Shown here piece by piece: positions 1 to 64,000 of a DNA stretch of 64,000 bases. Made by a program: the position numbers and the translations under genes. Each line of letters opens with the position of its first letter. The stretch's first letter is position 1. The notes under the pieces were generated by a model, which saw only the letters and a list, made by a program, of their open reading frames with translations, ran no database searches and had not been told where the DNA came from. Source of the stretch: Gammaproteobacteria bacterium (lineage in GTDB: Bacteria; Pseudomonadota; Gammaproteobacteria; Steroidobacterales; Steroidobacteraceae); assembly GCA_021773365.1 (NCBI GenBank), contig JAJFKF010000020.1, positions 62,001 to 126,000 of the forward strand. Reading direction: 5' to 3'.

Positions 1-2
1 AG

Positions 3-971
3 GATGTCGCCCTGAGGATGCGGACGGCGCCCGCTTCCATGCTGCGCCTGCCATCAGCGCTGGAAATGCTGAACGACGACTACGATGGATCGCAGCCGAT
101 CGCGGAGTGGAAACAAGGCCTTGCCGGCTCCATCCGCCAGCGCCCGGCAACGGCGCACCGGCTGCGCTATGCGGCGGCCGCAGGTCTCATCCTGACATTG
201 GGACTTGGTAGCTGGCTTGGCGCCCGCCACATGAACTTCCCGGCAGACAGCGTTGCCGTCTATCGGGCAGCCGCCTGGCAACAGCAGACAATCGCGCTTC
301 CTGATGGCTCGCGGGTGACGCTCGATGCCGGCTCCATACTGAAAACACGACTGACCTCCAGGCAGCGGCTGCTGCAGCTGGATCGGGGTGAAGCCTACTT
401 TGAAGTCGCCAGGGACGCGCGCCCGTTCAGTGTCAGCGCCGGCATCACCCAGGTCACCGCGCTTGGCACCGCCTTCAACGTCAAACTCAACGGGGAGCGG
501 ACAATTGTGGCGGTTATCGAAGGCAAGGTCTCGGTCACGGCAACGGCTCCTCTTGCGGAGGCGGCGGACGACACCGGGGCAGGCAGCAGCGGATCCGCTG
601 CCCCGAATCTCATTGCCGGCCTGAAAGATACCCGCCGGCTCTCGACGCAACTGTCCGCCGGCGAGGCGGTTTCGTATGGCGCCGACAGCGGCTTCGATGC
701 GATACCAAGCGAACAGGCCTCGCTGGCCACAGGCTGGCTAAGCGGACGGCGACAATATCGCAACGAACCCCTGCGCAATGTACTGGCCGACGTCGATCGC
801 TACACGGGCCGACATACCGAGATCACCGATTCGGCCGCCGGCGAACTTAAATTCACCGGCACGCTCAATCTGCATAACAGTGCCGCCTGGTTGCAAGGTC
901 TTTCGGTTGCACTGCCCGTGCGCGTCACTGAAGACGATACCGGCACCCTGATCGTTGAAATGGCGCATTGA
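3..971 (+). CDS. FecR-type anti-sigma/sigma regulator, 5' end outside window (module 1)
   Basis: Inner-membrane FecR-like regulator that would relay a signal from a TonB receptor to an ECF sigma factor. The frame is open from base 3, so the ATG at 18 is probably internal: the DUF4880 N-terminal domain seen in the other window copies is missing. Visible parts, counted from the ATG at 18: a hydrophobic segment (about residues 52-70, AAAAGLILTLGLGSWLGA), the FecR domain with LPDGSRVTLDAGS, RGEAYFEVARDARPF and ALGTAFNV (about 95-175), and a C-terminal DUF4974/STN-like part. Residues just after the edge (NDDYDGSQPIAEW) align with DEYDGDMPVAQW in the module 4 FecR at 58432. It is followed by a TlpA-like gene. 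Its sigma factor and receptor presumably lie upstream of the window. Confidence 0.85.
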   Translation, partial: DVALRMRTAPASMLRLPSALEMLNDDYDGSQPIAEWKQGLAGSIRQRPATAHRLRYAAAAGLILTLGLGSWLGARHMNFPADSVAVYRAAAWQQQTIALPDGSRVTLDAGSILKTRLTSRQRLLQLDRGEAYFEVARDARPFSVSAGITQVTALGTAFNVKLNGERTIVAVIEGKVSVTATAPLAEAADDTGAGSSGSAAPNLIAGLKDTRRLSTQLSAGEAVSYGADSGFDAIPSEQASLATGWLSGRRQYRNEPLRNVLADVDRYTGRHTEITDSAAGELKFTGTLNLHNSAAWLQGLSVALPVRVTEDDTGTLIVEMAH

Positions 972-1117
972 GCCTCGACGTCCCGCCACGCCTCGAGGCA
1001 GCCGCCTCGTCCCGGCCACGGCAGAGTCCCCATGCCGCGCAATACCACGATCTATACAACTCAAACTGCGTCATGGATGCCGTTACAAACGGCCTGAAGA
1101 ATCGGATGGACTTTCGA

Positions 1118-2251
1118 ATGAGAGCACTGCCCGTACTTGTGATTCTGCACGTTCTGACGCTGGCCGCCTGGCCTGCCCGGGAAACAGCGGCCGACACCGG
1201 CTCGGACCAGCTGCTCATTGCTGCGGGGGACGCCGCTGCGCTCGAAGCGTGCATCACGCAACATTCCGAAGAGCTAAGGCCAGTGGATTTCCAAAGAGCG
1301 CTCAGCGCCCTGCTGCGACAAGAGCGGTTTACCGACATGCTGCTCCTGAGCACCGCGGCGCTGTCCTGGTTGCACGGCCGGCCGCAGCAGGAGGAGCACA
1401 GGACTTTCTATCTGTACAAATTCAATCACAGTCGCGGCGTGGCGCTGCTGCGACTAGGACGAACGGATGAGGCGGTGGCGGCGCTCCTGGCGGCCGCCGG
1501 ATATTCGCCCGTCTCGGAACTAGGCATCGCCGTGTTTCCTTACGAGCGGGATCTGGGCGACGCCTACATTGCCGCGGGCGAGTACCAGAAGGCGCTGCAG
1601 ATTCTGGCGCCGATTTATGCGTTGACGCAGGCGCCAGATCTCGCGGACAGCTTTACCACCGCCTACGAGAAAAGTGGTCACGACCCCGCAACCACCGGTC
1701 GCTATCTGCTGACTACACGCAAGGAGCATTCGGTACGAATGACCGGCGTCGAACTGATGAACGATGATGGAACCCCCGTACGGGTCGACGCCCTGCGCGG
1801 CAAGGTAACCATCGTATTAAGCTGGTTCATCGGTTGCCCGGCCTGCCATGCGGAAGTACCGTTTCTGCAAAAACTGCTAAAGACCTACGGCGAAGACGGC
1901 CTGCGCGTGATCGCGGTGGAGACCCTCGGCGCGGGCAGCAAGGCGGTGGCCTATCACCGGAAGCACTTCAGCATCGCCTCCTTTCCCTTTCTTTCCGACC
2001 CGATGGGGCGAAACGGCGCACTGGCTACGCAGTACGGCGCGAACGGAAATCACACCTGGCTGCTCAACGACGCCGGCGAAATTGTCTACAGTCAGAGCGG
2101 CTGGAGCAGAACCCTCGAGCCCATTCTGGAGACGCGCGTGCGCGAAGAACTCGGACGCGAGGTAAGAGGCGCTCCCAGAACTGAGCCTGCCGCTGCTGGC
2201 ACTGGCACTCATGAGAGTTGGCATCAAGCTCCCGTGCATCTGGAGGACTGA
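1118..2251 (+). CDS. TlpA-like thioredoxin-fold protein, exported (module 1)
   Basis: Predicted periplasmic thiol-disulfide protein of the TlpA/redoxin type. The ATG at 1118 is chosen because a signal peptide follows at once (MRALPVLVILHVLTLAAWPA); ATG 1106 and starts back to 968, overlapping fecR, are possible. Residues of about 40-200 are helical and TPR-like; a thioredoxin domain follows with GKVTIVLSWF and the active site GCPACH. The usual cis-proline before the active-site-facing strand is absent: the equivalent segment reads NGNHTWLL. The last 30 or so residues look unstructured and run to the edge of antiporter gene debris, so the original C-terminus may have been replaced. The product is diverged and may not act as a standard reductase. 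Confidence 0.75.
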   Translation: MRALPVLVILHVLTLAAWPARETAADTGSDQLLIAAGDAAALEACITQHSEELRPVDFQRALSALLRQERFTDMLLLSTAALSWLHGRPQQEEHRTFYLYKFNHSRGVALLRLGRTDEAVAALLAAAGYSPVSELGIAVFPYERDLGDAYIAAGEYQKALQILAPIYALTQAPDLADSFTTAYEKSGHDPATTGRYLLTTRKEHSVRMTGVELMNDDGTPVRVDALRGKVTIVLSWFIGCPACHAEVPFLQKLLKTYGEDGLRVIAVETLGAGSKAVAYHRKHFSIASFPFLSDPMGRNGALATQYGANGNHTWLLNDAGEIVYSQSGWSRTLEPILETRVREELGREVRGAPRTEPAAAGTGTHESWHQAPVHLED

Positions 2252-2261
2252 TGAGAGGCTA

Positions 2262-2467
2262 CCGCAGGGTTATGAGTACCTGGCGGTGGACCTGGACCCA
2301 GAACGGGTGCGCGCGGCGCATAGGTGACGGTCCGCGTTATCCGTCGCGACGGTATCGTCGGCTGCGAACCGGAGCCGGAGACGGTGTCCAAGGTGGGCGA
2401 TGTAGCAGTGCTGTACGGATTGCCCGAAGCGCTGGAGCACGGAGAGGGGGTGCTGCTGATGGGGTAG
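2262..2467 (+). pseudogene. Remnant of a CPA2-type K+/H+ antiporter (TrkA-N and TrkA-C pieces)
   Basis: Two short peptides in different frames match the soluble end of KefB/YbaL-like CPA2 antiporters. Bases 2262-2324 encode YEYLAVDLDPERVRAAHR, typical of the NAD-binding TrkA-N domain. Bases 2324-2464, followed by TAG, encode VIRRDGIVGCEPEPE and then KVGDVAVLYGLPEALE, typical of the last 50 residues of the TrkA-C domain. The roughly 150-200 residues that normally separate them are deleted, and the membrane part is gone. The remnant is squeezed between two convergent TlpA-like genes. Family assignment rests on recalled sequence patterns. Confidence 0.65.
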
Positions 2468-2487
2468 GCCGGGGCACCGGCCTACCC
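2462..2487. terminator. Stem-loop between convergent TlpA-like genes
   Basis: A perfect 11-bp stem (GGGTAGGCCGG pairing with CCGGCCTACCC) with the 4-base loop GGCA. It lies 8 bases beyond the stop of the minus-strand TlpA gene and overlaps the stop of the antiporter remnant. There is no T-run, so factor-independent termination is uncertain. It could be the old antiporter terminator, now acting in both directions. Confidence 0.5.
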
Positions 2488-2495
2488 ATGCAGGT

Positions 2496-3599
2496 TCACG
2501 TACCGAGCAGGCGGGCCACCTCCTGCTCAAGCGAAGTCTCCGGCCCGAAGCGCGGGCCAGCAAAGACAACGTAGCCATTGGCGTCTATGAGCAGAATGGT
2601 CGGCAGACTGGCAATTGAGAATTGCCTTGCAAACTTGTTCTGCCAGCCCTTGCCGTCAAAATAGTTTGGCCACGGCAGCTTTTTCTCTTTCAGAAAATCC
2701 TCGGTCGCCTTCCTGTTTGTGTCCAGGGTCACGCCGACGACCTCAAACCCCTTTTTACGGTATTTTTCGTACACTGCTCTGACGTTCGGCATTTCCGCAA
2801 CGCAAGGCACGCACCATGTGGCCCAGAAATCAACCAGAACCACCTTGCCGCGCATCTGATCGAGGTTGACCTGGCGTCCATCCAGTGATTCAAATGCCAG
2901 TGAGACCGGACGCTCGCGGCCCTTGAGGATATTCAACTTTCCTGCCGCAGCCTCCCGAACGCTGGGCGCGTTGCTTCGCGCGAGGGTTTCACTGATTTCC
3001 AGGGCGACTTGGGGTTGCGCATCATCAGCAATTCGCAGAAACGCTATTACGGCCAGCCGTAGAATCTCAGAATCGGGATGCACCTGTGCCACACCTTGCA
3101 GCTCATCGCGTAGACGCCACAAAGTTTCAACCGGCACCGGCACTTCACTGCCGCGAAGCTCGCCAATCTCGGCATAAATCCTGGTTGTCATGACACGCGC
3201 ATCCAACACCGTCAGTTGCGCGATCTGCTGGTCGGAAAGGCGACTATCCGCGCGCATTGTCGCGATGCGCCGCCGCAGGGACTGTTCGTATGCTTCGATC
3301 TTTTCCTCGGTCTTGCCTTCGGTTTCGCCAAGAAAAACAATGTTGTTCATCTGGCTGGGATTCCATGCCCGCGGGTCGCCAGGATAATCCTGCCAGGCCC
3401 CCAGAGTTGCATACATCGTGGCTATTGGATCAAGCGGCTGTTTTCGCCAGTTTTTCCACGCCTCCGCCACTGCTTCGAAGGTCATATCGGCTCCTTCCTT
3501 CGCGCTTGCCTGGGCAGTTTCGGAGTCGGATGCATGCAGATTCACGCCGGAGAACGTCAGGACAACACAGGCTGCCACCACACGATTGAGCAGATTCAT
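2496..3599 (-). CDS. TlpA-like thioredoxin with helical N-terminal domain (module 2)
   Basis: Exported redox protein of 367 residues: signal peptide (MNLLNRVVAACVVLTFSGVNLHA, cleaved near residue 23), an alpha-helical region of about 200 residues, then a TlpA domain with VVLVDFWATWCVPC, MPNVRAVYEKY and the cis-Pro loop SLPTILLID. It starts 21 bases after the module 2 TonB receptor and is probably co-transcribed with it. The same layout (helical part, then WATWCxPC domain) is seen in the gene at 18967. The likely role is periplasmic thiol-disulfide exchange linked to what the receptor imports; the substrate cannot be read from sequence. Confidence 0.85.
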   Translation of the reverse strand: MNLLNRVVAACVVLTFSGVNLHASDSETAQASAKEGADMTFEAVAEAWKNWRKQPLDPIATMYATLGAWQDYPGDPRAWNPSQMNNIVFLGETEGKTEEKIEAYEQSLRRRIATMRADSRLSDQQIAQLTVLDARVMTTRIYAEIGELRGSEVPVPVETLWRLRDELQGVAQVHPDSEILRLAVIAFLRIADDAQPQVALEISETLARSNAPSVREAAAGKLNILKGRERPVSLAFESLDGRQVNLDQMRGKVVLVDFWATWCVPCVAEMPNVRAVYEKYRKKGFEVVGVTLDTNRKATEDFLKEKKLPWPNYFDGKGWQNKFARQFSIASLPTILLIDANGYVVFAGPRFGPETSLEQEVARLLGT

Positions 3600-3620
3600 T
3601 TAGACCTCGTTTGTTTCTAT

Positions 3621-6600
3621 CTAGAAAGTGAAACTCAAGTCGATGCTGTAACGGCGCAGTCTGGAGTCCACTACGCTGTTGTCCGGCACATAGCCGTTGA
3701 CCGGATTGATCGGCGGTTCAGTGTTCAGCAGGTTGAAGATCGTCAGGTTGATGCGGGTGCTGCGTACGACCCGGCCCCAGCGTGAGGCCGCCGCGTTATT
3801 GCCCAACGCCCCGAAGTCATAGCTGCTTTGCAGGTCCCAGCGCAATGCAGAAGGAATGCTGCGCGAGCTTCCCCTGTAAACCCCGATCACCCCGAGCTCA
3901 CAAGGACCACGACCCAAGAACGTCGTTGCCGTAAGCTGCGGTGGCCAGGTCTTAGGAGAGGAAGCAAGTCCAGCAGGCAGGGAACGGGCTGATCGTGTCT
4001 CGTAGTGCGTCACCCGACTTGCGTTCAGGGAAGCGTACAGCTTTCCCATGCGCGTCGGCTGGCGAATACGCAGACCCGCATCCACACCGGAGATCTGGCT
4101 ATAGGCAACGTTGACCGCCTGATCGTTGAATACCCGTATTGGACCAAGCCATCCTTCCGGATCGGTCGTTAGTCGTGGCCCTCTTACAATCAGTTCGGGA
4201 AACAGCACTATGGCGTCAGTCAGTGACAGCCTGCCAACCCGATCCAGATAAGTCGTATCGAAGTAGTCCAGTGTAAGTGACCAGCCATCCAGGTGCGGAA
4301 CCTCCACAACTAACCCAAATGTCTTGTTACGGGAGCGTTCGGGGTTGAGTTGCGGGTTGCTGAGAATGTAGGACTCAACCGGGCTTGGCACCGGCGTATT
4401 GCCCCGCGCGGCGTCGATAAATGAGCCCACCGGAAAGAAAATGAAATTCTCACGGTTGGGCGCGCCCAAGTCGCTCAAAGTGGGTACCTTGTAACCGGAG
4501 CCGTAGGAGCCACGCAGCAACAGCCAGTCCACCGGCCGGTAGGCGATGCTGTAGCGCGGATTTGTCGATGTTGGAAAATCGCTGTATTGGTCTTGCCGGA
4601 GAGCTACGCCAACATCGAGCTTCCTGACAAGCGGCACCCCCTGGCGTTCGCCCAGCAATGGAAGCTTCAACTCCGCATATACCCCAGAGGTGTAGCGGTT
4701 TGATGGATCCGGACCCGGCGCACTGCTGTCCCGGATAGGGAATTTCAACAGTTCCTCGCGATACTCGACTCCGAAAGCGGCCTGCAGCGGTCCTGCCCAC
4801 AGCTCGGAGATGGTGCCGTTGAAGTTTGCATCAATGGTTCGAAACTCGTTGTGTTCGCTCCATTGGCGGGGAGAGTTGAGCAGGGCGTCGAACTGGGCCC
4901 GGGAACCCGGCCAGGCGCGGCTGGTGCTGTCGTACAGCAAGATCGGGCGCTGCGCCGGATCAGGGTTCGCGTAAGCGGCGTCCAATGCCGCATCGTCTAT
5001 GGCGCCATCGCTGTCGGCCGTGAGGTCGCTGGCGGTCAGAGTCTGGCTGATGGAGAACTCGTACTGCCAGTTCGACCAGACGTTTCCACGCAGACCCACC
5101 ATCCTGTCCTCATTGGTGGTTGATATCATTTGTTGTGGCAATGGCTGGTCAAAGAACAGCTTTTGAAGTACCACCGGTATTCCGAACGGATTGCCAGGCG
5201 CGTTACCGGCGACAAAAACAAAGGCGGAAACAGGGGAGGCAACGCCCCAGTTCTGCGATTCCCCCCAGCGCAGCTCACCAACCAAAGACAAGCTGGGTGT
5301 CAGTTCCGCCTGCGCGCTGGCGGCCAGGCTGCTATTGCGGTACGGGGTGCTATAGGCGGCGTACGATGCCAGATCCGCATTCGGCGGCCGCGGCCCGGCG
5401 TTAGCGAAGTCCTGGACGGTGAGGTTTATGCCGTCGCTACCCTGGGGTATGGCAGCAATTCTGCTAGTGAGTCCAGGCAGATTGCCGCTGAAGTTTTGTA
5501 CGTATCCCGACCCACCCGGGGCACTGCGCTGATCGCGTCCACCCCAGGCACGCCGGTCGAGAGTGCTTAGAAAGGGCCTGTCCTGCCACATCATGATATT
5601 GCGCCCATCATCCAGCCCGGCAGTCACCAGAGTGGAGAAGCGAGCGGTGGAAAATCCATGCGTCAGGCTTGCAGTCGTAACGGCCGAATCGGTATCAAAC
5701 GTATTCTCGTACCCGACGCGCACGTCCGTGCCCGAGTAGTTTTTCCTGAGGATGACGTTTATGACTCCCCCGACGGCATCTGCACCATAAATGGAGCTGG
5801 CCCCGTCGAGCAGCACATCGATTCGATCGATTGCCGCCAGCGGTATGCCGCTCACATCGTAGCCTGAGCCGCCGCGCAGCTCGCCATTTCTTGGCGCGCG
5901 CCTGCCGTTGACCAACAGCAGTGTCCCGCTGGCTGGCGCGCCCCGGAGAGTTGCATTGACACGCGAGGTGGTCATGCCCACGAACGCGCCGCCCACGACG
6001 TTCTGAACTGCGTGACCCAGGGCGACGCTGGTCGCCTGGGGAATATAGGCCAGAACTTCCCCAAGAGTGGAAACGCCGTAGCGCTGGATGTCAGCCTGAG
6101 TGATGGTAAGCACTGGCTGCGCAGTCTGTTCTTCCGCTGTGGAGCGGATCCTGCTCCCGGTGACCAGCACATCCTCGGCCTCCTTTTGGGAGGACTCATC
6201 CTCTTCGACCTCTGAAGAGGTTGAAGATTTTGAAGGATCTGAAGAGGAGGATCCCTCGACTTTCTGCATATTTTCAGGATTTTTGGACTGGGCCATATGC
6301 AAGTCGGCGATCTGTGAAATGCCCGAAGTTTTGATGGGCGACCCAATCGCCCCAATCATCATCGCCCCGGTAGTCTCATCTCTGCTTAGTTTAAGCCGCG
6401 TCCCCTCCAGCAACTTTTTGATGGCATCCAGCACAGACAACTGGCCGCTCACGCCTTTCGTTCTTAGTCCCTTCAGTTGCTCAGGCTGGAAGACGAGCTC
6501 CACGTTCGCCTGTTTTGAAATCGATTCCAGCGCGGCAACCAGGTCGCCGGCGGGCACATCGATCTGCTTCGGTGCTTCAGCCTGGGCGAAAGCAGTGCCG

Positions 6601-6644
6601 CCTAGCACGGCTACCGCAAGGGCTGCAACAATGTTCTTGATCAT
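3621..6644 (-). CDS. TonB-dependent receptor with STN signalling domain (module 2)
   Basis: Outer-membrane TonB-dependent transducer of 1007 residues. Order: signal peptide (cleaved after AVLGGTAFAQA), STN domain (residues about 25-100, PAGDLVAALESISKQANVELVF), a Ser/Glu-rich linker (about 130-160), a likely TonB box (EDVLVTGSRI), plug domain with LLVNGRRAPRNGE and IDVLLDGASSIYGADAVGG, and a 22-strand barrel ending in YSIDLSFTF with the C-terminal Phe expected for BAM recognition. The STN domain is the part that contacts FecR. It lies upstream of tlpA at 3599 and downstream of sigma/fecR. Substrate unknown. Confidence 0.92.
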   Translation of the reverse strand: MIKNIVAALAVAVLGGTAFAQAEAPKQIDVPAGDLVAALESISKQANVELVFQPEQLKGLRTKGVSGQLSVLDAIKKLLEGTRLKLSRDETTGAMMIGAIGSPIKTSGISQIADLHMAQSKNPENMQKVEGSSSSDPSKSSTSSEVEEDESSQKEAEDVLVTGSRIRSTAEEQTAQPVLTITQADIQRYGVSTLGEVLAYIPQATSVALGHAVQNVVGGAFVGMTTSRVNATLRGAPASGTLLLVNGRRAPRNGELRGGSGYDVSGIPLAAIDRIDVLLDGASSIYGADAVGGVINVILRKNYSGTDVRVGYENTFDTDSAVTTASLTHGFSTARFSTLVTAGLDDGRNIMMWQDRPFLSTLDRRAWGGRDQRSAPGGSGYVQNFSGNLPGLTSRIAAIPQGSDGINLTVQDFANAGPRPPNADLASYAAYSTPYRNSSLAASAQAELTPSLSLVGELRWGESQNWGVASPVSAFVFVAGNAPGNPFGIPVVLQKLFFDQPLPQQMISTTNEDRMVGLRGNVWSNWQYEFSISQTLTASDLTADSDGAIDDAALDAAYANPDPAQRPILLYDSTSRAWPGSRAQFDALLNSPRQWSEHNEFRTIDANFNGTISELWAGPLQAAFGVEYREELLKFPIRDSSAPGPDPSNRYTSGVYAELKLPLLGERQGVPLVRKLDVGVALRQDQYSDFPTSTNPRYSIAYRPVDWLLLRGSYGSGYKVPTLSDLGAPNRENFIFFPVGSFIDAARGNTPVPSPVESYILSNPQLNPERSRNKTFGLVVEVPHLDGWSLTLDYFDTTYLDRVGRLSLTDAIVLFPELIVRGPRLTTDPEGWLGPIRVFNDQAVNVAYSQISGVDAGLRIRQPTRMGKLYASLNASRVTHYETRSARSLPAGLASSPKTWPPQLTATTFLGRGPCELGVIGVYRGSSRSIPSALRWDLQSSYDFGALGNNAAASRWGRVVRSTRINLTIFNLLNTEPPINPVNGYVPDNSVVDSRLRRYSIDLSFTF

Positions 6645-6962
6645 CCTGTGTCTCCCCGAGTCGGTTCTAAGGTGTTGTGCCGCTGGATACGATGACGAGT
6701 GGCGACAGACAACTACCTATGCGACCGAAAAAATGTTACTTGCGTGGAACCGCGGCCGCGGTTCTTGGAACCCGCATCCTCTGCAGAGAATCGGGCAAGA
6801 GAGGATCTGGAACCCTCACCCTGGCCCTCGCCCGCTGCGCGATAAAGGGTCCTCCTGGGCCGTGCTGACGCACGGCGTCCTCCACAACGTTGAAGGACAT
6901 ACGTTTCCGAAAACGACCTCCTGCAGAGCGCCGTGTATCCCGCGCTTCGCTTGGCGGGACCG
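6645..6962. promoter_or_regulatory. Leader between fecR and receptor gene, with palindrome and promoter-like motif
   Basis: 318 bases without a convincing gene. It holds a perfect 18-bp palindrome at 6747-6764 (GAACCGCGGCCGCGGTTC) and, closer to the receptor start, TAGGTAGTT on the minus strand (6719-6711), a 9-mer also found at 8625 and 8835. A receptor promoter is expected here because module transducer genes normally have their own sigma-dependent promoter. The rest resembles degenerate intergenic repeat sequence rich in CCCTCACCCTGGCCCTC. Confidence 0.4.
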
Positions 6963-7976
6963 TCAGCGCCCGCTCAGCACGATCTGGTCATCGGTGTAGT
7001 GCGCGCGAACCTGAAAGGTGTCTTCCAGCAATCGGACGAAGATTTCATAGTTCGTCGAGCGAAATTTCCCGGTCAGCCGGATGGCGGCGACGGCAGGGTC
7101 CTGGATGACGATCTGACGTTCGTTGTAGCGGTTGAATTCCGCAACCGCCTCGGCGAGCGCGGTCTCACGAAAGACGACATAGCCGGAACGCCAGCTCAAA
7201 GTGTCTTCGGCTTCCGGCACGGACTTGTTCTGTACCGCGATCCGGGCATCGATTGTACGGGCTATGGCGCCGGCGGTGAGCAAGGAACCCGCAGAGTCGG
7301 CGGTTTCCATGCGCACGAGACCTTCGGTGACGATCACTCGAATATTTTCGCCCTCCTTACGCACAGAAAACTTTGTGCCTACGGCGACAATGCGTTTTGC
7401 GCCCGCGCGCACGACAAAAGGTCGCGCGGGGTCTTTGGCGACATCGAAGAACGCTTCGCCCCGCGCGAGATCAATCCGACGCTCCTTGTCAGTCAATTGG
7501 ACGCGAATAGCGCTCGCGGTATTCAACGTGACGCTTGAGCCGTCTTTCAGCGGCACTGAGGCGACGCCACCGATCGGCGTTGCATAGCGATCTCCCGCCA
7601 AAGGACCCGCGGTGTAAACAAAGATTCCAGTTCCGATCGCCAGCATAACTGCCGCCGCGAGCGCCGATAGCTTCGCCCACATTGCCCCCCGCGTCCGGGA
7701 TTGCGGGAACAACTCCGCAATCCCGGACGCGGGGGCAATGCTACGGCTTAATTCGTCGATGCTGGGTACCTTGCCGCGCGCAAATCCGGCGCCCAGGGCC
7801 TTGAGGCGGCTGGTTTTTTCCCAACCGGCTTCCAGGCGCAGGAAGGCGACGCGGTTCACCGTCGCGGTGTCCAACCATTCCGCCAGCCGCGCCGCGTCCT
7901 CATTGCTCCAGTGTCCGCTGTCGCGCTTCAGCAGCCACGCCGCGGCGTGCTCTTCGGTTTGTTTACTCCTTTCCAT
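6963..7976 (-). CDS. FecR-type anti-sigma factor (module 2)
   Basis: Full-length FecR protein, 337 residues. N-terminal cytoplasmic DUF4880 region (AAAWLLKRDSGHWSNEDAARLAEWL), one membrane helix (about residues 100-120, LSALAAAVMLAIGTGIFVYTA), FecR domain (LKDGSSVTLNTASAI, RGEAFFDVAKDPARPF, VAVGTKFSV) and a C-terminal DUF4974 part (VVFRETALAEAVAEFNRYN). The start overlaps the sigma gene by 14 bases, indicating translational coupling. The linker before the membrane helix (IAPASGIAELFPQSRTRGAM) is encoded by a long palindrome. It would hold or activate the sigma factor in response to the receptor at 6644. Confidence 0.9.
   Translation of the reverse strand: MERSKQTEEHAAAWLLKRDSGHWSNEDAARLAEWLDTATVNRVAFLRLEAGWEKTSRLKALGAGFARGKVPSIDELSRSIAPASGIAELFPQSRTRGAMWAKLSALAAAVMLAIGTGIFVYTAGPLAGDRYATPIGGVASVPLKDGSSVTLNTASAIRVQLTDKERRIDLARGEAFFDVAKDPARPFVVRAGAKRIVAVGTKFSVRKEGENIRVIVTEGLVRMETADSAGSLLTAGAIARTIDARIAVQNKSVPEAEDTLSWRSGYVVFRETALAEAVAEFNRYNERQIVIQDPAVAAIRLTGKFRSTNYEIFVRLLEDTFQVRAHYTDDQIVLSGR
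7680..7740. repeat. Long palindrome inside the fecR reading frame
   Basis: The left arm at 7680-7706 and the right arm at 7715-7740 are complementary over 26 bp with one extra C in the left arm; the loop is 8 bases (GAACAACT). Arm core: CCCCCGCGTCCGGGATTGCGG. It encodes about 20 in-frame residues in the juxtamembrane linker of the anti-sigma factor, where an insertion would be tolerated. It looks like a palindromic repeat element taken into coding sequence. Confidence 0.75.
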
Positions 7977-8547
7977 TTTCTGTCTCCGTATCGATGCTCC
8001 GTGTACTCGCTACGTTGTTTGCACTGAGGGCTCGCGTAAAAATGGCTTCGCTCAAAAGACGCATGCCCTTCAGGATCTGGCCTTCAACCGTCCGCTCGCT
8101 TATCCCTAAGTGCAAGGCCACTTGCTTTGTCGAGAGTTCATCGACTTTTCGCAGCCAGATCACTTCGCGACACTTCGGTGGCAGGCAGTTCAGGGCGTAT
8201 GTCACCCGCCGCAGCTCCTGCCACGCGCTCAGGCGACGTTCGGGCGAGAGCTCATCTACCATGACGTCCAGGGCGTCGGAAGTACCTACGGCTTCGATCG
8301 AGACGATGCGCCCGCGGCGCACGCGATCGGCCAACAAGTGCCGGGCGGTCGAGAAGAGAAACGCCTTAGCCGAGTGTGGCCGCGACTTGCGTGCCGCCTC
8401 GTAGAGGCGAGCGTAGATTTCCTGTCGCAGGTCGCCAATTTCATCGGACTGGCGCCAGATGCGCCTAAGGTAACGAAGGAGCGCTGCCTCGTGAGGCAGC
8501 ACTTCACGCTTGAACCAGGTGTCGAGGGAATCGCCCACAGATTGCAC
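7963..8547 (-). CDS. ECF sigma factor, FecI-like (module 2)
   Basis: 194-residue extracytoplasmic-function sigma factor. Region 2 includes the stretch SDEIGDLRQEIYARLYEA followed by AFLFSTARHLLADRVRR; region 4 includes LPPKCREVIWLRKV and the helix-turn-helix STKQVALHLGISERTVEGQI. It directs RNA polymerase to the receptor operon when released by the FecR encoded next, whose start overlaps its end by 14 bases. The C-terminal 25 residues (ALSANNVASTRSIDTETENGKE) are an unstructured tail. Confidence 0.92.
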   Translation of the reverse strand: MQSVGDSLDTWFKREVLPHEAALLRYLRRIWRQSDEIGDLRQEIYARLYEAARKSRPHSAKAFLFSTARHLLADRVRRGRIVSIEAVGTSDALDVMVDELSPERRLSAWQELRRVTYALNCLPPKCREVIWLRKVDELSTKQVALHLGISERTVEGQILKGMRLLSEAIFTRALSANNVASTRSIDTETENGKE

Positions 8548-8920
8548 GATACCCTCAAAATCTGCACGAACATAGGTATTATCGCCTCGTGACCGGATTT
8601 AATAAAACGATTCGTTGCGCGAAATAGGTAGTTAGGCGGGTTCACTCGTCTTCATATAAATGGTGCCGGGGCTTGGCGCTAGCCAGAGGGTTATCGGCCT
8701 CATAACCTAATACCCTCTCCGCACAACAGGCGCCACAGACGGTTCACTTTCGTTCATCTTCTTGATACACACCTGACGCTCTTACGAAGGCCTTTTCATC
8801 AGTTGTCACCATCATGCTCTTTGTGGAGTAGCACTAGGTAGTTTGAGTCGGTGCGACGCCCCCCCTTCTTCAATAGCAGCCTTCACATGCGATCGGAGAT
8901 TTATTCTTCGCGCCACAGCG
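8548..8920. other. Non-coding stretch upstream of module 2 sigma gene
   Basis: 373 bases with no supported gene. Two plus-strand copies of TAGGTAGTT lie at 8625-8633 and 8835-8843, pointing toward the orphan TlpA gene. A weak inverted repeat (GAGGGTTAT with ATAACC) lies near 8686-8707. The minus-strand promoter of the sigma gene should be in the first 100 bases, but no clear consensus is visible. Confidence 0.4.
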
Positions 8921-9136
8921 CCTGGGGCCGAACGGCTTGCGGGCACCTACGCGTGGCGGACGCTGCTGGACACCGGCGCCGTTGTCGTGACGGGCAGTAA
9001 CGCACCAGTGGAGGCGCGTGATCCGCGCGTAGAGTTCTACGCGGCGGTCGAGCAGCACTCGCCGGAAGGCATTGCCAATAACAACTGGCATCTGGAGCAG
9101 CGCGTCTCGCGCGAGCAGACCTTGAAGATGCTGACC
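8921..9136 (+). pseudogene. Remnant of an amidohydrolase_3 (YtcJ-like) enzyme
   Basis: About 72 codons match the C-terminal third of metal-dependent amidohydrolases of the YtcJ/AepA group: ERLAGTYAWRTLLDTGAVVV, then TGSNAPVEARDP, FYAAVEQ, and WHLEQRVSREQTLKMLT. Functional members have Asp in GSDAPV; here it is Asn, so the metal/catalytic residue is lost. No coherent frame continues on either side: the rest of the enzyme, including the terminal region that normally follows the MLT helix, is gone. It ends about 80 bases before the orphan TlpA gene. Confidence 0.65.
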
Positions 9137-9218
9137 TCCGTCCTCCCCGGGACGGGCGGGGGACGCCGATTTGCGCTGGACAGGTTCTCACTGCGCCGGT
9201 GTGAAACGTCTTGCTGTG

Positions 9219-10370
9219 ATGAAACCCGGAATGCTGCTGACGTCAATGTTGTCGCTGGCCGTGAGTCTGCCGGTCTGCGCCGCGGAGGGGCCTGCCCGTG
9301 ATACCCCCCGGAAAAGCGCCCTGGGCATTGGCGATTCCGCTCCACCGATCGAGGCCATGGCCTGGATCAGGGGCGAGCCGGTGAGCGCTTATGCGCCGGG
9401 CCACGTCTATGTGGTGGAGTTCTGGGCGACCTGGTGCGGCCCGTGCATTGCCGCCATGCCTCACCTGAGCGAACTGGCGCGCAAGCACGCCGGGCGCCTG
9501 ACCGTGGTGGGAGTCAATGTCATGGAGTCCAGGACCGGCCATGCGACGGTGGAGGCAGTGACGGAATTCGTCAGGCGCAAGGGCGCGGACATGGACTACA
9601 CGGTGGCCATGGACAACCCGGATACCGAGGCGGTATTCGCCGCGTGGATGGGCGCCAGCGGAATAGAGGGTATTCCGACATCCTTCGTCGTCGATGGCGA
9701 GGGCCGGGTGGTGTGGCTGGGGCATCCGATGGGCCGTGATATGGAGGCCTTCGATGTGGCCGTGGCGCAGGCACTGGCCGGCGACAGCGACTTACAGGCG
9801 GCCCGTGCGCTGCAGGCGCTGATGAATGCGCAGACCGAGGAGCGCGCACGCGAGCGGTCACAGCTCCAGCCGCTGCGCGATGCCCAGGCGCGCCAGGACT
9901 ATCCAACGATCGTGGTCGAGGCCCGCAAGCTCGCCGCGCTGAATCCCCGACGGTATCGGGCGCGGATGTTTGGTGTCGAGCTTGGCGCCCTGCTGCATAT
10001 CGACGAACAGGCGGCATTCAAGTTCGCCCAGGGCAAGGCTGATGATGGCGAGTTTCGCCAGCAGCTCGCGCTGAGTGATGACGCGCGTTACTGGGGCATT
10101 GTCGGCGACACCATTGCCGCACAGGACGGTCTTTCGGATCGGGCGTACACACGGGCCATACACTACCTGCGCGATATTCTTTCCGCGGAGCCGAACGATG
10201 ACTCCCGCTGGCGTGTCTTGGCCGAGTTGCATCGGCGGCTGGGCGATATCGACCAGGCCATCGAGGCGCAGCAGCAGGCCATTGCCGCCGCCATGAAGGA
10301 CAATACGCTGCCGGAACAATATGTCACCGAGCTGCGGGATGTGCTGGCGCGCTATCAGGCGGAACAGTGA
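9219..10370 (+). CDS. TlpA-like thioredoxin with C-terminal TPR region (orphan)
   Basis: 383-residue exported redox protein. The ATG at 9219 is chosen because the signal peptide MKPGMLLTSMLSLAVSLPVC follows; an upstream in-frame start at 9171 would bury it. The thioredoxin domain is N-terminal (VVEFWATWCGPCIAAMPHL, cis-Pro loop GIEGIPTSFVVD) and the helical TPR-like region follows (about residues 210-383, with YTRAIHYLRDILSAEPND and LGDIDQAIEAQQQAI). This is the reverse order to the genes at 2496 and 18967. No receptor or sigma gene is adjacent; an amidohydrolase remnant lies just upstream. Confidence 0.85.
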   Translation: MKPGMLLTSMLSLAVSLPVCAAEGPARDTPRKSALGIGDSAPPIEAMAWIRGEPVSAYAPGHVYVVEFWATWCGPCIAAMPHLSELARKHAGRLTVVGVNVMESRTGHATVEAVTEFVRRKGADMDYTVAMDNPDTEAVFAAWMGASGIEGIPTSFVVDGEGRVVWLGHPMGRDMEAFDVAVAQALAGDSDLQAARALQALMNAQTEERARERSQLQPLRDAQARQDYPTIVVEARKLAALNPRRYRARMFGVELGALLHIDEQAAFKFAQGKADDGEFRQQLALSDDARYWGIVGDTIAAQDGLSDRAYTRAIHYLRDILSAEPNDDSRWRVLAELHRRLGDIDQAIEAQQQAIAAAMKDNTLPEQYVTELRDVLARYQAEQ

Positions 10371-10854
10371 GGACGTCGATCAAACCGGCGCGCCGACCTC
10401 AAGCGGCTCTAATTCTAGTCGGCGGGATCCCCGTGCCGGTAATGCCGTCGTATGAGCCTGCAAACGAGGCCGGCGAGCAGAAAACGCACGATTAGAGTGC
10501 GCCCGGGTGAACTAACTGGTAGGAGTCGCAAGTGGAATTTTATCATCATCTGGCTGCGAACCAAGTAAACCGAAACAGCGAAGACCACAGTGACAACCGC
10601 GAAGAACACCGCGCGACGTCGAATCAGGCGCCACCGCCAACTTGCGAGTTTCCCTTAATGCACTTTCAGGTGGAAACCGCTATTTTACGGAAATACCCTC
10701 TCATTGTTAACAACTCGAAACCAACGTCCGTTGCTTTTTTTCTTGCTACGGTATACGACGCAGCAAGCGTCGCGTTGGCATCTTGTTTTTCGTGACCGAG
10801 GACGGCGATGAACGCAGAGTGTTACTGATGGAATTGCTGTCTCAGGAACGGCAC
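10371..10854. other. Non-coding stretch, probable left part of the tRNA-Ser island
   Basis: 484 bases, noticeably less GC-rich than the flanks around 10530-10790. No gene is supported. A minus-strand frame at 10415-10609 could encode a small hydrophobic peptide (VFFAVVTVVFAVSVYLV) but has only a GTG start and no clear ribosome binding site. The island boundary probably lies here. I could not find a copy of the tRNA 3' end to mark it. Confidence 0.4.
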
Positions 10855-11478
10855 TTAGACTTTCCGGCGGGGGCCGCGCGCAAGCTCAGCTGAAGCCGCG
10901 GCGAGTGAATCGAGCCGCCGAGGAATCTGGAACTGCGATGTGGTGCGGAGGGTGCCCATCAGGAGCAATTTGGCATGGAGATGGAACAGGGACAGCCGTT
11001 TCTCATCAGCCTGCCGGGCTGCCTCCGCCATACCCTTCCATATGTCGGTCATATCCATCCATCGCATGGCCACTTCTCCGCTGTAAGCGGCTGCCACCTC
11101 CCGTACCCGATGCGCGCTCAGCTGCGCCAACATTCCGGAGATTTCCGGCGTCATGCCCACCGTAAACACCGCCATCTTCCGGTCTGCCAGCGCCTCATGC
11201 CAGGCGAACATCAGCACCTCCAGCATCAAGGGCTCGGCGATCTCCCGCGGCAACCGAACCCCCGCCCGCCCCACAGGCTCGCCTTCTTCCAGTCCGCATA
11301 CCCGCAACCACCAGGGCAGGTCCAGAAAATGCACCTCTGCCACCAGGAACGGCAGTCGCGCCACCTGCTTCCGCGCCCCCGCATCCAGCTGGTCCCAGGG
11401 CGAGAGCCCCGCCCGTGACAACAGCTCGAACAGCCGCTCATTCAGCTCGTACACCATCTCCTGCGAGTCGGTCTTCAT
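10855..11478 (-). CDS. FlhD-like transcriptional activator subunit with N-terminal extension
   Basis: 207 residues. The second half resembles FlhD: EALADRKMAVFTVGMTPEI, then MLAQLSAHRVREVAAA and LFHLHAKLLL follow the FlhD pattern (RLIVQDKASAMFRLGI, TLAALTLPQMVKLAE, LQQIHTGIMLS). The first 95 or so residues have no FlhD counterpart. ATG 11478 is chosen for a strong AGGAGG five to ten bases upstream. It is divergent from an FlhC-like gene at 11605. FlhDC-like pairs (SetDC, AcaDC) are master activators of transfer genes in SXT/R391 and IncC elements, so with the nearby integrase a mobile-element regulator is more likely than a flagellar one. No flagellar genes are present here. Confidence 0.55.
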   Translation of the reverse strand: MKTDSQEMVYELNERLFELLSRAGLSPWDQLDAGARKQVARLPFLVAEVHFLDLPWWLRVCGLEEGEPVGRAGVRLPREIAEPLMLEVLMFAWHEALADRKMAVFTVGMTPEISGMLAQLSAHRVREVAAAYSGEVAMRWMDMTDIWKGMAEAARQADEKRLSLFHLHAKLLLMGTLRTTSQFQIPRRLDSLAAASAELARGPRRKV

Positions 11479-11479
11479 G

Positions 11480-11510
11480 GTCGCCTCCTGCAAACAAACA
11501 TGGAGGCGAC
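11480..11510 (-). promoter_or_regulatory. Hairpin sequestering the ribosome binding site of the FlhD-like gene
   Basis: Read on the minus strand, GTCGCCTCC (11510-11502) and GGAGGCGAC (11488-11480) form a perfect 9-bp stem with a 13-base loop. The GGAGG in the 3' arm is the ribosome binding site, and ATG follows one base after the stem. If the transcript starts upstream of 11510, the site would be occluded until the stem opens. Confidence 0.6.
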
Positions 11511-11604
11511 ATTGTTGATGGCGCTTTCACGAATAGCACCCCCTGGTTTGGGTCAAAAAGAGTTCTAATCGTGGACAACTAACAACCTTAAACGGGAGAC
11601 ATCA

Positions 11605-12438
11605 ATGGATCCGGATGACACCGACGAGCAGGTCACCCTGTACGCTCGCAGGCCCCAGCTCGCCACGCAGATGCTCAACCTCGGCGCACGGCCGAATACC
11701 ATCTGCGCCTGGAGCGGACTGACCACCGGCCGCTTCAAGACGGTCAAGAAGCGCCACGCCGCAAAGCGCACACGTCGGGTGCACTACTCGCGAAAGGCTC
11801 TGTTCAACTCCAACCTCAAACGCAGCCATGCGGCACTGCTGATATCGGTCTGCGAACTCATGAAAGTGATCGGCAAGGCACGCGGGCCGGAGGTGGCCCA
11901 GCGGCTGCCATCACTAAGACGGGGCGAGCAGATGGTCAGGGCGCTCAAATTATTCAAACGCTGGGTGCCGGAGGCTGAAGTGGATTTCGAGTATGGCTCA
12001 CACCTCATGCTGGGCGTTGTCGGCGGGGAGACCCTGGAGATGGGGCAATGCAAGTGTGGCGCGGCCATGCTGCTCGATCTTTGCGGCGCGCCGCGTTCGG
12101 CCTGCTCCTTCTGCCAGCCGCGCGCGCCGGGACCGCGGGCGTGGGGAAAGGAAAAGCGCTCAGCGGTCATCTCTGGCGAGCAGCGCAATGAACGCCGCGT
12201 AGGCAAGACCGAAGACGCCAAAGCCGAGGGAAACGGCCACGGCTTTCCAGAACGGGAAGGTCGGGCCGACGGCGGAAATTTCAAAGAGTGTGGCGGTGAA
12301 CAGGCCCAGCAGCACGGCGGCGGTGCAGAGGAACTGGATGAGGGGCAGCATCATCAGGAGAGCGAGCAGCAGGGGGATGCGGAGGAGATTCCAGAGGAAG
12401 CCAGTGGTGGTGCGCGCCGCGTCGTACACGGCGGTTAG
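11605..12438 (+). CDS. FlhC-like transcriptional activator subunit with long C-terminal extension
   Basis: The FlhC-like core covers residues 1-185: ARRPQLATQMLNLGARPNTI resembles the FlhC N-terminal helix, and four cysteines in CKCG and CSFC followed by QPRAPGPRA match the zinc site and tail of FlhC (CRCGG, CGICQPPSRA). ATG 11605 has GGGAG upstream. Residues 186-277 are low-complexity and acidic (EELDEGQHHQESEQQ) and lie antisense to the membrane-protein gene at 12160-12429; they may be an accident of a lost stop codon. FlhC binds DNA together with FlhD. The partner is the divergent gene at 11478. Confidence 0.6.
   Translation: MDPDDTDEQVTLYARRPQLATQMLNLGARPNTICAWSGLTTGRFKTVKKRHAAKRTRRVHYSRKALFNSNLKRSHAALLISVCELMKVIGKARGPEVAQRLPSLRRGEQMVRALKLFKRWVPEAEVDFEYGSHLMLGVVGGETLEMGQCKCGAAMLLDLCGAPRSACSFCQPRAPGPRAWGKEKRSAVISGEQRNERRVGKTEDAKAEGNGHGFPEREGRADGGNFKECGGEQAQQHGGGAEELDEGQHHQESEQQGDAEEIPEEASGGARRVVHGG
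12160..12429 (-). CDS. Small membrane protein of island operon, unknown function
   Basis: 89 residues from a GTG at 12429, five bases after the stop of the upstream gene; the longer in-frame start at 12555 would overlap that gene by 120 bases. Three hydrophobic segments: FLWNLLRIPLLLALLMMLPL, IQFLCTAAVLLGLFTATLF, and AVAVSLGFGVFGLAYAAFI. It ends in a charged LLARDDR. Its 3' part is antisense to the extension of the FlhC-like gene. It is last in a four-gene minus-strand cluster (13232 to 12160). Not recognised. Confidence 0.5.
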   Translation of the reverse strand: MYDAARTTTGFLWNLLRIPLLLALLMMLPLIQFLCTAAVLLGLFTATLFEISAVGPTFPFWKAVAVSLGFGVFGLAYAAFIALLARDDR

Positions 12439-12755
12439 TCCTCGCAGTGGACGCACTGGCGATAGGCGCGCGGCAGCGAAGCGGTGACCTGCGTCTGACG
12501 GGCGGCCTGCAGCTTGGGCAACAGGACTCGGATGGTGAGCGCGGCCTCCTTGCACAGGCGCGCCTCGGGCGTCATCGGCGCGGCAGGCAAACGTTCGCCG
12601 GCTTCGTCGGCGAACAGCTCGACGAGGGTGCGCAGGTTTTCGATGGACTGGTCGATGAGGGTGAGGGGGTCGCGGAGCATGGGAGTGGCCTCAGAGTCTG
12701 AGGCTGTATATATATCCAGCTTTTGGAATTCGGGCAAGACCCCCGCGTAAGCCAT
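12435..12755 (-). CDS. Hypothetical island protein
   Basis: About 106 residues (MAYAGVLPEFQKLD to RAYRQCVHCED). An alternative ATG at 12785 would overlap the stop of the preceding gene; neither start has a strong ribosome binding site. Mostly helical, with conserved-looking LTLIDQSIENLRTLVELFADEAGE and a Cys pair (CVHC) at the C-terminus. Soluble. Not recognised; possibly a structural or accessory protein of the mobile element. Confidence 0.5.
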   Translation of the reverse strand: MAYAGVLPEFQKLDIYTASDSEATPMLRDPLTLIDQSIENLRTLVELFADEAGERLPAAPMTPEARLCKEAALTIRVLLPKLQAARQTQVTASLPRAYRQCVHCED

Positions 12756-12759
12756 TGAT

Positions 12760-12954
12760 CTACCGCGCTCCCCGCTTAAGGACATCCCGCGCTATTTGGG
12801 CCGCCGTTTCTAGCGCCGCGCTCAGGCGGTCGGCCTCATGAACCGTGTCCTGCTGTTCCGCGCGTGCCAGAAACGCGGTGGCGCAACCTTGCAGAAGAAG
12901 GTCCAGGCGCAGGCGCGCATTGGCGAAGCGGGTCCACCATGGCGCCGTGCTCAT
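12760..12954 (-). CDS. Small hypothetical island protein
   Basis: 64 residues (MSTAPWWTRFANARLRLDLL to ARDVLKRGAR), helical and amphipathic, with no recognised domain. Its start overlaps the stop of the upstream gene by four bases (ATGA), and its stop sits just before the next gene, so it belongs to the 13232-12160 cluster. The tight packing is the main support that it is real. Confidence 0.5.
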   Translation of the reverse strand: MSTAPWWTRFANARLRLDLLLQGCATAFLARAEQQDTVHEADRLSAALETAAQIARDVLKRGAR

Positions 12955-13232
12955 GATTCGCGTTCGCGATCGGTCTTGAGGTCGATGGCGAAGAGCTCAG
13001 CGGCACGGTCGATTTCAAGGCTTAGGCGATCGCTGACTTGAGTACGCAGTAGCCGGGCGGCGCACATGCCGACGAAGGCTTCCTCCTGCTGCAGGGCGTG
13101 GGCGGCAACGATTGCGACGCCTTCGATGTCGCGCAGGGTGTGGAGAAGCGCCTGCAGGTGCTGCCGGGCCGAATCAGAGAGCGAGGATGGGACCGGGGCA
13201 GAAGCACCCCTGCTAGACTTGCGCGCAGCCAT
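12951..13232 (-). CDS. Hypothetical island protein, first gene of minus-strand cluster
   Basis: 93 residues. The first 20 are basic and Ser-rich (MAARKSSRGASAPVPSSLSD), the rest predicted helical (ARQHLQALLHTLRDIEGVAI, then LEIDRAAELFAIDLKTD). No domain recognised. The promoter presumably lies in 13233-13370, shared with the divergent ribbon-helix-helix gene, which could regulate it. Confidence 0.5.
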   Translation of the reverse strand: MAARKSSRGASAPVPSSLSDSARQHLQALLHTLRDIEGVAIVAAHALQQEEAFVGMCAARLLRTQVSDRLSLEIDRAAELFAIDLKTDRERES

Positions 13233-13370
13233 ATAGCACCTCCATAGGGTGTTGTAGGGTCAGGCGCTCGTCATGGTTACCGCCGTGGCGGGCGCCGTCT
13301 GGTTTTCGAGCCGCTATACTGTAGGCGTGTTATCCGGTATTTGTCAACGTGCGTTAATATTATCCATAAA

Positions 13371-13559
13371 ATGAAAGTCGGCAAGCAGGTCAAAGTCATT
13401 TCCTACTATCCCCCGGAAGCCGTCGAGCAGCTCTCAAAGCTCGCGGAGGTCACCCGCATTCGCAAGGCCGAGTATCTGCGCGAGGCGCTGGATGATTTGC
13501 TGAAGAAGTATGCGGGGACGCTGAGGTCAGCGGGCGGGAAGCCCAAGCGCGGTTCATGA
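13371..13559 (+). CDS. Ribbon-helix-helix DNA-binding protein (CopG/Arc-like)
   Basis: 62 residues from ATG 13371; a TTG at 13341 in frame is less likely. KQVKVISYYPPEAVEQLSKL gives the beta-strand and first helix and TRIRKAEYLREALDDLLKKY the second helix of a ribbon-helix-helix fold. The C-terminus is basic (GGKPKRGS). Divergent from the small-gene cluster starting at 13232; the intergenic stretch has an AT-rich patch (TTAATATTA, 13354-13362) and TATACT at 13315-13320. Likely a local repressor of the island or an antitoxin-like regulator without a visible toxin. Confidence 0.7.
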   Translation: MKVGKQVKVISYYPPEAVEQLSKLAEVTRIRKAEYLREALDDLLKKYAGTLRSAGGKPKRGS

Positions 13560-13598
13560 TCCTGACGGCCGAATCGCACTGAAAGTCCCGGCAAGCGC

Positions 13599-14174
13599 AT
13601 GCAGAAAACCACAATTATTGCTTGCGCCGCCCTCCTCGCCATCGCGGCGTCCATCGCGCTCTATGTACACTCCGGCAGGGTGTTCCTGGAATGTGGCTAC
13701 GACTGCCCCATCTTCGGCTCCGGCGGCGGTCCCGCGGCCATCGCAGGGGAAATTTATGCGATAGGCATCACGATCATTGCGCTCATCACGCTGACGGTGT
13801 GCGGATTTCTGTGGTGGCGTCAATATCGCCAGTTCGTCTGGCGCACCGGCGACATTGCAGCCAGCATTCGCCAGCATGATCCGGCGTTCTATACGGGGAG
13901 GTATCTGAATCTGGATCAAACCCTGCGGGAGGGAGAAAGCGGCTGGGTGAATTCAAAGATTGACATCCCGGAGTCCTGGGACGTGCGCTCGATCGAGATG
14001 GATTCCAGCCGTATCGTTCTGACGCTGGCCGACGGACGACGATACGCGCTGGGCCGACGCAATGTCGGGCGGCTGTCGTCCGACATCCTTAGTGGCGGGG
14101 TCAATAAGGCGGACGAAGAGCTGCAACGCATCTGGGATCGGTATGCGCGGCTGAGGCAGTTGGCGATTCGCTAA
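13599..14174 (+). CDS. Hypothetical two-helix membrane protein
   Basis: 191 residues. One hydrophobic segment at the N-terminus (IIACAALLAIAASIALYV), a short exported loop with a Cys pair (LECGYDC), a second segment (IYAIGITIIALITLTVCGFL), then a cytoplasmic part of about 130 residues containing ESWDVRSIEMDSSRIVLTLADG. The C-terminal part looks like a small beta domain. It starts 39 bases after the ribbon-helix-helix gene and may be co-transcribed. No family recognised. Confidence 0.6.
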   Translation: MQKTTIIACAALLAIAASIALYVHSGRVFLECGYDCPIFGSGGGPAAIAGEIYAIGITIIALITLTVCGFLWWRQYRQFVWRTGDIAASIRQHDPAFYTGRYLNLDQTLREGESGWVNSKIDIPESWDVRSIEMDSSRIVLTLADGRRYALGRRNVGRLSSDILSGGVNKADEELQRIWDRYARLRQLAIR

Positions 14175-14177
14175 ACT

Positions 14178-14903
14178 CTATTCCGTCTCTCTTACTCCAG
14201 CAGACCTGTGGCTCATAAAGTTGGAGATTGCTTTAGCCGCGCCGGCAGGATCGACTTGCAGAAGGAAATGCGGCGCCGCTATATCAACGATACACACCTT
14301 GGGATTAATGGCCACTGCCTCTCGCGACGATGACGGCGGAACCATGCGGTCCTCGGTGGCGCGCAGGTAAAGCACCGGAACATCGAGGCGGTTGAATGTG
14401 TCACGAGCATCCACCTCTGATATTGCCATCAGTCGGGCTCGGAGCGTGGCGGGAGACGCCTTCCTGATCGCATTGCCGTACAACTCCCGCAACGCTGGCG
14501 TGGCATAACGCCCCATCAAACTGAATACCGCCAGCGACCGTGGTACCTGCCGCAGGGGCAGCAAACTGATAATGGAGCGCAGCCACGTCAGGACAGCACT
14601 CGGACAGGTCAGGAATGACGCACACAGGATAAGACCCTGACATGTACCCGGAGCGGCGGCCGCCAGGGAGACGGCAATGGGACCGGAGAAGGACTCACCC
14701 AAAAGCATATACGGCCGGTCGGATGGAAGGGCCGCGCGGGCAATTTCTTCGTGCTGGGCGTAGCTGAGGGGCTGGTCCGGATAACGCACTAGGAGTGTTT
14801 CAATATCCTTATTCAAAGCCTCGAGCAGCGGCGAGAAAAGATCGCCGGTTCCATCCATTCCGGGTAATAGCACTAGCAAGGGTTTTGGCATCGACAAACT
14901 CAC
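14178..14903 (-). CDS. Alpha/beta-hydrolase
   Basis: 241-residue cytoplasmic alpha/beta-hydrolase (ATG 14903; an internal ATG four codons on is equally possible). Oxyanion region LLPGMDGTGDLF, nucleophile elbow GESFSG (Ser), acid ATEDRMVP (Asp) and catalytic His in AAPHFLL, all in the usual order and spacing for a complete fold. It is convergent with the membrane protein at 13599. Substrate unknown; the short cap suggests a small ester or thioester. It may be island cargo. Confidence 0.8.
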   Translation of the reverse strand: MSLSMPKPLLVLLPGMDGTGDLFSPLLEALNKDIETLLVRYPDQPLSYAQHEEIARAALPSDRPYMLLGESFSGPIAVSLAAAAPGTCQGLILCASFLTCPSAVLTWLRSIISLLPLRQVPRSLAVFSLMGRYATPALRELYGNAIRKASPATLRARLMAISEVDARDTFNRLDVPVLYLRATEDRMVPPSSSREAVAINPKVCIVDIAAPHFLLQVDPAGAAKAISNFMSHRSAGVRETE

Positions 14904-15136
14904 CAGACTTTCAGGCCTGAGCTCTCGTTGGCTTTACTTTTCCGAGAATCCTGCGCCATTCGTTAGAAATTCTCCAGCGCAAATCAGACACCACGACGCA
15001 GCTGACTGCGCTGAGAAAGGCCGCATAGGCGGGGACTTGCCCGCACACCAGGCATTTTCCATCCAAAAATCGCTGCTGCTGTCTGATCCAAGTTGGTTGA
15101 GGCTATGTCCTGCCCATCCTCAAGTGGATTTCGCAA
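14904..15136. other. Intergenic region before AlpA-like genes
   Basis: 233 bases between divergent genes. I see no gene, no tRNA fragment and no clear promoter consensus. It must contain the promoters of the hydrolase (minus) and the AlpA-like pair (plus). Confidence 0.4.
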
Positions 15137-15535
15137 ATGAAAAACAATCATGTTGAAACTGCTGCCCGCAAGCCCGCCCCGGCTGAAGTCTGCTTGTCCC
15201 GTTGGATCAATGAGCGGCTTCCGCCCGTGAGCGAGTTGTTGAGCGATCACGACGTGGCACGCCTGACGCGCCGGCCTCGCTGGGTGCTGTGCAGCCTGGC
15301 GGTCATCGGCAAGTTTCCGCGCAAGCGCCGCTACCACGGCAGACGCGTCGGGTGGCTGAAGTCGGAGGTGGTGGACTGGATGGCGCGAGGGCTGACGATG
15401 GCCGAATGTCCGCAGGCGTCAACCCGCCACTATGATCACCGGCATCCGAGACAAACGTGTCTCGCCCTGGGCTGCAGACAACCGTGCATCGCTCCGAAAA
15501 TTCCGTCGGAGCGGCGACATAAAGCCAGACGATGA
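15137..15535 (+). CDS. AlpA-like helix-turn-helix regulator
   Basis: 132 residues. The central part fits an AlpA/excisionase winged-helix motif (SELLSDHDVARLTRR, then GWLKSEVVDWMARGL). The last 45 residues are rich in Arg, His and Cys and look non-conserved. AlpA proteins of P4-like islands control integrase expression and excision. Its stop overlaps the start of the next gene by four bases (ATGA), so the two AlpA-like genes form one operon facing the integrase gene. Confidence 0.65.
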   Translation: MKNNHVETAARKPAPAEVCLSRWINERLPPVSELLSDHDVARLTRRPRWVLCSLAVIGKFPRKRRYHGRRVGWLKSEVVDWMARGLTMAECPQASTRHYDHRHPRQTCLALGCRQPCIAPKIPSERRHKARR

Positions 15536-15798
15536 AAGAAACCGATAGCCCGCACCCGGCGTTCTATCGAATGCGCGATGTTCTGCGCATCACTGCGCTC
15601 AGTCGCCCTACCCTCTACCGGCGTATCGCCGCGCGAAGATTTCCGCCCCCTGTACATCTCGGCGGGCGCGCCTGCGGCTGGTCTGCCCCCGCCTTGCAGG
15701 CGTGGATCAGGAATCCGGATAGTTATCACGCCACGGATGCGTGCGACGCCACCGTACCTCGAAAACGGGGCCGGCCCCGAAAATACCCCCTCGACTGA
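15532..15798 (+). CDS. AlpA-family phage/island transcriptional regulator
   Basis: 88 residues with a clear AlpA pattern: FYRMRDVLRITALSRPTLYR, then RRFPPPVHLGGRACGWSAPA and LQAWI. The basic tail VPRKRGRPRKYP resembles an AT-hook (RGRP). It lies convergent to the integrase with a 12-base gap. Likely a recombination directionality factor or an activator of the integrase. Confidence 0.8.
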   Translation: MKETDSPHPAFYRMRDVLRITALSRPTLYRRIAARRFPPPVHLGGRACGWSAPALQAWIRNPDSYHATDACDATVPRKRGRPRKYPLD

Positions 15799-15810
15799 TA
15801 TTGCCGTCCA

Positions 15811-16998
15811 TCAGGCCGCGAGCTTTTCGAGTTCTTTTTCTTTCTGAAGCCGCAGTGTGTCCAGATGGTCGGCCCAAGCCTGCATCATCTTCGCGCGCGG
15901 CTTCAGATACAGCGCATGATTGTAGGCAGCGCTGACTGCATTTCTCTCCTGATGTGCGAGCTGCAGCTCGATATGTTCGTGCGGCCAGCCTTGCTCGTGG
16001 AGAATGGTGGACGCCACGCCCCGGAAGCCGTGGCCAGTCATCCGTCCCCGATAGCCCATCCGATAAAGGGCAAACAGCAGCGTGTTGTTGCTCATGGGCT
16101 TGGTCGGATCGATGTCGCCCGGAAATACGAACTCCCGGTCAAACGAAACTGCCCGAAGCTTCGCCAGTATCGCCAGCGCTTGCTTGCTCAGCGGCACGAT
16201 GTGAGGGGTCCGCATCTTCATGCGCTCCGCGGGAACATCCCAACGTCCCGCTTTGGTGTCGAATTCCGACCACTGCGCGCAGATCAATTCGGAGGTCCGA
16301 ACGAAGGTCAGTGACATGAGCTGAAGCGCAAGGCGGGTATGGTCCGCCCCGACATAGCTGTCGATGGCGTGGAGGAGCTCGGGCAAATCCCTGGCATCAA
16401 CACGCGGGTAGTTCCTGCGCTTGAAGGGTTTGAGTATGTCGGCGGGCTTGACGCCGGCCACCGGATTAAAGGTGGTCAGATCATGGGCTACCGCGTAGCG
16501 CATGATCTGGCCGCAGACCTGCAGCGCCCGCTTGGCGATATCTACGGCCCCCCGGGCCTCGATTTTGAGCACCGCATGGCGGAAGTCAGCCGTTGAGAGT
16601 CTGGACAGCGGCAGCGAGCCGATCTGCGGGAAGATGTCAGCTTCCAGGCGCTTGATGATGTAGTGGGCATGGCGGTTGGTCCGCCCCGTCATCCAGCGCG
16701 CATACCATTCACGCGCGACGTCCTCGAAGGTCTTCTCCGAAGCTTGCTTGTGCTGGGCAGGATCAATGTCTTCGGCGAGCAGTTGCCGGGCCTGCTGATG
16801 GCGCGCGCGGGCCTTGGCCAGACTCACTTCCGGGTATGTGCCCAAAGCCAGAGTTTTCTGCTTGCCCTTGAAACGGTAGCTGTATCGCCAGTACCGGCCG
16901 CCATTGGGCGTAACTAACAGATGCAAGCCTCCTGCGTCGGAGAGCTTGCGTGACCGATCGGAGCGTTTGAGGCTTCGAATCGCGGAGTCCGTAAGCAT
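15811..16998 (-). CDS. Tyrosine-recombinase integrase, P4 type
   Basis: 395 residues. N-terminal DUF4102 arm-binding domain (LTDSAIRSLKRSDRSRKLSD, GLHLLVTPNGGRYWRYSYRF), SAM-like core-binding domain, C-terminal catalytic domain with Arg in FVRTSEL, the HxxR pair in TGHGFRG, a later His in LQLAHQERN and the nucleophile Tyr in VSAAYNHALYL. Full-length for the family. Its start faces the 3' end of tRNA-Ser 160 bases away, the usual arrangement for an element integrated at that tRNA, so it probably integrated the segment to its left. Confidence 0.93.
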   Translation of the reverse strand: MLTDSAIRSLKRSDRSRKLSDAGGLHLLVTPNGGRYWRYSYRFKGKQKTLALGTYPEVSLAKARARHQQARQLLAEDIDPAQHKQASEKTFEDVAREWYARWMTGRTNRHAHYIIKRLEADIFPQIGSLPLSRLSTADFRHAVLKIEARGAVDIAKRALQVCGQIMRYAVAHDLTTFNPVAGVKPADILKPFKRRNYPRVDARDLPELLHAIDSYVGADHTRLALQLMSLTFVRTSELICAQWSEFDTKAGRWDVPAERMKMRTPHIVPLSKQALAILAKLRAVSFDREFVFPGDIDPTKPMSNNTLLFALYRMGYRGRMTGHGFRGVASTILHEQGWPHEHIELQLAHQERNAVSAAYNHALYLKPRAKMMQAWADHLDTLRLQKEKELEKLAA

Positions 16999-17088
16999 GT
17001 GTTGGTACCTGCGTCATCCATGGGTCGGTACCAACGAATATACCAACAGTTGACCGGGACAGCAAAAAACGGGGTGAGACCGCTTGAG

Positions 17089-17113
17089 AAATAAAACGCC
17101 TATTTTTCTAGGC
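17089..17113 (-). terminator. Terminator of tRNA-Ser transcript
   Basis: On the minus strand: stem GCCTA (17113-17109) with TAGGC (17102-17098), loop of 6 bases, then GTTTTATTT. Short, but followed by a T-rich stretch and placed about 45 bases after the tRNA 3' end. If the island inserted at the tRNA 3' end, this terminator belongs to the island. Confidence 0.5.
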
Positions 17114-17159
17114 TTTTTCTGCTTTTTGAGACTTCCTGAGACTGCCTGAGAAGGCTGAT

Positions 17160-17252
17160 TGGCGGAGAGTGAGGGATTCGAACCCTCGATAGGCCTTTTG
17201 ATCCCATAGCGGTTTAGCAAACCGACGCCTTCGACCACTCGGCCATCTCTCC
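17160..17252 (-). tRNA. tRNA-Ser (anticodon GCU), integration target
   Basis: Read on the minus strand the gene starts GGAGAGATGGCCGAGTGG and has the anticodon loop TTTGCTAAA (GCU), a long variable arm, the T-arm GAGGGTTCGAATCCCTC, the discriminator G and an encoded CCA (17162-17160). The acceptor stem pairs GGAGAG with CTCTCC, with an A-A mismatch at the seventh position. The long variable arm and GCU anticodon identify a serine tRNA for AGC/AGU. The adjacent integrase indicates its 3' half served as attB. Confidence 0.95.
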
Positions 17253-17513
17253 AGCACCTCCCCTTGCGAGAGGCGAGCATGATGCTGATTGGAAGCCGGC
17301 TGAGTAAAGAGCGTTCGCGGAGGGATGCCCAGGTGGCAGCGCTGAGACAATGTATTTGTATTTCTATTACTTACACAGCTCCGTAGGGCATGGTCCGCAG
17401 TATCGCGCCAGATTCCCCGGATTAGCGGGCGCAGCCTGCTCGTCAAGCACAATGGCGTCTTGATAAAGGAGTCGTGTGGCCAGGCGCGTGGTTTCTGTGC
17501 CGGAGAGCTCCAA

Positions 17514-18926
17514 CTATCGTCGGTTCCACAGCTGTTTCGGCACCTGTCCCTTCTTGAGCTTTTCGACGTTGTCGAGAATGAGCGTTCGAGTATCGGGCAC
17601 GTTCTCCAGAATGGGATCCTCACTGGCGCGTATCATGGCGTCGATGGCTTCCTGCTGCCTGCCCGTCTTCATCAAGAGTCCGGCATACACTGCGCCGCTG
17701 GAGAAATGCGGCAGGTATTCGTTGGCCTGCCAGGCCCATTTCGCGGCCTTCTCCAGCGCATCCCGGTCCTGCACTCCGCCGCTGTAGATCGCCTCCGCGG
17801 CATCGCGCAGCGCGTATGAAAACGACACCATCCTGCGCGCCTTCATGAATCGCGAGTCCAGGCCCGGCGCCTGCTTTGCCGGGTCGCCGCCGGGAGATGC
17901 ACTCCTGAGCTTCTCGTAGTCGGCCGCGTCCGCCGCCAGTATTGCCTGCACATCCTGCTTTAGCAGGCAGTTCTCCACCAGGTCCTGCGCAGCGAGAATC
18001 AGTTCCTGCTCATTCCCGGTCTGGGCGTAAAACCGCATTACCATTCCTTTGGTTGTCTGTGCCACGCTCTCATCCGATTCTGCGCGAAGTATTGCCACGC
18101 GCCGGACGGCATCCACCGCCAGCGGCAGCTGATCAGCGCGGTTTTGCTTCACGATCACATCCTTGAAGTAATTATCGAGCCCCATCTGCAATACAGCCAG
18201 CGAGAAGCTTGGGCCTCCAGCCTTATCGCTTCGCAGAAGCAGATCCAGCGCCTGATAATTCCGAGTAGCATAGTCAAACAGTTTCCCGTGCGGCAGGTAT
18301 TCGATTGCAGGATCGAAATACAGGATGGCCGACACCAACTCCTTGTCCGCGAAATCTTCGGGCCCCAGCTGACCCATCAATTCCTCGATGATCACCGCAG
18401 AGGATACCTTCACGGCGCTGCGCTTCTTCAGATATCCGATCAGAAACGCCTTACCCCTCTCTCCGGCCTCGTATTCAGCCATCCATGCTGCCATCGGCTT
18501 CGGGTCGTCCTTTTCCTTGAGGGCAACCTGCGCCTCCTGCAAGAAGCGCTGCACAGGCATTGCGCCCGACGAGCGGTAGATCAACTGACCGTTGCCATCA
18601 ACAAAGAGATAGGTTGGATAGGCCTTCACATTGAACGAACCGGCGATCTGTACACCCTCGCCCTTCTCGGCATCGATCTTGTAGTTGATGAAGGACTGAT
18701 TGAACAACCCGCCCACGTCGGCACGCGGAAAGACATCCGCCGCCATCTGCTTGCATGGCCCGCACCAGCTCGTGTACACGTCGATGAATATCAGTCTGTC
18801 AGTGCTCCGAGCCTTCTCCAGCACCTCTTGCCAGGCTCCATGCTCAAACTGGATCCCGGCCGGTTCTCCAGCCGTCGCGGCCACGGAAATCAGGGACAGG
18901 AGCACTACAAACTTCATATTGCGCAT
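17514..18926 (-). CDS. Exported thioredoxin-like protein with long helical C-terminus (module 3)
   Basis: 470 residues. Signal peptide (MKFVVLLSLISVAATA, about residues 4-19), an N-terminal thioredoxin domain of the Thioredoxin_7/DsbD-C kind (LIFIDVYTSWCGPCKQMAAD, cis-Pro loop VKAYPTYLFVDG), then about 330 helical residues without a named domain. It follows the TlpA gene at 18967 by 40 bases on the same strand and is the last gene of the receptor-TlpA-thioredoxin series. A second thioredoxin in the same operon suggests a two-step redox relay; this is inference. Confidence 0.85.
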   Translation of the reverse strand: MRNMKFVVLLSLISVAATAGEPAGIQFEHGAWQEVLEKARSTDRLIFIDVYTSWCGPCKQMAADVFPRADVGGLFNQSFINYKIDAEKGEGVQIAGSFNVKAYPTYLFVDGNGQLIYRSSGAMPVQRFLQEAQVALKEKDDPKPMAAWMAEYEAGERGKAFLIGYLKKRSAVKVSSAVIIEELMGQLGPEDFADKELVSAILYFDPAIEYLPHGKLFDYATRNYQALDLLLRSDKAGGPSFSLAVLQMGLDNYFKDVIVKQNRADQLPLAVDAVRRVAILRAESDESVAQTTKGMVMRFYAQTGNEQELILAAQDLVENCLLKQDVQAILAADAADYEKLRSASPGGDPAKQAPGLDSRFMKARRMVSFSYALRDAAEAIYSGGVQDRDALEKAAKWAWQANEYLPHFSSGAVYAGLLMKTGRQQEAIDAMIRASEDPILENVPDTRTLILDNVEKLKKGQVPKQLWNRR

Positions 18927-18966
18927 GACTATTCAGCTCACTTGGACCACGGGAATTGACATTCGA

Positions 18967-20112
18967 TTACTTCAGCAACCGCTTGATTTCGGCATCGAGC
19001 TCGTCGCCGCGCAGATTGGTCGCGGCCAGCAACCCTTTCTTGTCCAGCAGTAGGGTGGCGGGAACGCCCTTGATGGCGTACTTCACGGCGTACTCATTCT
19101 TCCAGTACTTGCCATCGTAGTGATTCGGCCATGACATGCCTTTCTCGGTCAGGAACGCCTTCAACTGTTCGGCCGATTTTGTATAGGCCGCAGGCTTGCC
19201 CGGCCCGGGAGCGTCATCGAGCGAGATACCGACGATCTCCAGCCCCTCCTCGCGGTACTGCTGGTACAGCGCCTTCAGATGTGGCACCTCCGCCATGCAG
19301 GGCCCGCACCAGGTGGCCCAGAAGTCCACCAGCACCACCTTGCCGCGTAGTTTTTCCAGATCCACCTCGCGCCCGTCCACGGCGGTGAACTTCATCTCCA
19401 GCGGTTCATCGCGCGCGACGTTCACCTGCATCTTGCCTTCGGCGAACTTTCGCACCGCCTCATTGGGACTTTTCAGCAGCGTCTGCAGCCGCTCGACCAG
19501 CAGATCCGGATACCGCCGCTCAAGCCCCATGTACAGACGGCCCTCGAAATCAGCGAGTTTCGGATCGTCCGGAAAGCGACGGGTGTATTCATCCACTGTG
19601 ACGATCGCGTCGGTCGCCGGGATGTTCGGCGACATATTCTGACGGTACAGGTAGCCCTCGATGCCGCCCTTGACCAGCACCTCGGGAAGCGCAGCGGACT
19701 GGGCCAGAAGCTGCTCGTACAGCGCCTTTGCGTAGGCCCCCCACGCGGCACGCGCAGCCTCGTCACGTTTGAAGGCGGCCGGACCGTCCTTCTGCGGATC
19801 GCCGACGGTCTCGTATACGTAGCCGTGGGTGGTTCTGATGATTTCAACCGCCGCGCTCCAGCGCCGCGGATCCTTCGGATATCCTTCGAAGATATCCAGT
19901 GCCCTGCGGCTCAGTTCGCGCGCGCGGGCCGCCGCTTCCTGCGCCGATTTCGGCTGCTGGTTACTCACCGCCTCGTATTGCGCCCAGGCCTCGTCAAAGC
20001 TGCGCTCGGGCTGTGCCGGATCGGTGAAGGGCAACGTTTGTCCGTACGCGGCGCTTGCCAGCAGGAAGACGCACAGCAGCGCGCCGCCGAGGATGCGGTG
20101 GATGAATTTCAT
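18967..20112 (-). CDS. TlpA-like thioredoxin with helical N-terminal domain (module 3)
   Basis: 381 residues: signal peptide (MKFIHRILGGALLCVFLLASAAYG), about 200 helical residues (FDEAWAQYEAVSNQQPKSAQ onward), then a TlpA domain with VVLVDFWATWCGPCMAEVPH and the cis-Pro loop AIKGVPATLLLDKKG. Same plan as the module 2 gene at 2496, including the sequence preceding the redox domain (DGREVDLEKLRGKVVLVDF versus DGRQVNLDQMRGKVVLVDF), so they are paralogues. It starts 12 bases after the receptor gene and is probably translated from the same mRNA. Confidence 0.88.
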   Translation of the reverse strand: MKFIHRILGGALLCVFLLASAAYGQTLPFTDPAQPERSFDEAWAQYEAVSNQQPKSAQEAAARARELSRRALDIFEGYPKDPRRWSAAVEIIRTTHGYVYETVGDPQKDGPAAFKRDEAARAAWGAYAKALYEQLLAQSAALPEVLVKGGIEGYLYRQNMSPNIPATDAIVTVDEYTRRFPDDPKLADFEGRLYMGLERRYPDLLVERLQTLLKSPNEAVRKFAEGKMQVNVARDEPLEMKFTAVDGREVDLEKLRGKVVLVDFWATWCGPCMAEVPHLKALYQQYREEGLEIVGISLDDAPGPGKPAAYTKSAEQLKAFLTEKGMSWPNHYDGKYWKNEYAVKYAIKGVPATLLLDKKGLLAATNLRGDELDAEIKRLLK

Positions 20113-20124
20113 GCGCGAGTGTCC

Positions 20125-23100
20125 TTAAAAGGAGGTACGGAGATTGAGGTAGAAAAATCGCTGGCGCGGATCGTTCAGCGCGCTGTACCAGGAGTTCGCG
20201 CTGTTATCGATGAAGGGCGGTGCGTGATCGAACACATTCATCACGCCCGCACTCCAGCGCGCGTTCTCCAGCAGCTGCAGCCAGCCCGCCGCGCCCGCCG
20301 CGCCCGCCAGGGAGTAACTGAATTGCACGTCGTGCTCGAGCGTGCTCGGCGCGGACGCATTCATGGGTGTTCCGCCCAGGTTGGTGTAGTCGTAGCCATC
20401 GAAGTATCGCGCCGTCCACGATGCGCCCCAGCGCTGCCGCTGCCAGGAAACACCAGCCTTGCCGCGCCACTTCAGCACGCCCGCTGAACCAAAGAAGCCG
20501 AGATTGCCCACGGTATCGACTTCGGGTGCATTGACGGTCACCTGGCGGGTGAAGCGCCGAGTGTTGGTCGCCGCGCCGGACAGGCGAAAGTTACCCGCGG
20601 CAGTGGGCAGCTCATAGTCGATGGAATAATCGATGCCATCGGCGAACTGCCGCGCCAGATTCACGTAGGGCTGGTCGATGCGGATGATGGGACCGGGCAC
20701 ACCCACCGGATCGCCCGGCAGGTTGGGGCCGCGCACCACCAGCGCCGGAATCAGCGCCGCCTCGGCCATCGACAGCACGGCCGGCTGGTCCTTCTTGTCG
20801 TAGCGGAAGTAGGCCACGTTGATGGTCAGTCCCTCCAGCCAGCGCGGCGTGAGCACGATGCCGGCATCAAGCGTCTGGGAGGTTTCCGGCTTCAGGCCCG
20901 GGTCGCCCGCGCCGTAGGTGTAATCGATCTGCGGAGCATTCGGCAGCCCCGGTCGCTGCGGATCCACGTAGGAGTACTGGGCAAAGGTCGTGGTACTTAC
21001 GCTCGGGACGTTGCTGAGCTGCACCTGCGTGGGCGGCTGAAATCCCTCGCTGATCTGCGCGCGCAGCGCCAGATCACGCATCGGCGCCCATTTCAACGCC
21101 AGCATGGGCGGGTTGGCGGCCTGGAAGTCATCGTACTTCTCGTGTCGCATGGCGGCGGAGACTTCGAGCGCATACAGCAGCGGCTTGCGATTGTCCGCAC
21201 CGACCAGCGGAACAATCATTTCCATGTAGGCGGCCATGGATCCGCGGGTGGTGCTCGTGGATGAATCGCTGCTCCTGGGCGAGGCCGTAACTCCGTTCGC
21301 GGGCGGCAGATCAATGTAGCTGCCGGCGCCATAACTGTAGCGGGCCGTGTTGTAGTAATACTCATGACGATATTCGGCGCCTGCGGACATCAGCACCGGA
21401 CCGCCCCAGGCGTCAAACAGCTCCCCGTTCAGGCGCCAGTTGGTGGCTGCGATCTCGGGGTGTGAAACGAAATCCGCATTGATGCGCAGCTTCTCCAGCT
21501 CGGACTGCGCCAGCATGGGCGCCACCGTGTAGTCCTTGAGCGGGTTGTACAGGCCGTTGGCCGCGGCGAAACGCAGCAGACTCTGGTAGCGGATGTTGCG
21601 CGCCCGGGTTTCATTGCGGTCCCAGGAGCCATCCACGGCCCATTTGAACGGGCGCGCGCCCAGCGCCTCGAATTGACCTTTGAGGCCCGCCACCAGGCGG
21701 AAGGTTTGCTGCTTGCCGATGTTCTCGGTCCGCGGCACGTCGGCAGGCACCACCCGCGCGATCACCGTACTTCCGACGAATCCGGGCGTTACATTGTTGC
21801 GGAAGGGATTGAGCGGATTGGCCGGGCCCAGCGTGAACACCGACGACAGTCCTTCGTAGTCGCTGGCGCTGTTGTCGGCCCAGCGGTAGTTGGCCTCCAC
21901 ATAGGCGGCGAGACGCTCCCCACGTATGGCGTGTTCCAGCGTCGCGAACAGCGAGACCGACTCGTTGGGCGACACCAGATTGCGCAGTCCCAGATTCGAG
22001 GCATCCACATGGGCCTGACCTGCGGTGGCGGCGAAGGATGCGGGCGTCAGTCCCGCGCCGTCGGTGCCCACGGGGATCCCCGCGAAAAAGTCACCGGGAC
22101 TGCCGGGAATACCGAGACTGCCGACGGCGGGACTGCGCACCACAGTGGCGCGTTGACCGGTAAACGTACCCACGACACGCGACACATAACCCGCCGAGCC
22201 CGGGGGATTCAGCTCCAGCACCCCGAGGTGATAATCCCGTTGGTTGAGCCGCAGTGCCTCACTCTGTTTGTATTCGAAAAATACCGACTGACTGGTGCGG
22301 CCCTCGTTGAAACTCATCCCGTGCGAGAGCGCGAGCCGTATTTCCTCCGCGCCACCGTTGGCGGTGCCGAAACGCGCTTCGAATCCGGTGCCGCTGTAGT
22401 CCTTGCGTAATACGATGTTCACCACGCCGGCCATGGCGTTGGCGCCGTAGATGGCCGATCCGGAAGACGGCAACACTTCGATGCGCTCCACTGCGCTCAG
22501 CGGGATGCGGCTGATATCAGGGCCCTTCGATTCGCTGCCATACAGCCGACGGCCGTTGACCAGAATCAGCGTCTGGTTGCTGCCGAAACCGCGCAGGTCC
22601 AGCGTGTCGGTCATGGTCTCGATCCCGATGGCCAGATTGCCCTGAACCTGCAGCGTCCGTTGTGTGTCCGTACCCACATTCGCCGCCTGCGGCAACTGAC
22701 GAACCAGCAGCTCCTGCAGGCTACTGGCGCCCGAACGATCGATGGCCTCACGGTCGATGATTTCATACCGCACAGCCTGGTTGGGCTGGCGCGGAATCAC
22801 GCCCTGGTTCACCAGTCCGGTCTCGCGCACACCCGTTACCACCAACTCCCCGCTCGATGATTCGTCGGCGAGCCCAACAGCAGCCGGCTCGCTGGCGGAT
22901 GCCGGCGCAGCAACAGCATCCGCCAGCCGCAATGAGACTTCCTGTGCCGCCGGCTCCGCCGCCCCGCGCTTCTCGCTGGCACGGATCGACACCGTCTTCG
23001 GATTGACGAACTCATAACTCAGTCCCGAGCTGGCCAACAGCAGGTCGAGGGCTTCCTTTGGTGTATAGGTGCCATTGACCCGCGGTGCCTGCATGCCCTT

Positions 23101-23295
23101 GGCGCCGCCTTCGATCGGCACCAGCACCATATAGCCGGTCTGATCGGCCCAGGCATTCAGCGCTGCCGCCAGGGACTGGGCCTTGATGTTTACCTTCACC
23201 GGCGTAGGCGCAGGCGGCGCGGTTTGCGCCTGCAGTCCCGCCATGCTGCCTAGCAACAATATGAAAGTCAGCAATGTGTGTTTCAAAGCCTGCAT
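20125..23295 (-). CDS. TonB-dependent receptor with STN signalling domain (module 3)
   Basis: 1056 residues from ATG 23295, chosen because GGAGGGGAG lies six bases upstream; the ATG at 23316 would translate that site. Signal peptide (MQALKHTLLTFILLLGSMAG), STN domain (VKVNIKAQSLAAALNAWADQ), a linker, TonB-box-like SGELVVTGVRE, plug with LILVNGRRLYGSES and IEVLPSSGSAIYGANAMAG, and barrel ending in FFYLNLRTSF with terminal Phe. Divergent from its sigma factor at 23429. Large for a TonB receptor, as is common for receptors of oligomeric substrates. Substrate unknown. Confidence 0.92.
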   Translation of the reverse strand: MQALKHTLLTFILLLGSMAGLQAQTAPPAPTPVKVNIKAQSLAAALNAWADQTGYMVLVPIEGGAKGMQAPRVNGTYTPKEALDLLLASSGLSYEFVNPKTVSIRASEKRGAAEPAAQEVSLRLADAVAAPASASEPAAVGLADESSSGELVVTGVRETGLVNQGVIPRQPNQAVRYEIIDREAIDRSGASSLQELLVRQLPQAANVGTDTQRTLQVQGNLAIGIETMTDTLDLRGFGSNQTLILVNGRRLYGSESKGPDISRIPLSAVERIEVLPSSGSAIYGANAMAGVVNIVLRKDYSGTGFEARFGTANGGAEEIRLALSHGMSFNEGRTSQSVFFEYKQSEALRLNQRDYHLGVLELNPPGSAGYVSRVVGTFTGQRATVVRSPAVGSLGIPGSPGDFFAGIPVGTDGAGLTPASFAATAGQAHVDASNLGLRNLVSPNESVSLFATLEHAIRGERLAAYVEANYRWADNSASDYEGLSSVFTLGPANPLNPFRNNVTPGFVGSTVIARVVPADVPRTENIGKQQTFRLVAGLKGQFEALGARPFKWAVDGSWDRNETRARNIRYQSLLRFAAANGLYNPLKDYTVAPMLAQSELEKLRINADFVSHPEIAATNWRLNGELFDAWGGPVLMSAGAEYRHEYYYNTARYSYGAGSYIDLPPANGVTASPRSSDSSTSTTRGSMAAYMEMIVPLVGADNRKPLLYALEVSAAMRHEKYDDFQAANPPMLALKWAPMRDLALRAQISEGFQPPTQVQLSNVPSVSTTTFAQYSYVDPQRPGLPNAPQIDYTYGAGDPGLKPETSQTLDAGIVLTPRWLEGLTINVAYFRYDKKDQPAVLSMAEAALIPALVVRGPNLPGDPVGVPGPIIRIDQPYVNLARQFADGIDYSIDYELPTAAGNFRLSGAATNTRRFTRQVTVNAPEVDTVGNLGFFGSAGVLKWRGKAGVSWQRQRWGASWTARYFDGYDYTNLGGTPMNASAPSTLEHDVQFSYSLAGAAGAAGWLQLLENARWSAGVMNVFDHAPPFIDNSANSWYSALNDPRQRFFYLNLRTSF

Positions 23296-23405
23296 GGTGA
23301 TCTCCCCTCCAATCATACAAGTTGGGTTGCCTGCCGGTTACAGATGGAAAATTGCACCGAATCCCGAACATCCATTTTTCTGTTCAGGATTTGTGTTCCG
23401 GACCG

Positions 23406-23416
23406 GTCTAAGGGTA
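23406..23416 (+). promoter_or_regulatory. Promoter-like motif upstream of module 3 sigma gene
   Basis: GTCTAAGGGTA lies 12 bases before the sigma ATG. The identical 11-mer precedes the module 4 sigma gene at 57827-57837, 20 bases before its ATG. The position and sharing suggest a -10 or start-site element recognised by these ECF factors or the transcript start of the autoregulated sigma genes. Confidence 0.5.
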
Positions 23417-23428
23417 TGAAGGCACCCT

Positions 23429-23944
23429 ATGGACAAACCCCGACACATCCCGGCCGCGAGCGTGTTCAGCCATGCAAAGCATGGCTCCTACCTGCGTCAC
23501 TACCTCATGCGCCGGCTGCGCAACGCGCAGGACGCCCGCGACCTGGCGCAGGAGGTCTGGACCCGTCTGTTGCGGGTCGAGAATCCGGAACGCGTGCTGG
23601 AGCCGATTGCCTACGTGCGGCGGGCGGCGGCGAATGTGTTGATCGAGTTCCGCATGCGCCAGGCGCGCGAACCGGTGACATTCGATTCGGAAACCGCCGA
23701 ATCGATGGCGGAGAATCCGCTGCACAGCACCCCCGACGACATGGCCGACCGGCTGGGCGCACAGGACCAGCTGCAGCGCCTGCTTTCGCGGCTCCCGCGC
23801 ATCCAGCGCCAGATTCTCCTGATGCGTCTGTGTGATGGCCTGACCTACGCACAGATCGGCAAGCAGCTCGAACTCACCGCCGGCACCGCCGAGAGATACT
23901 TCTTCCACGCGATGAACACCGTGCGCGCGGAAAAACGGAACTGA
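23429..23944 (+). CDS. ECF sigma factor, FecI-like (module 3)
   Basis: 171 residues. Region 2: RHYLMRRLRNAQDARDLAQE, then VWTRLLRV; region 4: LSRLPRIQRQILLMRLCDGL and helix-turn-helix TYAQIGKQLELTAGTAERYF. FecR follows after one base. Divergent from the receptor gene, so the shared 133-base region must hold both promoters. The acidic stretch between regions 2 and 4 (ETAESMAENPLHSTPDD) is typical of the group. Confidence 0.92.
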   Translation: MDKPRHIPAASVFSHAKHGSYLRHYLMRRLRNAQDARDLAQEVWTRLLRVENPERVLEPIAYVRRAAANVLIEFRMRQAREPVTFDSETAESMAENPLHSTPDDMADRLGAQDQLQRLLSRLPRIQRQILLMRLCDGLTYAQIGKQLELTAGTAERYFFHAMNTVRAEKRN

Positions 23945-23945
23945 C

Positions 23946-24974
23946 ATGCAGCAATCTGGGACCGACACCCGCATCTTCGATCACGCCGTGCGCTGGATCG
24001 ACACCTTCAAGTCCGGCACCGGCGACCGCGCGACTTTCTTCGCCTGGCTGGCAGAGTCGCCCCGGCATGTCGAAGAACTGCAGTTCGCCCTGGCGCTGAT
24101 GGAGGAGATTTCAGAACTGACGTCACAGCAGCGGACCCAGATTGAAACCGTCGCGGACCAGGAGGGCGGCATCGCCGCGCAGATGACGGCAAGCGTGGTG
24201 CCCATCCGTCAGCACGGGCGTGCGGAGACACCGCGCCGGACAGATAGCCGCTGGATGCTGGTTTCGGGCCTGGCGGCCGGTGTCGCCGTCATCGCCCTGT
24301 CGACGTGGCTTGCCATCGGCAGCCTGGGCGCCCAGGTGTATGCCACCCGGATTGGCGAGCAGCGCTCCCTGCAGCTTGAGGACGGATCGACTGTTCACCT
24401 CAATGCGCGCTCACGCCTCAGGGTCCGCTTCACTGCCGAGCTGCGCCAGCTGGAGCTGATTGAGGGCGAGGCGTTGTTCAAGGTTGCCAGCGATGCGTCA
24501 AGGCCCTTCCGTGTTGCCGCCGACGAATCCGTTATCCAGGCCATTGGCACGCAATTCAATGTCCATCGTCGTGCCTCGGGCACCGTGGTTTCCGTACTCG
24601 AAGGCGCGGTGCGTGTGGAGCAGACCCAGGCGGCCGGCGCTGCGCCATCGACAACACTTAAGGCCGGTGAGGAGGTGCGCATCGGCAAGGATGGTCGACG
24701 GATACAGCAGGTGGTCGCCAGTCCCGGCAACGTCACTGCCTGGCGGCAGCACCGGCTGGTGTTTCAGGGCGACACGCTCGCCGACATCGCCACAGAGTTC
24801 AATCGCTACAATGTCTCGCCACAAATCCGCATCGAGGGAGAAGTGGCTGCCACCCGGCATTTCGCCGGAACCTTCGACACTGACGCGCCGCAGGCGCTGA
24901 TCGAGGCGCTCGCAGCCGATGCCTCACTGCAGATCACGCGCACCGACCGGGAAATCGTGATCCGATCGCGGTGA
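23946..24974 (+). CDS. FecR-type anti-sigma factor (module 3)
   Basis: 342 residues. DUF4880-like N-terminus (FDHAVRWIDTFKSGTGDRAT), a membrane helix (about 103-122, LVSGLAAGVAVIALSTWLAI), FecR domain (LEDGSTVHLNARSRL, EGEALFKVASDASRPF, AIGTQFNVHR), and a C-terminal DUF4974 domain (LVFQGDTLADIATEFNRYNV, RHFAGTFDTDAPQALIEALA). Full length. It presumably senses the periplasmic STN domain of the divergent receptor and controls the sigma factor encoded immediately upstream. Confidence 0.92.
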   Translation: MQQSGTDTRIFDHAVRWIDTFKSGTGDRATFFAWLAESPRHVEELQFALALMEEISELTSQQRTQIETVADQEGGIAAQMTASVVPIRQHGRAETPRRTDSRWMLVSGLAAGVAVIALSTWLAIGSLGAQVYATRIGEQRSLQLEDGSTVHLNARSRLRVRFTAELRQLELIEGEALFKVASDASRPFRVAADESVIQAIGTQFNVHRRASGTVVSVLEGAVRVEQTQAAGAAPSTTLKAGEEVRIGKDGRRIQQVVASPGNVTAWRQHRLVFQGDTLADIATEFNRYNVSPQIRIEGEVAATRHFAGTFDTDAPQALIEALAADASLQITRTDREIVIRSR

Positions 24975-25044
24975 TCCGATCACGACAGGCAACCTCGAAC
25001 TGGGCGTACCTCAATTGTAGCGCCGTCCCGGGAGGGGGCGCATT

Positions 25045-25073
25045 GGCCGGCGTGGATCATTCCAGCGCCGGCC
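25045..25073. terminator. Stem-loop between convergent fecR and csrA
   Basis: GGCCGGCG (25045-25052) pairs with CGCCGGCC (25066-25073); inside it TGGA pairs with TCCA across a TCAT loop, leaving one bulged G. It is 71 bases after the fecR stop and 9 bases beyond the csrA stop. No T-run, so intrinsic termination is uncertain, but the placement fits a bidirectional end. Confidence 0.5.
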
Positions 25074-25081
25074 CATCCTGC

Positions 25082-25297
25082 TCAGGCGGCAGGTTCATCC
25101 TGGCCCGGCGCGGGCCGCTCGATACCACTCTCGGCTTCACGCTTGATGCGCTCGTAGATCTCCTCGCGGTGTACCGCGACTTCCTTCGGCGCGTTGACGC
25201 CGATGCGCACCTGATTTCCCTTCACGCCCAGAACGGTGACAGTCACTTCGTCACCGATCATGACCGTCTCTCCGACTCGTCTTGTCAAAATCAACAT
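25082..25297 (-). CDS. csrA: Carbon storage regulator CsrA/RsmA
   Basis: 71-residue RNA-binding post-transcriptional regulator. The sequence [20 protein letters not shown] and [20 protein letters not shown] is close to canonical CsrA, including R44-type VHREEI residues used for GGA binding. ATG 25297 has AAGGAG/AAGGA upstream; a longer in-frame start at 25357 adds unrelated residues. The C-terminal tail ([14 protein letters not shown]) is longer than in Escherichia coli. It sits downstream of alaS, as in many gammaproteobacteria, but without the lysC or tRNA-Ser genes often found there. Confidence 0.96.
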
Positions 25298-25587
25298 ATC
25301 CTTAACTCCTTTATCATCCAATGTCAGGATGCACCGCTGCCCCCGCAACTGTTCCATCCATCGGATTCCGATCGTGTTACAGGCCTGATGACCTTTTCGT
25401 GAACAATTCTAACGGCATACAGTGGCTTTGGCATCAGCGTTTGCGCACCGCCGGGGTGAGAAAAAGGTGAATTTCAGCTGGATTTCGCCCCTACTCAGGA
25501 CGGGGCGGATCAGTATTTTCCGCACTCCTGCGGTGGTGGGTGGTGACTTCCATCACCGGTAGCTGACTGCCCTGTGGGCAGCAAGGT
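25298..25587. other. alaS-csrA intergenic region
   Basis: 290 bases on the transcribed path from alaS to csrA. A small hairpin (CTGCCC, TGT, GGGCAG at 25567-25581) lies just after the alaS stop but lacks a T-run. csrA probably has its own promoter here; no clear consensus was picked out. No tRNA is present. Confidence 0.4.
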
Positions 25588-28274
<2,687 letters not shown>

Positions 28275-28278
<4 letters not shown>

Positions 28279-28763
28279 TTCCAGTCGTCGTCGATTTCGA
28301 TGTCGGTGCCCATGGCCAGGCGAATCTGCGCCGCCGTAAACCCGCGATGCTGCAGGAAGTAAGCCTGTTTGACTATTTCACGGTATTCGGCTGGCATCTG
28401 TTCACCGAACTTCTTCGCCCGTACCACGCGGGCACGCTTGACCCAGTCCGCCTCTTCACCCATGAATTGCTTGATGAGCCCGGCATCGATCTCCAGCGAA
28501 GGCGCACCCAGTTTGTAGGCCACGCGCGTGGGACCGAAACCGTCCTCGGCCTGGCGGACTACAAAGTTCTGCACATAGCGCGCGTCATCGACCAGCTTCT
28601 CCTCCACCATGGCCGCCACGGTACGGGCAGCCAGTTCGCGCTCGAAGCCCTGGCGAATCAGCTTCAACACCAGCTCTGCCCTGCAGTGATCCCTGCGGGC
28701 AAGCACCTGCATCGCGAAATTGCGCGCAGCCTGTGGATCGTTGGCGAATTCAGCGAGCGGCAT
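28275..28763 (-). CDS. recX: RecA regulatory protein RecX
   Basis: 162 residues with the three tandem three-helix repeats of Rec[41 protein letters not shown], and [20 protein letters not shown]. It binds RecA filaments and limits recombinase activity. It follows recA by 27 bases and overlaps alaS by four. Typical length and position. Confidence 0.95.
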
Positions 28764-28790
28764 ATGTGCTTTGTGCGGCCTCCAGGCGGA

Positions 28791-29822
<1,032 letters not shown>

Positions 29823-29991
29823 TGTGGATTCCCCCGGGGACGGTTGCTCAACGATGGGCCGCTTCGGGCCCGATGAAGTGCGGCGATTATTGCACAGAAG
29901 TCCGGCTGCCAGCCTGCGGCAAAACGCTCCGACCGGGCTGTTTGACCGCCGCCTCGCTTGACGCGCCGCACGCACCGGTGCACCCTCCGCG

Positions 29992-30247
29992 GCGTGCAAG
30001 GTTACGGGAAGTCGGTGCGGATTCGTCCAATCCCGACGCTGCCCCCGCAACGGTGATTGAGTATCGGCGCGTCGTGAAGCCACTGTTTATGGATGTGAAC
30101 GGGAAGGCAGGCGCGTCGGGAACGGAGAAGGTTGGCCAAGGAAAGTTATCCACAGTTTATGGGAATCTCCCCCCTTAAACTGTGGGTAACTTTCCTTGGC
30201 CAACCTTCTCCGCTCCAGCTCCTAAGCCCGGAGACCGGCCTGCACGC
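29992..30247 (+). ncRNA. Cobalamin (B12) riboswitch, interrupted by a long palindrome
   Basis: P1 is a perfect pairing of GCGTGCA (29992-29998) with TGCACGC (30241-30247). Between them lie GGGAAGTCGGTGC (30009-30021), the highly conserved GCTGCCCCCGCAACGGTGA, and a GCCACTG/GGGAAGG pair in the next helix. The B12 box AAGCCCGGAGACCGGCC is at 30224-30240, an excellent match to the consensus. The 90-base palindrome at 30123-30212 occupies the variable peripheral region before the B12 box. It controls the BtuB-like receptor at 30384; binding of adenosyl- or methylcobalamin should repress expression. Confidence 0.88.
30123..30212. repeat. Long palindrome with DnaA-box-like arms, copy 1
   Basis: Arms 30123-30158 and 30177-30212 are complementary over 36 bp with one T-G wobble, plus a closing A-T pair. 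The left arm contains GTTATCCACAG, an exact DnaA-box 9-mer (TTATCCACA); the right arm has TGTGGGTAA. The loop contains TGGGAATCTCCCCCCT. The same core and loop recur at 43549-43618 with different outer arms. It is wholly inside the riboswitch transcript. Confidence 0.9.
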
Positions 30248-30383
30248 AACCGACGGTGTCGCGGCGGGCGATGCTCTGGTGGCCGGCGTTGAAAGTTCTT
30301 TCCCCGCCCGTACCAGCGCTCCTCCCACCTGGCCCGTTTCCAGTAACCGGGCACGGGTGTGTGCCCCTTCGAGGAGCATCAAC

Positions 30384-32453
30384 ATGTTCAATTGCACTCG
30401 CACGCGCGGCCTGACGGTCGTGCTTTCCGTCTGTTTCACCAGTGTTTGCGCGCCGGTCATGGCCGACCCGGCACCGACCCTCAGCGCTGACTCCGAGGTG
30501 CTGGTACCCGGCACCCGCCTGCAGCCCGATCCTTTCGCGCCGGCGGCCAGCGTATCGGTCATCGACGCCGAGCGCATTGCCACCAGCCCCGCGCGCACGG
30601 TGGCCGAGCTGCTGGCGGTGGAGGCTGGAATTCAAGTGCGCAGCCTCTACGGCAATCTTTCGGCACGCACCACCGTGGACCTGCGTGGATTTGGCGTCAC
30701 TGGTGGACAGAACACCCTGATTCTGCTCGACGGGCGGCGACTGAACGATGTCGATCTGGCCACCGTGAACTTCGCCGCCCTGCCCCTGCACAACATCGAG
30801 CGCATCGAAATCGTGCGCGGGTCGGGGGGCGTGCTGTACGGCGACGGCGCCAGCGGCGGCACGATCAACATCGTCACGCGGCGACCACAGGCCGGGGAAT
30901 TCTCCGCCCTGGTAGGCGTGTCCGGTGGCTCCTACGACAGCAGCGGCATTGAAGGACGGCTGTCCTGGGGCGGTGAGCGGGCATCGGTCAATCTGGCGGC
31001 CGAAAGCCTCGAATCGGACGGCTATCGCGAGAACAACGGCCTGGAACAGCGAAATGTACAGCTGGAAACCCGCCTGCAGAATGCCGGCTTCGATTTCTAC
31101 GCCAAGGTGGGCCTGAGCGATCAGGAACTGGGCCTGCCGGGGGTGCGCACCGTGGATCCGGGTGCGAATCTCGATGAGCTTGGTAATGACCGCCGTGGCG
31201 CCGCCGATGCGGACAACCTTGCGCAGGAGCGCGCAGGCTATGTGACGGCCGGCTTCAGCCGCGATCTGGGCAAACACGCCGGGATGCTGTTCGATGCCGG
31301 CTATCGTGATCGCAGCCAGCAGGCCTGGTATGCGAGTTTCAGCGACTATCTGGACACCGATCTGCGCAGCGTTTCGGTGACGCCGCGGCTGTACATCGAC
31401 CATGACCTGCCCGCACTGCCGGGACGATTCATCACCGGCATCGATTACTACGATCACACCTACGACTCCAGCCGCGCCTTCAGCGAACAAACCATCGGCA
31501 TGCCCATTCACCGGCTGTTGATCGACCAGCGCAGCACCGCCGTGTACGTCAGCAATCTCGCCCGGCCGACTGAACGACTCACCGTGGACCTCGGTGCGCG
31601 CCTGCAGCGTGTACGCTTCCAGGCCCGCGATCTGTTCGACCCCGGCGCGCCCGGTGCGGCGGAGAAATTCGAATTCAGCGGCGCACCGGATTTCTCCCGC
31701 AGCGACACTGAATCGATGTTTGAAGCCGGGCTGGGCTATGAGCTCAGTGACACCGCGCGCCTGTTCGCGCGCGCCGGCCGCAGCGTACGCTTTGCCACGG
31801 TCGATGAACTGTATGAGTTCGATGCCTTCTTCGCGCGCGTTTTCTCGCCGCTGGAGCCGCAGGTGGCGGAGCATCTGGACATCGGCGCGCACTACTCGCA
31901 CGGGCGCCTGCTGGGGAGCCTGACGGCCTACGCCATGGAGCTGCAGGATGAAATCCATTTCAACCCCGTGACCTTCGCCAACGAGAACCTCGACCCCACG
32001 CGCCGGCGCGGCATTGAGGCGGAGGTCGGCGTGCAGATTGCGGTGAATCTGAACCTGCGCGTGAACTACACCCTGCAACGCGCCACTTTCCGCGACGGCC
32101 TGTTCGACGGCAATGAAGTGCCAGTGGCGCCGCGCCGCCTGGCCAATGTCACCGGCCTGTGGTCCATCCTGCCCCACCTTGAACTGGCAGCTACCTGGCA
32201 TTACGTAGGCGGGAAGCGCTTTGACAACGACGAGGCCAATACCTTTGCCGCCCGCATCCCGGCCTACGACCTGCTCGACGCCCGCCTCACCGCTGGCTAC
32301 GGGCAATGGACCGTATCACTGGCGGCGCACAACCTGCTGGGTGAAAAGGCCTTTGACTACGGCGTGGCCAGCACCTTCACCCCGGGGCGCTTCAATGCCT
32401 ATCCACTGCCGGAACGCAGCTTCACCTTGCGGCTGGGGCGGCAGTTCAACTGA
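30384..32453 (+). CDS. btuB: TonB-dependent receptor, BtuB-like cobalamin uptake
   Basis: 689 residues from ATG 30384 with GAGGAG eight bases upstream. Signal peptide (LTVVLSVCFTSVCAPVMA), TonB-box region (DSEVLVPGTR), plug (TTVDLRGFGVTGGQNTLILL, IEIVRGSGGVLYGDGASGGT) and a barrel ending in SFTLRLGRQFN. It has no STN domain, unlike the module receptors. The upstream cobalamin riboswitch is the main evidence that it imports B12 or a corrinoid. Its C-terminus lacks the exact terminal Phe. No btuCDF genes are nearby. Confidence 0.85.
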   Translation: MFNCTRTRGLTVVLSVCFTSVCAPVMADPAPTLSADSEVLVPGTRLQPDPFAPAASVSVIDAERIATSPARTVAELLAVEAGIQVRSLYGNLSARTTVDLRGFGVTGGQNTLILLDGRRLNDVDLATVNFAALPLHNIERIEIVRGSGGVLYGDGASGGTINIVTRRPQAGEFSALVGVSGGSYDSSGIEGRLSWGGERASVNLAAESLESDGYRENNGLEQRNVQLETRLQNAGFDFYAKVGLSDQELGLPGVRTVDPGANLDELGNDRRGAADADNLAQERAGYVTAGFSRDLGKHAGMLFDAGYRDRSQQAWYASFSDYLDTDLRSVSVTPRLYIDHDLPALPGRFITGIDYYDHTYDSSRAFSEQTIGMPIHRLLIDQRSTAVYVSNLARPTERLTVDLGARLQRVRFQARDLFDPGAPGAAEKFEFSGAPDFSRSDTESMFEAGLGYELSDTARLFARAGRSVRFATVDELYEFDAFFARVFSPLEPQVAEHLDIGAHYSHGRLLGSLTAYAMELQDEIHFNPVTFANENLDPTRRRGIEAEVGVQIAVNLNLRVNYTLQRATFRDGLFDGNEVPVAPRRLANVTGLWSILPHLELAATWHYVGGKRFDNDEANTFAARIPAYDLLDARLTAGYGQWTVSLAAHNLLGEKAFDYGVASTFTPGRFNAYPLPERSFTLRLGRQFN

Positions 32454-32501
32454 CAACCGCCGCGCAGGCGGGAATCTGGCCTATTGCCAGGGCGATGCGG
32501 A

Positions 32502-33008
32502 TCAGGGTGATGCGGGCTGGGCCGGCGCCATGCCCGCATCGCCCGCCGCGCCGCTGGCCCGGCGGCGGAAATCATGCGGCCCGCGGACACGGCCAACGGC
32601 AATCCGGCCGCCGCCCGCACCACTCACCACCACCGTCCCGAAGCCGAACAGGCGACCCAGAACACCCTGTTGCACGGCCACGCCTTCGACCTTGCCATGA
32701 CTGAGCTCCATGGTCCTGCTGCCGAACAATCCCAGCTTGACGATGAGGCGCCGGTTGGTGATGGCCAGCTCGGTGGAAACCTTCAATATTGCGGCTCGCA
32801 GCAGACTGATGACAGCAAAAAAGGCGAAGAACGCCGCCGCCGCCAGGGCGATGTCGTGCTTGTCCTGGACATCAAACAGTACGTCCACATTGAACAGCAC
32901 GCAGGCCACGGCCCCCAGAAGCAGGGCACGCACGAAGACGAAGCCGTGGATGCCCGCAGTATGCAGAATATGCTCTCCGGGCATCAGGTTGTTTGTTACG
33001 TACCCCAT
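32502..33008 (-). CDS. Membrane protein with bacterial PH-like domain
   Basis: 168 residues from ATG 33008. Two membrane helices (FVRALLLGAVACVLFNVDVL and IALAAAAFFAFFAVISLLRA) are followed by a bPH2-type domain (ELAITNRRLIVKLGLFGSRT, ELSHGKVEGVAVQQGVLGRL, GTVVVSGAGGG). The C-terminal 30 residues are Ala/Pro-rich and unstructured. It is convergent with btuB and sits downstream of the sensor kinase operon. Function unknown; similar small PH-domain proteins are common in proteobacteria. Confidence 0.8.
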   Translation of the reverse strand: MGYVTNNLMPGEHILHTAGIHGFVFVRALLLGAVACVLFNVDVLFDVQDKHDIALAAAAFFAFFAVISLLRAAILKVSTELAITNRRLIVKLGLFGSRTMELSHGKVEGVAVQQGVLGRLFGFGTVVVSGAGGGRIAVGRVRGPHDFRRRASGAAGDAGMAPAQPASP

Positions 33009-33069
33009 AACCCTCCCGCCTGTCGATTTTTGTATCAGGCACGCACCGGCATTGCCGGGAGCGCCAGCG

Positions 33070-34194
33070 CTACTTCGGCAGCGTAAAATAGAAAGCTGCC
33101 CCCTTGCCGGATTCGGCCTCGGCCCAAATGCGACCACCATGACGATGCACGATACGGTGCACGATCGAAAGGCCGATGCCAGTACCTTCAAATTCCTCGG
33201 CACGATGCATGCGCTGGAAGACACCGAACAGCTTCTCGGCGTATTTCATATCGAACCCTGCGCCATTGTCGCGCACAAAGCACACCAGATCATTGCCCTC
33301 CATACGGCTCCCGACTTCGATCTGCGCCGGCTTGCTGTGGCCGGTGAACTTGAAGGCATTCGACAGCAGGTTGGTATACACCTGACGCAGCAGCGATGGA
33401 TCGGCCGAGCATTGCGGCAGTTCACCGATTTTCAGCTGCACTTCCCGCTCCGGCTGCGCCTGACGCAATTCCGCCAGCACCGCCTCAACCAGCCCCGATA
33501 GCGACACCGGCTGCTTGCTCAGGGGCTGACGGCTGAAACGGGAGAACTCCAGCAGGTCGGCGATGAGGTGCTCCATGCGTTGGGCGCTGCCCGCCACCGT
33601 GTCGAGGTGGCGTCGCGCTTCCTCGGACAATTCCGCAGCATGATCTTCGAGCAGAATCTGGGAGAACCCGGTCACCGCTCGCAGCGGCGCACGCAGGTCG
33701 TGCGAAACCGAGTAGGAGAATGCTTCAAGCTCCTTGTTGGCCACTTCCAGTTCGGCAGCGTGCCGCTGCACACTCCGCTGCAGCTCCGCGTTCTCGATAC
33801 GCAGCCGCCGCACACCCAGAGCCCGATCAAGCACCGGCAGCATGGTGCTCAGGCGAAAAGGCTTGAGGATGTAGTCCAGTGCGCCGGCCTTCATCGCATC
33901 GATGGCAGTGCCAATGCTGCCATGGCCGGTCATCACTACGCCGACGAGATCGTCGTCGCGCGCGCGCACCTCCTTGAGCAGAGCGATACCGTCCATCTCC
34001 GGCATCATCAGGTCGGTGATCAGCAGGTCAAAGCGCTCGCCGCGCCCGACCACCTCCAGCGCCTGCAGCGCCGAGGTGTAGCCACTGACCTGATAGCCCT
34101 CCTGCTCCAGCGTATGGCAGAGGGCCTTCATCTGCGCCGACTCGTCGTCAACGACCAGCAGCCGCTCCGACGCAGTGGACCCGGTTGCGGTCAT
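33070..34194 (-). CDS. Response regulator-histidine kinase hybrid
   Basis: 374 residues, cytoplasmic. Receiver domain first (residues 10-125, LLVVDDESAQ, LLITDLMMPEMDG with phospho-Asp, Lys in ILKPF), short coiled-coil, HisKA (SYSVSHDLRAPLRAVTGFSQ, His), and HATPase (LLSNAFKFT, RDNGAGFD, GTGIGLSIV). The kinase part is of the bacteriophytochrome-like class. It starts 6 bases after the large kinase at 34201 and is the last gene of the YfiR-kinase operon, so it probably takes the phosphate or signal from that kinase. Confidence 0.92.
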   Translation of the reverse strand: MTATGSTASERLLVVDDESAQMKALCHTLEQEGYQVSGYTSALQALEVVGRGERFDLLITDLMMPEMDGIALLKEVRARDDDLVGVVMTGHGSIGTAIDAMKAGALDYILKPFRLSTMLPVLDRALGVRRLRIENAELQRSVQRHAAELEVANKELEAFSYSVSHDLRAPLRAVTGFSQILLEDHAAELSEEARRHLDTVAGSAQRMEHLIADLLEFSRFSRQPLSKQPVSLSGLVEAVLAELRQAQPEREVQLKIGELPQCSADPSLLRQVYTNLLSNAFKFTGHSKPAQIEVGSRMEGNDLVCFVRDNGAGFDMKYAEKLFGVFQRMHRAEEFEGTGIGLSIVHRIVHRHGGRIWAEAESGKGAAFYFTLPK

Positions 34195-34200
34195 TGCCGT

Positions 34201-36600
34201 CTAGCCTCCCGCAGAAAGTTCGGCCAGCGCAGCGCGGAGCTCATGCAGACGCGGCGGTTTGTTGAGGATGCGATCGACATGCGGCGGAATGTCATTCTCG
34301 GCCACCAGCCTCTGACCCCACCCGGTCAGCATGATGATGGGCGTGCTCGGCGAGGCGGCATGCACCGCGGCGGCCACCTTGCGCCCATCGACATAGGGCA
34401 TGCCCAGATCGGTAATGACCAGCGAGTAAATCTTGCCCTCCTGCTGTGCAGCCAGGAAAGCGTCGATGCCGGACTGCCCGCCAGAGGCGGCGGTAATCTG
34501 GTGACCATCGGACTCCAGCGTGTCGCGCAGTGACTTGGTGAGCAGAGGATCGTCGTCGATGATCAGGATATTCAGCCGCTGGCTGGGCACGCGGGGCGCT
34601 GCGGCGTGTACCGAGGCTGAAAAAATTGGCGCGGATACGGGGAAAATCAACCGGAAGACGGTGCCCTTACCCGGCGCACTGTTGATCTCCAGCTCCGCGC
34701 TGTGCCGCTGCACCATGCCGTAGACCATGGGCAGTCCGAGTCCGGTACCACGCTCACCCTTGGTGGTAAAAAACGGCTCCAGGCAGCGGCGGCGGGTGTC
34801 CTCGCTCATGCCGATGCCGGTGTCGGCGATCTCCAGCCATACATTCCGCATATTGCCGGCGTCATCCGGCAGGCTGACGGTGTTCACGCTGGTGCGCACC
34901 GTGAGCGTACCGCCCTCCGGCATGGCGTCGACGGCATTGAACACCAGGTTGGTCAGGGCGTCGCGGATCTCCGCTTCCGCACCCATGATCTGCGGCAGTT
35001 CCTCGATCAGCTCACATTTCAGTTCTATCATCGTGCCGTGCTGCTGCGCCTGATCGCTCCAGCGCACACGGGTCAGATCCAGCACCTGCTTGACCAGTTT
35101 ATTCATGTCCACCGCGGCCAGCTGCAGCTGCGGTTCGCGCGAACGATAGAACTCACGCATGCGTGCCACGGTTTCAGCCACATCATCGATGGCCTGCTGG
35201 ATGGTGGTGAGATAATCGCGTGCACGCTCGCTGAGATCGGGCTCACGCTCCAGCAGCGACTCGGTGTAGAGCGCCACAGGGGAAATAGCATTGTTGATGT
35301 CGTGGGCGATGCCGCTGGCCATCTGCCCCAGCGCGCGCAACCGCTCCTGCTGCATGACCGTGTGCTGGGTCTGGCGCAGATCGTCGTAGGCCTGCTGCAA
35401 GGCCACGTACAGATGCAGCTGATGGGCTGCCAGCGCAGTGTGCTCGCTGAGCTGGCGCAGGAACTCGCATGAAGCGCTGCTGAAGCTGTTCTCTTCGCTG
35501 GCTGCGACGATGAGTACCCCGGAGATGCGGCTTTCTGTCAGCAACGGCGCAAACACAGCCGAGCGCAGGCCGGCATCGGCAAGCATCTGCGGGAAAGTGA
35601 AATTCAGCTCTCGCACATCCGGCTCATAAACCAGTCGTCCACGCACGCAGCGCGACAAACCATTCTCGTCCACCGGTATCTGGGCTCGCCCCACGGAGGC
35701 CAGTGCGGGAATACGCGCAACGCTGCGCGCACCGATTCCGGCGACAGTCAGGCTTCCCCCGGCAGGTTCATAGGTGCAGATGCAGGCGAAGTCCGCCGGC
35801 AGGTCAGCCTCCAGACTGCCCACCACCACCTGATAGATGCTGGCGCTGTCCTGACGCTCGCCGATGGCGCGGGTGATGCGATTAAGCAGCTCCAGGCGCG
35901 CGAGCTGTGCCTGGATATGATCGAGCATGTGATTGAAGGCGGAATTGAGCGCGCCGAGCTCATCGTTGCCGCCGGGGGCGACACGACGTGAATAGTCCTT
36001 GGCTTCCGACACTGCCCGCGAGGCCTCTGCCAGCGCCAGGATGGGCCCCGTGATCTGCTTCTGCAGGCGGCGGGACAGCAGATACGCCACCAGCAGGGAG
36101 ACGAACATCACCAGCAGCGCAATCCACGCGTATCCGACCAGTCGCTCGTAAATAGCCCCCAGATCCGACCGCAGATACAGCGCACCCTGCGCATCTTCGC
36201 CGTTTTCACTCACCGTCAGCACACCGGTCAAGTGCCCGTCCTTGAAGCGAAAACCGGGCGCCTCCGGCAATGCCGGCAACTGCGCATCGACCGCCTCAGC
36301 CGGGTAGGTTGCAAACAACCTCCCATCGATGTCGTACAAACCAGCGACCACGATGTGCGGATCAGCCTTCAGTGCGCTGAGCACCTCGCGCGCATCGTCA
36401 GTGTTGTAGAAGGCAAGCGCCGCAGTGCTGTTGTCAGCCACAGCCGATCCGAGCGTGGTGAGATTGCGCACCATCGCCTGGCGGAAGTTGAAGTACTCAT
36501 ATGTGAGAAATCCGCTGCAGGTCAGCAGCAGCGCCACGCCACTGGTCAACATCACAACGGCCATCAGGCGCTGTCTGAGCGGCAGATTTCCCAGACCCAT
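34201..36600 (-). CDS. Membrane sensor histidine kinase with CHASE8-like, HAMP, GAF, and receiver domains
   Basis: 799 residues. Membrane helix 1 (LMAVVMLTSGVALLLTCSGF), a periplasmic CHASE8-like domain (FYNTDDAREVLSALKADPHI), helix 2 (WIALLVMFVSLLVAYLLSRR), HAMP (about 180-235), GAF (about 250-400), HisKA with SGIAHDINNAISPVALYTES, HATPase (ADTGIGMSEDTRRRCLEPFF, GTGLGLPMVYGM), and a C-terminal receiver (LIIDDDPLLTKS, VITDLGMPYVDG). The periplasmic and HAMP part resembles YfiN, but the output is a kinase rather than a diguanylate cyclase. It lies 3 bases downstream of a YfiR gene. Confidence 0.92.
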   Translation of the reverse strand: MGLGNLPLRQRLMAVVMLTSGVALLLTCSGFLTYEYFNFRQAMVRNLTTLGSAVADNSTAALAFYNTDDAREVLSALKADPHIVVAGLYDIDGRLFATYPAEAVDAQLPALPEAPGFRFKDGHLTGVLTVSENGEDAQGALYLRSDLGAIYERLVGYAWIALLVMFVSLLVAYLLSRRLQKQITGPILALAEASRAVSEAKDYSRRVAPGGNDELGALNSAFNHMLDHIQAQLARLELLNRITRAIGERQDSASIYQVVVGSLEADLPADFACICTYEPAGGSLTVAGIGARSVARIPALASVGRAQIPVDENGLSRCVRGRLVYEPDVRELNFTFPQMLADAGLRSAVFAPLLTESRISGVLIVAASEENSFSSASCEFLRQLSEHTALAAHQLHLYVALQQAYDDLRQTQHTVMQQERLRALGQMASGIAHDINNAISPVALYTESLLEREPDLSERARDYLTTIQQAIDDVAETVARMREFYRSREPQLQLAAVDMNKLVKQVLDLTRVRWSDQAQQHGTMIELKCELIEELPQIMGAEAEIRDALTNLVFNAVDAMPEGGTLTVRTSVNTVSLPDDAGNMRNVWLEIADTGIGMSEDTRRRCLEPFFTTKGERGTGLGLPMVYGMVQRHSAELEINSAPGKGTVFRLIFPVSAPIFSASVHAAAPRVPSQRLNILIIDDDPLLTKSLRDTLESDGHQITAASGGQSGIDAFLAAQQEGKIYSLVITDLGMPYVDGRKVAAAVHAASPSTPIIMLTGWGQRLVAENDIPPHVDRILNKPPRLHELRAALAELSAGG

Positions 36601-36603
36601 CTC

Positions 36604-37209
36604 TCAGGACTCCCGGTCGCCGACGATCTCGGCCGGACGCAGAAGCTTGGAGCTCAGCGTCAATCCCGCCGCCACCGCCGCCTGCAGGTTGATGCGCATA
36701 CGCACGCGATTGCGTTCGGTGACCAGCCGAATCATCACCCCACGGCGCTCGAAGCCCTCGCCATCGCCCACCGTCAGGACGCTGCGCTCGCCCAGGTGCT
36801 TCAGTATCTGCTCCAGCTGATGCTGCTCGGAGTGACTGATGAACAGAATGTGGCAGGTATCGATCTGCGCGGCATCGGTAAACCGGCGCACGACCAGCGG
36901 GTGACCACGCACGCTCTCCCCATGTACCACCTGATCCAGGTCCGCGCCGAACGGATCCTCTCCCAGCACCCCGATCACCAGCGGTGCATCGGCGGTGGCG
37001 AAGGCCTCTTCGGGCCAGTCGACGAACTGCGAAAAGTTGAACAGGAAAACGGCCTTGACCTGTGCTTCGGTCGGCGGCGCAGCCGCCACGGCCGGTATCA
37101 TCCATGGCAGACAGGTCCATAGCAGACCGATGCCTAGCAAACAGGCAAGCACACTTGCCTGAAACGCCGCCGTCCCGCTCGAAACAGCCGACGCACGATG
37201 TAACCTCAT
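36604..37209 (-). CDS. YfiR-family (DUF4154) periplasmic protein
   Basis: 201 residues from ATG 37209, which precedes the signal/anchor sequence (FQASVLACLLGIGLLWTCLP). The mature part fits YfiR: EAQVKAVFLFNFSQFVDWPE, VIGVLGEDPFGADLDQ, CHILFISHSEQHQLEQIL, VLTVGDGEGFERRGVMI. In Pseudomonas, YfiR represses the periplasmic domain of the cyclase YfiN; here the partner appears to be the CHASE8-like kinase translated directly after it. First gene of a three-gene operon. Confidence 0.88.
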   Translation of the reverse strand: MRLHRASAVSSGTAAFQASVLACLLGIGLLWTCLPWMIPAVAAAPPTEAQVKAVFLFNFSQFVDWPEEAFATADAPLVIGVLGEDPFGADLDQVVHGESVRGHPLVVRRFTDAAQIDTCHILFISHSEQHQLEQILKHLGERSVLTVGDGEGFERRGVMIRLVTERNRVRMRINLQAAVAAGLTLSSKLLRPAEIVGDRES

Positions 37210-37315
37210 GCCTACCTCCGTCCATGCCCCCGTGGACCGCCCATCCTTGGCTGAACCCACTGGAATTGCAAGCCTTTCAAGGCATTGAAGCATCGCCAGG
37301 GACTCGACCAGGAAC

Positions 37316-37816
37316 TCAACTAGGGCTTTCCCCTACAACCCCGCGCAGCGCCACTGCCACCGCCTTCTCGCGCACAGAGCGCCTGTCGCCGCGAAACCGG
37401 CGGCACAGCACCCGCAATCGTACTGCGCGTCGCTCGCGCCGCGCCCAACAGAACCACACCAGCCCCACGGGCTTGCCCGGCGCCGCGCCGCCCGGCCCGG
37501 CTATGCCGCTCACCGCCACCGCAATGTCCGCGCGGCTGATGCGCAGCGCGCCGCGCGCCATCTCGCGAACCACCGCTTCGCTGACAGCGCCGAAGCGCGC
37601 CAGCGTGCGCGCCCTGACACCCAGCATGCTTTGTTTGGCCGCATCGCCATAGGTGACATGCCCGGCGACGAACCACTGTGAACTGCCGGCGACGTCGGTC
37701 AGTGCCTTGGCGATCCACCCGCCGGTGCACGACTCGGCGGTTGCCAGGCACCGCCCCTCGCGCAGCAAATGGCGGCCGGCTCTTGTCGCGAGTCTCAACA
37801 GCTTCTCATCCGCCAT
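37316..37816 (-). CDS. pncC: Nicotinamide-nucleotide amidase (CinA C-terminal type)
   Basis: 166 residues from ATG 37816. The PncC/CinA domain is complete: [20 protein letters not shown] with the catalytic Ser, [18 protein letters not shown], and [20 protein letters not shown]. Deamidates NMN to NaMN in pyridine-nucleotide recycling. It is divergent from mutS, which begins 88 bases away. It usually lies directly upstream of recA; here riboswitch-btuB and the kinase operon lie between. Confidence 0.93.
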
Positions 37817-37904
37817 CGTGCGCGCAACGTTACAGGGTTTGCCGACGCCGGCAAAGCCCCGTGTCTGCCCATTCACCGGCAATGCCCGTACAATCCCCGC
37901 CCCC

Positions 37905-40523
37905 ATGGATGCCACCGCCCTGCAAGCCCACACCCCGGTCATGCAGCAGTACCTGCGCCTGAAGGCGGAGTATCCCCATGTGCTGCTGTTTTACCGCATG
38001 GGCGATTTCTACGAGCTGTTCTACGAGGACGCGCGACGGGCAGCGCAGCTGCTTGATATCGCGCTGACGCAACGCGGCCAGTCGGCCGGCCAGCCCATTC
38101 CGATGGCTGGAGTACCCGCCCACAGCATGGAAACCTACCTGGCGCGGCTGGTGCGCAAGGGCGAGTCGGTCGCCATTTGCGAGCAGGTCGGCGAGGTCAC
38201 CAAATCCAAAGGTCCGGTGGAGCGGCAGGTGGTGCGGGTGGTCACGCCAGGCACGCTCACCGACGAGGCGCTGCTTGAGGAGCGGCGCGATACGTTGCTG
38301 GCTGCAGTGGTGCTGGGCACATCAGCGAGGGAACCGGCTTTCGGTCTCGCCTGGCTGGATCTTGCCGCCGGTCGCTTCACGGTGCTCGAAGGCACGGGCG
38401 AGGAAGCCCTGGCCACGGAACTGGAGCGGCTGCGCCCCGCTGAATTGCTGGTCAACGAAGAACACGCGCCAGCAAATTCCCTGCCCGGAAATGCAATTGC
38501 CCGCGCCCGCCCACCCTGGCATTTTGAGCTCGACAGTTGCACGCGCCTGCTGACGAGCCAGTTCGGCACCCGCGACCTGGCCGGTTTCGGCTGCGCGGAG
38601 CGTCCGCTGGCGGTGCGCGCGGCCGGCGCTCTGCTGCAGTATGTGCGCGAGACTCAAAAATCCGCCCTGCCGCACATTCGCGCACTGAACGTGCAGCTGC
38701 GCGATGAAGCGCTGGTGATTGATGCGGCAACGCGCCGCAACCTCGAACTGGAGATTTCCCAGAGCGAGCGGCCGCAGTCCACCGTTGCCGGGCTGCTCGA
38801 CCGTACCGCAACGGCCATGGGTGGACGGGAACTGCGCCGCTGGCTGCACCGGCCTGTACTGGATCAGAACACGCTGCGCGCCCGCTATCACGCGCTGGAG
38901 ACCCTGATCGATGCCGGCGCACATGCCGGCCTTCACGAACTGCTGCGTGAAGTCGGCGATATCGAGCGCATCCTCACCCGCGTGGCGCTGCGCTCGGCGC
39001 GGCCCCGCGATCTGGTACAGCTGCGCGCCGCACTGACTGCCGTGCCACCACTGCGCACCTGCCTGGAACAACTCGACTCGCCGCTGATCGGCGAGCTGCG
39101 CGCGGCGGTGGGCCTGCACCCGGAGGCCCTGGGGCTGCTGCAGCAGGCGATCGTTGAAAGCCCGCCGCATCTGCTGCGCGAAGGCGGGGTCATCGCCCCC
39201 GGCTACGACGCCGAACTCGACGAACTGCGCGCCATCAGCACCAACACCGACCAGTACCTGCTCGACCTGGAGCAGCGCGAACGCGAACGCAGCGGCATCG
39301 CCACGCTCAAGCTCGGCTACAACCGCGTGCAGGGCTACTTCATCGAACTCGGGCGCAGCGTGGCCGATCGCGCGCCGGCTGACTACGTGCGCAAACAGAC
39401 AGTGAAGAACGCCGAACGGTTCATCACCGCTGAATTGAAGAGCTTCGAGGACAAGGTGCTTGGCGCGCGCGAGCGCGCACTGGCGCGGGAGAAGGGGCTC
39501 TACGATGCGGTGCTGGAGAAACTGCTGCAGGAACTGCCCGCCCTGCAGGCCACTGCCGGCGCAATGGCCACACTCGATGTGCTGGCAAACCTCGCTGAGC
39601 GGGCGGCGACGCTGCGCTGGTCAAAGCCGGAGCTGGTCGAGGTGCCCTGTCTGGTGATTGTGGCTGGCCGCCACCCGGTGGTGGAGGCCTCCACAGAGCA
39701 GCCCTTCGTACCCAACGACCTGCGACTTGAGGACAACCAGCGCATGCTGGTCATCACCGGCCCCAACATGGGCGGCAAATCCACCTACATGCGACAGACG
39801 GCCCTCATCGTCATCCTTGCTCACATGGGAAGTTTCGTGCCGGCTGAGCGCGCTACGCTCGGCCCCTTCGACCGCGTCTTCACCCGCATCGGCGCAGCCG
39901 ACGACCTGGCCGGAGGACGTTCGACCTTCATGCTGGAGATGATCGAAGCAGCGAATATCCTCAACAATGCAACCGCGCGCAGCCTGGTGCTGATGGATGA
40001 AATCGGCCGCGGCACCAGTACCTTCGATGGCCTGTCACTGGCCTGGGCCTGCGCGCAGCACATTGCCACGCGCATCCACGCCTTCACCCTGTTCGCCACG
40101 CATTATTTTGAACTCACCACGCTGGCGCAGGAAACGGAAGGTTGCGCCAACGTGCACCTGGACGCCACCGAACACGGCGACAGCCTGATCTTCCTGCATG
40201 CGGTCAAGCCGGGACCGGCCAATCGAAGCTACGGATTGCAGGTGGCGCAGCTGGCGGGCGTGCCGCGGGCGGTGATCACGCAGGCGCGGACGTATCTCGA
40301 AGCGCTGGAGCAGCAGCGCGATCATCCACCTGTGGACAGTCAGGCTGCGGAGCAAAGCAAACGGGCGAGCCAAGGCATCCTGCCGCTGTTTGTGCCTGCG
40401 GCCGACCCACGCGCCGAAAGAGTGATGTCAGAGCTGGACTCCCTGGACCCCGATCGCCTCTCTCCGCGCGAGGCGCTGCAGGTGATCTACGACCTCAAGC
40501 AGCGCATGAAAGCCAAGCATTGA
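37905..40523 (+). CDS. mutS: DNA mismatch repair protein MutS
   Basis: 872 residues from ATG 37905 ([20 protein letters not shown]). Mismatch-binding motif [15 protein letters not shown] (the Phe-x-Glu wedge), clamp and lever domains, and ATPase with Walker [24 protein letters not shown] and the helix-turn-helix end [16 protein letters not shown]-terminal tail includes the dimer/tetramer motif ([19 protein letters not shown]). Full length. The in-frame extension back to 37653 overlaps pncC antisense and is not used. Confidence 0.98.
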
Positions 40524-40564
40524 AACAGAGCCGGACCGGACCGCCCGCGCTCCATCCCTGAAAC

Positions 40565-40584
40565 GCCGGTCGGCCGGAACCGGC
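40565..40584. terminator. Stem-loop between mutS and small membrane protein gene
   Basis: GCCGGT pairs with ACCGGC across an 8-base loop, between convergent genes (mutS stop at 40523, minus-strand stop at 40603). There is no T-run. Weak candidate for a bidirectional terminator. Confidence 0.35.
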
Positions 40585-40602
40585 ACCGATTTCGCGACTG
40601 CC

Positions 40603-40836
40603 TCAGGCCGAGGTTTGTTTGTGCGTCTCAATCGCCCGCACTGCCTGGCGGATATCCAGCAGCGTGAGGAAGGCACCGAAAAACACCACACAGAAGATGA
40701 AGGCGCCGACCAGTCCGCCGATGGCGCCAAAGAAGCCCGACATCTTCCAGCCCCAGATAAAGCCGCCCAGCAGCAGCAGCCAGATGCAGATTTCCAGCAG
40801 GACCTTGTACGACGAAACAATGATTTTACTCAGCAT
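40603..40836 (-). CDS. Small two-helix membrane protein
   Basis: 77 residues: an N-terminal amphipathic start (MLSKIIVSSYKVLLEI), hydrophobic segments IWLLLLGGFIWGWKMSGFFG and AIGGLVGAFIFCVVFFGAFL, and a cytoplasmic tail (DIRQAVRAIETHKQTSA). It is convergent with mutS. Similar small glycine-rich membrane proteins occur widely in gammaproteobacteria; function unknown. Confidence 0.7.
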   Translation of the reverse strand: MLSKIIVSSYKVLLEICIWLLLLGGFIWGWKMSGFFGAIGGLVGAFIFCVVFFGAFLTLLDIRQAVRAIETHKQTSA

Positions 40837-40990
40837 CGGATTTCCCCTGAATGATGATTTATTGAGTTCTTGGTCAGACGAAAGAGCGCCCGGAGCCTAG
40901 CGCGATGTTGCTGCCCACGCAATCTCATAATTCTTCTCATGACACGGGTTCAGCCGCTATTCAGGCAACCGGCCTACACTGTCAGCTGTC

Positions 40991-42808
40991 ATGAACCGCC
41001 TGCTTACCTTCGCGCCGATTGCTCTCGTGCTGGCCACGCTCGCGCCGCAGGCCCCCGGTGCGGATCAGGCAGCGACCGCCCCCATGATCGATCCACCGCA
41101 GCGTGTGGCACGGCTGAGCTATATCCTCGGCGAAGTATCCTTCCAGGCCGGCGACGGCCAGGCGCCCGAGGCGGCCGTCATCAACCGGCCGGTCACCATC
41201 GGCGACCGCCTGCTGACTGGCAGTGGCGCCCGCTCGGAGCTGACCCTCGGCGTCGCCGCCATTCGCCTCGATGAACTCACCGACCTGACAATTGCCAATC
41301 TCGATGCCGACATCGCACACGTGGAGGTCAATTCCGGCACGGTGAGCGTGCACGTGCGTGAGTTGCAGTCAGGAGAGATATTCCAGGTCGATACGCCCAG
41401 CGCCACCGTCGCGCTGCTGGAACCGGGTGACTATCGCGTTGAGATCGATGCCGACGGCACAGTGTTTCTGGAAGTTCGCGCCGGTATGGCCGACCTCGAC
41501 ACTGGTGCCGGCGCGGTGCAGGTCAGTGATGGCGACCAGGCCCGGCTGCCGCCGGGGGAGCGCCTGGCGACGCTGCGCGACCTGGGACGGCCGGACAGCT
41601 TCGACGAATGGAGTGCAGACCGCGAGCGTCAGCTCAACGGCGAACAAACCATCCGTCACGTATCGCGCGAAGTGGTCGGTTACGAAGAGCTTGACCGCCA
41701 TGGTTCATGGCGCGTGGAGGGCGACTACGGCGCGGTCTGGTATCCGCGCGTCAGTACGGGATGGGCGCCCTACCGCTACGGCCACTGGACGTGGATCTCA
41801 CCCTGGGGCTGGACCTGGATCGACGACGCCTCCTGGGGTTTTGCACCCTTTCATTACGGCCGCTGGACCTACCTGCGCAGCCAGTGGTGCTGGATACCCG
41901 GCCCGCGCCGCTACCGCCCGGTCTACGCGCCGGCACTGGTGGGCTGGGTGGGCAATCCCTACAGCGGCATTTCAGTTACCGTGGGCACCGGCCCGATCGG
42001 CTGGTTCGCGCTCGGACCGCGGGAAATTTATGTTCCACACCGTCACGTTAGCCCGCGCTACCTGCGCAACGTCAACATCTCCAACACAACGGTTGTCAAC
42101 AACACCTACATAACAAATGTGGCGCGTAATCGCGTCAGGAATATCCGCCACACCAATCGCAGCGCCCCCGACGCGGTAACCACCGCTCCACGACGCAACT
42201 TCGATGCGCGTCAACCGGGCGAACGCCGGCACGAGTCGCGAATTGATCGCAGGGACAACAGCCGCAACGGAATGCGCAGTCCCGAACGTCGCACTGCGCC
42301 CGGCGCTACGACCACGACCACGACCGCGCGCATCGCCCGCCCGTCGCGTGCCAGGTCGCAAGTCCGGCCGGAGTCCCGGCAGACCAGGAAGCCCCAGGTA
42401 GCGCAGCAAAGGCCGCAACGCTCCAGCCCTTCACAAAGCCCGCGCCCTGCATTGTCATCCAGCCGATACCGTGACACGGACAATCAGCAAGGACGTCGTG
42501 AATACCGCCGAGGCAGCATCGCGCCCACACCGCGCATCAATCCACGCGTTGCCGCCCCCTCGCGTCCGCAAACCGCCCCGCGCCCGCCCCAGGCGCGACA
42601 ACCCCGCGAGACCACCCGCAGGGAATCCCGGCAAGCCCCCCGGCAGCGCAGCGCGGAGCGCAGCCCGGCACGCAATCGCGCAGTACCCGCCGCTCCACGT
42701 GGCAAATCAAACGGCAGCAGCAAGAACACCCGCGGCAGCGCCAAAGGCCAGAGAGAAAAGAACACTGACAGCGACCGCGGCCGAAAACGACGCGGCCGTG
42801 ACCGCTAA
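40991..42808 (+). CDS. Exported FecR-domain/DUF6600 protein with Arg-rich tail
   Basis: 605 residues. Signal peptide (MNRLLTFAPIALVLATLAPQ), FecR-like beta domain (residues 45-190, ARLSYILGEVSFQAGDGQAP, VDTPSATVALLEPGDYRVEI), then Trp/Tyr-rich DUF6600 repeats (WYPRVSTGWAPYRYGHWTWI, GFAPFHYGRWTYL), then an Asn/Thr stretch (NISNTTVVNNTYITNV). Residues about 390-605 form a disordered, strongly basic tail rich in Arg, Pro, Gln and Ser. Not an anti-sigma factor: no membrane helix or neighbouring sigma gene. Likely a secreted or periplasmic, surface-binding protein; role unknown. Confidence 0.85.
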   Translation: MNRLLTFAPIALVLATLAPQAPGADQAATAPMIDPPQRVARLSYILGEVSFQAGDGQAPEAAVINRPVTIGDRLLTGSGARSELTLGVAAIRLDELTDLTIANLDADIAHVEVNSGTVSVHVRELQSGEIFQVDTPSATVALLEPGDYRVEIDADGTVFLEVRAGMADLDTGAGAVQVSDGDQARLPPGERLATLRDLGRPDSFDEWSADRERQLNGEQTIRHVSREVVGYEELDRHGSWRVEGDYGAVWYPRVSTGWAPYRYGHWTWISPWGWTWIDDASWGFAPFHYGRWTYLRSQWCWIPGPRRYRPVYAPALVGWVGNPYSGISVTVGTGPIGWFALGPREIYVPHRHVSPRYLRNVNISNTTVVNNTYITNVARNRVRNIRHTNRSAPDAVTTAPRRNFDARQPGERRHESRIDRRDNSRNGMRSPERRTAPGATTTTTTARIARPSRARSQVRPESRQTRKPQVAQQRPQRSSPSQSPRPALSSSRYRDTDNQQGRREYRRGSIAPTPRINPRVAAPSRPQTAPRPPQARQPRETTRRESRQAPRQRSAERSPARNRAVPAAPRGKSNGSSKNTRGSAKGQREKNTDSDRGRKRRGRDR

Positions 42809-42894
42809 GCCACCACCAGACCAATCACAACCAAACCCGCACTTCTCACACCCGGCACGACCTCTCCGCAGGTTGCGGGCGGGGAAAATACAGA

Positions 42895-43515
42895 CTAACG
42901 AGCGAATCGCCCCTCGCGCAGAAATTGCGCCGCCTGCCGGACCAATTCGACGGAAAACAGCATGCCGGTATGACTCACCGGCAAATCAATGACATCCCTC
43001 GCCCCAGGCAGCCGCGTCTCCACCACCGCCACGGTGCCATCATTCGGCTGCGGCAGCTCCGCCACGATCCGCCCAAGCCCCAGCGGCTCGGTACCTGCAA
43101 TCAACCCCAGTTCGCGCGAACCGTCCCAGCGCCGCTCCGGCGTCTGCAGCAACTCATCCTCGGCCATACGACCCAGCACCGCCGACCCCAGCCGCCAGCG
43201 CGACAACCCGCGCGCCACGCAACTGCCGTTCACCGGCGAACCGAGCAGCACAACACGCCCCGGTGGCACATCGGAGTACTTCTCCAGCAAACGCAGAATG
43301 ACAATGCCACCCAGGCTGTGTCCCACCAGATGAATCTTTTCGGCCTGTAGCCCGGCAATGAACGCATGCAGCGCATCGACCACTTCGCCCACCGTCGCCG
43401 TTACCGAGTGGTAGTGAAAGGCGCGCGCCTCACACCCCAACTCGGCCGCCAACCGCCGACGCAACCAGGCCGATTCCACCCCCGTCAACCACAACCCATG
43501 AACGTAGACGATCAT
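42895..43515 (-). CDS. Alpha/beta-hydrolase (lipase/esterase-like)
   Basis: 206 residues, no signal peptide. It begins directly in the fold (MIVYVHGLWLTGVESAWLRR), nucleophile elbow LVGHSLGG (Ser), and a His near LPVSHTGML close to the C-terminus; the acid is probably in LPQPNDGTV. Similar to small PGAP1/DUF676-like esterases. A short protein with minimal cap. The long palindrome at 43549 lies just upstream of the start. Confidence 0.82.
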   Translation of the reverse strand: MIVYVHGLWLTGVESAWLRRRLAAELGCEARAFHYHSVTATVGEVVDALHAFIAGLQAEKIHLVGHSLGGIVILRLLEKYSDVPPGRVVLLGSPVNGSCVARGLSRWRLGSAVLGRMAEDELLQTPERRWDGSRELGLIAGTEPLGLGRIVAELPQPNDGTVAVVETRLPGARDVIDLPVSHTGMLFSVELVRQAAQFLREGRFAR

Positions 43516-43548
43516 CGCCAGCTAACGGCCGTCAGCATCCCGCCAGCC

Positions 43549-43618
43549 CAGCTCAGGGAAGTTATCCACATTTTGTGGGAATCCCCCCCCTCAAAATGTG
43601 GATAACTTCCCTGAGCTG
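43549..43618. repeat. Long palindrome with DnaA-box arms, copy 2
   Basis: Arms 43549-43575 and 43592-43618 are perfectly complementary over 27 bp; the 16-base loop is TGGGAATCCCCCCCCT. Both arms carry the exact 9-mer TTATCCACA (as GTTATCCACAT and its complement). Inner core and loop match the element at 30123-30212; outer arms (CAGCTCAGG here) differ from that copy but remain self-complementary. It lies between the starts/ends of the esterase and aspS genes. Confidence 0.92.
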
Positions 43619-43672
43619 ACCCGGCCCGGACTGAACTGCTCCGTACATCCGCACGCACATTGAACGCAGCCC

Positions 43673-45457
<1,785 letters not shown>

Positions 45458-45597
45458 GATGGATTTGACGCTGGAGTCGTGGTGGAAAGGGCCGCGGATG
45501 TTACCGGGAATGGCCGGCAGCGTCGATTGAGGGCGCGATGCCGTGAAGCGGACGAGTCGTTGACCTCGGGCTGCCACGTAGCGTAAATGTCGCCGCC

Positions 45598-46026
45598 ATG
45601 CTCACGGCGTTCACCCCTCTGGCCTCGACCCTGGGCGGCATCCTGATCGGACTCGCCGCAACGCTCCTGTACGCCACGCTGGGGCGCATCGCCGGTATCA
45701 GCGGCATCGTCAACGGGGCGGTGGAGCAAGCCGGCGGACGCGGCTGGCGCATCGCCTTTCTGCTGGGCCTGATCGCCGGCGCAGGAACATGGTTCGTTCT
45801 CAGCGGCACACTGCAGCCGCGTACCGGGTTCCCGCTGCCCTGGCTGGTGGCCGGTGGCCTGCTCGTCGGATTCGGCACACGCATGGGCAGCGGCTGCACC
45901 AGCGGGCATGGCGTCTGCGGCCTGGCGCGATTGTCGCCACGCTCGCTGGCGGCCGTCGCAGTGTTCATGGCCTTCGGCTTTGCCACCGTGTATTGCATCC
46001 GCCACCTGATGGGGGGCATCGGATGA
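45598..46026 (+). CDS. YeeE/YedE-family transporter, first half
   Basis: 142 residues, four membrane helices. Carries the family signature [20 protein letters not shown] with the Cys pair thought to act in thiosulfate or sulfur-compound uptake (TsuA-like). Its stop overlaps the start of the second half by four bases (ATGA). In single-chain members both halves are fused. Divergent from aspS. Likely imports a reduced sulfur compound; substrate not proven. Confidence 0.88.
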
Positions 46027-46433
46027 GGCAGCTGCTGCTGGCCGCGCTGTCCGGTGTGCTGTTCGGCTTCGGCCTGGGCCTCTCCGGCATGGCCAACCCG
46101 GACAAGGTACTGAACTTCCTGGATCTGGCGGGCAGCTGGGACCCTTCCCTGGCGCTGGTCATGGGCGGAGCACTGCTGGTGACCCTGCCCGGTTATGCGT
46201 GGACACGGCATCGGCAGGCGCGCGACAACAGTGCCACGGCCGGCACGACACCTGACCGCATCGACCACCCACTGCTGGTGGGCAGCGCCCTGTTCGGCAT
46301 CGGCTGGGGTATCGTGGGCCTGTGCCCCGGACCAGCCTTCGCCAATCTGGCGCGCGGCAGCGGCGAGGCGCTGATCTTTGTTGCAGCCATGATTGCCGGA
46401 GCACAGCTCGCCCGGGCATTTGCCCGTCGTTGA
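46023..46433 (+). CDS. YeeE/YedE-family transporter, second half (DUF6691)
   Basis: 136 residues from the ATG at 46023, coupled to the preceding gene by ATGA. Four membrane helices; GLGLSGMANPDKVLNFLDLA near the start and GIVGLCPGPAFANLA with a conserved Cys in helix 4. DUF6691-type partner of a split YeeE/YedE transporter. The two halves together should form one transport unit in the inner membrane. Confidence 0.88.
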   Translation: MRQLLLAALSGVLFGFGLGLSGMANPDKVLNFLDLAGSWDPSLALVMGGALLVTLPGYAWTRHRQARDNSATAGTTPDRIDHPLLVGSALFGIGWGIVGLCPGPAFANLARGSGEALIFVAAMIAGAQLARAFARR

Positions 46434-46530
46434 CAGCCAGGCACGGCCTTCGCGCTATATCCATCAGGACTTTTTTTGATGGCGTGAAGGATTGCGACGG
46501 GCATGGCGCGCGGATTCGCGCTGGATGTAG

Positions 46531-46929
46531 CTACCTGCTGCTGCGCCTGACGGCCTTCTTCGCTGGTTTGCTTCCTTTGGCAGCCTTTGTCCCTGCCGAC
46601 TTCGCCTTGCGCGGCGCCGGACTGCTCTTTCCTCGTGAATCGCTGCTGTCACTCGCCGGCGCGGTTTCGCTCTTCGCCGGCTGTACCGGCTCGGATCCGG
46701 CCTCGGACTTTGCGTCCCCTTCCGCCAGATTGCGTTTGCTCTCCTTGTCGGACTTGAAATCCGTCTCGTACCAGCCGGCGCCTTTCAGGCGGAACACCGG
46801 GGCGGAAATCAGCTTCTTCAGAGTGCTGCGGCCGCAGGAGGGACACTTGCGCAACGGTGCGTCGCTGATTTTCTGCATGGCCTCGACGCAGAACTTGCAG
46901 CTGGAACACTCGTACTCGTAGAACGGCAT
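46531..46929 (-). CDS. FmdB-family zinc-ribbon protein
   Basis: 132 residues. N-terminal FmdB/CxxC zinc ribbon: YEYECSSCKFCVEAMQK and APLRKCPSCGRSTLKKLISA, four zinc ligands. The rest is a Lys/Ser/Ala-rich disordered tail (KSAGTKAAKGSKPAKKAVRR). Located 25 bases beyond the clpB stop on the same strand, so clpB read-through could express it. Putative regulator; the family's role is not settled. Confidence 0.88.
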   Translation of the reverse strand: MPFYEYECSSCKFCVEAMQKISDAPLRKCPSCGRSTLKKLISAPVFRLKGAGWYETDFKSDKESKRNLAEGDAKSEAGSEPVQPAKSETAPASDSSDSRGKSSPAPRKAKSAGTKAAKGSKPAKKAVRRSSR

Positions 46930-46954
46930 CGCGCCTCTCCATTATTGTTTGTTA

Positions 46955-49537
46955 TCAACGCTTCTGTTTCTCAAAGGCCAGGGTATCCTCGCGCGCCGTG
47001 GCGAGAATACGGTCACCCGGACCAAAAGTCCCGCGCAGAAGTTCCTGCGCCAGCGGATTCTCGATTCGCTGCTGGATGGCGCGCTTGAGCGGTCGCGCAC
47101 CGTAAACCGGATCATAGCCGGCCTCGCTCAGCAGGGTACGCGCGGAATCGTCGAGCACGAGCTCAATGTCGCGCTCCAGCAGACGCTGACGCAGGTATCC
47201 CAGCTGAATATCGACAATGGCGCGGATCTGCTCGGTGCCCAGCGGCTGGAAGACCACGATGTCGTCGATGCGGTTGATGAACTCCGGACGGAAACTCTGC
47301 TGCACGACTTCCATCACCGCACTCTTCATCTTCTGGTAGTTGCGCTCACCCATATTCTCCTGAATGACCTGCGAGCCCAGGTTTGAAGTCATGATGATCA
47401 CGGTATTGCGGAAATCCACCGTGCGCCCCTGCCCGTCCGTCAGGCGCCCGTCATCAAGCACCTGCAGCAGCACATTGAACACATCCGGATGGGCTTTCTC
47501 GACCTCATCAAGCAGGATCACCGAATACGGCCGGCGACGCACCGCCTCGGTCAGATAACCACCTTCCTCGTAGCCGACGTAACCCGGAGGCGCACCGATG
47601 AGTCGCGCCACCGAGTGCCTCTCCATGAATTCCGACATGTCGATGCGCACCATCGACTCTTCAGTATCGAAAAGAAACTCCGCCAGCGCGCGGCACAGCT
47701 CTGTCTTGCCCACGCCGGTGGGGCCGAGAAACAGAAAGGAGCCATTGGGCCGATGCGGATCGGACAAACCGGCGCGCGAACGGCGAATGGCGTTGGCAAC
47801 TATGTGCACCGCCTCGCTCTGGCCAACCACGCGCCGCTCCAGCGCCGTCTCCATCTGCAGCAGCTTCTCCTTCTCCCCTTCCAGCATCTTGGAGACGGGT
47901 ATACCGGTCCACTTGGACACGATTTCGGCGACTTCCTCCTCCGTGACCTTGTTGCGCAGCAGCTGCGTTTCCTGCTGTTCCGCTTCGGTGGCCTGCGCCA
48001 TGCGTTTTTCCAGCTCGGGAATACGGCCGTATTGCAGCTCCGACATGCGCGCCAGATCGCTGGCGCGGCGCGCGGTTTCTACTTCCAGGCGGGCGCGCTC
48101 CAGTTCCTCCTTGATGTGGGCGGCGCCTTGAACGGCGGCCTTCTCCGCCATCCAGATTTCCTCCAGATTGGCGTATTCCTTCTCCAGTTCGCCCAGCGTT
48201 TCCTGCAGTGCCTGCAGACGTTTCTTCGAAGCCTCGTCGCCCTCCTTCTTCAACGCCTCGCGCTCGATCTTCAGCTGAATTATCCGTCGATCCAGGCGAT
48301 CCAGTTCCTCGGGCTTCGAATCGATCTCCATGCGAATGCGTGAGGCGGCCTCGTCGATCAGGTCGATGGCCTTGTCCGGCAGCTGCCGGTCACTGATGTA
48401 GCGATTGGAAAGCGTGGCGGCACTGACGATGGCCGGATCGGTGATCTCCACGCCGTGGTGCACCTCGTAGCGCTCCTTCAGTCCCCGCAGGATGGCAATG
48501 GTGTCCTCCACCGAAGGTTCACCGACAAACACTTTCTGAAAGCGCCGCTCCAGCGCGGCGTCCTTCTCGATGTACTTGCGATACTCATCCAGCGTGGTCG
48601 CGCCAACGCAGTGCAGCTCACCGCGGGCCAGCGCCGGCTTGAGCATGTTGCCCGCATCCATGGCGCCCTCGGCCTTGCCGGCGCCGACCATGGTGTGCAA
48701 CTCGTCGATGAACAGAATGATGCGGCCTTCCTGTTTGCCCAGATCCTTGAGCACCGCCTTCAGACGCTCTTCGAACTCGCCGCGGAACTTGGCGCCGGCA
48801 ATGAGTGCGCCCATGTCGAGCGCCAGAATGCGCTTGCTCTTCAGGCCCTCGGGCACCTCACCGTTGATGATGCGCTGTGCCATGCCCTCGACAATTGCGG
48901 TCTTGCCCACACCGGGTTCACCGATGAGCACCGGATTGTTCTTGGTGCGCCGTTGCAGCACCTGAATGGTACGCCGGATCTCATCGTCGCGACCGATTAC
49001 CGGATCGAGCTTGCCCTGCTCGGCGCGCTCGGTGAGATCGATGGTGTACTTCTCCAGCGCCTGGCGGCTTTCCTCGGCATTGGGGTCTTCCACCTTCTGT
49101 CCGCCACGCAGATCGTCGATGGCTTTCTCCGCCGCTCCACGCACCACTTTTGCATCGCGCAGAATGTTCTTTAGCGTGCCGCGGTCTTCAAAGGCGGCGA
49201 GCACGAACAGCTCACTGGAGATGTACTGGTCGCCGCGCTGCTGCGCCAGCTTGTCGGTGACGTTCAGGAGCTTGCCGAGGTCGTTGGAGACATGCACCTC
49301 GCCGGCGTTGCCCTCCACCTGCGGCAGGCGATCGATAGCGGCCATCAGTTCCGAGCGCAAGCGGTTGACGTCGGCGCCTGCCTTCTCCAGCAGTGGACGC
49401 ACGCTGCCGCCCTGCTGGTTCAGGAGGGCCAGCAGCAGGTGGGCGGGTTCGATGAACGCGTGGTCGCGGCCTACGGCCAGGGATTGGGCGTCGGCGATGG
49501 CGGACTGGAATTTTTCTGTCAGTTTGTCCATGCGCAT
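46955..49537 (-). CDS. clpB: Disaggregase chaperone ClpB
   Basis: 860 residues, full length for Hsp104/ClpB. N domain ([20 protein letters not shown]), NBD1 with Walker A GEPGVGKT and VLIDELHTM-like [20 protein letters not shown], the coiled-coil middle domain (about 410-520), NBD2 with [19 protein letters not shown] and [15 protein letters not shown]. Substrate pore loops include [10 protein letters not shown] and GYVGYEEGG. Works with DnaK to resolubilise aggregates after heat stress. No sigma-32 promoter could be assigned with confidence in 49538-49611. Confidence 0.98.
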
Positions 49538-49611
49538 AAGGGGGCTCCTCGCGAGGTTCGGGGCGCACGAGCGGAGTGATCAGGGGCAATGTAGAGCGAA
49601 AAGAGGGAAAA

Positions 49612-50391
49612 TCAATGACTGTGGTTGTGGCCGGCCAGCATGATGGTGGCTACGCCGAGGGCGATCAGGATGATCTGCTGCAGGCTGGCCTTTGGCTCCA
49701 CACGGCGGTGCAGGCCGGGGATTAGGTCGGCGACGGCGACGTACAGGAAACAGGCGGCGGCGATGGACAGCACATAGGGCAATGCGTGCATGGCCTGACC
49801 CAGGGCGAAATAGGCAATAACACCGCCGGCGACTGAGGTCAGGCTGGTGAGCAGGTTCAGGGTCAGGGCGCGGGCGCGGGACATGCCGCTGTGCAGGAGG
49901 ATGGCGAAGTCGCCGACTTCCTGCGGAATTTCATGGGCGATGACGGCGATGGCCGTGACCACGCCCAGGCGTACGTCAGTGAGAAAGGCCGCGGCGATGA
50001 GTACGCCGTCGATGGCGTTGTGGATGGCGTCGCCGGCCAGGATCAGCGTCGCGGAGGCCTTGTCACGGTGATGCTGGGTGGGGGCGTGAGGTTCGCAGTC
50101 CTCCTGGTGGCAGTGGCGCCAGAGGACGAATTTCTCCAGGATGAAAAAGGCGAAAATACCGGCCACCAGCGTCATGCCCACGGATCGCACGTGACCGTGC
50201 GCTTCCTCCACCGCCTGCGGCAGCAGGTTCAGCAGCGCAGCGCCGAGCAGTGCGCCGGTGGCGTAACTGATCAGGTGCGGCAGTACGGCGAAACGCCGCT
50301 GCTCAGGCACCAGCAGGAACAGGCTGGCTACCATGACACTCAGGGCCCCGCCCATGATGGTGACCGCAACAATCCAGTACAGCGTAGACAT
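49612..50391 (-). CDS. ZIP-family divalent metal transporter
   Basis: 259 residues, eight predicted helices. Helices 4 and 5 carry the metal motifs LAGDAIHNAIDGVLIAAAFL (His-Asn-x3-Asp-Gly) and AHEIPQEVGDFAIL (His-Glu-x-Pro-x-Glu); the loop before them is His-rich (CHQEDCEPHAPTQHHRDK), fitting zinc binding. Imports Zn or related divalent cations. It lies between pgeF and clpB, which are adjacent in many relatives. Confidence 0.93.
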   Translation of the reverse strand: MSTLYWIVAVTIMGGALSVMVASLFLLVPEQRRFAVLPHLISYATGALLGAALLNLLPQAVEEAHGHVRSVGMTLVAGIFAFFILEKFVLWRHCHQEDCEPHAPTQHHRDKASATLILAGDAIHNAIDGVLIAAAFLTDVRLGVVTAIAVIAHEIPQEVGDFAILLHSGMSRARALTLNLLTSLTSVAGGVIAYFALGQAMHALPYVLSIAAACFLYVAVADLIPGLHRRVEPKASLQQIILIALGVATIMLAGHNHSH

Positions 50392-50498
50392 GGCGCCATG
50401 TTAGCAGGCGCGACAAGCCCTCCCGCTGCATTGTTCGTGAGCGACACGGCCTGTCGGCGAAGGTCGGCACGCGCCCGTGCCGCTCATGGGCAATGCGG

Positions 50499-51233
50499 CT
50501 ATCGGCTGATCCAGATCAGGGTAGCCATACGCCCGCAGCGCCCGTCACGCCGATGGGAAAAGCAGGCCTCGCGCTCGGCAAAGGTGCAGCGGTCGCCGCC
50601 GTATACGGCCTCGATGCCAGCCCGGCGCAGGCGCTGACGGGCCAGGTCGTACAGGTCGGCCTGCCAGCGTCCGCGGTCGTTGGCTGCAAAGGCGGCGGCA
50701 GCGGCTGGATCGGCGGCGATGAACGCGTCGCGGACCTCTGCACCCACTTCGAAATGCTGCTGACAGATCGCCGGGCCAAGCCAGGCCAGGATGTCGTGCG
50801 GCGGCGATGCCAGCGCCGCGATTGTCGCCTCCAGCACGCCGGCGACCAGGCCTCGCCAGCCGGCATGGGCCGCGCCTACCCTGCGCCCATCGATGGTGGC
50901 GAACAGGACAGGCAGACAGTCCGCCGTGAGCACGGCGCAGATCACCCCCGGCTGCGCGGTCACGGCCGCATCGGCCTGTCGATCCATGGGGCCGGTCGCA
51001 TCGAGATCCAGGGTTCGTGCACCATGCACCTGTTCCAGCCAGCTGGGCTCCTGATGCAGCTTCAGGGCTGCCCGCACACGGCTGCGGTTCTCAGCCACCA
51101 AGCCCGGCTGATCGCCCACATGGCCGGCGAGATTCAGGCTGTCGTACGGAGCCTGGCTGACACCACCCGGGCGCAACGTGGTCACCGCCCGCACCGCTGG
51201 CGGGGCCGGCCAGTCGGGGGCAACGAAATTCAC
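50499..51233 (-). CDS. pgeF: Purine nucleoside phosphorylase/laccase-domain protein (YfiH)
   Basis: 244 residues from GTG 51233, whose GTGA overlaps the rluD stop. DUF152 family: FVAPDWPAPPAVRAVTTLRP, QVHGARTL, AVLTADCLPVLFATIDG, AAHAGWRGLVAGVLEATIAA give the zinc ligands (His, Cys, His). Members are now associated with purine nucleoside phosphorolysis and with removing wrongly incorporated Ser from peptidoglycan precursors. rluD-pgeF order is conserved in gammaproteobacteria. Confidence 0.93.
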   Translation of the reverse strand: MNFVAPDWPAPPAVRAVTTLRPGGVSQAPYDSLNLAGHVGDQPGLVAENRSRVRAALKLHQEPSWLEQVHGARTLDLDATGPMDRQADAAVTAQPGVICAVLTADCLPVLFATIDGRRVGAAHAGWRGLVAGVLEATIAALASPPHDILAWLGPAICQQHFEVGAEVRDAFIAADPAAAAAFAANDRGRWQADLYDLARQRLRRAGIEAVYGGDRCTFAEREACFSHRRDGRCGRMATLIWISR

Positions 51234-52204
51234 GCCTTCTCCGCGGCACCATCCCGACGCAGTGCGGCCAGGAGTTGGCGCAGATCGCGCGGAACGGGCG
51301 CCTCCCACTTCATCGCCCGGCCGTCGCCGGGATGCTCCAGCGCCAGCTGCGCCGCGTGCAGCGCCTGGCGTGGAAACCCATGCAGCGTCTCCAGCAATCC
51401 CGGCGTGGCGCCGCGGGGCATGCGCAGACGACCGCCATAGGTGCGATCACCCACCAGCGGGTGGCCGATATGCGCCATGTGGACACGGATCTGATGTGTA
51501 CGGCCGGTTTCCAGCTTGACGCGGACATAGGTGTGGGAGCGGAAACGCTCGATCACCCGGTAGTGCGTCAGCGATTCGCGCCCGTCTGCGCGCACTGCCA
51601 TGCGCAGCCGGTCAGTGCGGTGGCGGCCGATGGGCTGCTCAACCGCGCCGCCGGCTGTCATGACGCCGGTACACACTGCCAGATAGTGCCGCTCGAACTC
51701 CCGCGCCTGCAGGCGTTGCACCAGCGCGGTATGCGCCGCCAGCGTGCGCGCCACGACCAGCAGGCCGCTGGTGTCCTTGTCGAGGCGATGGACAATGCCC
51801 GCGCGGGGCAGCGCCGCCAGCGCCGGATCATAGTGCAGCAGCGCATTCTGCAGGGTGTGGTCACGATTGCCGGCGCCTGGATGCACCACCAGTCCGGCGG
51901 CCTTGTTGATGACGATCAGCCACTCATCGGCATAGGCCACATCGAGATCGATGGGCTGGGCGGGCACTTCCCGACCCTCATCGGGGGCATCGGGCTGCGC
52001 CTGCACCACCACCCGTTCGCCGCCCGCCACCGCGTCGCGCGGCCTGGGCGTGCGCCCATCCAGCTGCACTTTTCCCGCCTCGATCCAGGCTTTCAGCCGC
52101 GAACGCGAGTACTCCGGCAGCAGGCGGGCCAGCACCTGGTCCAGCCGCTGCCCGGCCTGCTCGGCGGGAATTTCCAAATCGTGGGTATGGAACTGAATGC
52201 TCAT
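51230..52204 (-). CDS. rluD: 23S rRNA pseudouridine synthase RluD
   Basis: 324 residues from ATG 52204. N-terminal S4 RNA-binding domain (RLDQVLARLLPEYSRSRLKA), catalytic domain with PRAGIVHRLDKDTSGLLVVA containing the catalytic Asp, and EFERHYLAV, GRTHQIRVHMAHIGHPLVGD. Isomerises U1911, U1915 and U1917 in helix 69 of 23S rRNA (numbering of Escherichia coli). Divergent from bamD with 61 bases between the starts. Confidence 0.95.
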   Translation of the reverse strand: MSIQFHTHDLEIPAEQAGQRLDQVLARLLPEYSRSRLKAWIEAGKVQLDGRTPRPRDAVAGGERVVVQAQPDAPDEGREVPAQPIDLDVAYADEWLIVINKAAGLVVHPGAGNRDHTLQNALLHYDPALAALPRAGIVHRLDKDTSGLLVVARTLAAHTALVQRLQAREFERHYLAVCTGVMTAGGAVEQPIGRHRTDRLRMAVRADGRESLTHYRVIERFRSHTYVRVKLETGRTHQIRVHMAHIGHPLVGDRTYGGRLRMPRGATPGLLETLHGFPRQALHAAQLALEHPGDGRAMKWEAPVPRDLRQLLAALRRDGAAEKA

Positions 52205-52265
52205 GTCCTCATCGAAGCCCGGCACGGCTATACTGCGCCGCCTTATAACTCACGGGAGGTGCCGC

Positions 52266-53072
52266 GTGGCATCCCTGGACGAATCACAGCCAAAAATTTC
52301 TTCCCTGCTCCTGGTTTTCGCGCTTGCCATGGCGCTCGGCCTGCTTGGCGGCTGCCGCCATGCCCGCGATACCGAGCTATCCGATCCGGATACGCTGTAT
52401 CGCACCGCCAAGGCCGCCATGCGCGCAGGCGACTTCAGCAAGGCCATCACCAACTACGAGACCCTGGAGGCCCGTTTCCCCTTCAGTCCCGCCTCGCGCC
52501 AGGGCAGGCTGGACCTGATGTTCGCCTACTACAAGAGCCATCAGCCCGAATCGGCTATCGACGCGGCCGACCAGTTCATCCGCGAGAATCCCACCCATCC
52601 GCGCGTGGACTATGCCCATTTCCTGAAGGGAATGGTGTATTTCGAGCGCGCCCCCCGCGGCTTCGGCAGCTGGTTCGACGCCGATCCCGCCCAGCGCCCG
52701 CCCGCCGAAGCGCGCCGCTCCTTCGCCTCCTTCCAGACGGTGGTACAGCAGTATCCGCAAAGCCAGTACGCCCACGACGCACGCAAGCGCATGATCTACC
52801 TGCGCAATCGCCTCGCCGACTACGAAGTGGCCGTGGCCCGCTACTACGTGCGCCGCGGCGCCTGGGTGGCGGCGCTGGCGCGCGCAAAGTTTGCGGTGGA
52901 GACCTACGACGGCGCACCGGCGGTGCACGAAGCGCTGAAGCTGATGATCACCAGCTACCGCGAACTGGACATGGCCGAGCTGGCTGTGCAGACCGAGAAG
53001 GTCTTCCGTGAGAACTTTCCCACGGATTCGCAGGAGCTGGAAGTCGACAAGCCCTGGTGGCGGTTCTGGTAA
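52266..53072 (+). CDS. bamD: Outer-membrane assembly lipoprotein BamD
   Basis: 268 residues from GTG 52266, supported by GGAGGT seven bases upstream. Lipoprotein signal (ISSLLLVFALAMALGLLGGC; lipobox Cys 30), then five TPR-like repeats (TLYRTAKAAMRAGDFSKAIT, PESAIDAADQFIRENPTHPR, MIYLRNRLADYEVAVARYYV). Essential periplasmic partner of BamA for folding beta-barrels, including the TonB receptors in this window. Ends in KPWWRFW. Conserved placement opposite rluD. Confidence 0.96.
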   Translation: MASLDESQPKISSLLLVFALAMALGLLGGCRHARDTELSDPDTLYRTAKAAMRAGDFSKAITNYETLEARFPFSPASRQGRLDLMFAYYKSHQPESAIDAADQFIRENPTHPRVDYAHFLKGMVYFERAPRGFGSWFDADPAQRPPAEARRSFASFQTVVQQYPQSQYAHDARKRMIYLRNRLADYEVAVARYYVRRGAWVAALARAKFAVETYDGAPAVHEALKLMITSYRELDMAELAVQTEKVFRENFPTDSQELEVDKPWWRFW

Positions 53073-53081
53073 ATCGCCGCG

Positions 53082-54359
53082 CTAGCGGCTGATCCCGATC
53101 TGTTCGAGCGCCCGGTCCATCCTCGGATCGGGCCCGCCCCCACCGGTGAAAGCTGCAACGATCTTCCCCTCCCGGTCGATGATGTACTTCGTCGGCAGCA
53201 GCTTGGCGCGGTATTCCGCCGCGACACTGCCCTCGGCGTCATAGGCAAAGTTGAAGCTGTATCGATTCGTGCGGCGTGCAACCCAGTCACGATACTTGTC
53301 CTCTGTGTCCCCGGTGCAGATCGACAGCACCACCACGCCCTGCGCCCTGGTGTCCTGAAGGAGCTGCTCCACATAGGGCATGGTGGCCTTGCAGGCACTG
53401 CACCAGGTGGCCCAGAAATCGATGATGACCGCATGGCCGCGCAGATCACTGAGCTGCACCGGGCCACCCTTCCAGCCTTCGACGGTGAAGTCCGGCGCCA
53501 TGGTACCGACCGCCAGCAGCTCGGGCGGCGGCTCGCCACGATTCGCCTCGCGCACCGTGGGTGTGAGCTGCAGCTGCGTGGGATCATCAAAGGAACGGAT
53601 CTCATAGCGGCGCCCACTCAGCTCGATCACCTCATCCAGACGCCAGATCTCGTTTGTGCCCTCGCCACCTGGCCGCACACTCTTGAAGGTGCCGTCGCCG
53701 TCCAGATCCACCATGACCAACGGCGCGGGATTCTCCCCATCCCTGGGTGCAGCAAGGTCCTGCACCATCGCGCCGACGGCAATGGTGCGCGATTCGCCGG
53801 CCACGGTCACGGTGCCTGCCCACACGGATTGATTGAAAATCATCAGCCGTGGACGGCCGTGAATCTTTGACAGCTCCAGCGCACAGTGGTGTCGTACGGG
53901 ATCCTGCCCCACCCAGGTGCCGTCCAGCCCGACGGTCGCGATGAAACGGGTCCTGCGCTCCTCCCCGATCTGCATTGCCTCCCGGTCGCTCCACGCCACC
54001 TCGGGATCATCCGTGAGGTCGCCGTTGCGATTGGCATCGATGTACAGAACCGAGTGCTCACCATCCTCCTCATCGACCACGACCAGATAGGGCGCCTGCT
54101 CGGCGTTGCCGATACGGAAGCGCCCGTACAGGGGCCGGGCCTGATAGACCGGCTCCTGCAAAACGCCGGCCGGCCTTTGCGGCAGCAGATCCACGAAGGC
54201 CGACTGCTGCATCATCGCCCACTTCGGATTGGCGGTTTCGAAACCCAATTGAGCGCTCAGTGTGCCGTCTTCAGCGGCCACCACGGCCTGCGTGCCGGCA
54301 AACGCCGCGACGGCCAGCGCCTGAGCAATGGCGATGCGTAACGAACTGGCGGACCGCAC
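53082..54359 (-). CDS. TlpA-like thioredoxin with large N-terminal domain (module 4)
   Basis: 425 residues from GTG 54359; its start overlaps the receptor stop (TAGTG). Signal peptide (IAIAQALAVAAFAGTQAVVA), then about 240 residues of beta-rich sequence with two calcium-loop-like motifs (YIDANRNGDLTDD and MVDLDGDGTFKS), then a TlpA domain (VIIDFWATWCSACKATMPYV, cis-Pro loop KLLPTKYIIDREG). The N-terminal part is unlike the helical ones in modules 2 and 3. Translationally coupled to the receptor, so a direct functional partnership is likely. Confidence 0.87.
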   Translation of the reverse strand: MRSASSLRIAIAQALAVAAFAGTQAVVAAEDGTLSAQLGFETANPKWAMMQQSAFVDLLPQRPAGVLQEPVYQARPLYGRFRIGNAEQAPYLVVVDEEDGEHSVLYIDANRNGDLTDDPEVAWSDREAMQIGEERRTRFIATVGLDGTWVGQDPVRHHCALELSKIHGRPRLMIFNQSVWAGTVTVAGESRTIAVGAMVQDLAAPRDGENPAPLVMVDLDGDGTFKSVRPGGEGTNEIWRLDEVIELSGRRYEIRSFDDPTQLQLTPTVREANRGEPPPELLAVGTMAPDFTVEGWKGGPVQLSDLRGHAVIIDFWATWCSACKATMPYVEQLLQDTRAQGVVVLSICTGDTEDKYRDWVARRTNRYSFNFAYDAEGSVAAEYRAKLLPTKYIIDREGKIVAAFTGGGGPDPRMDRALEQIGISR

Positions 54360-57300
54360 TACTTGAAACTCTTGCGCAGCGAGAGCGTGTAGCGCCGCAG
54401 CCGTGCATCGCCGTAGTGGCTGTAGGTCGGGCGCGGCGCCGCCGGCTCGGTATCAGCCAGAATGGGCGGCAGCTTGTCGAACAGGTTCTGAATGCCCAGG
54501 GAGATCTCCGCGTCCGCCAGCAGGCCACCGAGTCCGGCAGCGCCACCATCGAAGCGCCAGGTGGCGATTAGGTCGTGATAAATCTGCCGTGGAATGGTGT
54601 CGGAGCCCTGACTGAGAATCGGATCGCTGGTGGGTTCCTGCGAATCGAATATCGAGTAGATGAAATAGGAATCGTAGAGCTGCGCGTTCCAGGCCAGTGT
54701 CAGCGGCCCACGATCCCAGGTCAGACCGATATTGCCGCGCCAGTCGAGCGGCCCGAAACTCAAACCAACCGTGTCGGTTACGGGCGCGAAAGGGGCAAGA
54801 CGATTGCGGTACATGGGCTGCAGAGTGGCCAGCGCATAGACATGAAAGCTGCCCCGGGCTGCGGTATCGAAACGATAGTCGACCTGAAGATCCCAGGCTT
54901 TGACCCGTGTTTCCGCGATATTGATCAGTGAGGCATCGATCTCCGTGACCAGGCCGACGGTTTGTCCCGAAGCCGGCGCGCCGCGGGTGATGCGATCCGG
55001 ATAGAACTCCTCGTAGTCGAGCAGGAACTGGATGTCCGGCGACTGGATCTCATCAACCTTTGAAATGCTGGTGTAGTCCACCGACAGCCGCAGGCCGGGC
55101 GCCACGCGCGGCGTGAATATCAGGCCCGCAGACCAGCTTTCGGAGTGCTCGGGTTTCAGATTCGGGTTGCCGCTGGTAATCAGGGTGTAGGGCTGTCCCG
55201 CATAGACGTCGGCGTCGCCGCGCCTGCGGTCGATGAAGCCGAATGGAAATTCGATCACGCTCGAACCGGGCACGATCTGCGTCACCGCGGGTGGCAGAAA
55301 ACCCGTACCGAAGCTGGCTCGCAGCGCCACATCCTCTACTGGCGACACCCGGAATCCCACGGTGTAGTCGGTGGAATCCATGCGGCTGGTGATGTAATTC
55401 AGTTCCGGCAGGGGCGCATCGCGCGAGGCGATCTGATAGCCCTGGCTGCCGTCACTTTCGGTTTCGTAGCGATCGTGCCGCACCGATAACTGCAATTGCA
55501 GCTCGCGCAACAGAGGACGCTGATTGCTGCGGCCGATCAGCGGCAGGTTGGCTTCCAGATGCGCGGAGTCGGCATTCTGCGAACGCTGCGGATAGAAGGT
55601 GAAAGCCTGGCGCCCGAAGCGATTGCTGTATGCCTCGGCAATCGCGTCCTGCATGACCTCCTCACGATGTTCGATCAGCGTCGACAGCGTTGCGGACCCA
55701 CCGGGCAATCTGAACACCGGCCCCGAGAAGCGCAACGTCGCATCGCGCAGCACGGTCTGGAACGGACCGCTGAAATCATTGGGCAAGGGCAGCAGGTAGG
55801 GCGTGAAATCCAATGGAAAGGTATTGCCTTCCTGCAGGACATTGAGCGCCGGCAGACCATCGCCGGGCGATACGCCGCTATCCAGCGCCGTCTGCGCGGC
55901 GCTGATCACGGCAATGCCGGTACCGGATGACTCGGTATGCGAGCGCCCCCAGGCATAGTCGATCTCACCCACCCAGTTTCCGGGCAGGCGGGCGATGATG
56001 CCGCCGGTCGCCCGCTCGGTGGTCGACTCACTGCGTGCCGGAAAGACCAGCCCTGGAGTGGGAAAGCGCACGCCGATGGTTTGCTGAAAGGGGTTGTTGG
56101 GCGCGTCGGCATCGAGGATGGCGAAACTCGGCACATTGGCGGTGGCGGAACGACCCTTGTTCTGCAGGCGCGTGAAATCCACAAAGGCTTCCACGCGCGC
56201 ACCGAACTCCCGCCGCACATTGATCGAGAATGAATCCTTCGACGGCGCGGCCAGCAGACCGCGTTCGCTGCCGTTCATGCCCGCTGGCATGTCGAGGTTG
56301 AATGCTCCAGCGCGCGCCCGCAACGCCGCCCCGCCATCTGAATTCGGGCCCGCATAGCCCAGCGGCAGGTGCGTAATGGTTGATCCCAGGGCGGCACCGC
56401 CATACTCATCGTCCAGGACCAGGTCATCACCAAAGATACTGCGAATGTTGGCCGTGGCGCCCAGTGGCGGCACGCTCATGTTCTCGATCGCGCCGCGATT
56501 GTTTTTCAGTTGCAGCGCAATCGCCCGCTCGGCCAGGTCACGATCACCCACAGTGAGAATGTTCGCCTCCTGATGCGTGGCGGCAATCATCACCTGCGTG
56601 CGACCACCCTCGAGGCTGAAGCCGGCATTGGCGTCCAGGCGCAGGTTGGCGGCATCGGTGTCGAAGGTATTGGCGTAGGTTGCCCGCGCGTCCACGCCGC
56701 GGAAGTCCCTGCGCATGACGATGTTGATCACGCCGCCCGTGGCGCTGCCGCCGTATATCCCGCCGGCGGTGGTCGGCAGCACCTCGATCCGCTCCACCGC
56801 CGCCATGGGAATGCCATTGATGTCCGGCTGGAAGGGCCGCCCGCTGGTGGCCACTCCGGGCACGCGCCTGCCGTCGATCAGGATCAATGTCTGATTCGTG
56901 CCCAGACCGCGCAGATTGATGCTGGAGCGGGTGGTGGCGCTACCCGGTCCCTGACTGCTGCTGCGCCCCCCGCCGTTGTTCATCGGCAGCTGCGTGCGCA
57001 GGAAATCTTCAAGATTCACCGACTGGGAGCGCTGTATCTCCTCGCGGCCAAACACCACGTAGGGCTGCGGCGCATCCTCGGTGCGCACCGCATCGGTATT
57101 GAGACTGCGCTTGCCCTTGACCAGTATCTCTGGAGTGCCACGTGCATCATCCGCCTGTCCGGCAGCCTGCTCTTCGCCCGCGGTGCGGGCCGGCTTCGCA
57201 GCCGTGTTCTCCTGACCCTCCACGCGCGCCATGCGCAGTGCCGCTCCGTCCGCGGCGCCCTGCTCCACCGCGCTTTGCTGACCCATCGGCCCGATGGCCA

Positions 57301-57682
57301 CGGTGCGATTGTTGACCGCGCGATAAGTCAGACCGGAGTCCTTCAGCAGCAGCTGCAGCGCCTGCTCCACGACATGTTCGCCATGAATGCCTGGCGTCTT
57401 CTTGCCGCTGACGGATTTTGACGGACCGAAGATCTGGATACCGGCCTGCTTGGAGAACTCCAGCAGTGCCGCATCCAGCGATTGCGGCTGGATATCGAAT
57501 CTGACCGCCGCTGCCAGGCCAGGCGAGGCGCCCTTCTCCTGCTCCTGGACTTCTGCCTGCTTCGAACTCTGGTCCGGAATCCGGTCCGATCCCTGACCCT
57601 GTTCCATGGCGGCGGCAGGCGCGGCAATGGCCAGCACTGCGGCGAGCGTCGGCATTGAAAGGTGCAACTTGAGTTTTCGCAT
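54359..57682 (-). CDS. TonB-dependent receptor with STN signalling domain (module 4)
   Basis: 1107 residues. Signal peptide (MPTLAAVLAIAAPAAA), STN domain (about 60-135, RFDIQPQSLDAALLEFSKQA), Ala/Gly-rich linker, TonB-box-like PEILVKGKR, plug (TRSSINLRGLGTNQTLILID, IEVLPTTAGGIYGGSATGGV) and barrel ending in RRYTLSLRKSFK. The final Lys after Phe departs from the usual terminal aromatic BAM signal. Divergent from its sigma factor at 57858. Largest of the receptors here. Substrate unknown. Confidence 0.92.
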   Translation of the reverse strand: MRKLKLHLSMPTLAAVLAIAAPAAAMEQGQGSDRIPDQSSKQAEVQEQEKGASPGLAAAVRFDIQPQSLDAALLEFSKQAGIQIFGPSKSVSGKKTPGIHGEHVVEQALQLLLKDSGLTYRAVNNRTVAIGPMGQQSAVEQGAADGAALRMARVEGQENTAAKPARTAGEEQAAGQADDARGTPEILVKGKRSLNTDAVRTEDAPQPYVVFGREEIQRSQSVNLEDFLRTQLPMNNGGGRSSSQGPGSATTRSSINLRGLGTNQTLILIDGRRVPGVATSGRPFQPDINGIPMAAVERIEVLPTTAGGIYGGSATGGVINIVMRRDFRGVDARATYANTFDTDAANLRLDANAGFSLEGGRTQVMIAATHQEANILTVGDRDLAERAIALQLKNNRGAIENMSVPPLGATANIRSIFGDDLVLDDEYGGAALGSTITHLPLGYAGPNSDGGAALRARAGAFNLDMPAGMNGSERGLLAAPSKDSFSINVRREFGARVEAFVDFTRLQNKGRSATANVPSFAILDADAPNNPFQQTIGVRFPTPGLVFPARSESTTERATGGIIARLPGNWVGEIDYAWGRSHTESSGTGIAVISAAQTALDSGVSPGDGLPALNVLQEGNTFPLDFTPYLLPLPNDFSGPFQTVLRDATLRFSGPVFRLPGGSATLSTLIEHREEVMQDAIAEAYSNRFGRQAFTFYPQRSQNADSAHLEANLPLIGRSNQRPLLRELQLQLSVRHDRYETESDGSQGYQIASRDAPLPELNYITSRMDSTDYTVGFRVSPVEDVALRASFGTGFLPPAVTQIVPGSSVIEFPFGFIDRRRGDADVYAGQPYTLITSGNPNLKPEHSESWSAGLIFTPRVAPGLRLSVDYTSISKVDEIQSPDIQFLLDYEEFYPDRITRGAPASGQTVGLVTEIDASLINIAETRVKAWDLQVDYRFDTAARGSFHVYALATLQPMYRNRLAPFAPVTDTVGLSFGPLDWRGNIGLTWDRGPLTLAWNAQLYDSYFIYSIFDSQEPTSDPILSQGSDTIPRQIYHDLIATWRFDGGAAGLGGLLADAEISLGIQNLFDKLPPILADTEPAAPRPTYSHYGDARLRRYTLSLRKSFK

Positions 57683-57723
57683 GATTTACCCCTGAATGCC
57701 CGCGTATGCAGGCCGGCCATGCC

Positions 57724-57759
57724 CACCTACAACGAGTGAACGCCCGAAAACGAAACCGC
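57724..57759 (-). promoter_or_regulatory. Candidate ECF promoter for module 4 receptor
   Basis: Read on the minus strand: GCGGTTTCGTTTT (57759-57747), 7 bases, then TCACTCGTTGTAGGTG (57739-57724). The same two blocks with the same spacing occur on the plus strand in front of the sigma gene, so the pair looks like two copies of one promoter pointing apart. A -35 GGTTTC and a -10 around CGTT would be 17 bases apart. Confidence 0.6.
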
Positions 57760-57800
57760 GCGCACCCTCAACCGTTGCCGGACGTACGGCAATCGACCCG

Positions 57801-57837
57801 GCGGTTTCGTTTTGCCTGCCTCACTCGTCTAAGGGTA
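57801..57837 (+). promoter_or_regulatory. Candidate ECF promoter for module 4 sigma gene
   Basis: GCGGTTTCGTTTT (57801-57813), 7 bases, TCACTCGT (57821-57828), continuing as CTAAGGGTA to 57837. It matches the receptor-side promoter nearly base for base and shares GTCTAAGGGTA with the module 3 sigma leader. The sigma ATG follows 20 bases later. This suggests autoregulation of the sigma gene together with the receptor. Confidence 0.6.
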
Positions 57838-57857
57838 CAGCGAGGCGTGTCAGCCAC

Positions 57858-58445
57858 ATGATCGACGATCCCATACCGCAAATGTCCGCCGGCAATCTGA
57901 ACAGCGAGCCAGGCGGCGCGCCTGAATCGCGCGTGCAGCTGGTGGAGCGGCTGTTCCGTGAGCACAACGACTCATTGCTGCGCTTCCTCGCGGCCCGGCT
58001 CGGTTCGCGACAGGAAGCACAGGAAATTGCCCAGGATGCCTACGTGCGGCTGCTGAAGCTCGACACGCCGGATGCGGTCAGCTACCTGCGTGCCTTTCTG
58101 TTCAAGACCGCCTCAAACCTGGCCGTGGACCGCCTGCGTACGCGCAGCTACCGCGAGCGGCCGGCCACCTGGGAGTTCTTTCGCCAACTGCCGGCAAACG
58201 GCACGCCGGAACGCGAGGTGGGCGGCCTGGAGGAAATGCGCCTGCTGCACCGGCTGCTGGCTGAACTGCCGCCGAAATGCCGCTACGCCTTTGTCATGAA
58301 TCGCATGCATGGCCTGGATGCCGCCACGCTGGCAAGAGACATGAACATTACGCCCACCATGGTGCGCCGGTACATCACCCGTGCGCTGCTTCACTGCAGA
58401 ATGGGCCTGGATGCGGCCACTGGAACTGCTCATGACGCCTCATAG
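57858..58445 (+). CDS. ECF sigma factor, FecI-like (module 4)
   Basis: 195 residues from ATG 57858. Region 2: LFREHNDSLLRFLAARLGSR, QEAQEIAQDAYVRLLKL, YLRAFLFKTASNLAVDRLRT; region 4: LLAELPPKCRYAFVMNRMHG and the helix-turn-helix DAATLARDMNITPTMVRRYI. The end overlaps the FecR start by 14 bases, as in module 2. Upstream in-frame codons to 57696 cross the promoter motifs and are not used. Confidence 0.92.
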   Translation: MIDDPIPQMSAGNLNSEPGGAPESRVQLVERLFREHNDSLLRFLAARLGSRQEAQEIAQDAYVRLLKLDTPDAVSYLRAFLFKTASNLAVDRLRTRSYRERPATWEFFRQLPANGTPEREVGGLEEMRLLHRLLAELPPKCRYAFVMNRMHGLDAATLARDMNITPTMVRRYITRALLHCRMGLDAATGTAHDAS

Positions 58446-59502
58446 TCGCCACGGTCACATGGCACAGTCCATTCGCCGGAGTCAGGAGGACCCTGTGCTG
58501 TCCGCCGCGGCGCAGTGGTTTGACTGCCTGCAGCATGAGGAACCTGGCGCGCGTGACCTGGCGGCGTGGCAGCAATGGCTGGCGCAAAGTCCCGCGCATC
58601 GCAGTGCCTTCGACCAGCTGCAGGACCTGTGGCAACGTCTCGGTGATGTGCCCTCCCCGCCGCTGGCCGGCAAGGCGCAGATGCTGGCGGACGAATACGA
58701 CGGCGACATGCCGGTGGCGCAATGGCTGGCACGCGGCAAGCGCAGAACAGCGCGATTTACCGGCCAATGGCGGGCAGCGGCGGCAGTACTCCTGTTTGTC
58801 GCGATTGGTGCCGCTGCTGTGTGGCCGCTGTGGCAAAAATACAGCGCGCCGCAGGTCACGGTATATGAAACCGACGCTGGCGAGCACCGGGACGTGCGGC
58901 TGCCCGACGGCTCGGCCCTGGCGCTGGGCGGAGGATCGCTGGCCTGGATTCAGTTCGAACCCGGTCGGCGCGAGGTCAGACTCGAACGCGGCGAGGCCTT
59001 TTTCGAGGTCGCCGCCGATCGCTCCCGTCCGTTTGTGGTACAGGCGGGCAACACCGCGATTACCGCAATCGGCACAGCCTTCAATGTCCGGCGCAGCGCA
59101 ACACGGGTGCAGGTCACCGTGACCGCAGGTGCGGTTGCAGTATCTCCTGATTCGTCCGATCCGCAGGCCGGACAGAGGCGCCTGGAGGCAGGGCATCAGG
59201 TGGTTGTGGATGCCAGCGCCGGAATGTCCGGCATCACCCGCGCCAGCACGCAGGCCGCCACGGCCTGGCGAACTGGCCGGCTGGAGTATCTGGATGAACC
59301 GCTGAAGTACGTTGTGGCCGATGTAAACCGCTACTCCCACGCGCAGATTCTGGTGGTCGATGCGCAGCTGGCGGAACTGCGCGTCACCGGCACGGTATTC
59401 GAGAACGATGTCGACGGCTGGCTGCTCAGCCTGGAGAAGTTCATGCCCGTGCGCGTGCGGCATCTGCCGGGCGGGGAAATCAGGCTGGAGCGGCAGGAAT
59501 GA
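58432..59502 (+). CDS. FecR-type anti-sigma factor (module 4)
   Basis: 356 residues from ATG 58432; ATG 58459 is an alternative. The 14-base overlap with the sigma gene equals that in module 2. DUF4880 N-terminus (AAQWFDCLQHEEPGARDLAA, AHRSAFDQLQDLWQRLGDV), membrane helix (about 120-140, AAAVLLFVAIGAAAVWPLW), FecR domain (LPDGSALALGGGSLA, RGEAFFEVAADRSRPF, AIGTAFNVRR) and C-terminal DUF4974-like part (LEYLDEPLKYVVADVNRYSH). Closest window relative is the truncated FecR at the left edge. Confidence 0.92.
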   Translation: MTPHSRHGHMAQSIRRSQEDPVLSAAAQWFDCLQHEEPGARDLAAWQQWLAQSPAHRSAFDQLQDLWQRLGDVPSPPLAGKAQMLADEYDGDMPVAQWLARGKRRTARFTGQWRAAAAVLLFVAIGAAAVWPLWQKYSAPQVTVYETDAGEHRDVRLPDGSALALGGGSLAWIQFEPGRREVRLERGEAFFEVAADRSRPFVVQAGNTAITAIGTAFNVRRSATRVQVTVTAGAVAVSPDSSDPQAGQRRLEAGHQVVVDASAGMSGITRASTQAATAWRTGRLEYLDEPLKYVVADVNRYSHAQILVVDAQLAELRVTGTVFENDVDGWLLSLEKFMPVRVRHLPGGEIRLERQE

Positions 59503-59520
59503 ATACGGCTGCGGGGCCGT

Positions 59521-61149
59521 TCAGTTCCGGGGCTTGTAGCCGCTGGTGATCGGATAGCGCCAGTCGCGGCCGAAGGCGCGATTGCTGACGCGTACTCCCG
59601 GGGGCGCCTGGCGCCGTTTGTACTCGCTGCGTTTGACCATCTCCAACACACGACCGACGATGGCGCGGTCGAAGCCGCGCTCCTCGATCTGATCCACCGA
59701 CAGGTCTTCCTCGATGAAGGCCTCGAGAATGGGATCGAGCACCTCGTAGGGTGGCAGCGAGTCACTGTCCTTCTGGTTGGGGCGCAGCTCCGCCGAGGGC
59801 GCGCGTGTGATGACCCGTTCGGGAATGACATCGCTCAGTGAGTTACGGTAGCGCGCCAGGCGGTACACCAGCGTCTTGCTGCAATCCTTGATCGGCGCGA
59901 ACCCGCCGGCCATGTCGCCGTACAGGGTGGCGTAGCCCACGGCCATTTCGCTCTTGTTGCCAGTGGTCAGCAACATCCGGCCGCTTTTGTTCGAGATCGC
60001 CATCAGCAGCACACCACGGCAACGCGCCTGGATGTTCTCCTCGGTGGCATCGGGCGAGGCGCCGGCGAACTCCGCCTGCAGCGCCTCCAGCGTGGCGCTG
60101 AACATGCCTTCGATGGGAATGGTGCTGAACTTCACGCCCAGCCGCCGCGCCTGCTCACCGGCATCCTCCACGCTCATCTGCGAGGTGTAGCGCGAGGGCA
60201 TGAACACCGCCTGCACGTGCTCGGCTCCCAGGGCATCCACGGCCAGGGTCAGCGTCAATGCCGAGTCGATACCGCCGGACAGGCCGATCACCGCGCCGGG
60301 AAATCCATGCTTGCCAACGTAATCGCGCACGCCGGTCACCAGCGCGTTGTAGACGCTCTCCTCCTGGCTGTGCCCGGCGGTTACGACACCCGCGATGGTG
60401 CATACCTTGCCGTCGTGCAATTCAATCCCGGCGCTGAACAACCCTTCGACGAAGACCGCTTCCCGCTGCACGATCCGCCCGGTCGCATCCATGACAAACG
60501 AACCGCCATCGAACACCAGCTCATCCTGTCCGCCGATCAGGTTGACGTACACCGCCGGCAGGCCGTTCTCCCGCACGCGTTCGCGCATCACCTGTTCGCG
60601 GCGACTCTGGGACCTCAGCGAGTAGGGCGAGCCGTTGATGACCAGCAGTACCTGCGCACCCGCCTCGCGGGCCGCGCGCGCCGGCGAGGGCACCCACACA
60701 TCCTCGCAGATAAGCACAGCGGCGCGGATGCCGTTCAGCTCAACCAGTGCAGGCGCCGCGTCGGAGGCAAAGTAGCGTTTTTCGTCAAAGACGCCGTAGT
60801 TGGGCAACTCGTATTTGCGGTAGTTGGCGAGGCTCACACCATCGCGCAGGACACGGGCGGCGTTGTAGAGCGCCTCCCCGTCGTATTCCGGATAGCCCAC
60901 CACGGCGGTAATGCCGTGAATCTCGGCATGCAGGCGCTCCAGCCCGGCGGCGACCTGGCGGCGCATGCCCTTGTGAAACAGCAGATCCTCTGGAGGGTAG
61001 CCGCAGAGGGCAAGTTCAGGGAACAGGATCACATCGGCGCGCAGGCGATCGCGCGCTTCGATCGCAGTGTCGATGACACGCTGGGTATTGCCGCCGACAT
61101 CGCCTACGGAGAGGTTCAGCTGGGCGAGGGCTATACGCAAGGTGGACAT
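59521..61149 (-). CDS. nadE: Glutamine-dependent NAD+ synthetase
   Basis: 542 residues. N-terminal nitrilase-type glutaminase with the Glu-Lys-Cys triad (FPELALCGYPPEDLLF, GVFDEKRYF, AVLICEDVW) and C-terminal ATP-PPase amidating domain (GLSGGIDSALTLTLAVDALG, LLTTGNKSEMAVGYATLYGD). Converts deamido-NAD to NAD. Downstream of sucD on the same strand, as in Xanthomonas relatives; pncC at 37316 acts in the same NAD economy. Confidence 0.97.
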   Translation of the reverse strand: MSTLRIALAQLNLSVGDVGGNTQRVIDTAIEARDRLRADVILFPELALCGYPPEDLLFHKGMRRQVAAGLERLHAEIHGITAVVGYPEYDGEALYNAARVLRDGVSLANYRKYELPNYGVFDEKRYFASDAAPALVELNGIRAAVLICEDVWVPSPARAAREAGAQVLLVINGSPYSLRSQSRREQVMRERVRENGLPAVYVNLIGGQDELVFDGGSFVMDATGRIVQREAVFVEGLFSAGIELHDGKVCTIAGVVTAGHSQEESVYNALVTGVRDYVGKHGFPGAVIGLSGGIDSALTLTLAVDALGAEHVQAVFMPSRYTSQMSVEDAGEQARRLGVKFSTIPIEGMFSATLEALQAEFAGASPDATEENIQARCRGVLLMAISNKSGRMLLTTGNKSEMAVGYATLYGDMAGGFAPIKDCSKTLVYRLARYRNSLSDVIPERVITRAPSAELRPNQKDSDSLPPYEVLDPILEAFIEEDLSVDQIEERGFDRAIVGRVLEMVKRSEYKRRQAPPGVRVSNRAFGRDWRYPITSGYKPRN

Positions 61150-61195
61150 GATTGATGCCAGTCAGGAGGCCGCATTATTCATGAACAATGCCGAG

Positions 61196-61218
61196 GCAAT
61201 GCCAGAGTGAGGCATTGC
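61196..61218 (-). terminator. Stem-loop after sucCD
   Basis: GCAATGCC and GGCATTGC form a perfect 8-bp stem with a 7-base loop, 13 bases beyond the sucD stop. There is no T-run; it may instead be an mRNA-stabilising end or attenuate transcription into nadE. Confidence 0.45.
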
Positions 61219-61231
61219 GCTCCGGCGATTG

Positions 61232-62116
61232 TCATCCGGCCAGCGGCCCCGCCAGCAACTCGGCCATCGCCTTGCCGAGATCCGCCGGAGAGCGCACGGT
61301 TTTCACGCCCGCTGCCTCCAGCGCTTCAAATTTATCTGCCGCCGTGCCCTTGCCGCCGGCGATGACCGCTCCCGCGTGGCCCATGCGCTTGCCGGGCGGC
61401 GCGGTGACGCCCGCGATATAAGACACCACGGGCTTGCTGACGTGCTCGGCCATGTACGCGGCCGCGGCCTCCTCGTCGCTGCCACCGATCTCACCCACCA
61501 TCAGAATGCCCTCGGTGGCCGGATCCTTCTCGAACAACTCCAGCACATCGATGAAGTTCATGCCGCGCACCGGGTCGCCGCCAATACCCACGCAGGTGCT
61601 CTGGCCAAGCCCCGCGTTTGTGGTCTGGAAAACAGCCTCGTAGGTAAGTGTGCCGGATCGCGAGACGATGCCGATACGGCCGGGCTTGTGGATGAACCCG
61701 GGCATGATGCCGATCTTGCATTCGCCCGGCGTGATGATGCCCGGGCAATTCGGGCCGATCAGCCGGCAGTCATAATCCTGCATCGCCGCCTTGACGCGCA
61801 CCATGTCGGCGACGGGAATGCCCTCGGTGATACAAACGACCAGGCGAATGCCGGCATCGGCGGCCTCGAGTATGGCGTCAGCGGCATAGGGCGCCGGGAC
61901 ATAGATCATGCTGACATCGGCGCCGGTGGCGCGCACGGCCTCGTGCGCGGTATTGAATACCGGCCGGTCCAGATGCGTCTGCCCACCGCGTCCGGGCGTG
62001 ACGCCGCCGACAACCTGGGTGCCGTAGGCGATGCACTGTTCGGAGTGGTAGGTGCCCTGCTTGCCGGTGAAACCCTGGCAGATAATGCGGCTTTCTTTGT
62101 TGACGAGAATGCTCAA
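61232..62116 (-). CDS. sucD: Succinyl-CoA synthetase alpha subunit
   Basis: 294 residues. CoA-binding Rossmann domain ([28 protein letters not shown]), ligase domain with [19 protein letters not shown] and the phosphohistidine loop [20 protein letters not shown]. Forms the alpha2beta2 or alpha-beta enzyme with SucC, making ATP in the citric acid cycle. Starts 10 bases after the sucC stop. Confidence 0.98.
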
Positions 62117-62126
62117 TGGATAACCC

Positions 62127-63290
62127 TCAACCTTTGGCCAGCTGTACGGCCTTGCGCGCCGCGTCGGTCAGATCCTGCACGGCAGTAATCGCCAGGCCGC
62201 TGGCGGCCAGCTTCTGCCCAGCCAGTTCGGCGTTGGTGCCCTGCAGACGCACGACGACGGGAATGTCGGTGCCGATTTCCTGCACCGCGTTGATGATGCC
62301 CTCGGCGATCAGATCGCAGCGCACGATGCCACCGAAGATATTGACCAGGATGGCGCGCACCTTCGGGTTGGACAGGATGAGCTTGAATGCCACGGTGACC
62401 CGCTCGCTGGTGGCCCCGCCACCCACGTCGAGAAAGTTTGCCGGCGAACCGCCGTGCAGCTGGATGATGTCCATGGTGGCCATGGCCAGACCCGCGCCGT
62501 TGACCATGCAGGCGATATTGCCGTCGAGCGAAACGTAGTTGAGATCGTGCTCGGCGGCCTGCCGCTCCATCGGGTCTTCCTGGCTGACATCGCGCAGGGC
62601 CGCGATCTCCTGCTGCCGGTACAGCGCGCTGTCCTCGATGTTGATCTTGGCATCGAGCGCCACCAGCGTGCCGTCGCCGGTGACGATCAGGGGATTGATC
62701 TCCAGCAGACTGGCGTCTTTTTCCAGATACAGCAGATACAGCGCCTGCGCGATGCGGGTGAACTCCTGCACCTGCTTGCCGGACAGCTCCAGGCCAAAGG
62801 CGAGCTGGCGGCACTGGTAGTCCTGCAGTCCCGCGGCAGGGTTGATGCTCACGGAGATGATCTTCTCCGGCGTATGCGCGGCGACTTCCTCAATGTCCAT
62901 GCCGCCGGCAGCGGAAGCAATGAAGGCCACGCGGCCGCGCTCACGGTCAAGCACCAGGCTGAGATACAGCTCACGCGCGATCTGCGATCCGGTCTCGACG
63001 TAGACCTTGTCCACCGGCAGACCTTCGGCGCCGGTCTGCGGTGTGACCAGGCGCTGGCCCAGCATTCCGGCCGCCGCCGCGCGCACCGCGTCGATGTCTT
63101 TCGCCAGTTTCACGCCGCCAGCCTTGCCGCGCCCGCCGGCATGGACCTGCGCCTTGACCACCCATATCTTGCCGCCCAGCGCCCGTGCTGCTTCGGCTGC
63201 CTCGGCATCGCTGCCGGCGATCCGTCCCGCCGGGACCGGAATGCCGTAGTGAGTGAATAGTTGCTTGGATTGGTATTCGTGCAGGTTCAT
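62127..63290 (-). CDS. sucC: Succinyl-CoA synthetase beta subunit
   Basis: 387 residues, the standard length. ATP-grasp domain ([40 protein letters not shown]), nucleotide and Mg sites ([20 protein letters not shown]), and CoA-ligase domain ([20 protein letters not shown]). First gene of sucCD; divergent from pilS with 108 bases between starts. Confidence 0.98.
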
Positions 63291-63398
63291 GAATTTCGCC
63301 GTGGCGACGGGGGGCGCTATTCTGCGGGAAGAGCGCCCGCCGTGCTAGAGTTTGCGCCCGTTCCCACAGGGAAACGGCCCAGCAGGACAGCCCGATAC

Positions 63399-64000
63399 AT
63401 GACATTCCTTGCCACTTCCGCGCGCGAAGAACTGGTCTGGCGCGTACTGTGCCTGCTTAATCTTTATCGCCTGCTGATCCCGGGCATTCTGTTCGCGCTG
63501 TACATGCTGGCCTCCAGCACCACCAGCGTGGGCTGGACGGAGCCGCGGCTGTTCCTGGCTACGGATCTCGTCTACTTTCTGCTGGCCATCCTGGCCATCG
63601 TGGCGCTGAAAATGCGCCGTCCGGCGCTGGACCAACAGGCCTGGCTGCACCTGACCTTCGATGTGATCGCCATCGCCCTGCTGCTGTACGCCAGTGGCGG
63701 CGTCTCCAGCGGCCTGGGCATTCTGCTGGTCGTACCGATCGGTGCAGTCAGCCTGATTTCGCGCCAGCGCCGGGGATTCGTGGTCGCCGCCAGCGCCACG
63801 CTCGTGGTACTTGCCCAGGAAGTGATGGTCCACCTTGCCGGCTTCGGCGGCGCCGCGGAGTACACCAGCGCGGGCGTGCTGGGCGCGATCCTGTTCGTGG
63901 TGGCCCTGAGCACCCGCCCGCTGGCCGAGCGGCTGCGCGAGAGCGAGGAGAAGGTCCGTCAGAAGGATGTTGACCTCGCCAACCTTGCGGAGCTGTCCCA
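63399..64000 (+). CDS. pilS: Sensor histidine kinase PilS, 3' end outside window
   Basis: 200 codons from ATG 63399, still open at the edge. Six hydrophobic segments, including LYRLLIPGILFALYMLASST, LATDLVYFLLAILAIVALKM and FDVIAIALLLYASGGVSSGL, then a cytoplasmic coiled-coil (RLRESEEKVRQKDVDLANLA) that leads into the PAS/kinase part. The membrane domain fits PilS, which with PilR controls pilin transcription through sigma-54. The sucCD neighbourhood is that of pilSR in Xanthomonas-type genomes. The kinase core is not visible. Confidence 0.8.
   Translation, partial: MTFLATSAREELVWRVLCLLNLYRLLIPGILFALYMLASSTTSVGWTEPRLFLATDLVYFLLAILAIVALKMRRPALDQQAWLHLTFDVIAIALLLYASGGVSSGLGILLVVPIGAVSLISRQRRGFVVAASATLVVLAQEVMVHLAGFGGAAEYTSAGVLGAILFVVALSTRPLAERLRESEEKVRQKDVDLANLAELS

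Follow-up and report, generated by a model that had tools for sequence, protein, structure and literature searches.

The 90-nt palindrome near position 30,123 of the window (the whole 64,000-nt stretch of DNA analyzed here, taken from the Steroidobacteraceae assembly GCA_021773365.1, below called the source genome) lies inside a cobalamin riboswitch and belongs to a hairpin family that is dispersed and lineage-specific. We consider it likely that the palindrome is a copy of a non-coding hairpin element of about 85 to 90 nt, that such elements insert as whole hairpins, and that this copy is tolerated in an arm of the riboswitch.

A cobalamin riboswitch interrupted by a palindrome

An earlier note on this DNA, made from the sequence alone, had described a cobalamin riboswitch with P1, core, and B12 box intact that is split by a near-perfect 90-base hairpin, and both parts of this description hold (Table 1). 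The match spans the full RF00174 model (cmscan, model positions 1 to 189, E = 3e-14), and its score of 66.6 bits against a cutoff of 31.5 places it within the cobalamin riboswitch family. The palindrome appears in this match as a single long insertion between model positions 151 and 152. The extent that the note gave for the hairpin is exact, with perfect outer arms; the inverted-repeat search returned 30119-30163 paired with 30172-30216 (45-nt arms, 93% complementarity, 8-nt spacer).

The gene 3' of the riboswitch encodes a TonB-dependent receptor. In NCBIfam it matches siderophore- and B12-receptor models, the best 25 of 32 matches all lying below their cutoffs. We name it btuB because of the riboswitch and its position, and by this context it would be the gene that the riboswitch controls.

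Table 1. Features of the window discussed in the text
Feature	Position	Strand	Basis or detail
Cobalamin riboswitch aptamer (RF00174), palindrome-interrupted	29981-30257	+	cmscan 66.6 bits, gathering 31.5
Inserted palindromic element, 90 nt, head orientation +	30123-30212	+	Inverted-repeat and head analysis; family covariance model
Copy-specific outer stem, 5' arm, 22 nt	30123-30144	+	
Head hairpin, 46 nt, TTATCCACA in 5' arm, TGTGGGTAA in 3' arm	30145-30190	+	
Copy-specific outer stem, 3' arm, 22 nt	30191-30212	+	Perfect complement of 30123-30144
TonB-dependent receptor gene, 3' of riboswitch	30384-32453	+	PF00593 and PF07715 above cutoff
Second family copy in the window	43549-43618	+	Arms 43549-43560 / 43607-43618 (12 nt), head 43561-43606

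A dispersed, lineage-specific hairpin family

The riboswitch palindrome and its relatives are not a product of chance, since few inverted repeats reach a score of 14 (just 13 rows in 453 kb of the source genome, 6 of which belong to this family) and the first head pattern had 18 exact matches in the source genome, compared with none for its reversed control. A covariance model built from 15 copies picked by that pattern, one of them the riboswitch copy itself (94.7 bits at contig C69:92127-92208, which is window 30127-30208), gave 107 rows at E ≤ 0.01 that merge to 55 places in the source genome. This count comes from scoring 150 of 690 candidates, and where places lie at contig ends, two of them may represent a single site that was split. 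A wider palindromic pattern found 30 places. The second copy in the window had been reported in the earlier note as an intergenic relative of the riboswitch hairpin, and the relationship is real: its head is closely similar to that of the riboswitch copy, and its neighbors on the two sides are genes for an alpha/beta-hydrolase and a class II tRNA synthetase, each predicted on the minus strand.

Outside the source genome, the covariance model had no match in 39 relatives (E = 1e-4) or in 216 other genomes of the family (E = 1e-9, with stricter filters). The exact head pattern, with 29 matches in the source genome, had none in 368 other genomes of the class and none in viral contigs. The 55 places, together with the absence of the head from those 368 genomes, support the earlier suggestion that the palindrome is mobile or amplified; the movement itself is something we infer. 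A loose DnaA-palindrome pattern picked out at least 92 stretches in other genomes and one viral contig. By eye, 80 of these stretches and the viral one look like DnaA-box clusters without the family head, and we set them aside; a long paired outer stem was seen among these 81 only at L119, a Treponema site rich in A/T where 30 outer bases are paired.

The source assembly consists of 157 contigs, and the genomes searched include no close relative. A contig end is no more than about 200 nt away from many of the copies (e.g., on C7, C18, C24, C45, C58, C59, C60, C62, C91, C92, C122, and C125), so the hairpins probably break the assembly. Some contig-end sequences at hairpin copies look garbled.

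A constant head on a copy-specific stem

The copies share a plan in which a head hairpin of about 45 nt stands on an outer stem that is 12 to 26 bp long by the scoring used, differs between most copies, is about 97% paired, and has sharp ends. The head is laid out as GTTATCCACA-NTT-...-GGGAATC-C-run-...-AAN-TGTGGATAAC. Two further loci, L063 (C40:41140-41263) and L065 (C78:1728-1850), share the GTTATCCACA/TGTGGATAAC ends around an inner part that is longer and different, with about 100 nt between the starts of the two 9-mers.

In the alignment of the 15 copies, 96.5% of the cells in 36 pairs are standard pairs and 20 pairs show double changes, whereas in slid controls pairing drops to 38 to 52%. 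These copies were chosen by head pattern, so that constancy of the head is partly built into the alignment while constancy of the outer stem is not. The further tests used a table of 45 of the 55 places, from which we left out truncated, garbled, or poorly aligned rows (9 for the pairing profile, 11 for the mispair, flank, and duplication tests, 14 for the head-arm correlation, and 8 for the arm sequence preferences). Over the 36 copies of the pairing profile, the outer stem is paired in 92 to 100% per position up to position 15, in 47% at position 20, and in 15 to 39%, which is background, from position 21 onward. Purines prevail in the 5' arm (G 316, A 136, C 133, T 60), weak sequence preferences run along the outer arms, and G stands at the outer end in 26 of 34 copies. 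Read in head orientation, the non-Watson-Crick pairs of the arms and head stem comprise 28 G.T and 7 A.C (p = 0.0005), and those of the arms alone 9 G.T and 3 A.C (p = 0.15). This excess of G.T may point to a constraint that acts on this strand when it is RNA or single-stranded DNA, although related copies are not independent.

The head carries TTATCCACA, a 9-mer that we take to be the DnaA-box consensus. This raises the potential that the hairpins are functional chromosomal sites, with DnaA boxes on a cruciform or RNA hairpin that serve in titration, chromosome organization, or 3'-end processing and are selected at each site, the riboswitch copy included. Among 34 of the tabulated copies, exact TTATCCACA is present in the 5' arm of 25 and exact TGTGGATAA in the 3' arm of 21, with both in 18, and 12 of the 14 TTATCCACA 9-mers in a 733-kb sample stand in such a paired arrangement. 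That the outer stem is kept paired in some copies with decayed heads (C67, C88) also agrees with selection at each site. However, DnaA binding is putative here, predicted from the consensus 9-mer, and the genomic positions of the copies also bear on this explanation.

Genomic positions and the search for a mobilizer

Using a simple codon-usage gene caller, we assigned a gene context to 45 of the 55 places. Just one lies inside a called gene (nadK), and three more overlap a gene end by 1 to 17 nt. Of 20 copies between genes of the same direction, 17 are nearer the upstream stop codon and one is a tie; the two that are not nearer are second members of pairs. While the closeness to stop codons would suit functional sites, the copies have no constant orientation relative to the upstream gene (10 sense, 10 antisense), copies in the nadK frame and in the riboswitch are unexpected for a fixed site, and no copy was found in the 39, 216, and 368 genomes searched above. 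We regard the functional-site explanation as unlikely. All seven readable close pairs have their members in (-,+) orientation, judged by eye, with unlike sequence between them, and the other copies are single.

No consistent target-site duplication was found in 34 copies, even though the string shared by the two flanks is on average longer than in re-paired flanks (2.76 versus 2.22; 0.7% of 300 shuffles were as high). REP-associated tyrosine transposases carry the Y1_Tnp domain (PF01797). This domain had no match in the source genome at E = 0.001, compared with matches in 5 of 14 control genomes, and we rejected a RAYT or IS200-type mobilizer. The absence of a consistent duplication and the lack of a candidate transposase with a Y1 domain both count against our preferred explanation.

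A reverse transcriptase was rejected as mobilizer as well. The two RVT_1 matches are an AbiP2-type defense reverse transcriptase and, by eye, an apparent group II intron fragment; no family match lies on the contig of the intron fragment, and those on the contig of the AbiP2-type enzyme are more than 85 kb away from it. The latter enzyme, an observation in its own right, is encoded at L306:1150-2643 (contig C69, near 5183; PDLC03744, E = 9e-190).

We also considered whether the hairpins are of a known kind. They do not look like intrinsic terminators, as by eye no run of four or more T's directly follows the right arm in any of 34 copies; in C58, AAAA precedes the left arm. The matches that the hairpins have in Rfam (18 rows at 12 loci) are nearly all to miRNA families and all below their cutoffs, and we read them as generic-hairpin matches.

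A copy in frame within nadK

One copy lies in frame within the reading frame of the NAD kinase gene nadK (L018 1062-2054, contig C149), and the frame stays open through the insert. We found nadK in 38 of 40 genomes searched, the source genome included, and fetched the loci of 29 relatives, 26 of which were readable. The linker between the RxLL and ALNDVV motifs has 45 residues in the source genome. In the relatives it has 15 residues in 21 of 26 and 14 to 16 in 24 of 26 (in L271 it can be read as 14 or 15), and the remaining two have 21 and 25. The source protein aligns to the best NAD kinase model in two stretches, the better one starting from residue 175, and its two Pfam domains lie at residues 10-121 and 176-302; NAD kinase equivalog scores are below their cutoffs.

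Given that this copy is in frame and that the linker has 45 residues compared with 14 to 16, whole hairpins seem to insert. Alternatively, the 45-nt head alone might insert, with the outer stem then formed locally when one flank is copied by fold-back, through inverted duplication or template switching. The excess over the modal linker is about 30 codons (90 nt), whereas the hairpin there measures 81 to 87 nt by its paired part and its head plus one arm 63 to 66 nt. Judged from these lengths, the excess would fit a whole hairpin better than head plus one arm. The two relatives with linkers of 21 and 25 residues count against the insertion of whole hairpins; that there are only two among the 26 is a point against fold-back copying.

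The riboswitch arm in relatives and the predicted effect of the insert

In the window leader, 117 nt separate the GGGAAGG motif from the B12 box motif (AGCC..GGAGACC). Within the same bacterial family, this segment is 19 to 28 nt long in 27 of 30 riboswitch loci (those given for the best matches among 100 family genomes, 27 being readable) and 32 to 48 nt in all 20 further loci, which were picked among weaker or longer matches (19 measured by script, and L203, at 47 nt, by eye). Because the relatives have 19 to 48 nt and the window 117 nt, the arm is length-variable and the long hairpin is private to the source genome among those read. This bears out the variable arm proposed in the earlier note, which had also considered that the hairpin might be an ancestral riboswitch arm; no long hairpin arm was seen in the 47 relatives read. 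Compared with other RF00174 riboswitches, then, that of the window spans every model position but has a 90-nt insert in a peripheral arm that these 47 lack.

The lengths also bear on how much was inserted. Without the 90 nt, the window segment would be 27 nt long, within the range of the relatives; without the head and one arm it would be 49 nt, just over all 47 relatives read, which is a point against fold-back copying. The window leader is of the CAACGGT type, as are all 20 further loci and three leaders of the 30-locus set. The segments of these three (26, 28, and 28 nt) are like the 27 nt of the window, and they slightly favor insertion of the whole hairpin.

By eye, several relatives in the 20-locus set have a short variable hairpin at the site of the palindrome, as might be expected if the element had inserted into the loops of pre-existing long hairpins such as terminators. 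However, long hairpins without a known head are rare. Of 46 inverted-repeat rows scoring at least 20 in 1.59 Mb, 28 have the family head, 6 are labelled as members of a second hairpin group described below, 8 have the second-group head by eye, and 4 are headless. The nadK relatives, moreover, mostly have linkers of 14 to 16 residues. We disfavor insertion into pre-existing hairpins because of this rarity, and hold it to be extremely improbable.

Since the hairpin is very stable (-79.5 kcal/mol predicted for it alone) and separates the core from the B12 box, two parts that have to come together, we wondered whether the insert might add regulation, tuning the switch through its great stability or through a bound protein. 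We compared predicted pairing probabilities in the leader with and without 30123-30212, the helix names P1 to P3 being assigned in this analysis. P1 had 0.95 to 1.0 in both, P2 had 0.94 with and 0.86 without the insert, P3 had 0.76 and 0.69, and the ACUG hairpin had 0.88 and 0.86. The energy model misses P4 in both cases (0.02 to 0.03) and thus says little about the aptamer core. With the ends of the element adjacent when folded, predicted outer helices that hardly change, and the same element present in unrelated places, we consider an added regulatory role very improbable; the most plausible view of the riboswitch copy is that it lengthens a variable arm and is tolerated there. Among the matches listed by narrow literature searches, none described a cobalamin riboswitch that contains a dispersed palindrome.

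How copy-specific stems arise

Among 31 copies, similarity between heads does not go with similarity between stems beyond 6 nt (r = -0.10, p = 0.93; over the whole arm, r = 0.10, p = 0.08). In three pairs of copies with identical heads, the stems are no more alike than average, which is unexpected under plain descent of whole hairpins and counts against our preferred explanation. Related stems with different heads occur in C7, C60, and C91, all near contig ends. The arms do not appear to be copied from elsewhere in the genome: in 1.59 Mb outside the elements (about 40% of the genome), arm matches of 15, 16, and 17 bases numbered 18, 3, and 1, within the range of five shuffled sets (14 to 21, 1 to 8, and 0 to 2), and the single 17-base match is a copy of its own site. 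Matches of 14 identical bases were in small excess (45 versus 25 to 35 in shuffled sets).

Stems that are copy-specific with sharp ends, arms that do not follow heads, and identical heads with unrelated arms would all be expected under fold-back copying. According to the available part of PMC8794818, template switching can create perfect stems in one step, and stems can be made or kept matched when one arm serves as template for the other; the system treated in that part differs from ours in that it concerns genes for RNAs such as rRNA and microRNA, which have no constant head that is dispersed. The G-C excess of our arms agrees with the template-switch prediction given there, while A-T pairs are commoner than T-A (A 136 and T 60 in the 5' arm), opposite to the predicted U-A excess. 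The arms, however, have sequence preferences, including the G at their outer end. Their identity counted from the core is 0.43, compared with 0.33 in shuffled arms (0.346 versus 0.317 beyond 7 nt). Together with the nadK and riboswitch lengths and with the second hairpin group, in which arms go with heads, these preferences speak against fold-back copying, and we find it quite unlikely.

That second group, also in the source genome, has heads with GGGAAAAAC..GTTTTTCAC and partly alike flanks (L237:10506-10629, L230:1146-1263, L231:9434-9548, L340:12567-12685, L352, L353, L354, L335, and L280). Its stems are 30 to 37 bp long in 16 of 18 members read and largely copy-specific, and they track the heads (r = 0.25, p = 0.02, N = 16 of the 18). 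One pattern of this group has 14 exact matches in the source genome and 3 in two genomes of another genus. Among the 216 other family genomes, these two, which belong to the same genus, are the ones with relatives of the group; two of the three matches have a long stem, and the third is cut by a contig end. Perfect hairpins of 20 to 22 bp without known heads were also seen, at window 7686-7735, L229:143-192, and L278:1962-2002.

The stems of the second group are explained by structure-preserving drift, possibly helped by hairpin-templated copying. In the first group, that of the riboswitch, the stems may be renewed. A tentative and somewhat unlikely reading is that the hairpins of the first group are mobile and that, while their head stays constant, their stems of about 20 bp renew themselves and turn over faster than the head, whether by being formed anew with every insertion or through hairpin-templated copying that rewrites them in place. 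If this were true, such elements could enter riboswitches and reading frames, since any stem will do.

Discussion

Hairpin repeats in a structured RNA have a precedent in cyanobacteria, where small dispersed repeats, and repeats inside RNase P RNA, are tolerated in a variable arm. Those repeats differ from ours in sequence and lineage. The closest known kinds of element are Rickettsia palindromic elements (RPEs) and REPINs. As described in the part of PMC10969869 available to us, RPEs are dispersed palindromes of about 150 bp, with several families per genome and some members in frame in coding genes; each has an ORF for a conserved peptide, and nearly half of the 44 in R. conorii lie inside ORFs. 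The present family is like them in kind, and its nadK copy is in frame in a coding gene, but its members are about 85 to 90 nt long with a copy-specific outer stem, and the share inside genes is small (1 of 45 places examined) compared with the R. conorii figure (PMC10969869).

Like our hairpins, the REP and REPIN sequences described in the available part of PMC3116915 are short, dispersed, extragenic palindromes whose hairpins show compensatory changes. Some of them form inverted doublets, an arrangement that our close pairs may resemble. At the ends of REPINs stand invariant 16-mers, with a less conserved spacer between them, and REPINs go with RAYT transposases (PMC3116915). Our family has the reverse layout, with a conserved center and a variable stem, and no Y1 transposase was found in its source genome.

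Under the explanation that we prefer, the element would be an RPE- or REP-like palindrome, selfish or domesticated. Head and outer stem would have entered together, as a whole hairpin, at many sites. Most of these follow shortly after a stop codon, but one is in frame within nadK, and another is in a peripheral arm of the cobalamin riboswitch that varies in length. The two ends of the folded element would lie side by side, so that it may form a self-contained extension of that arm. Most probably the riboswitch remains functional and is little affected by the insert, its matches to P1, core, and B12 box being intact. Stem pairs without a recognition sequence might drift and yet stay paired, through selection on the folded element, through hairpin-templated repair, or through both, whereas the head is presumably conserved through recognition by some enzyme or by DnaA.

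These results provide a natural case of a dispersed palindrome both inside a riboswitch aptamer and in frame in nadK, with relatives that show the uninterrupted state. The design of a constant head on a copy-specific stem also lends itself to tests of how perfect hairpins spread and remain paired, a question that the available part of PMC8794818 argues from alignments of RNA genes.
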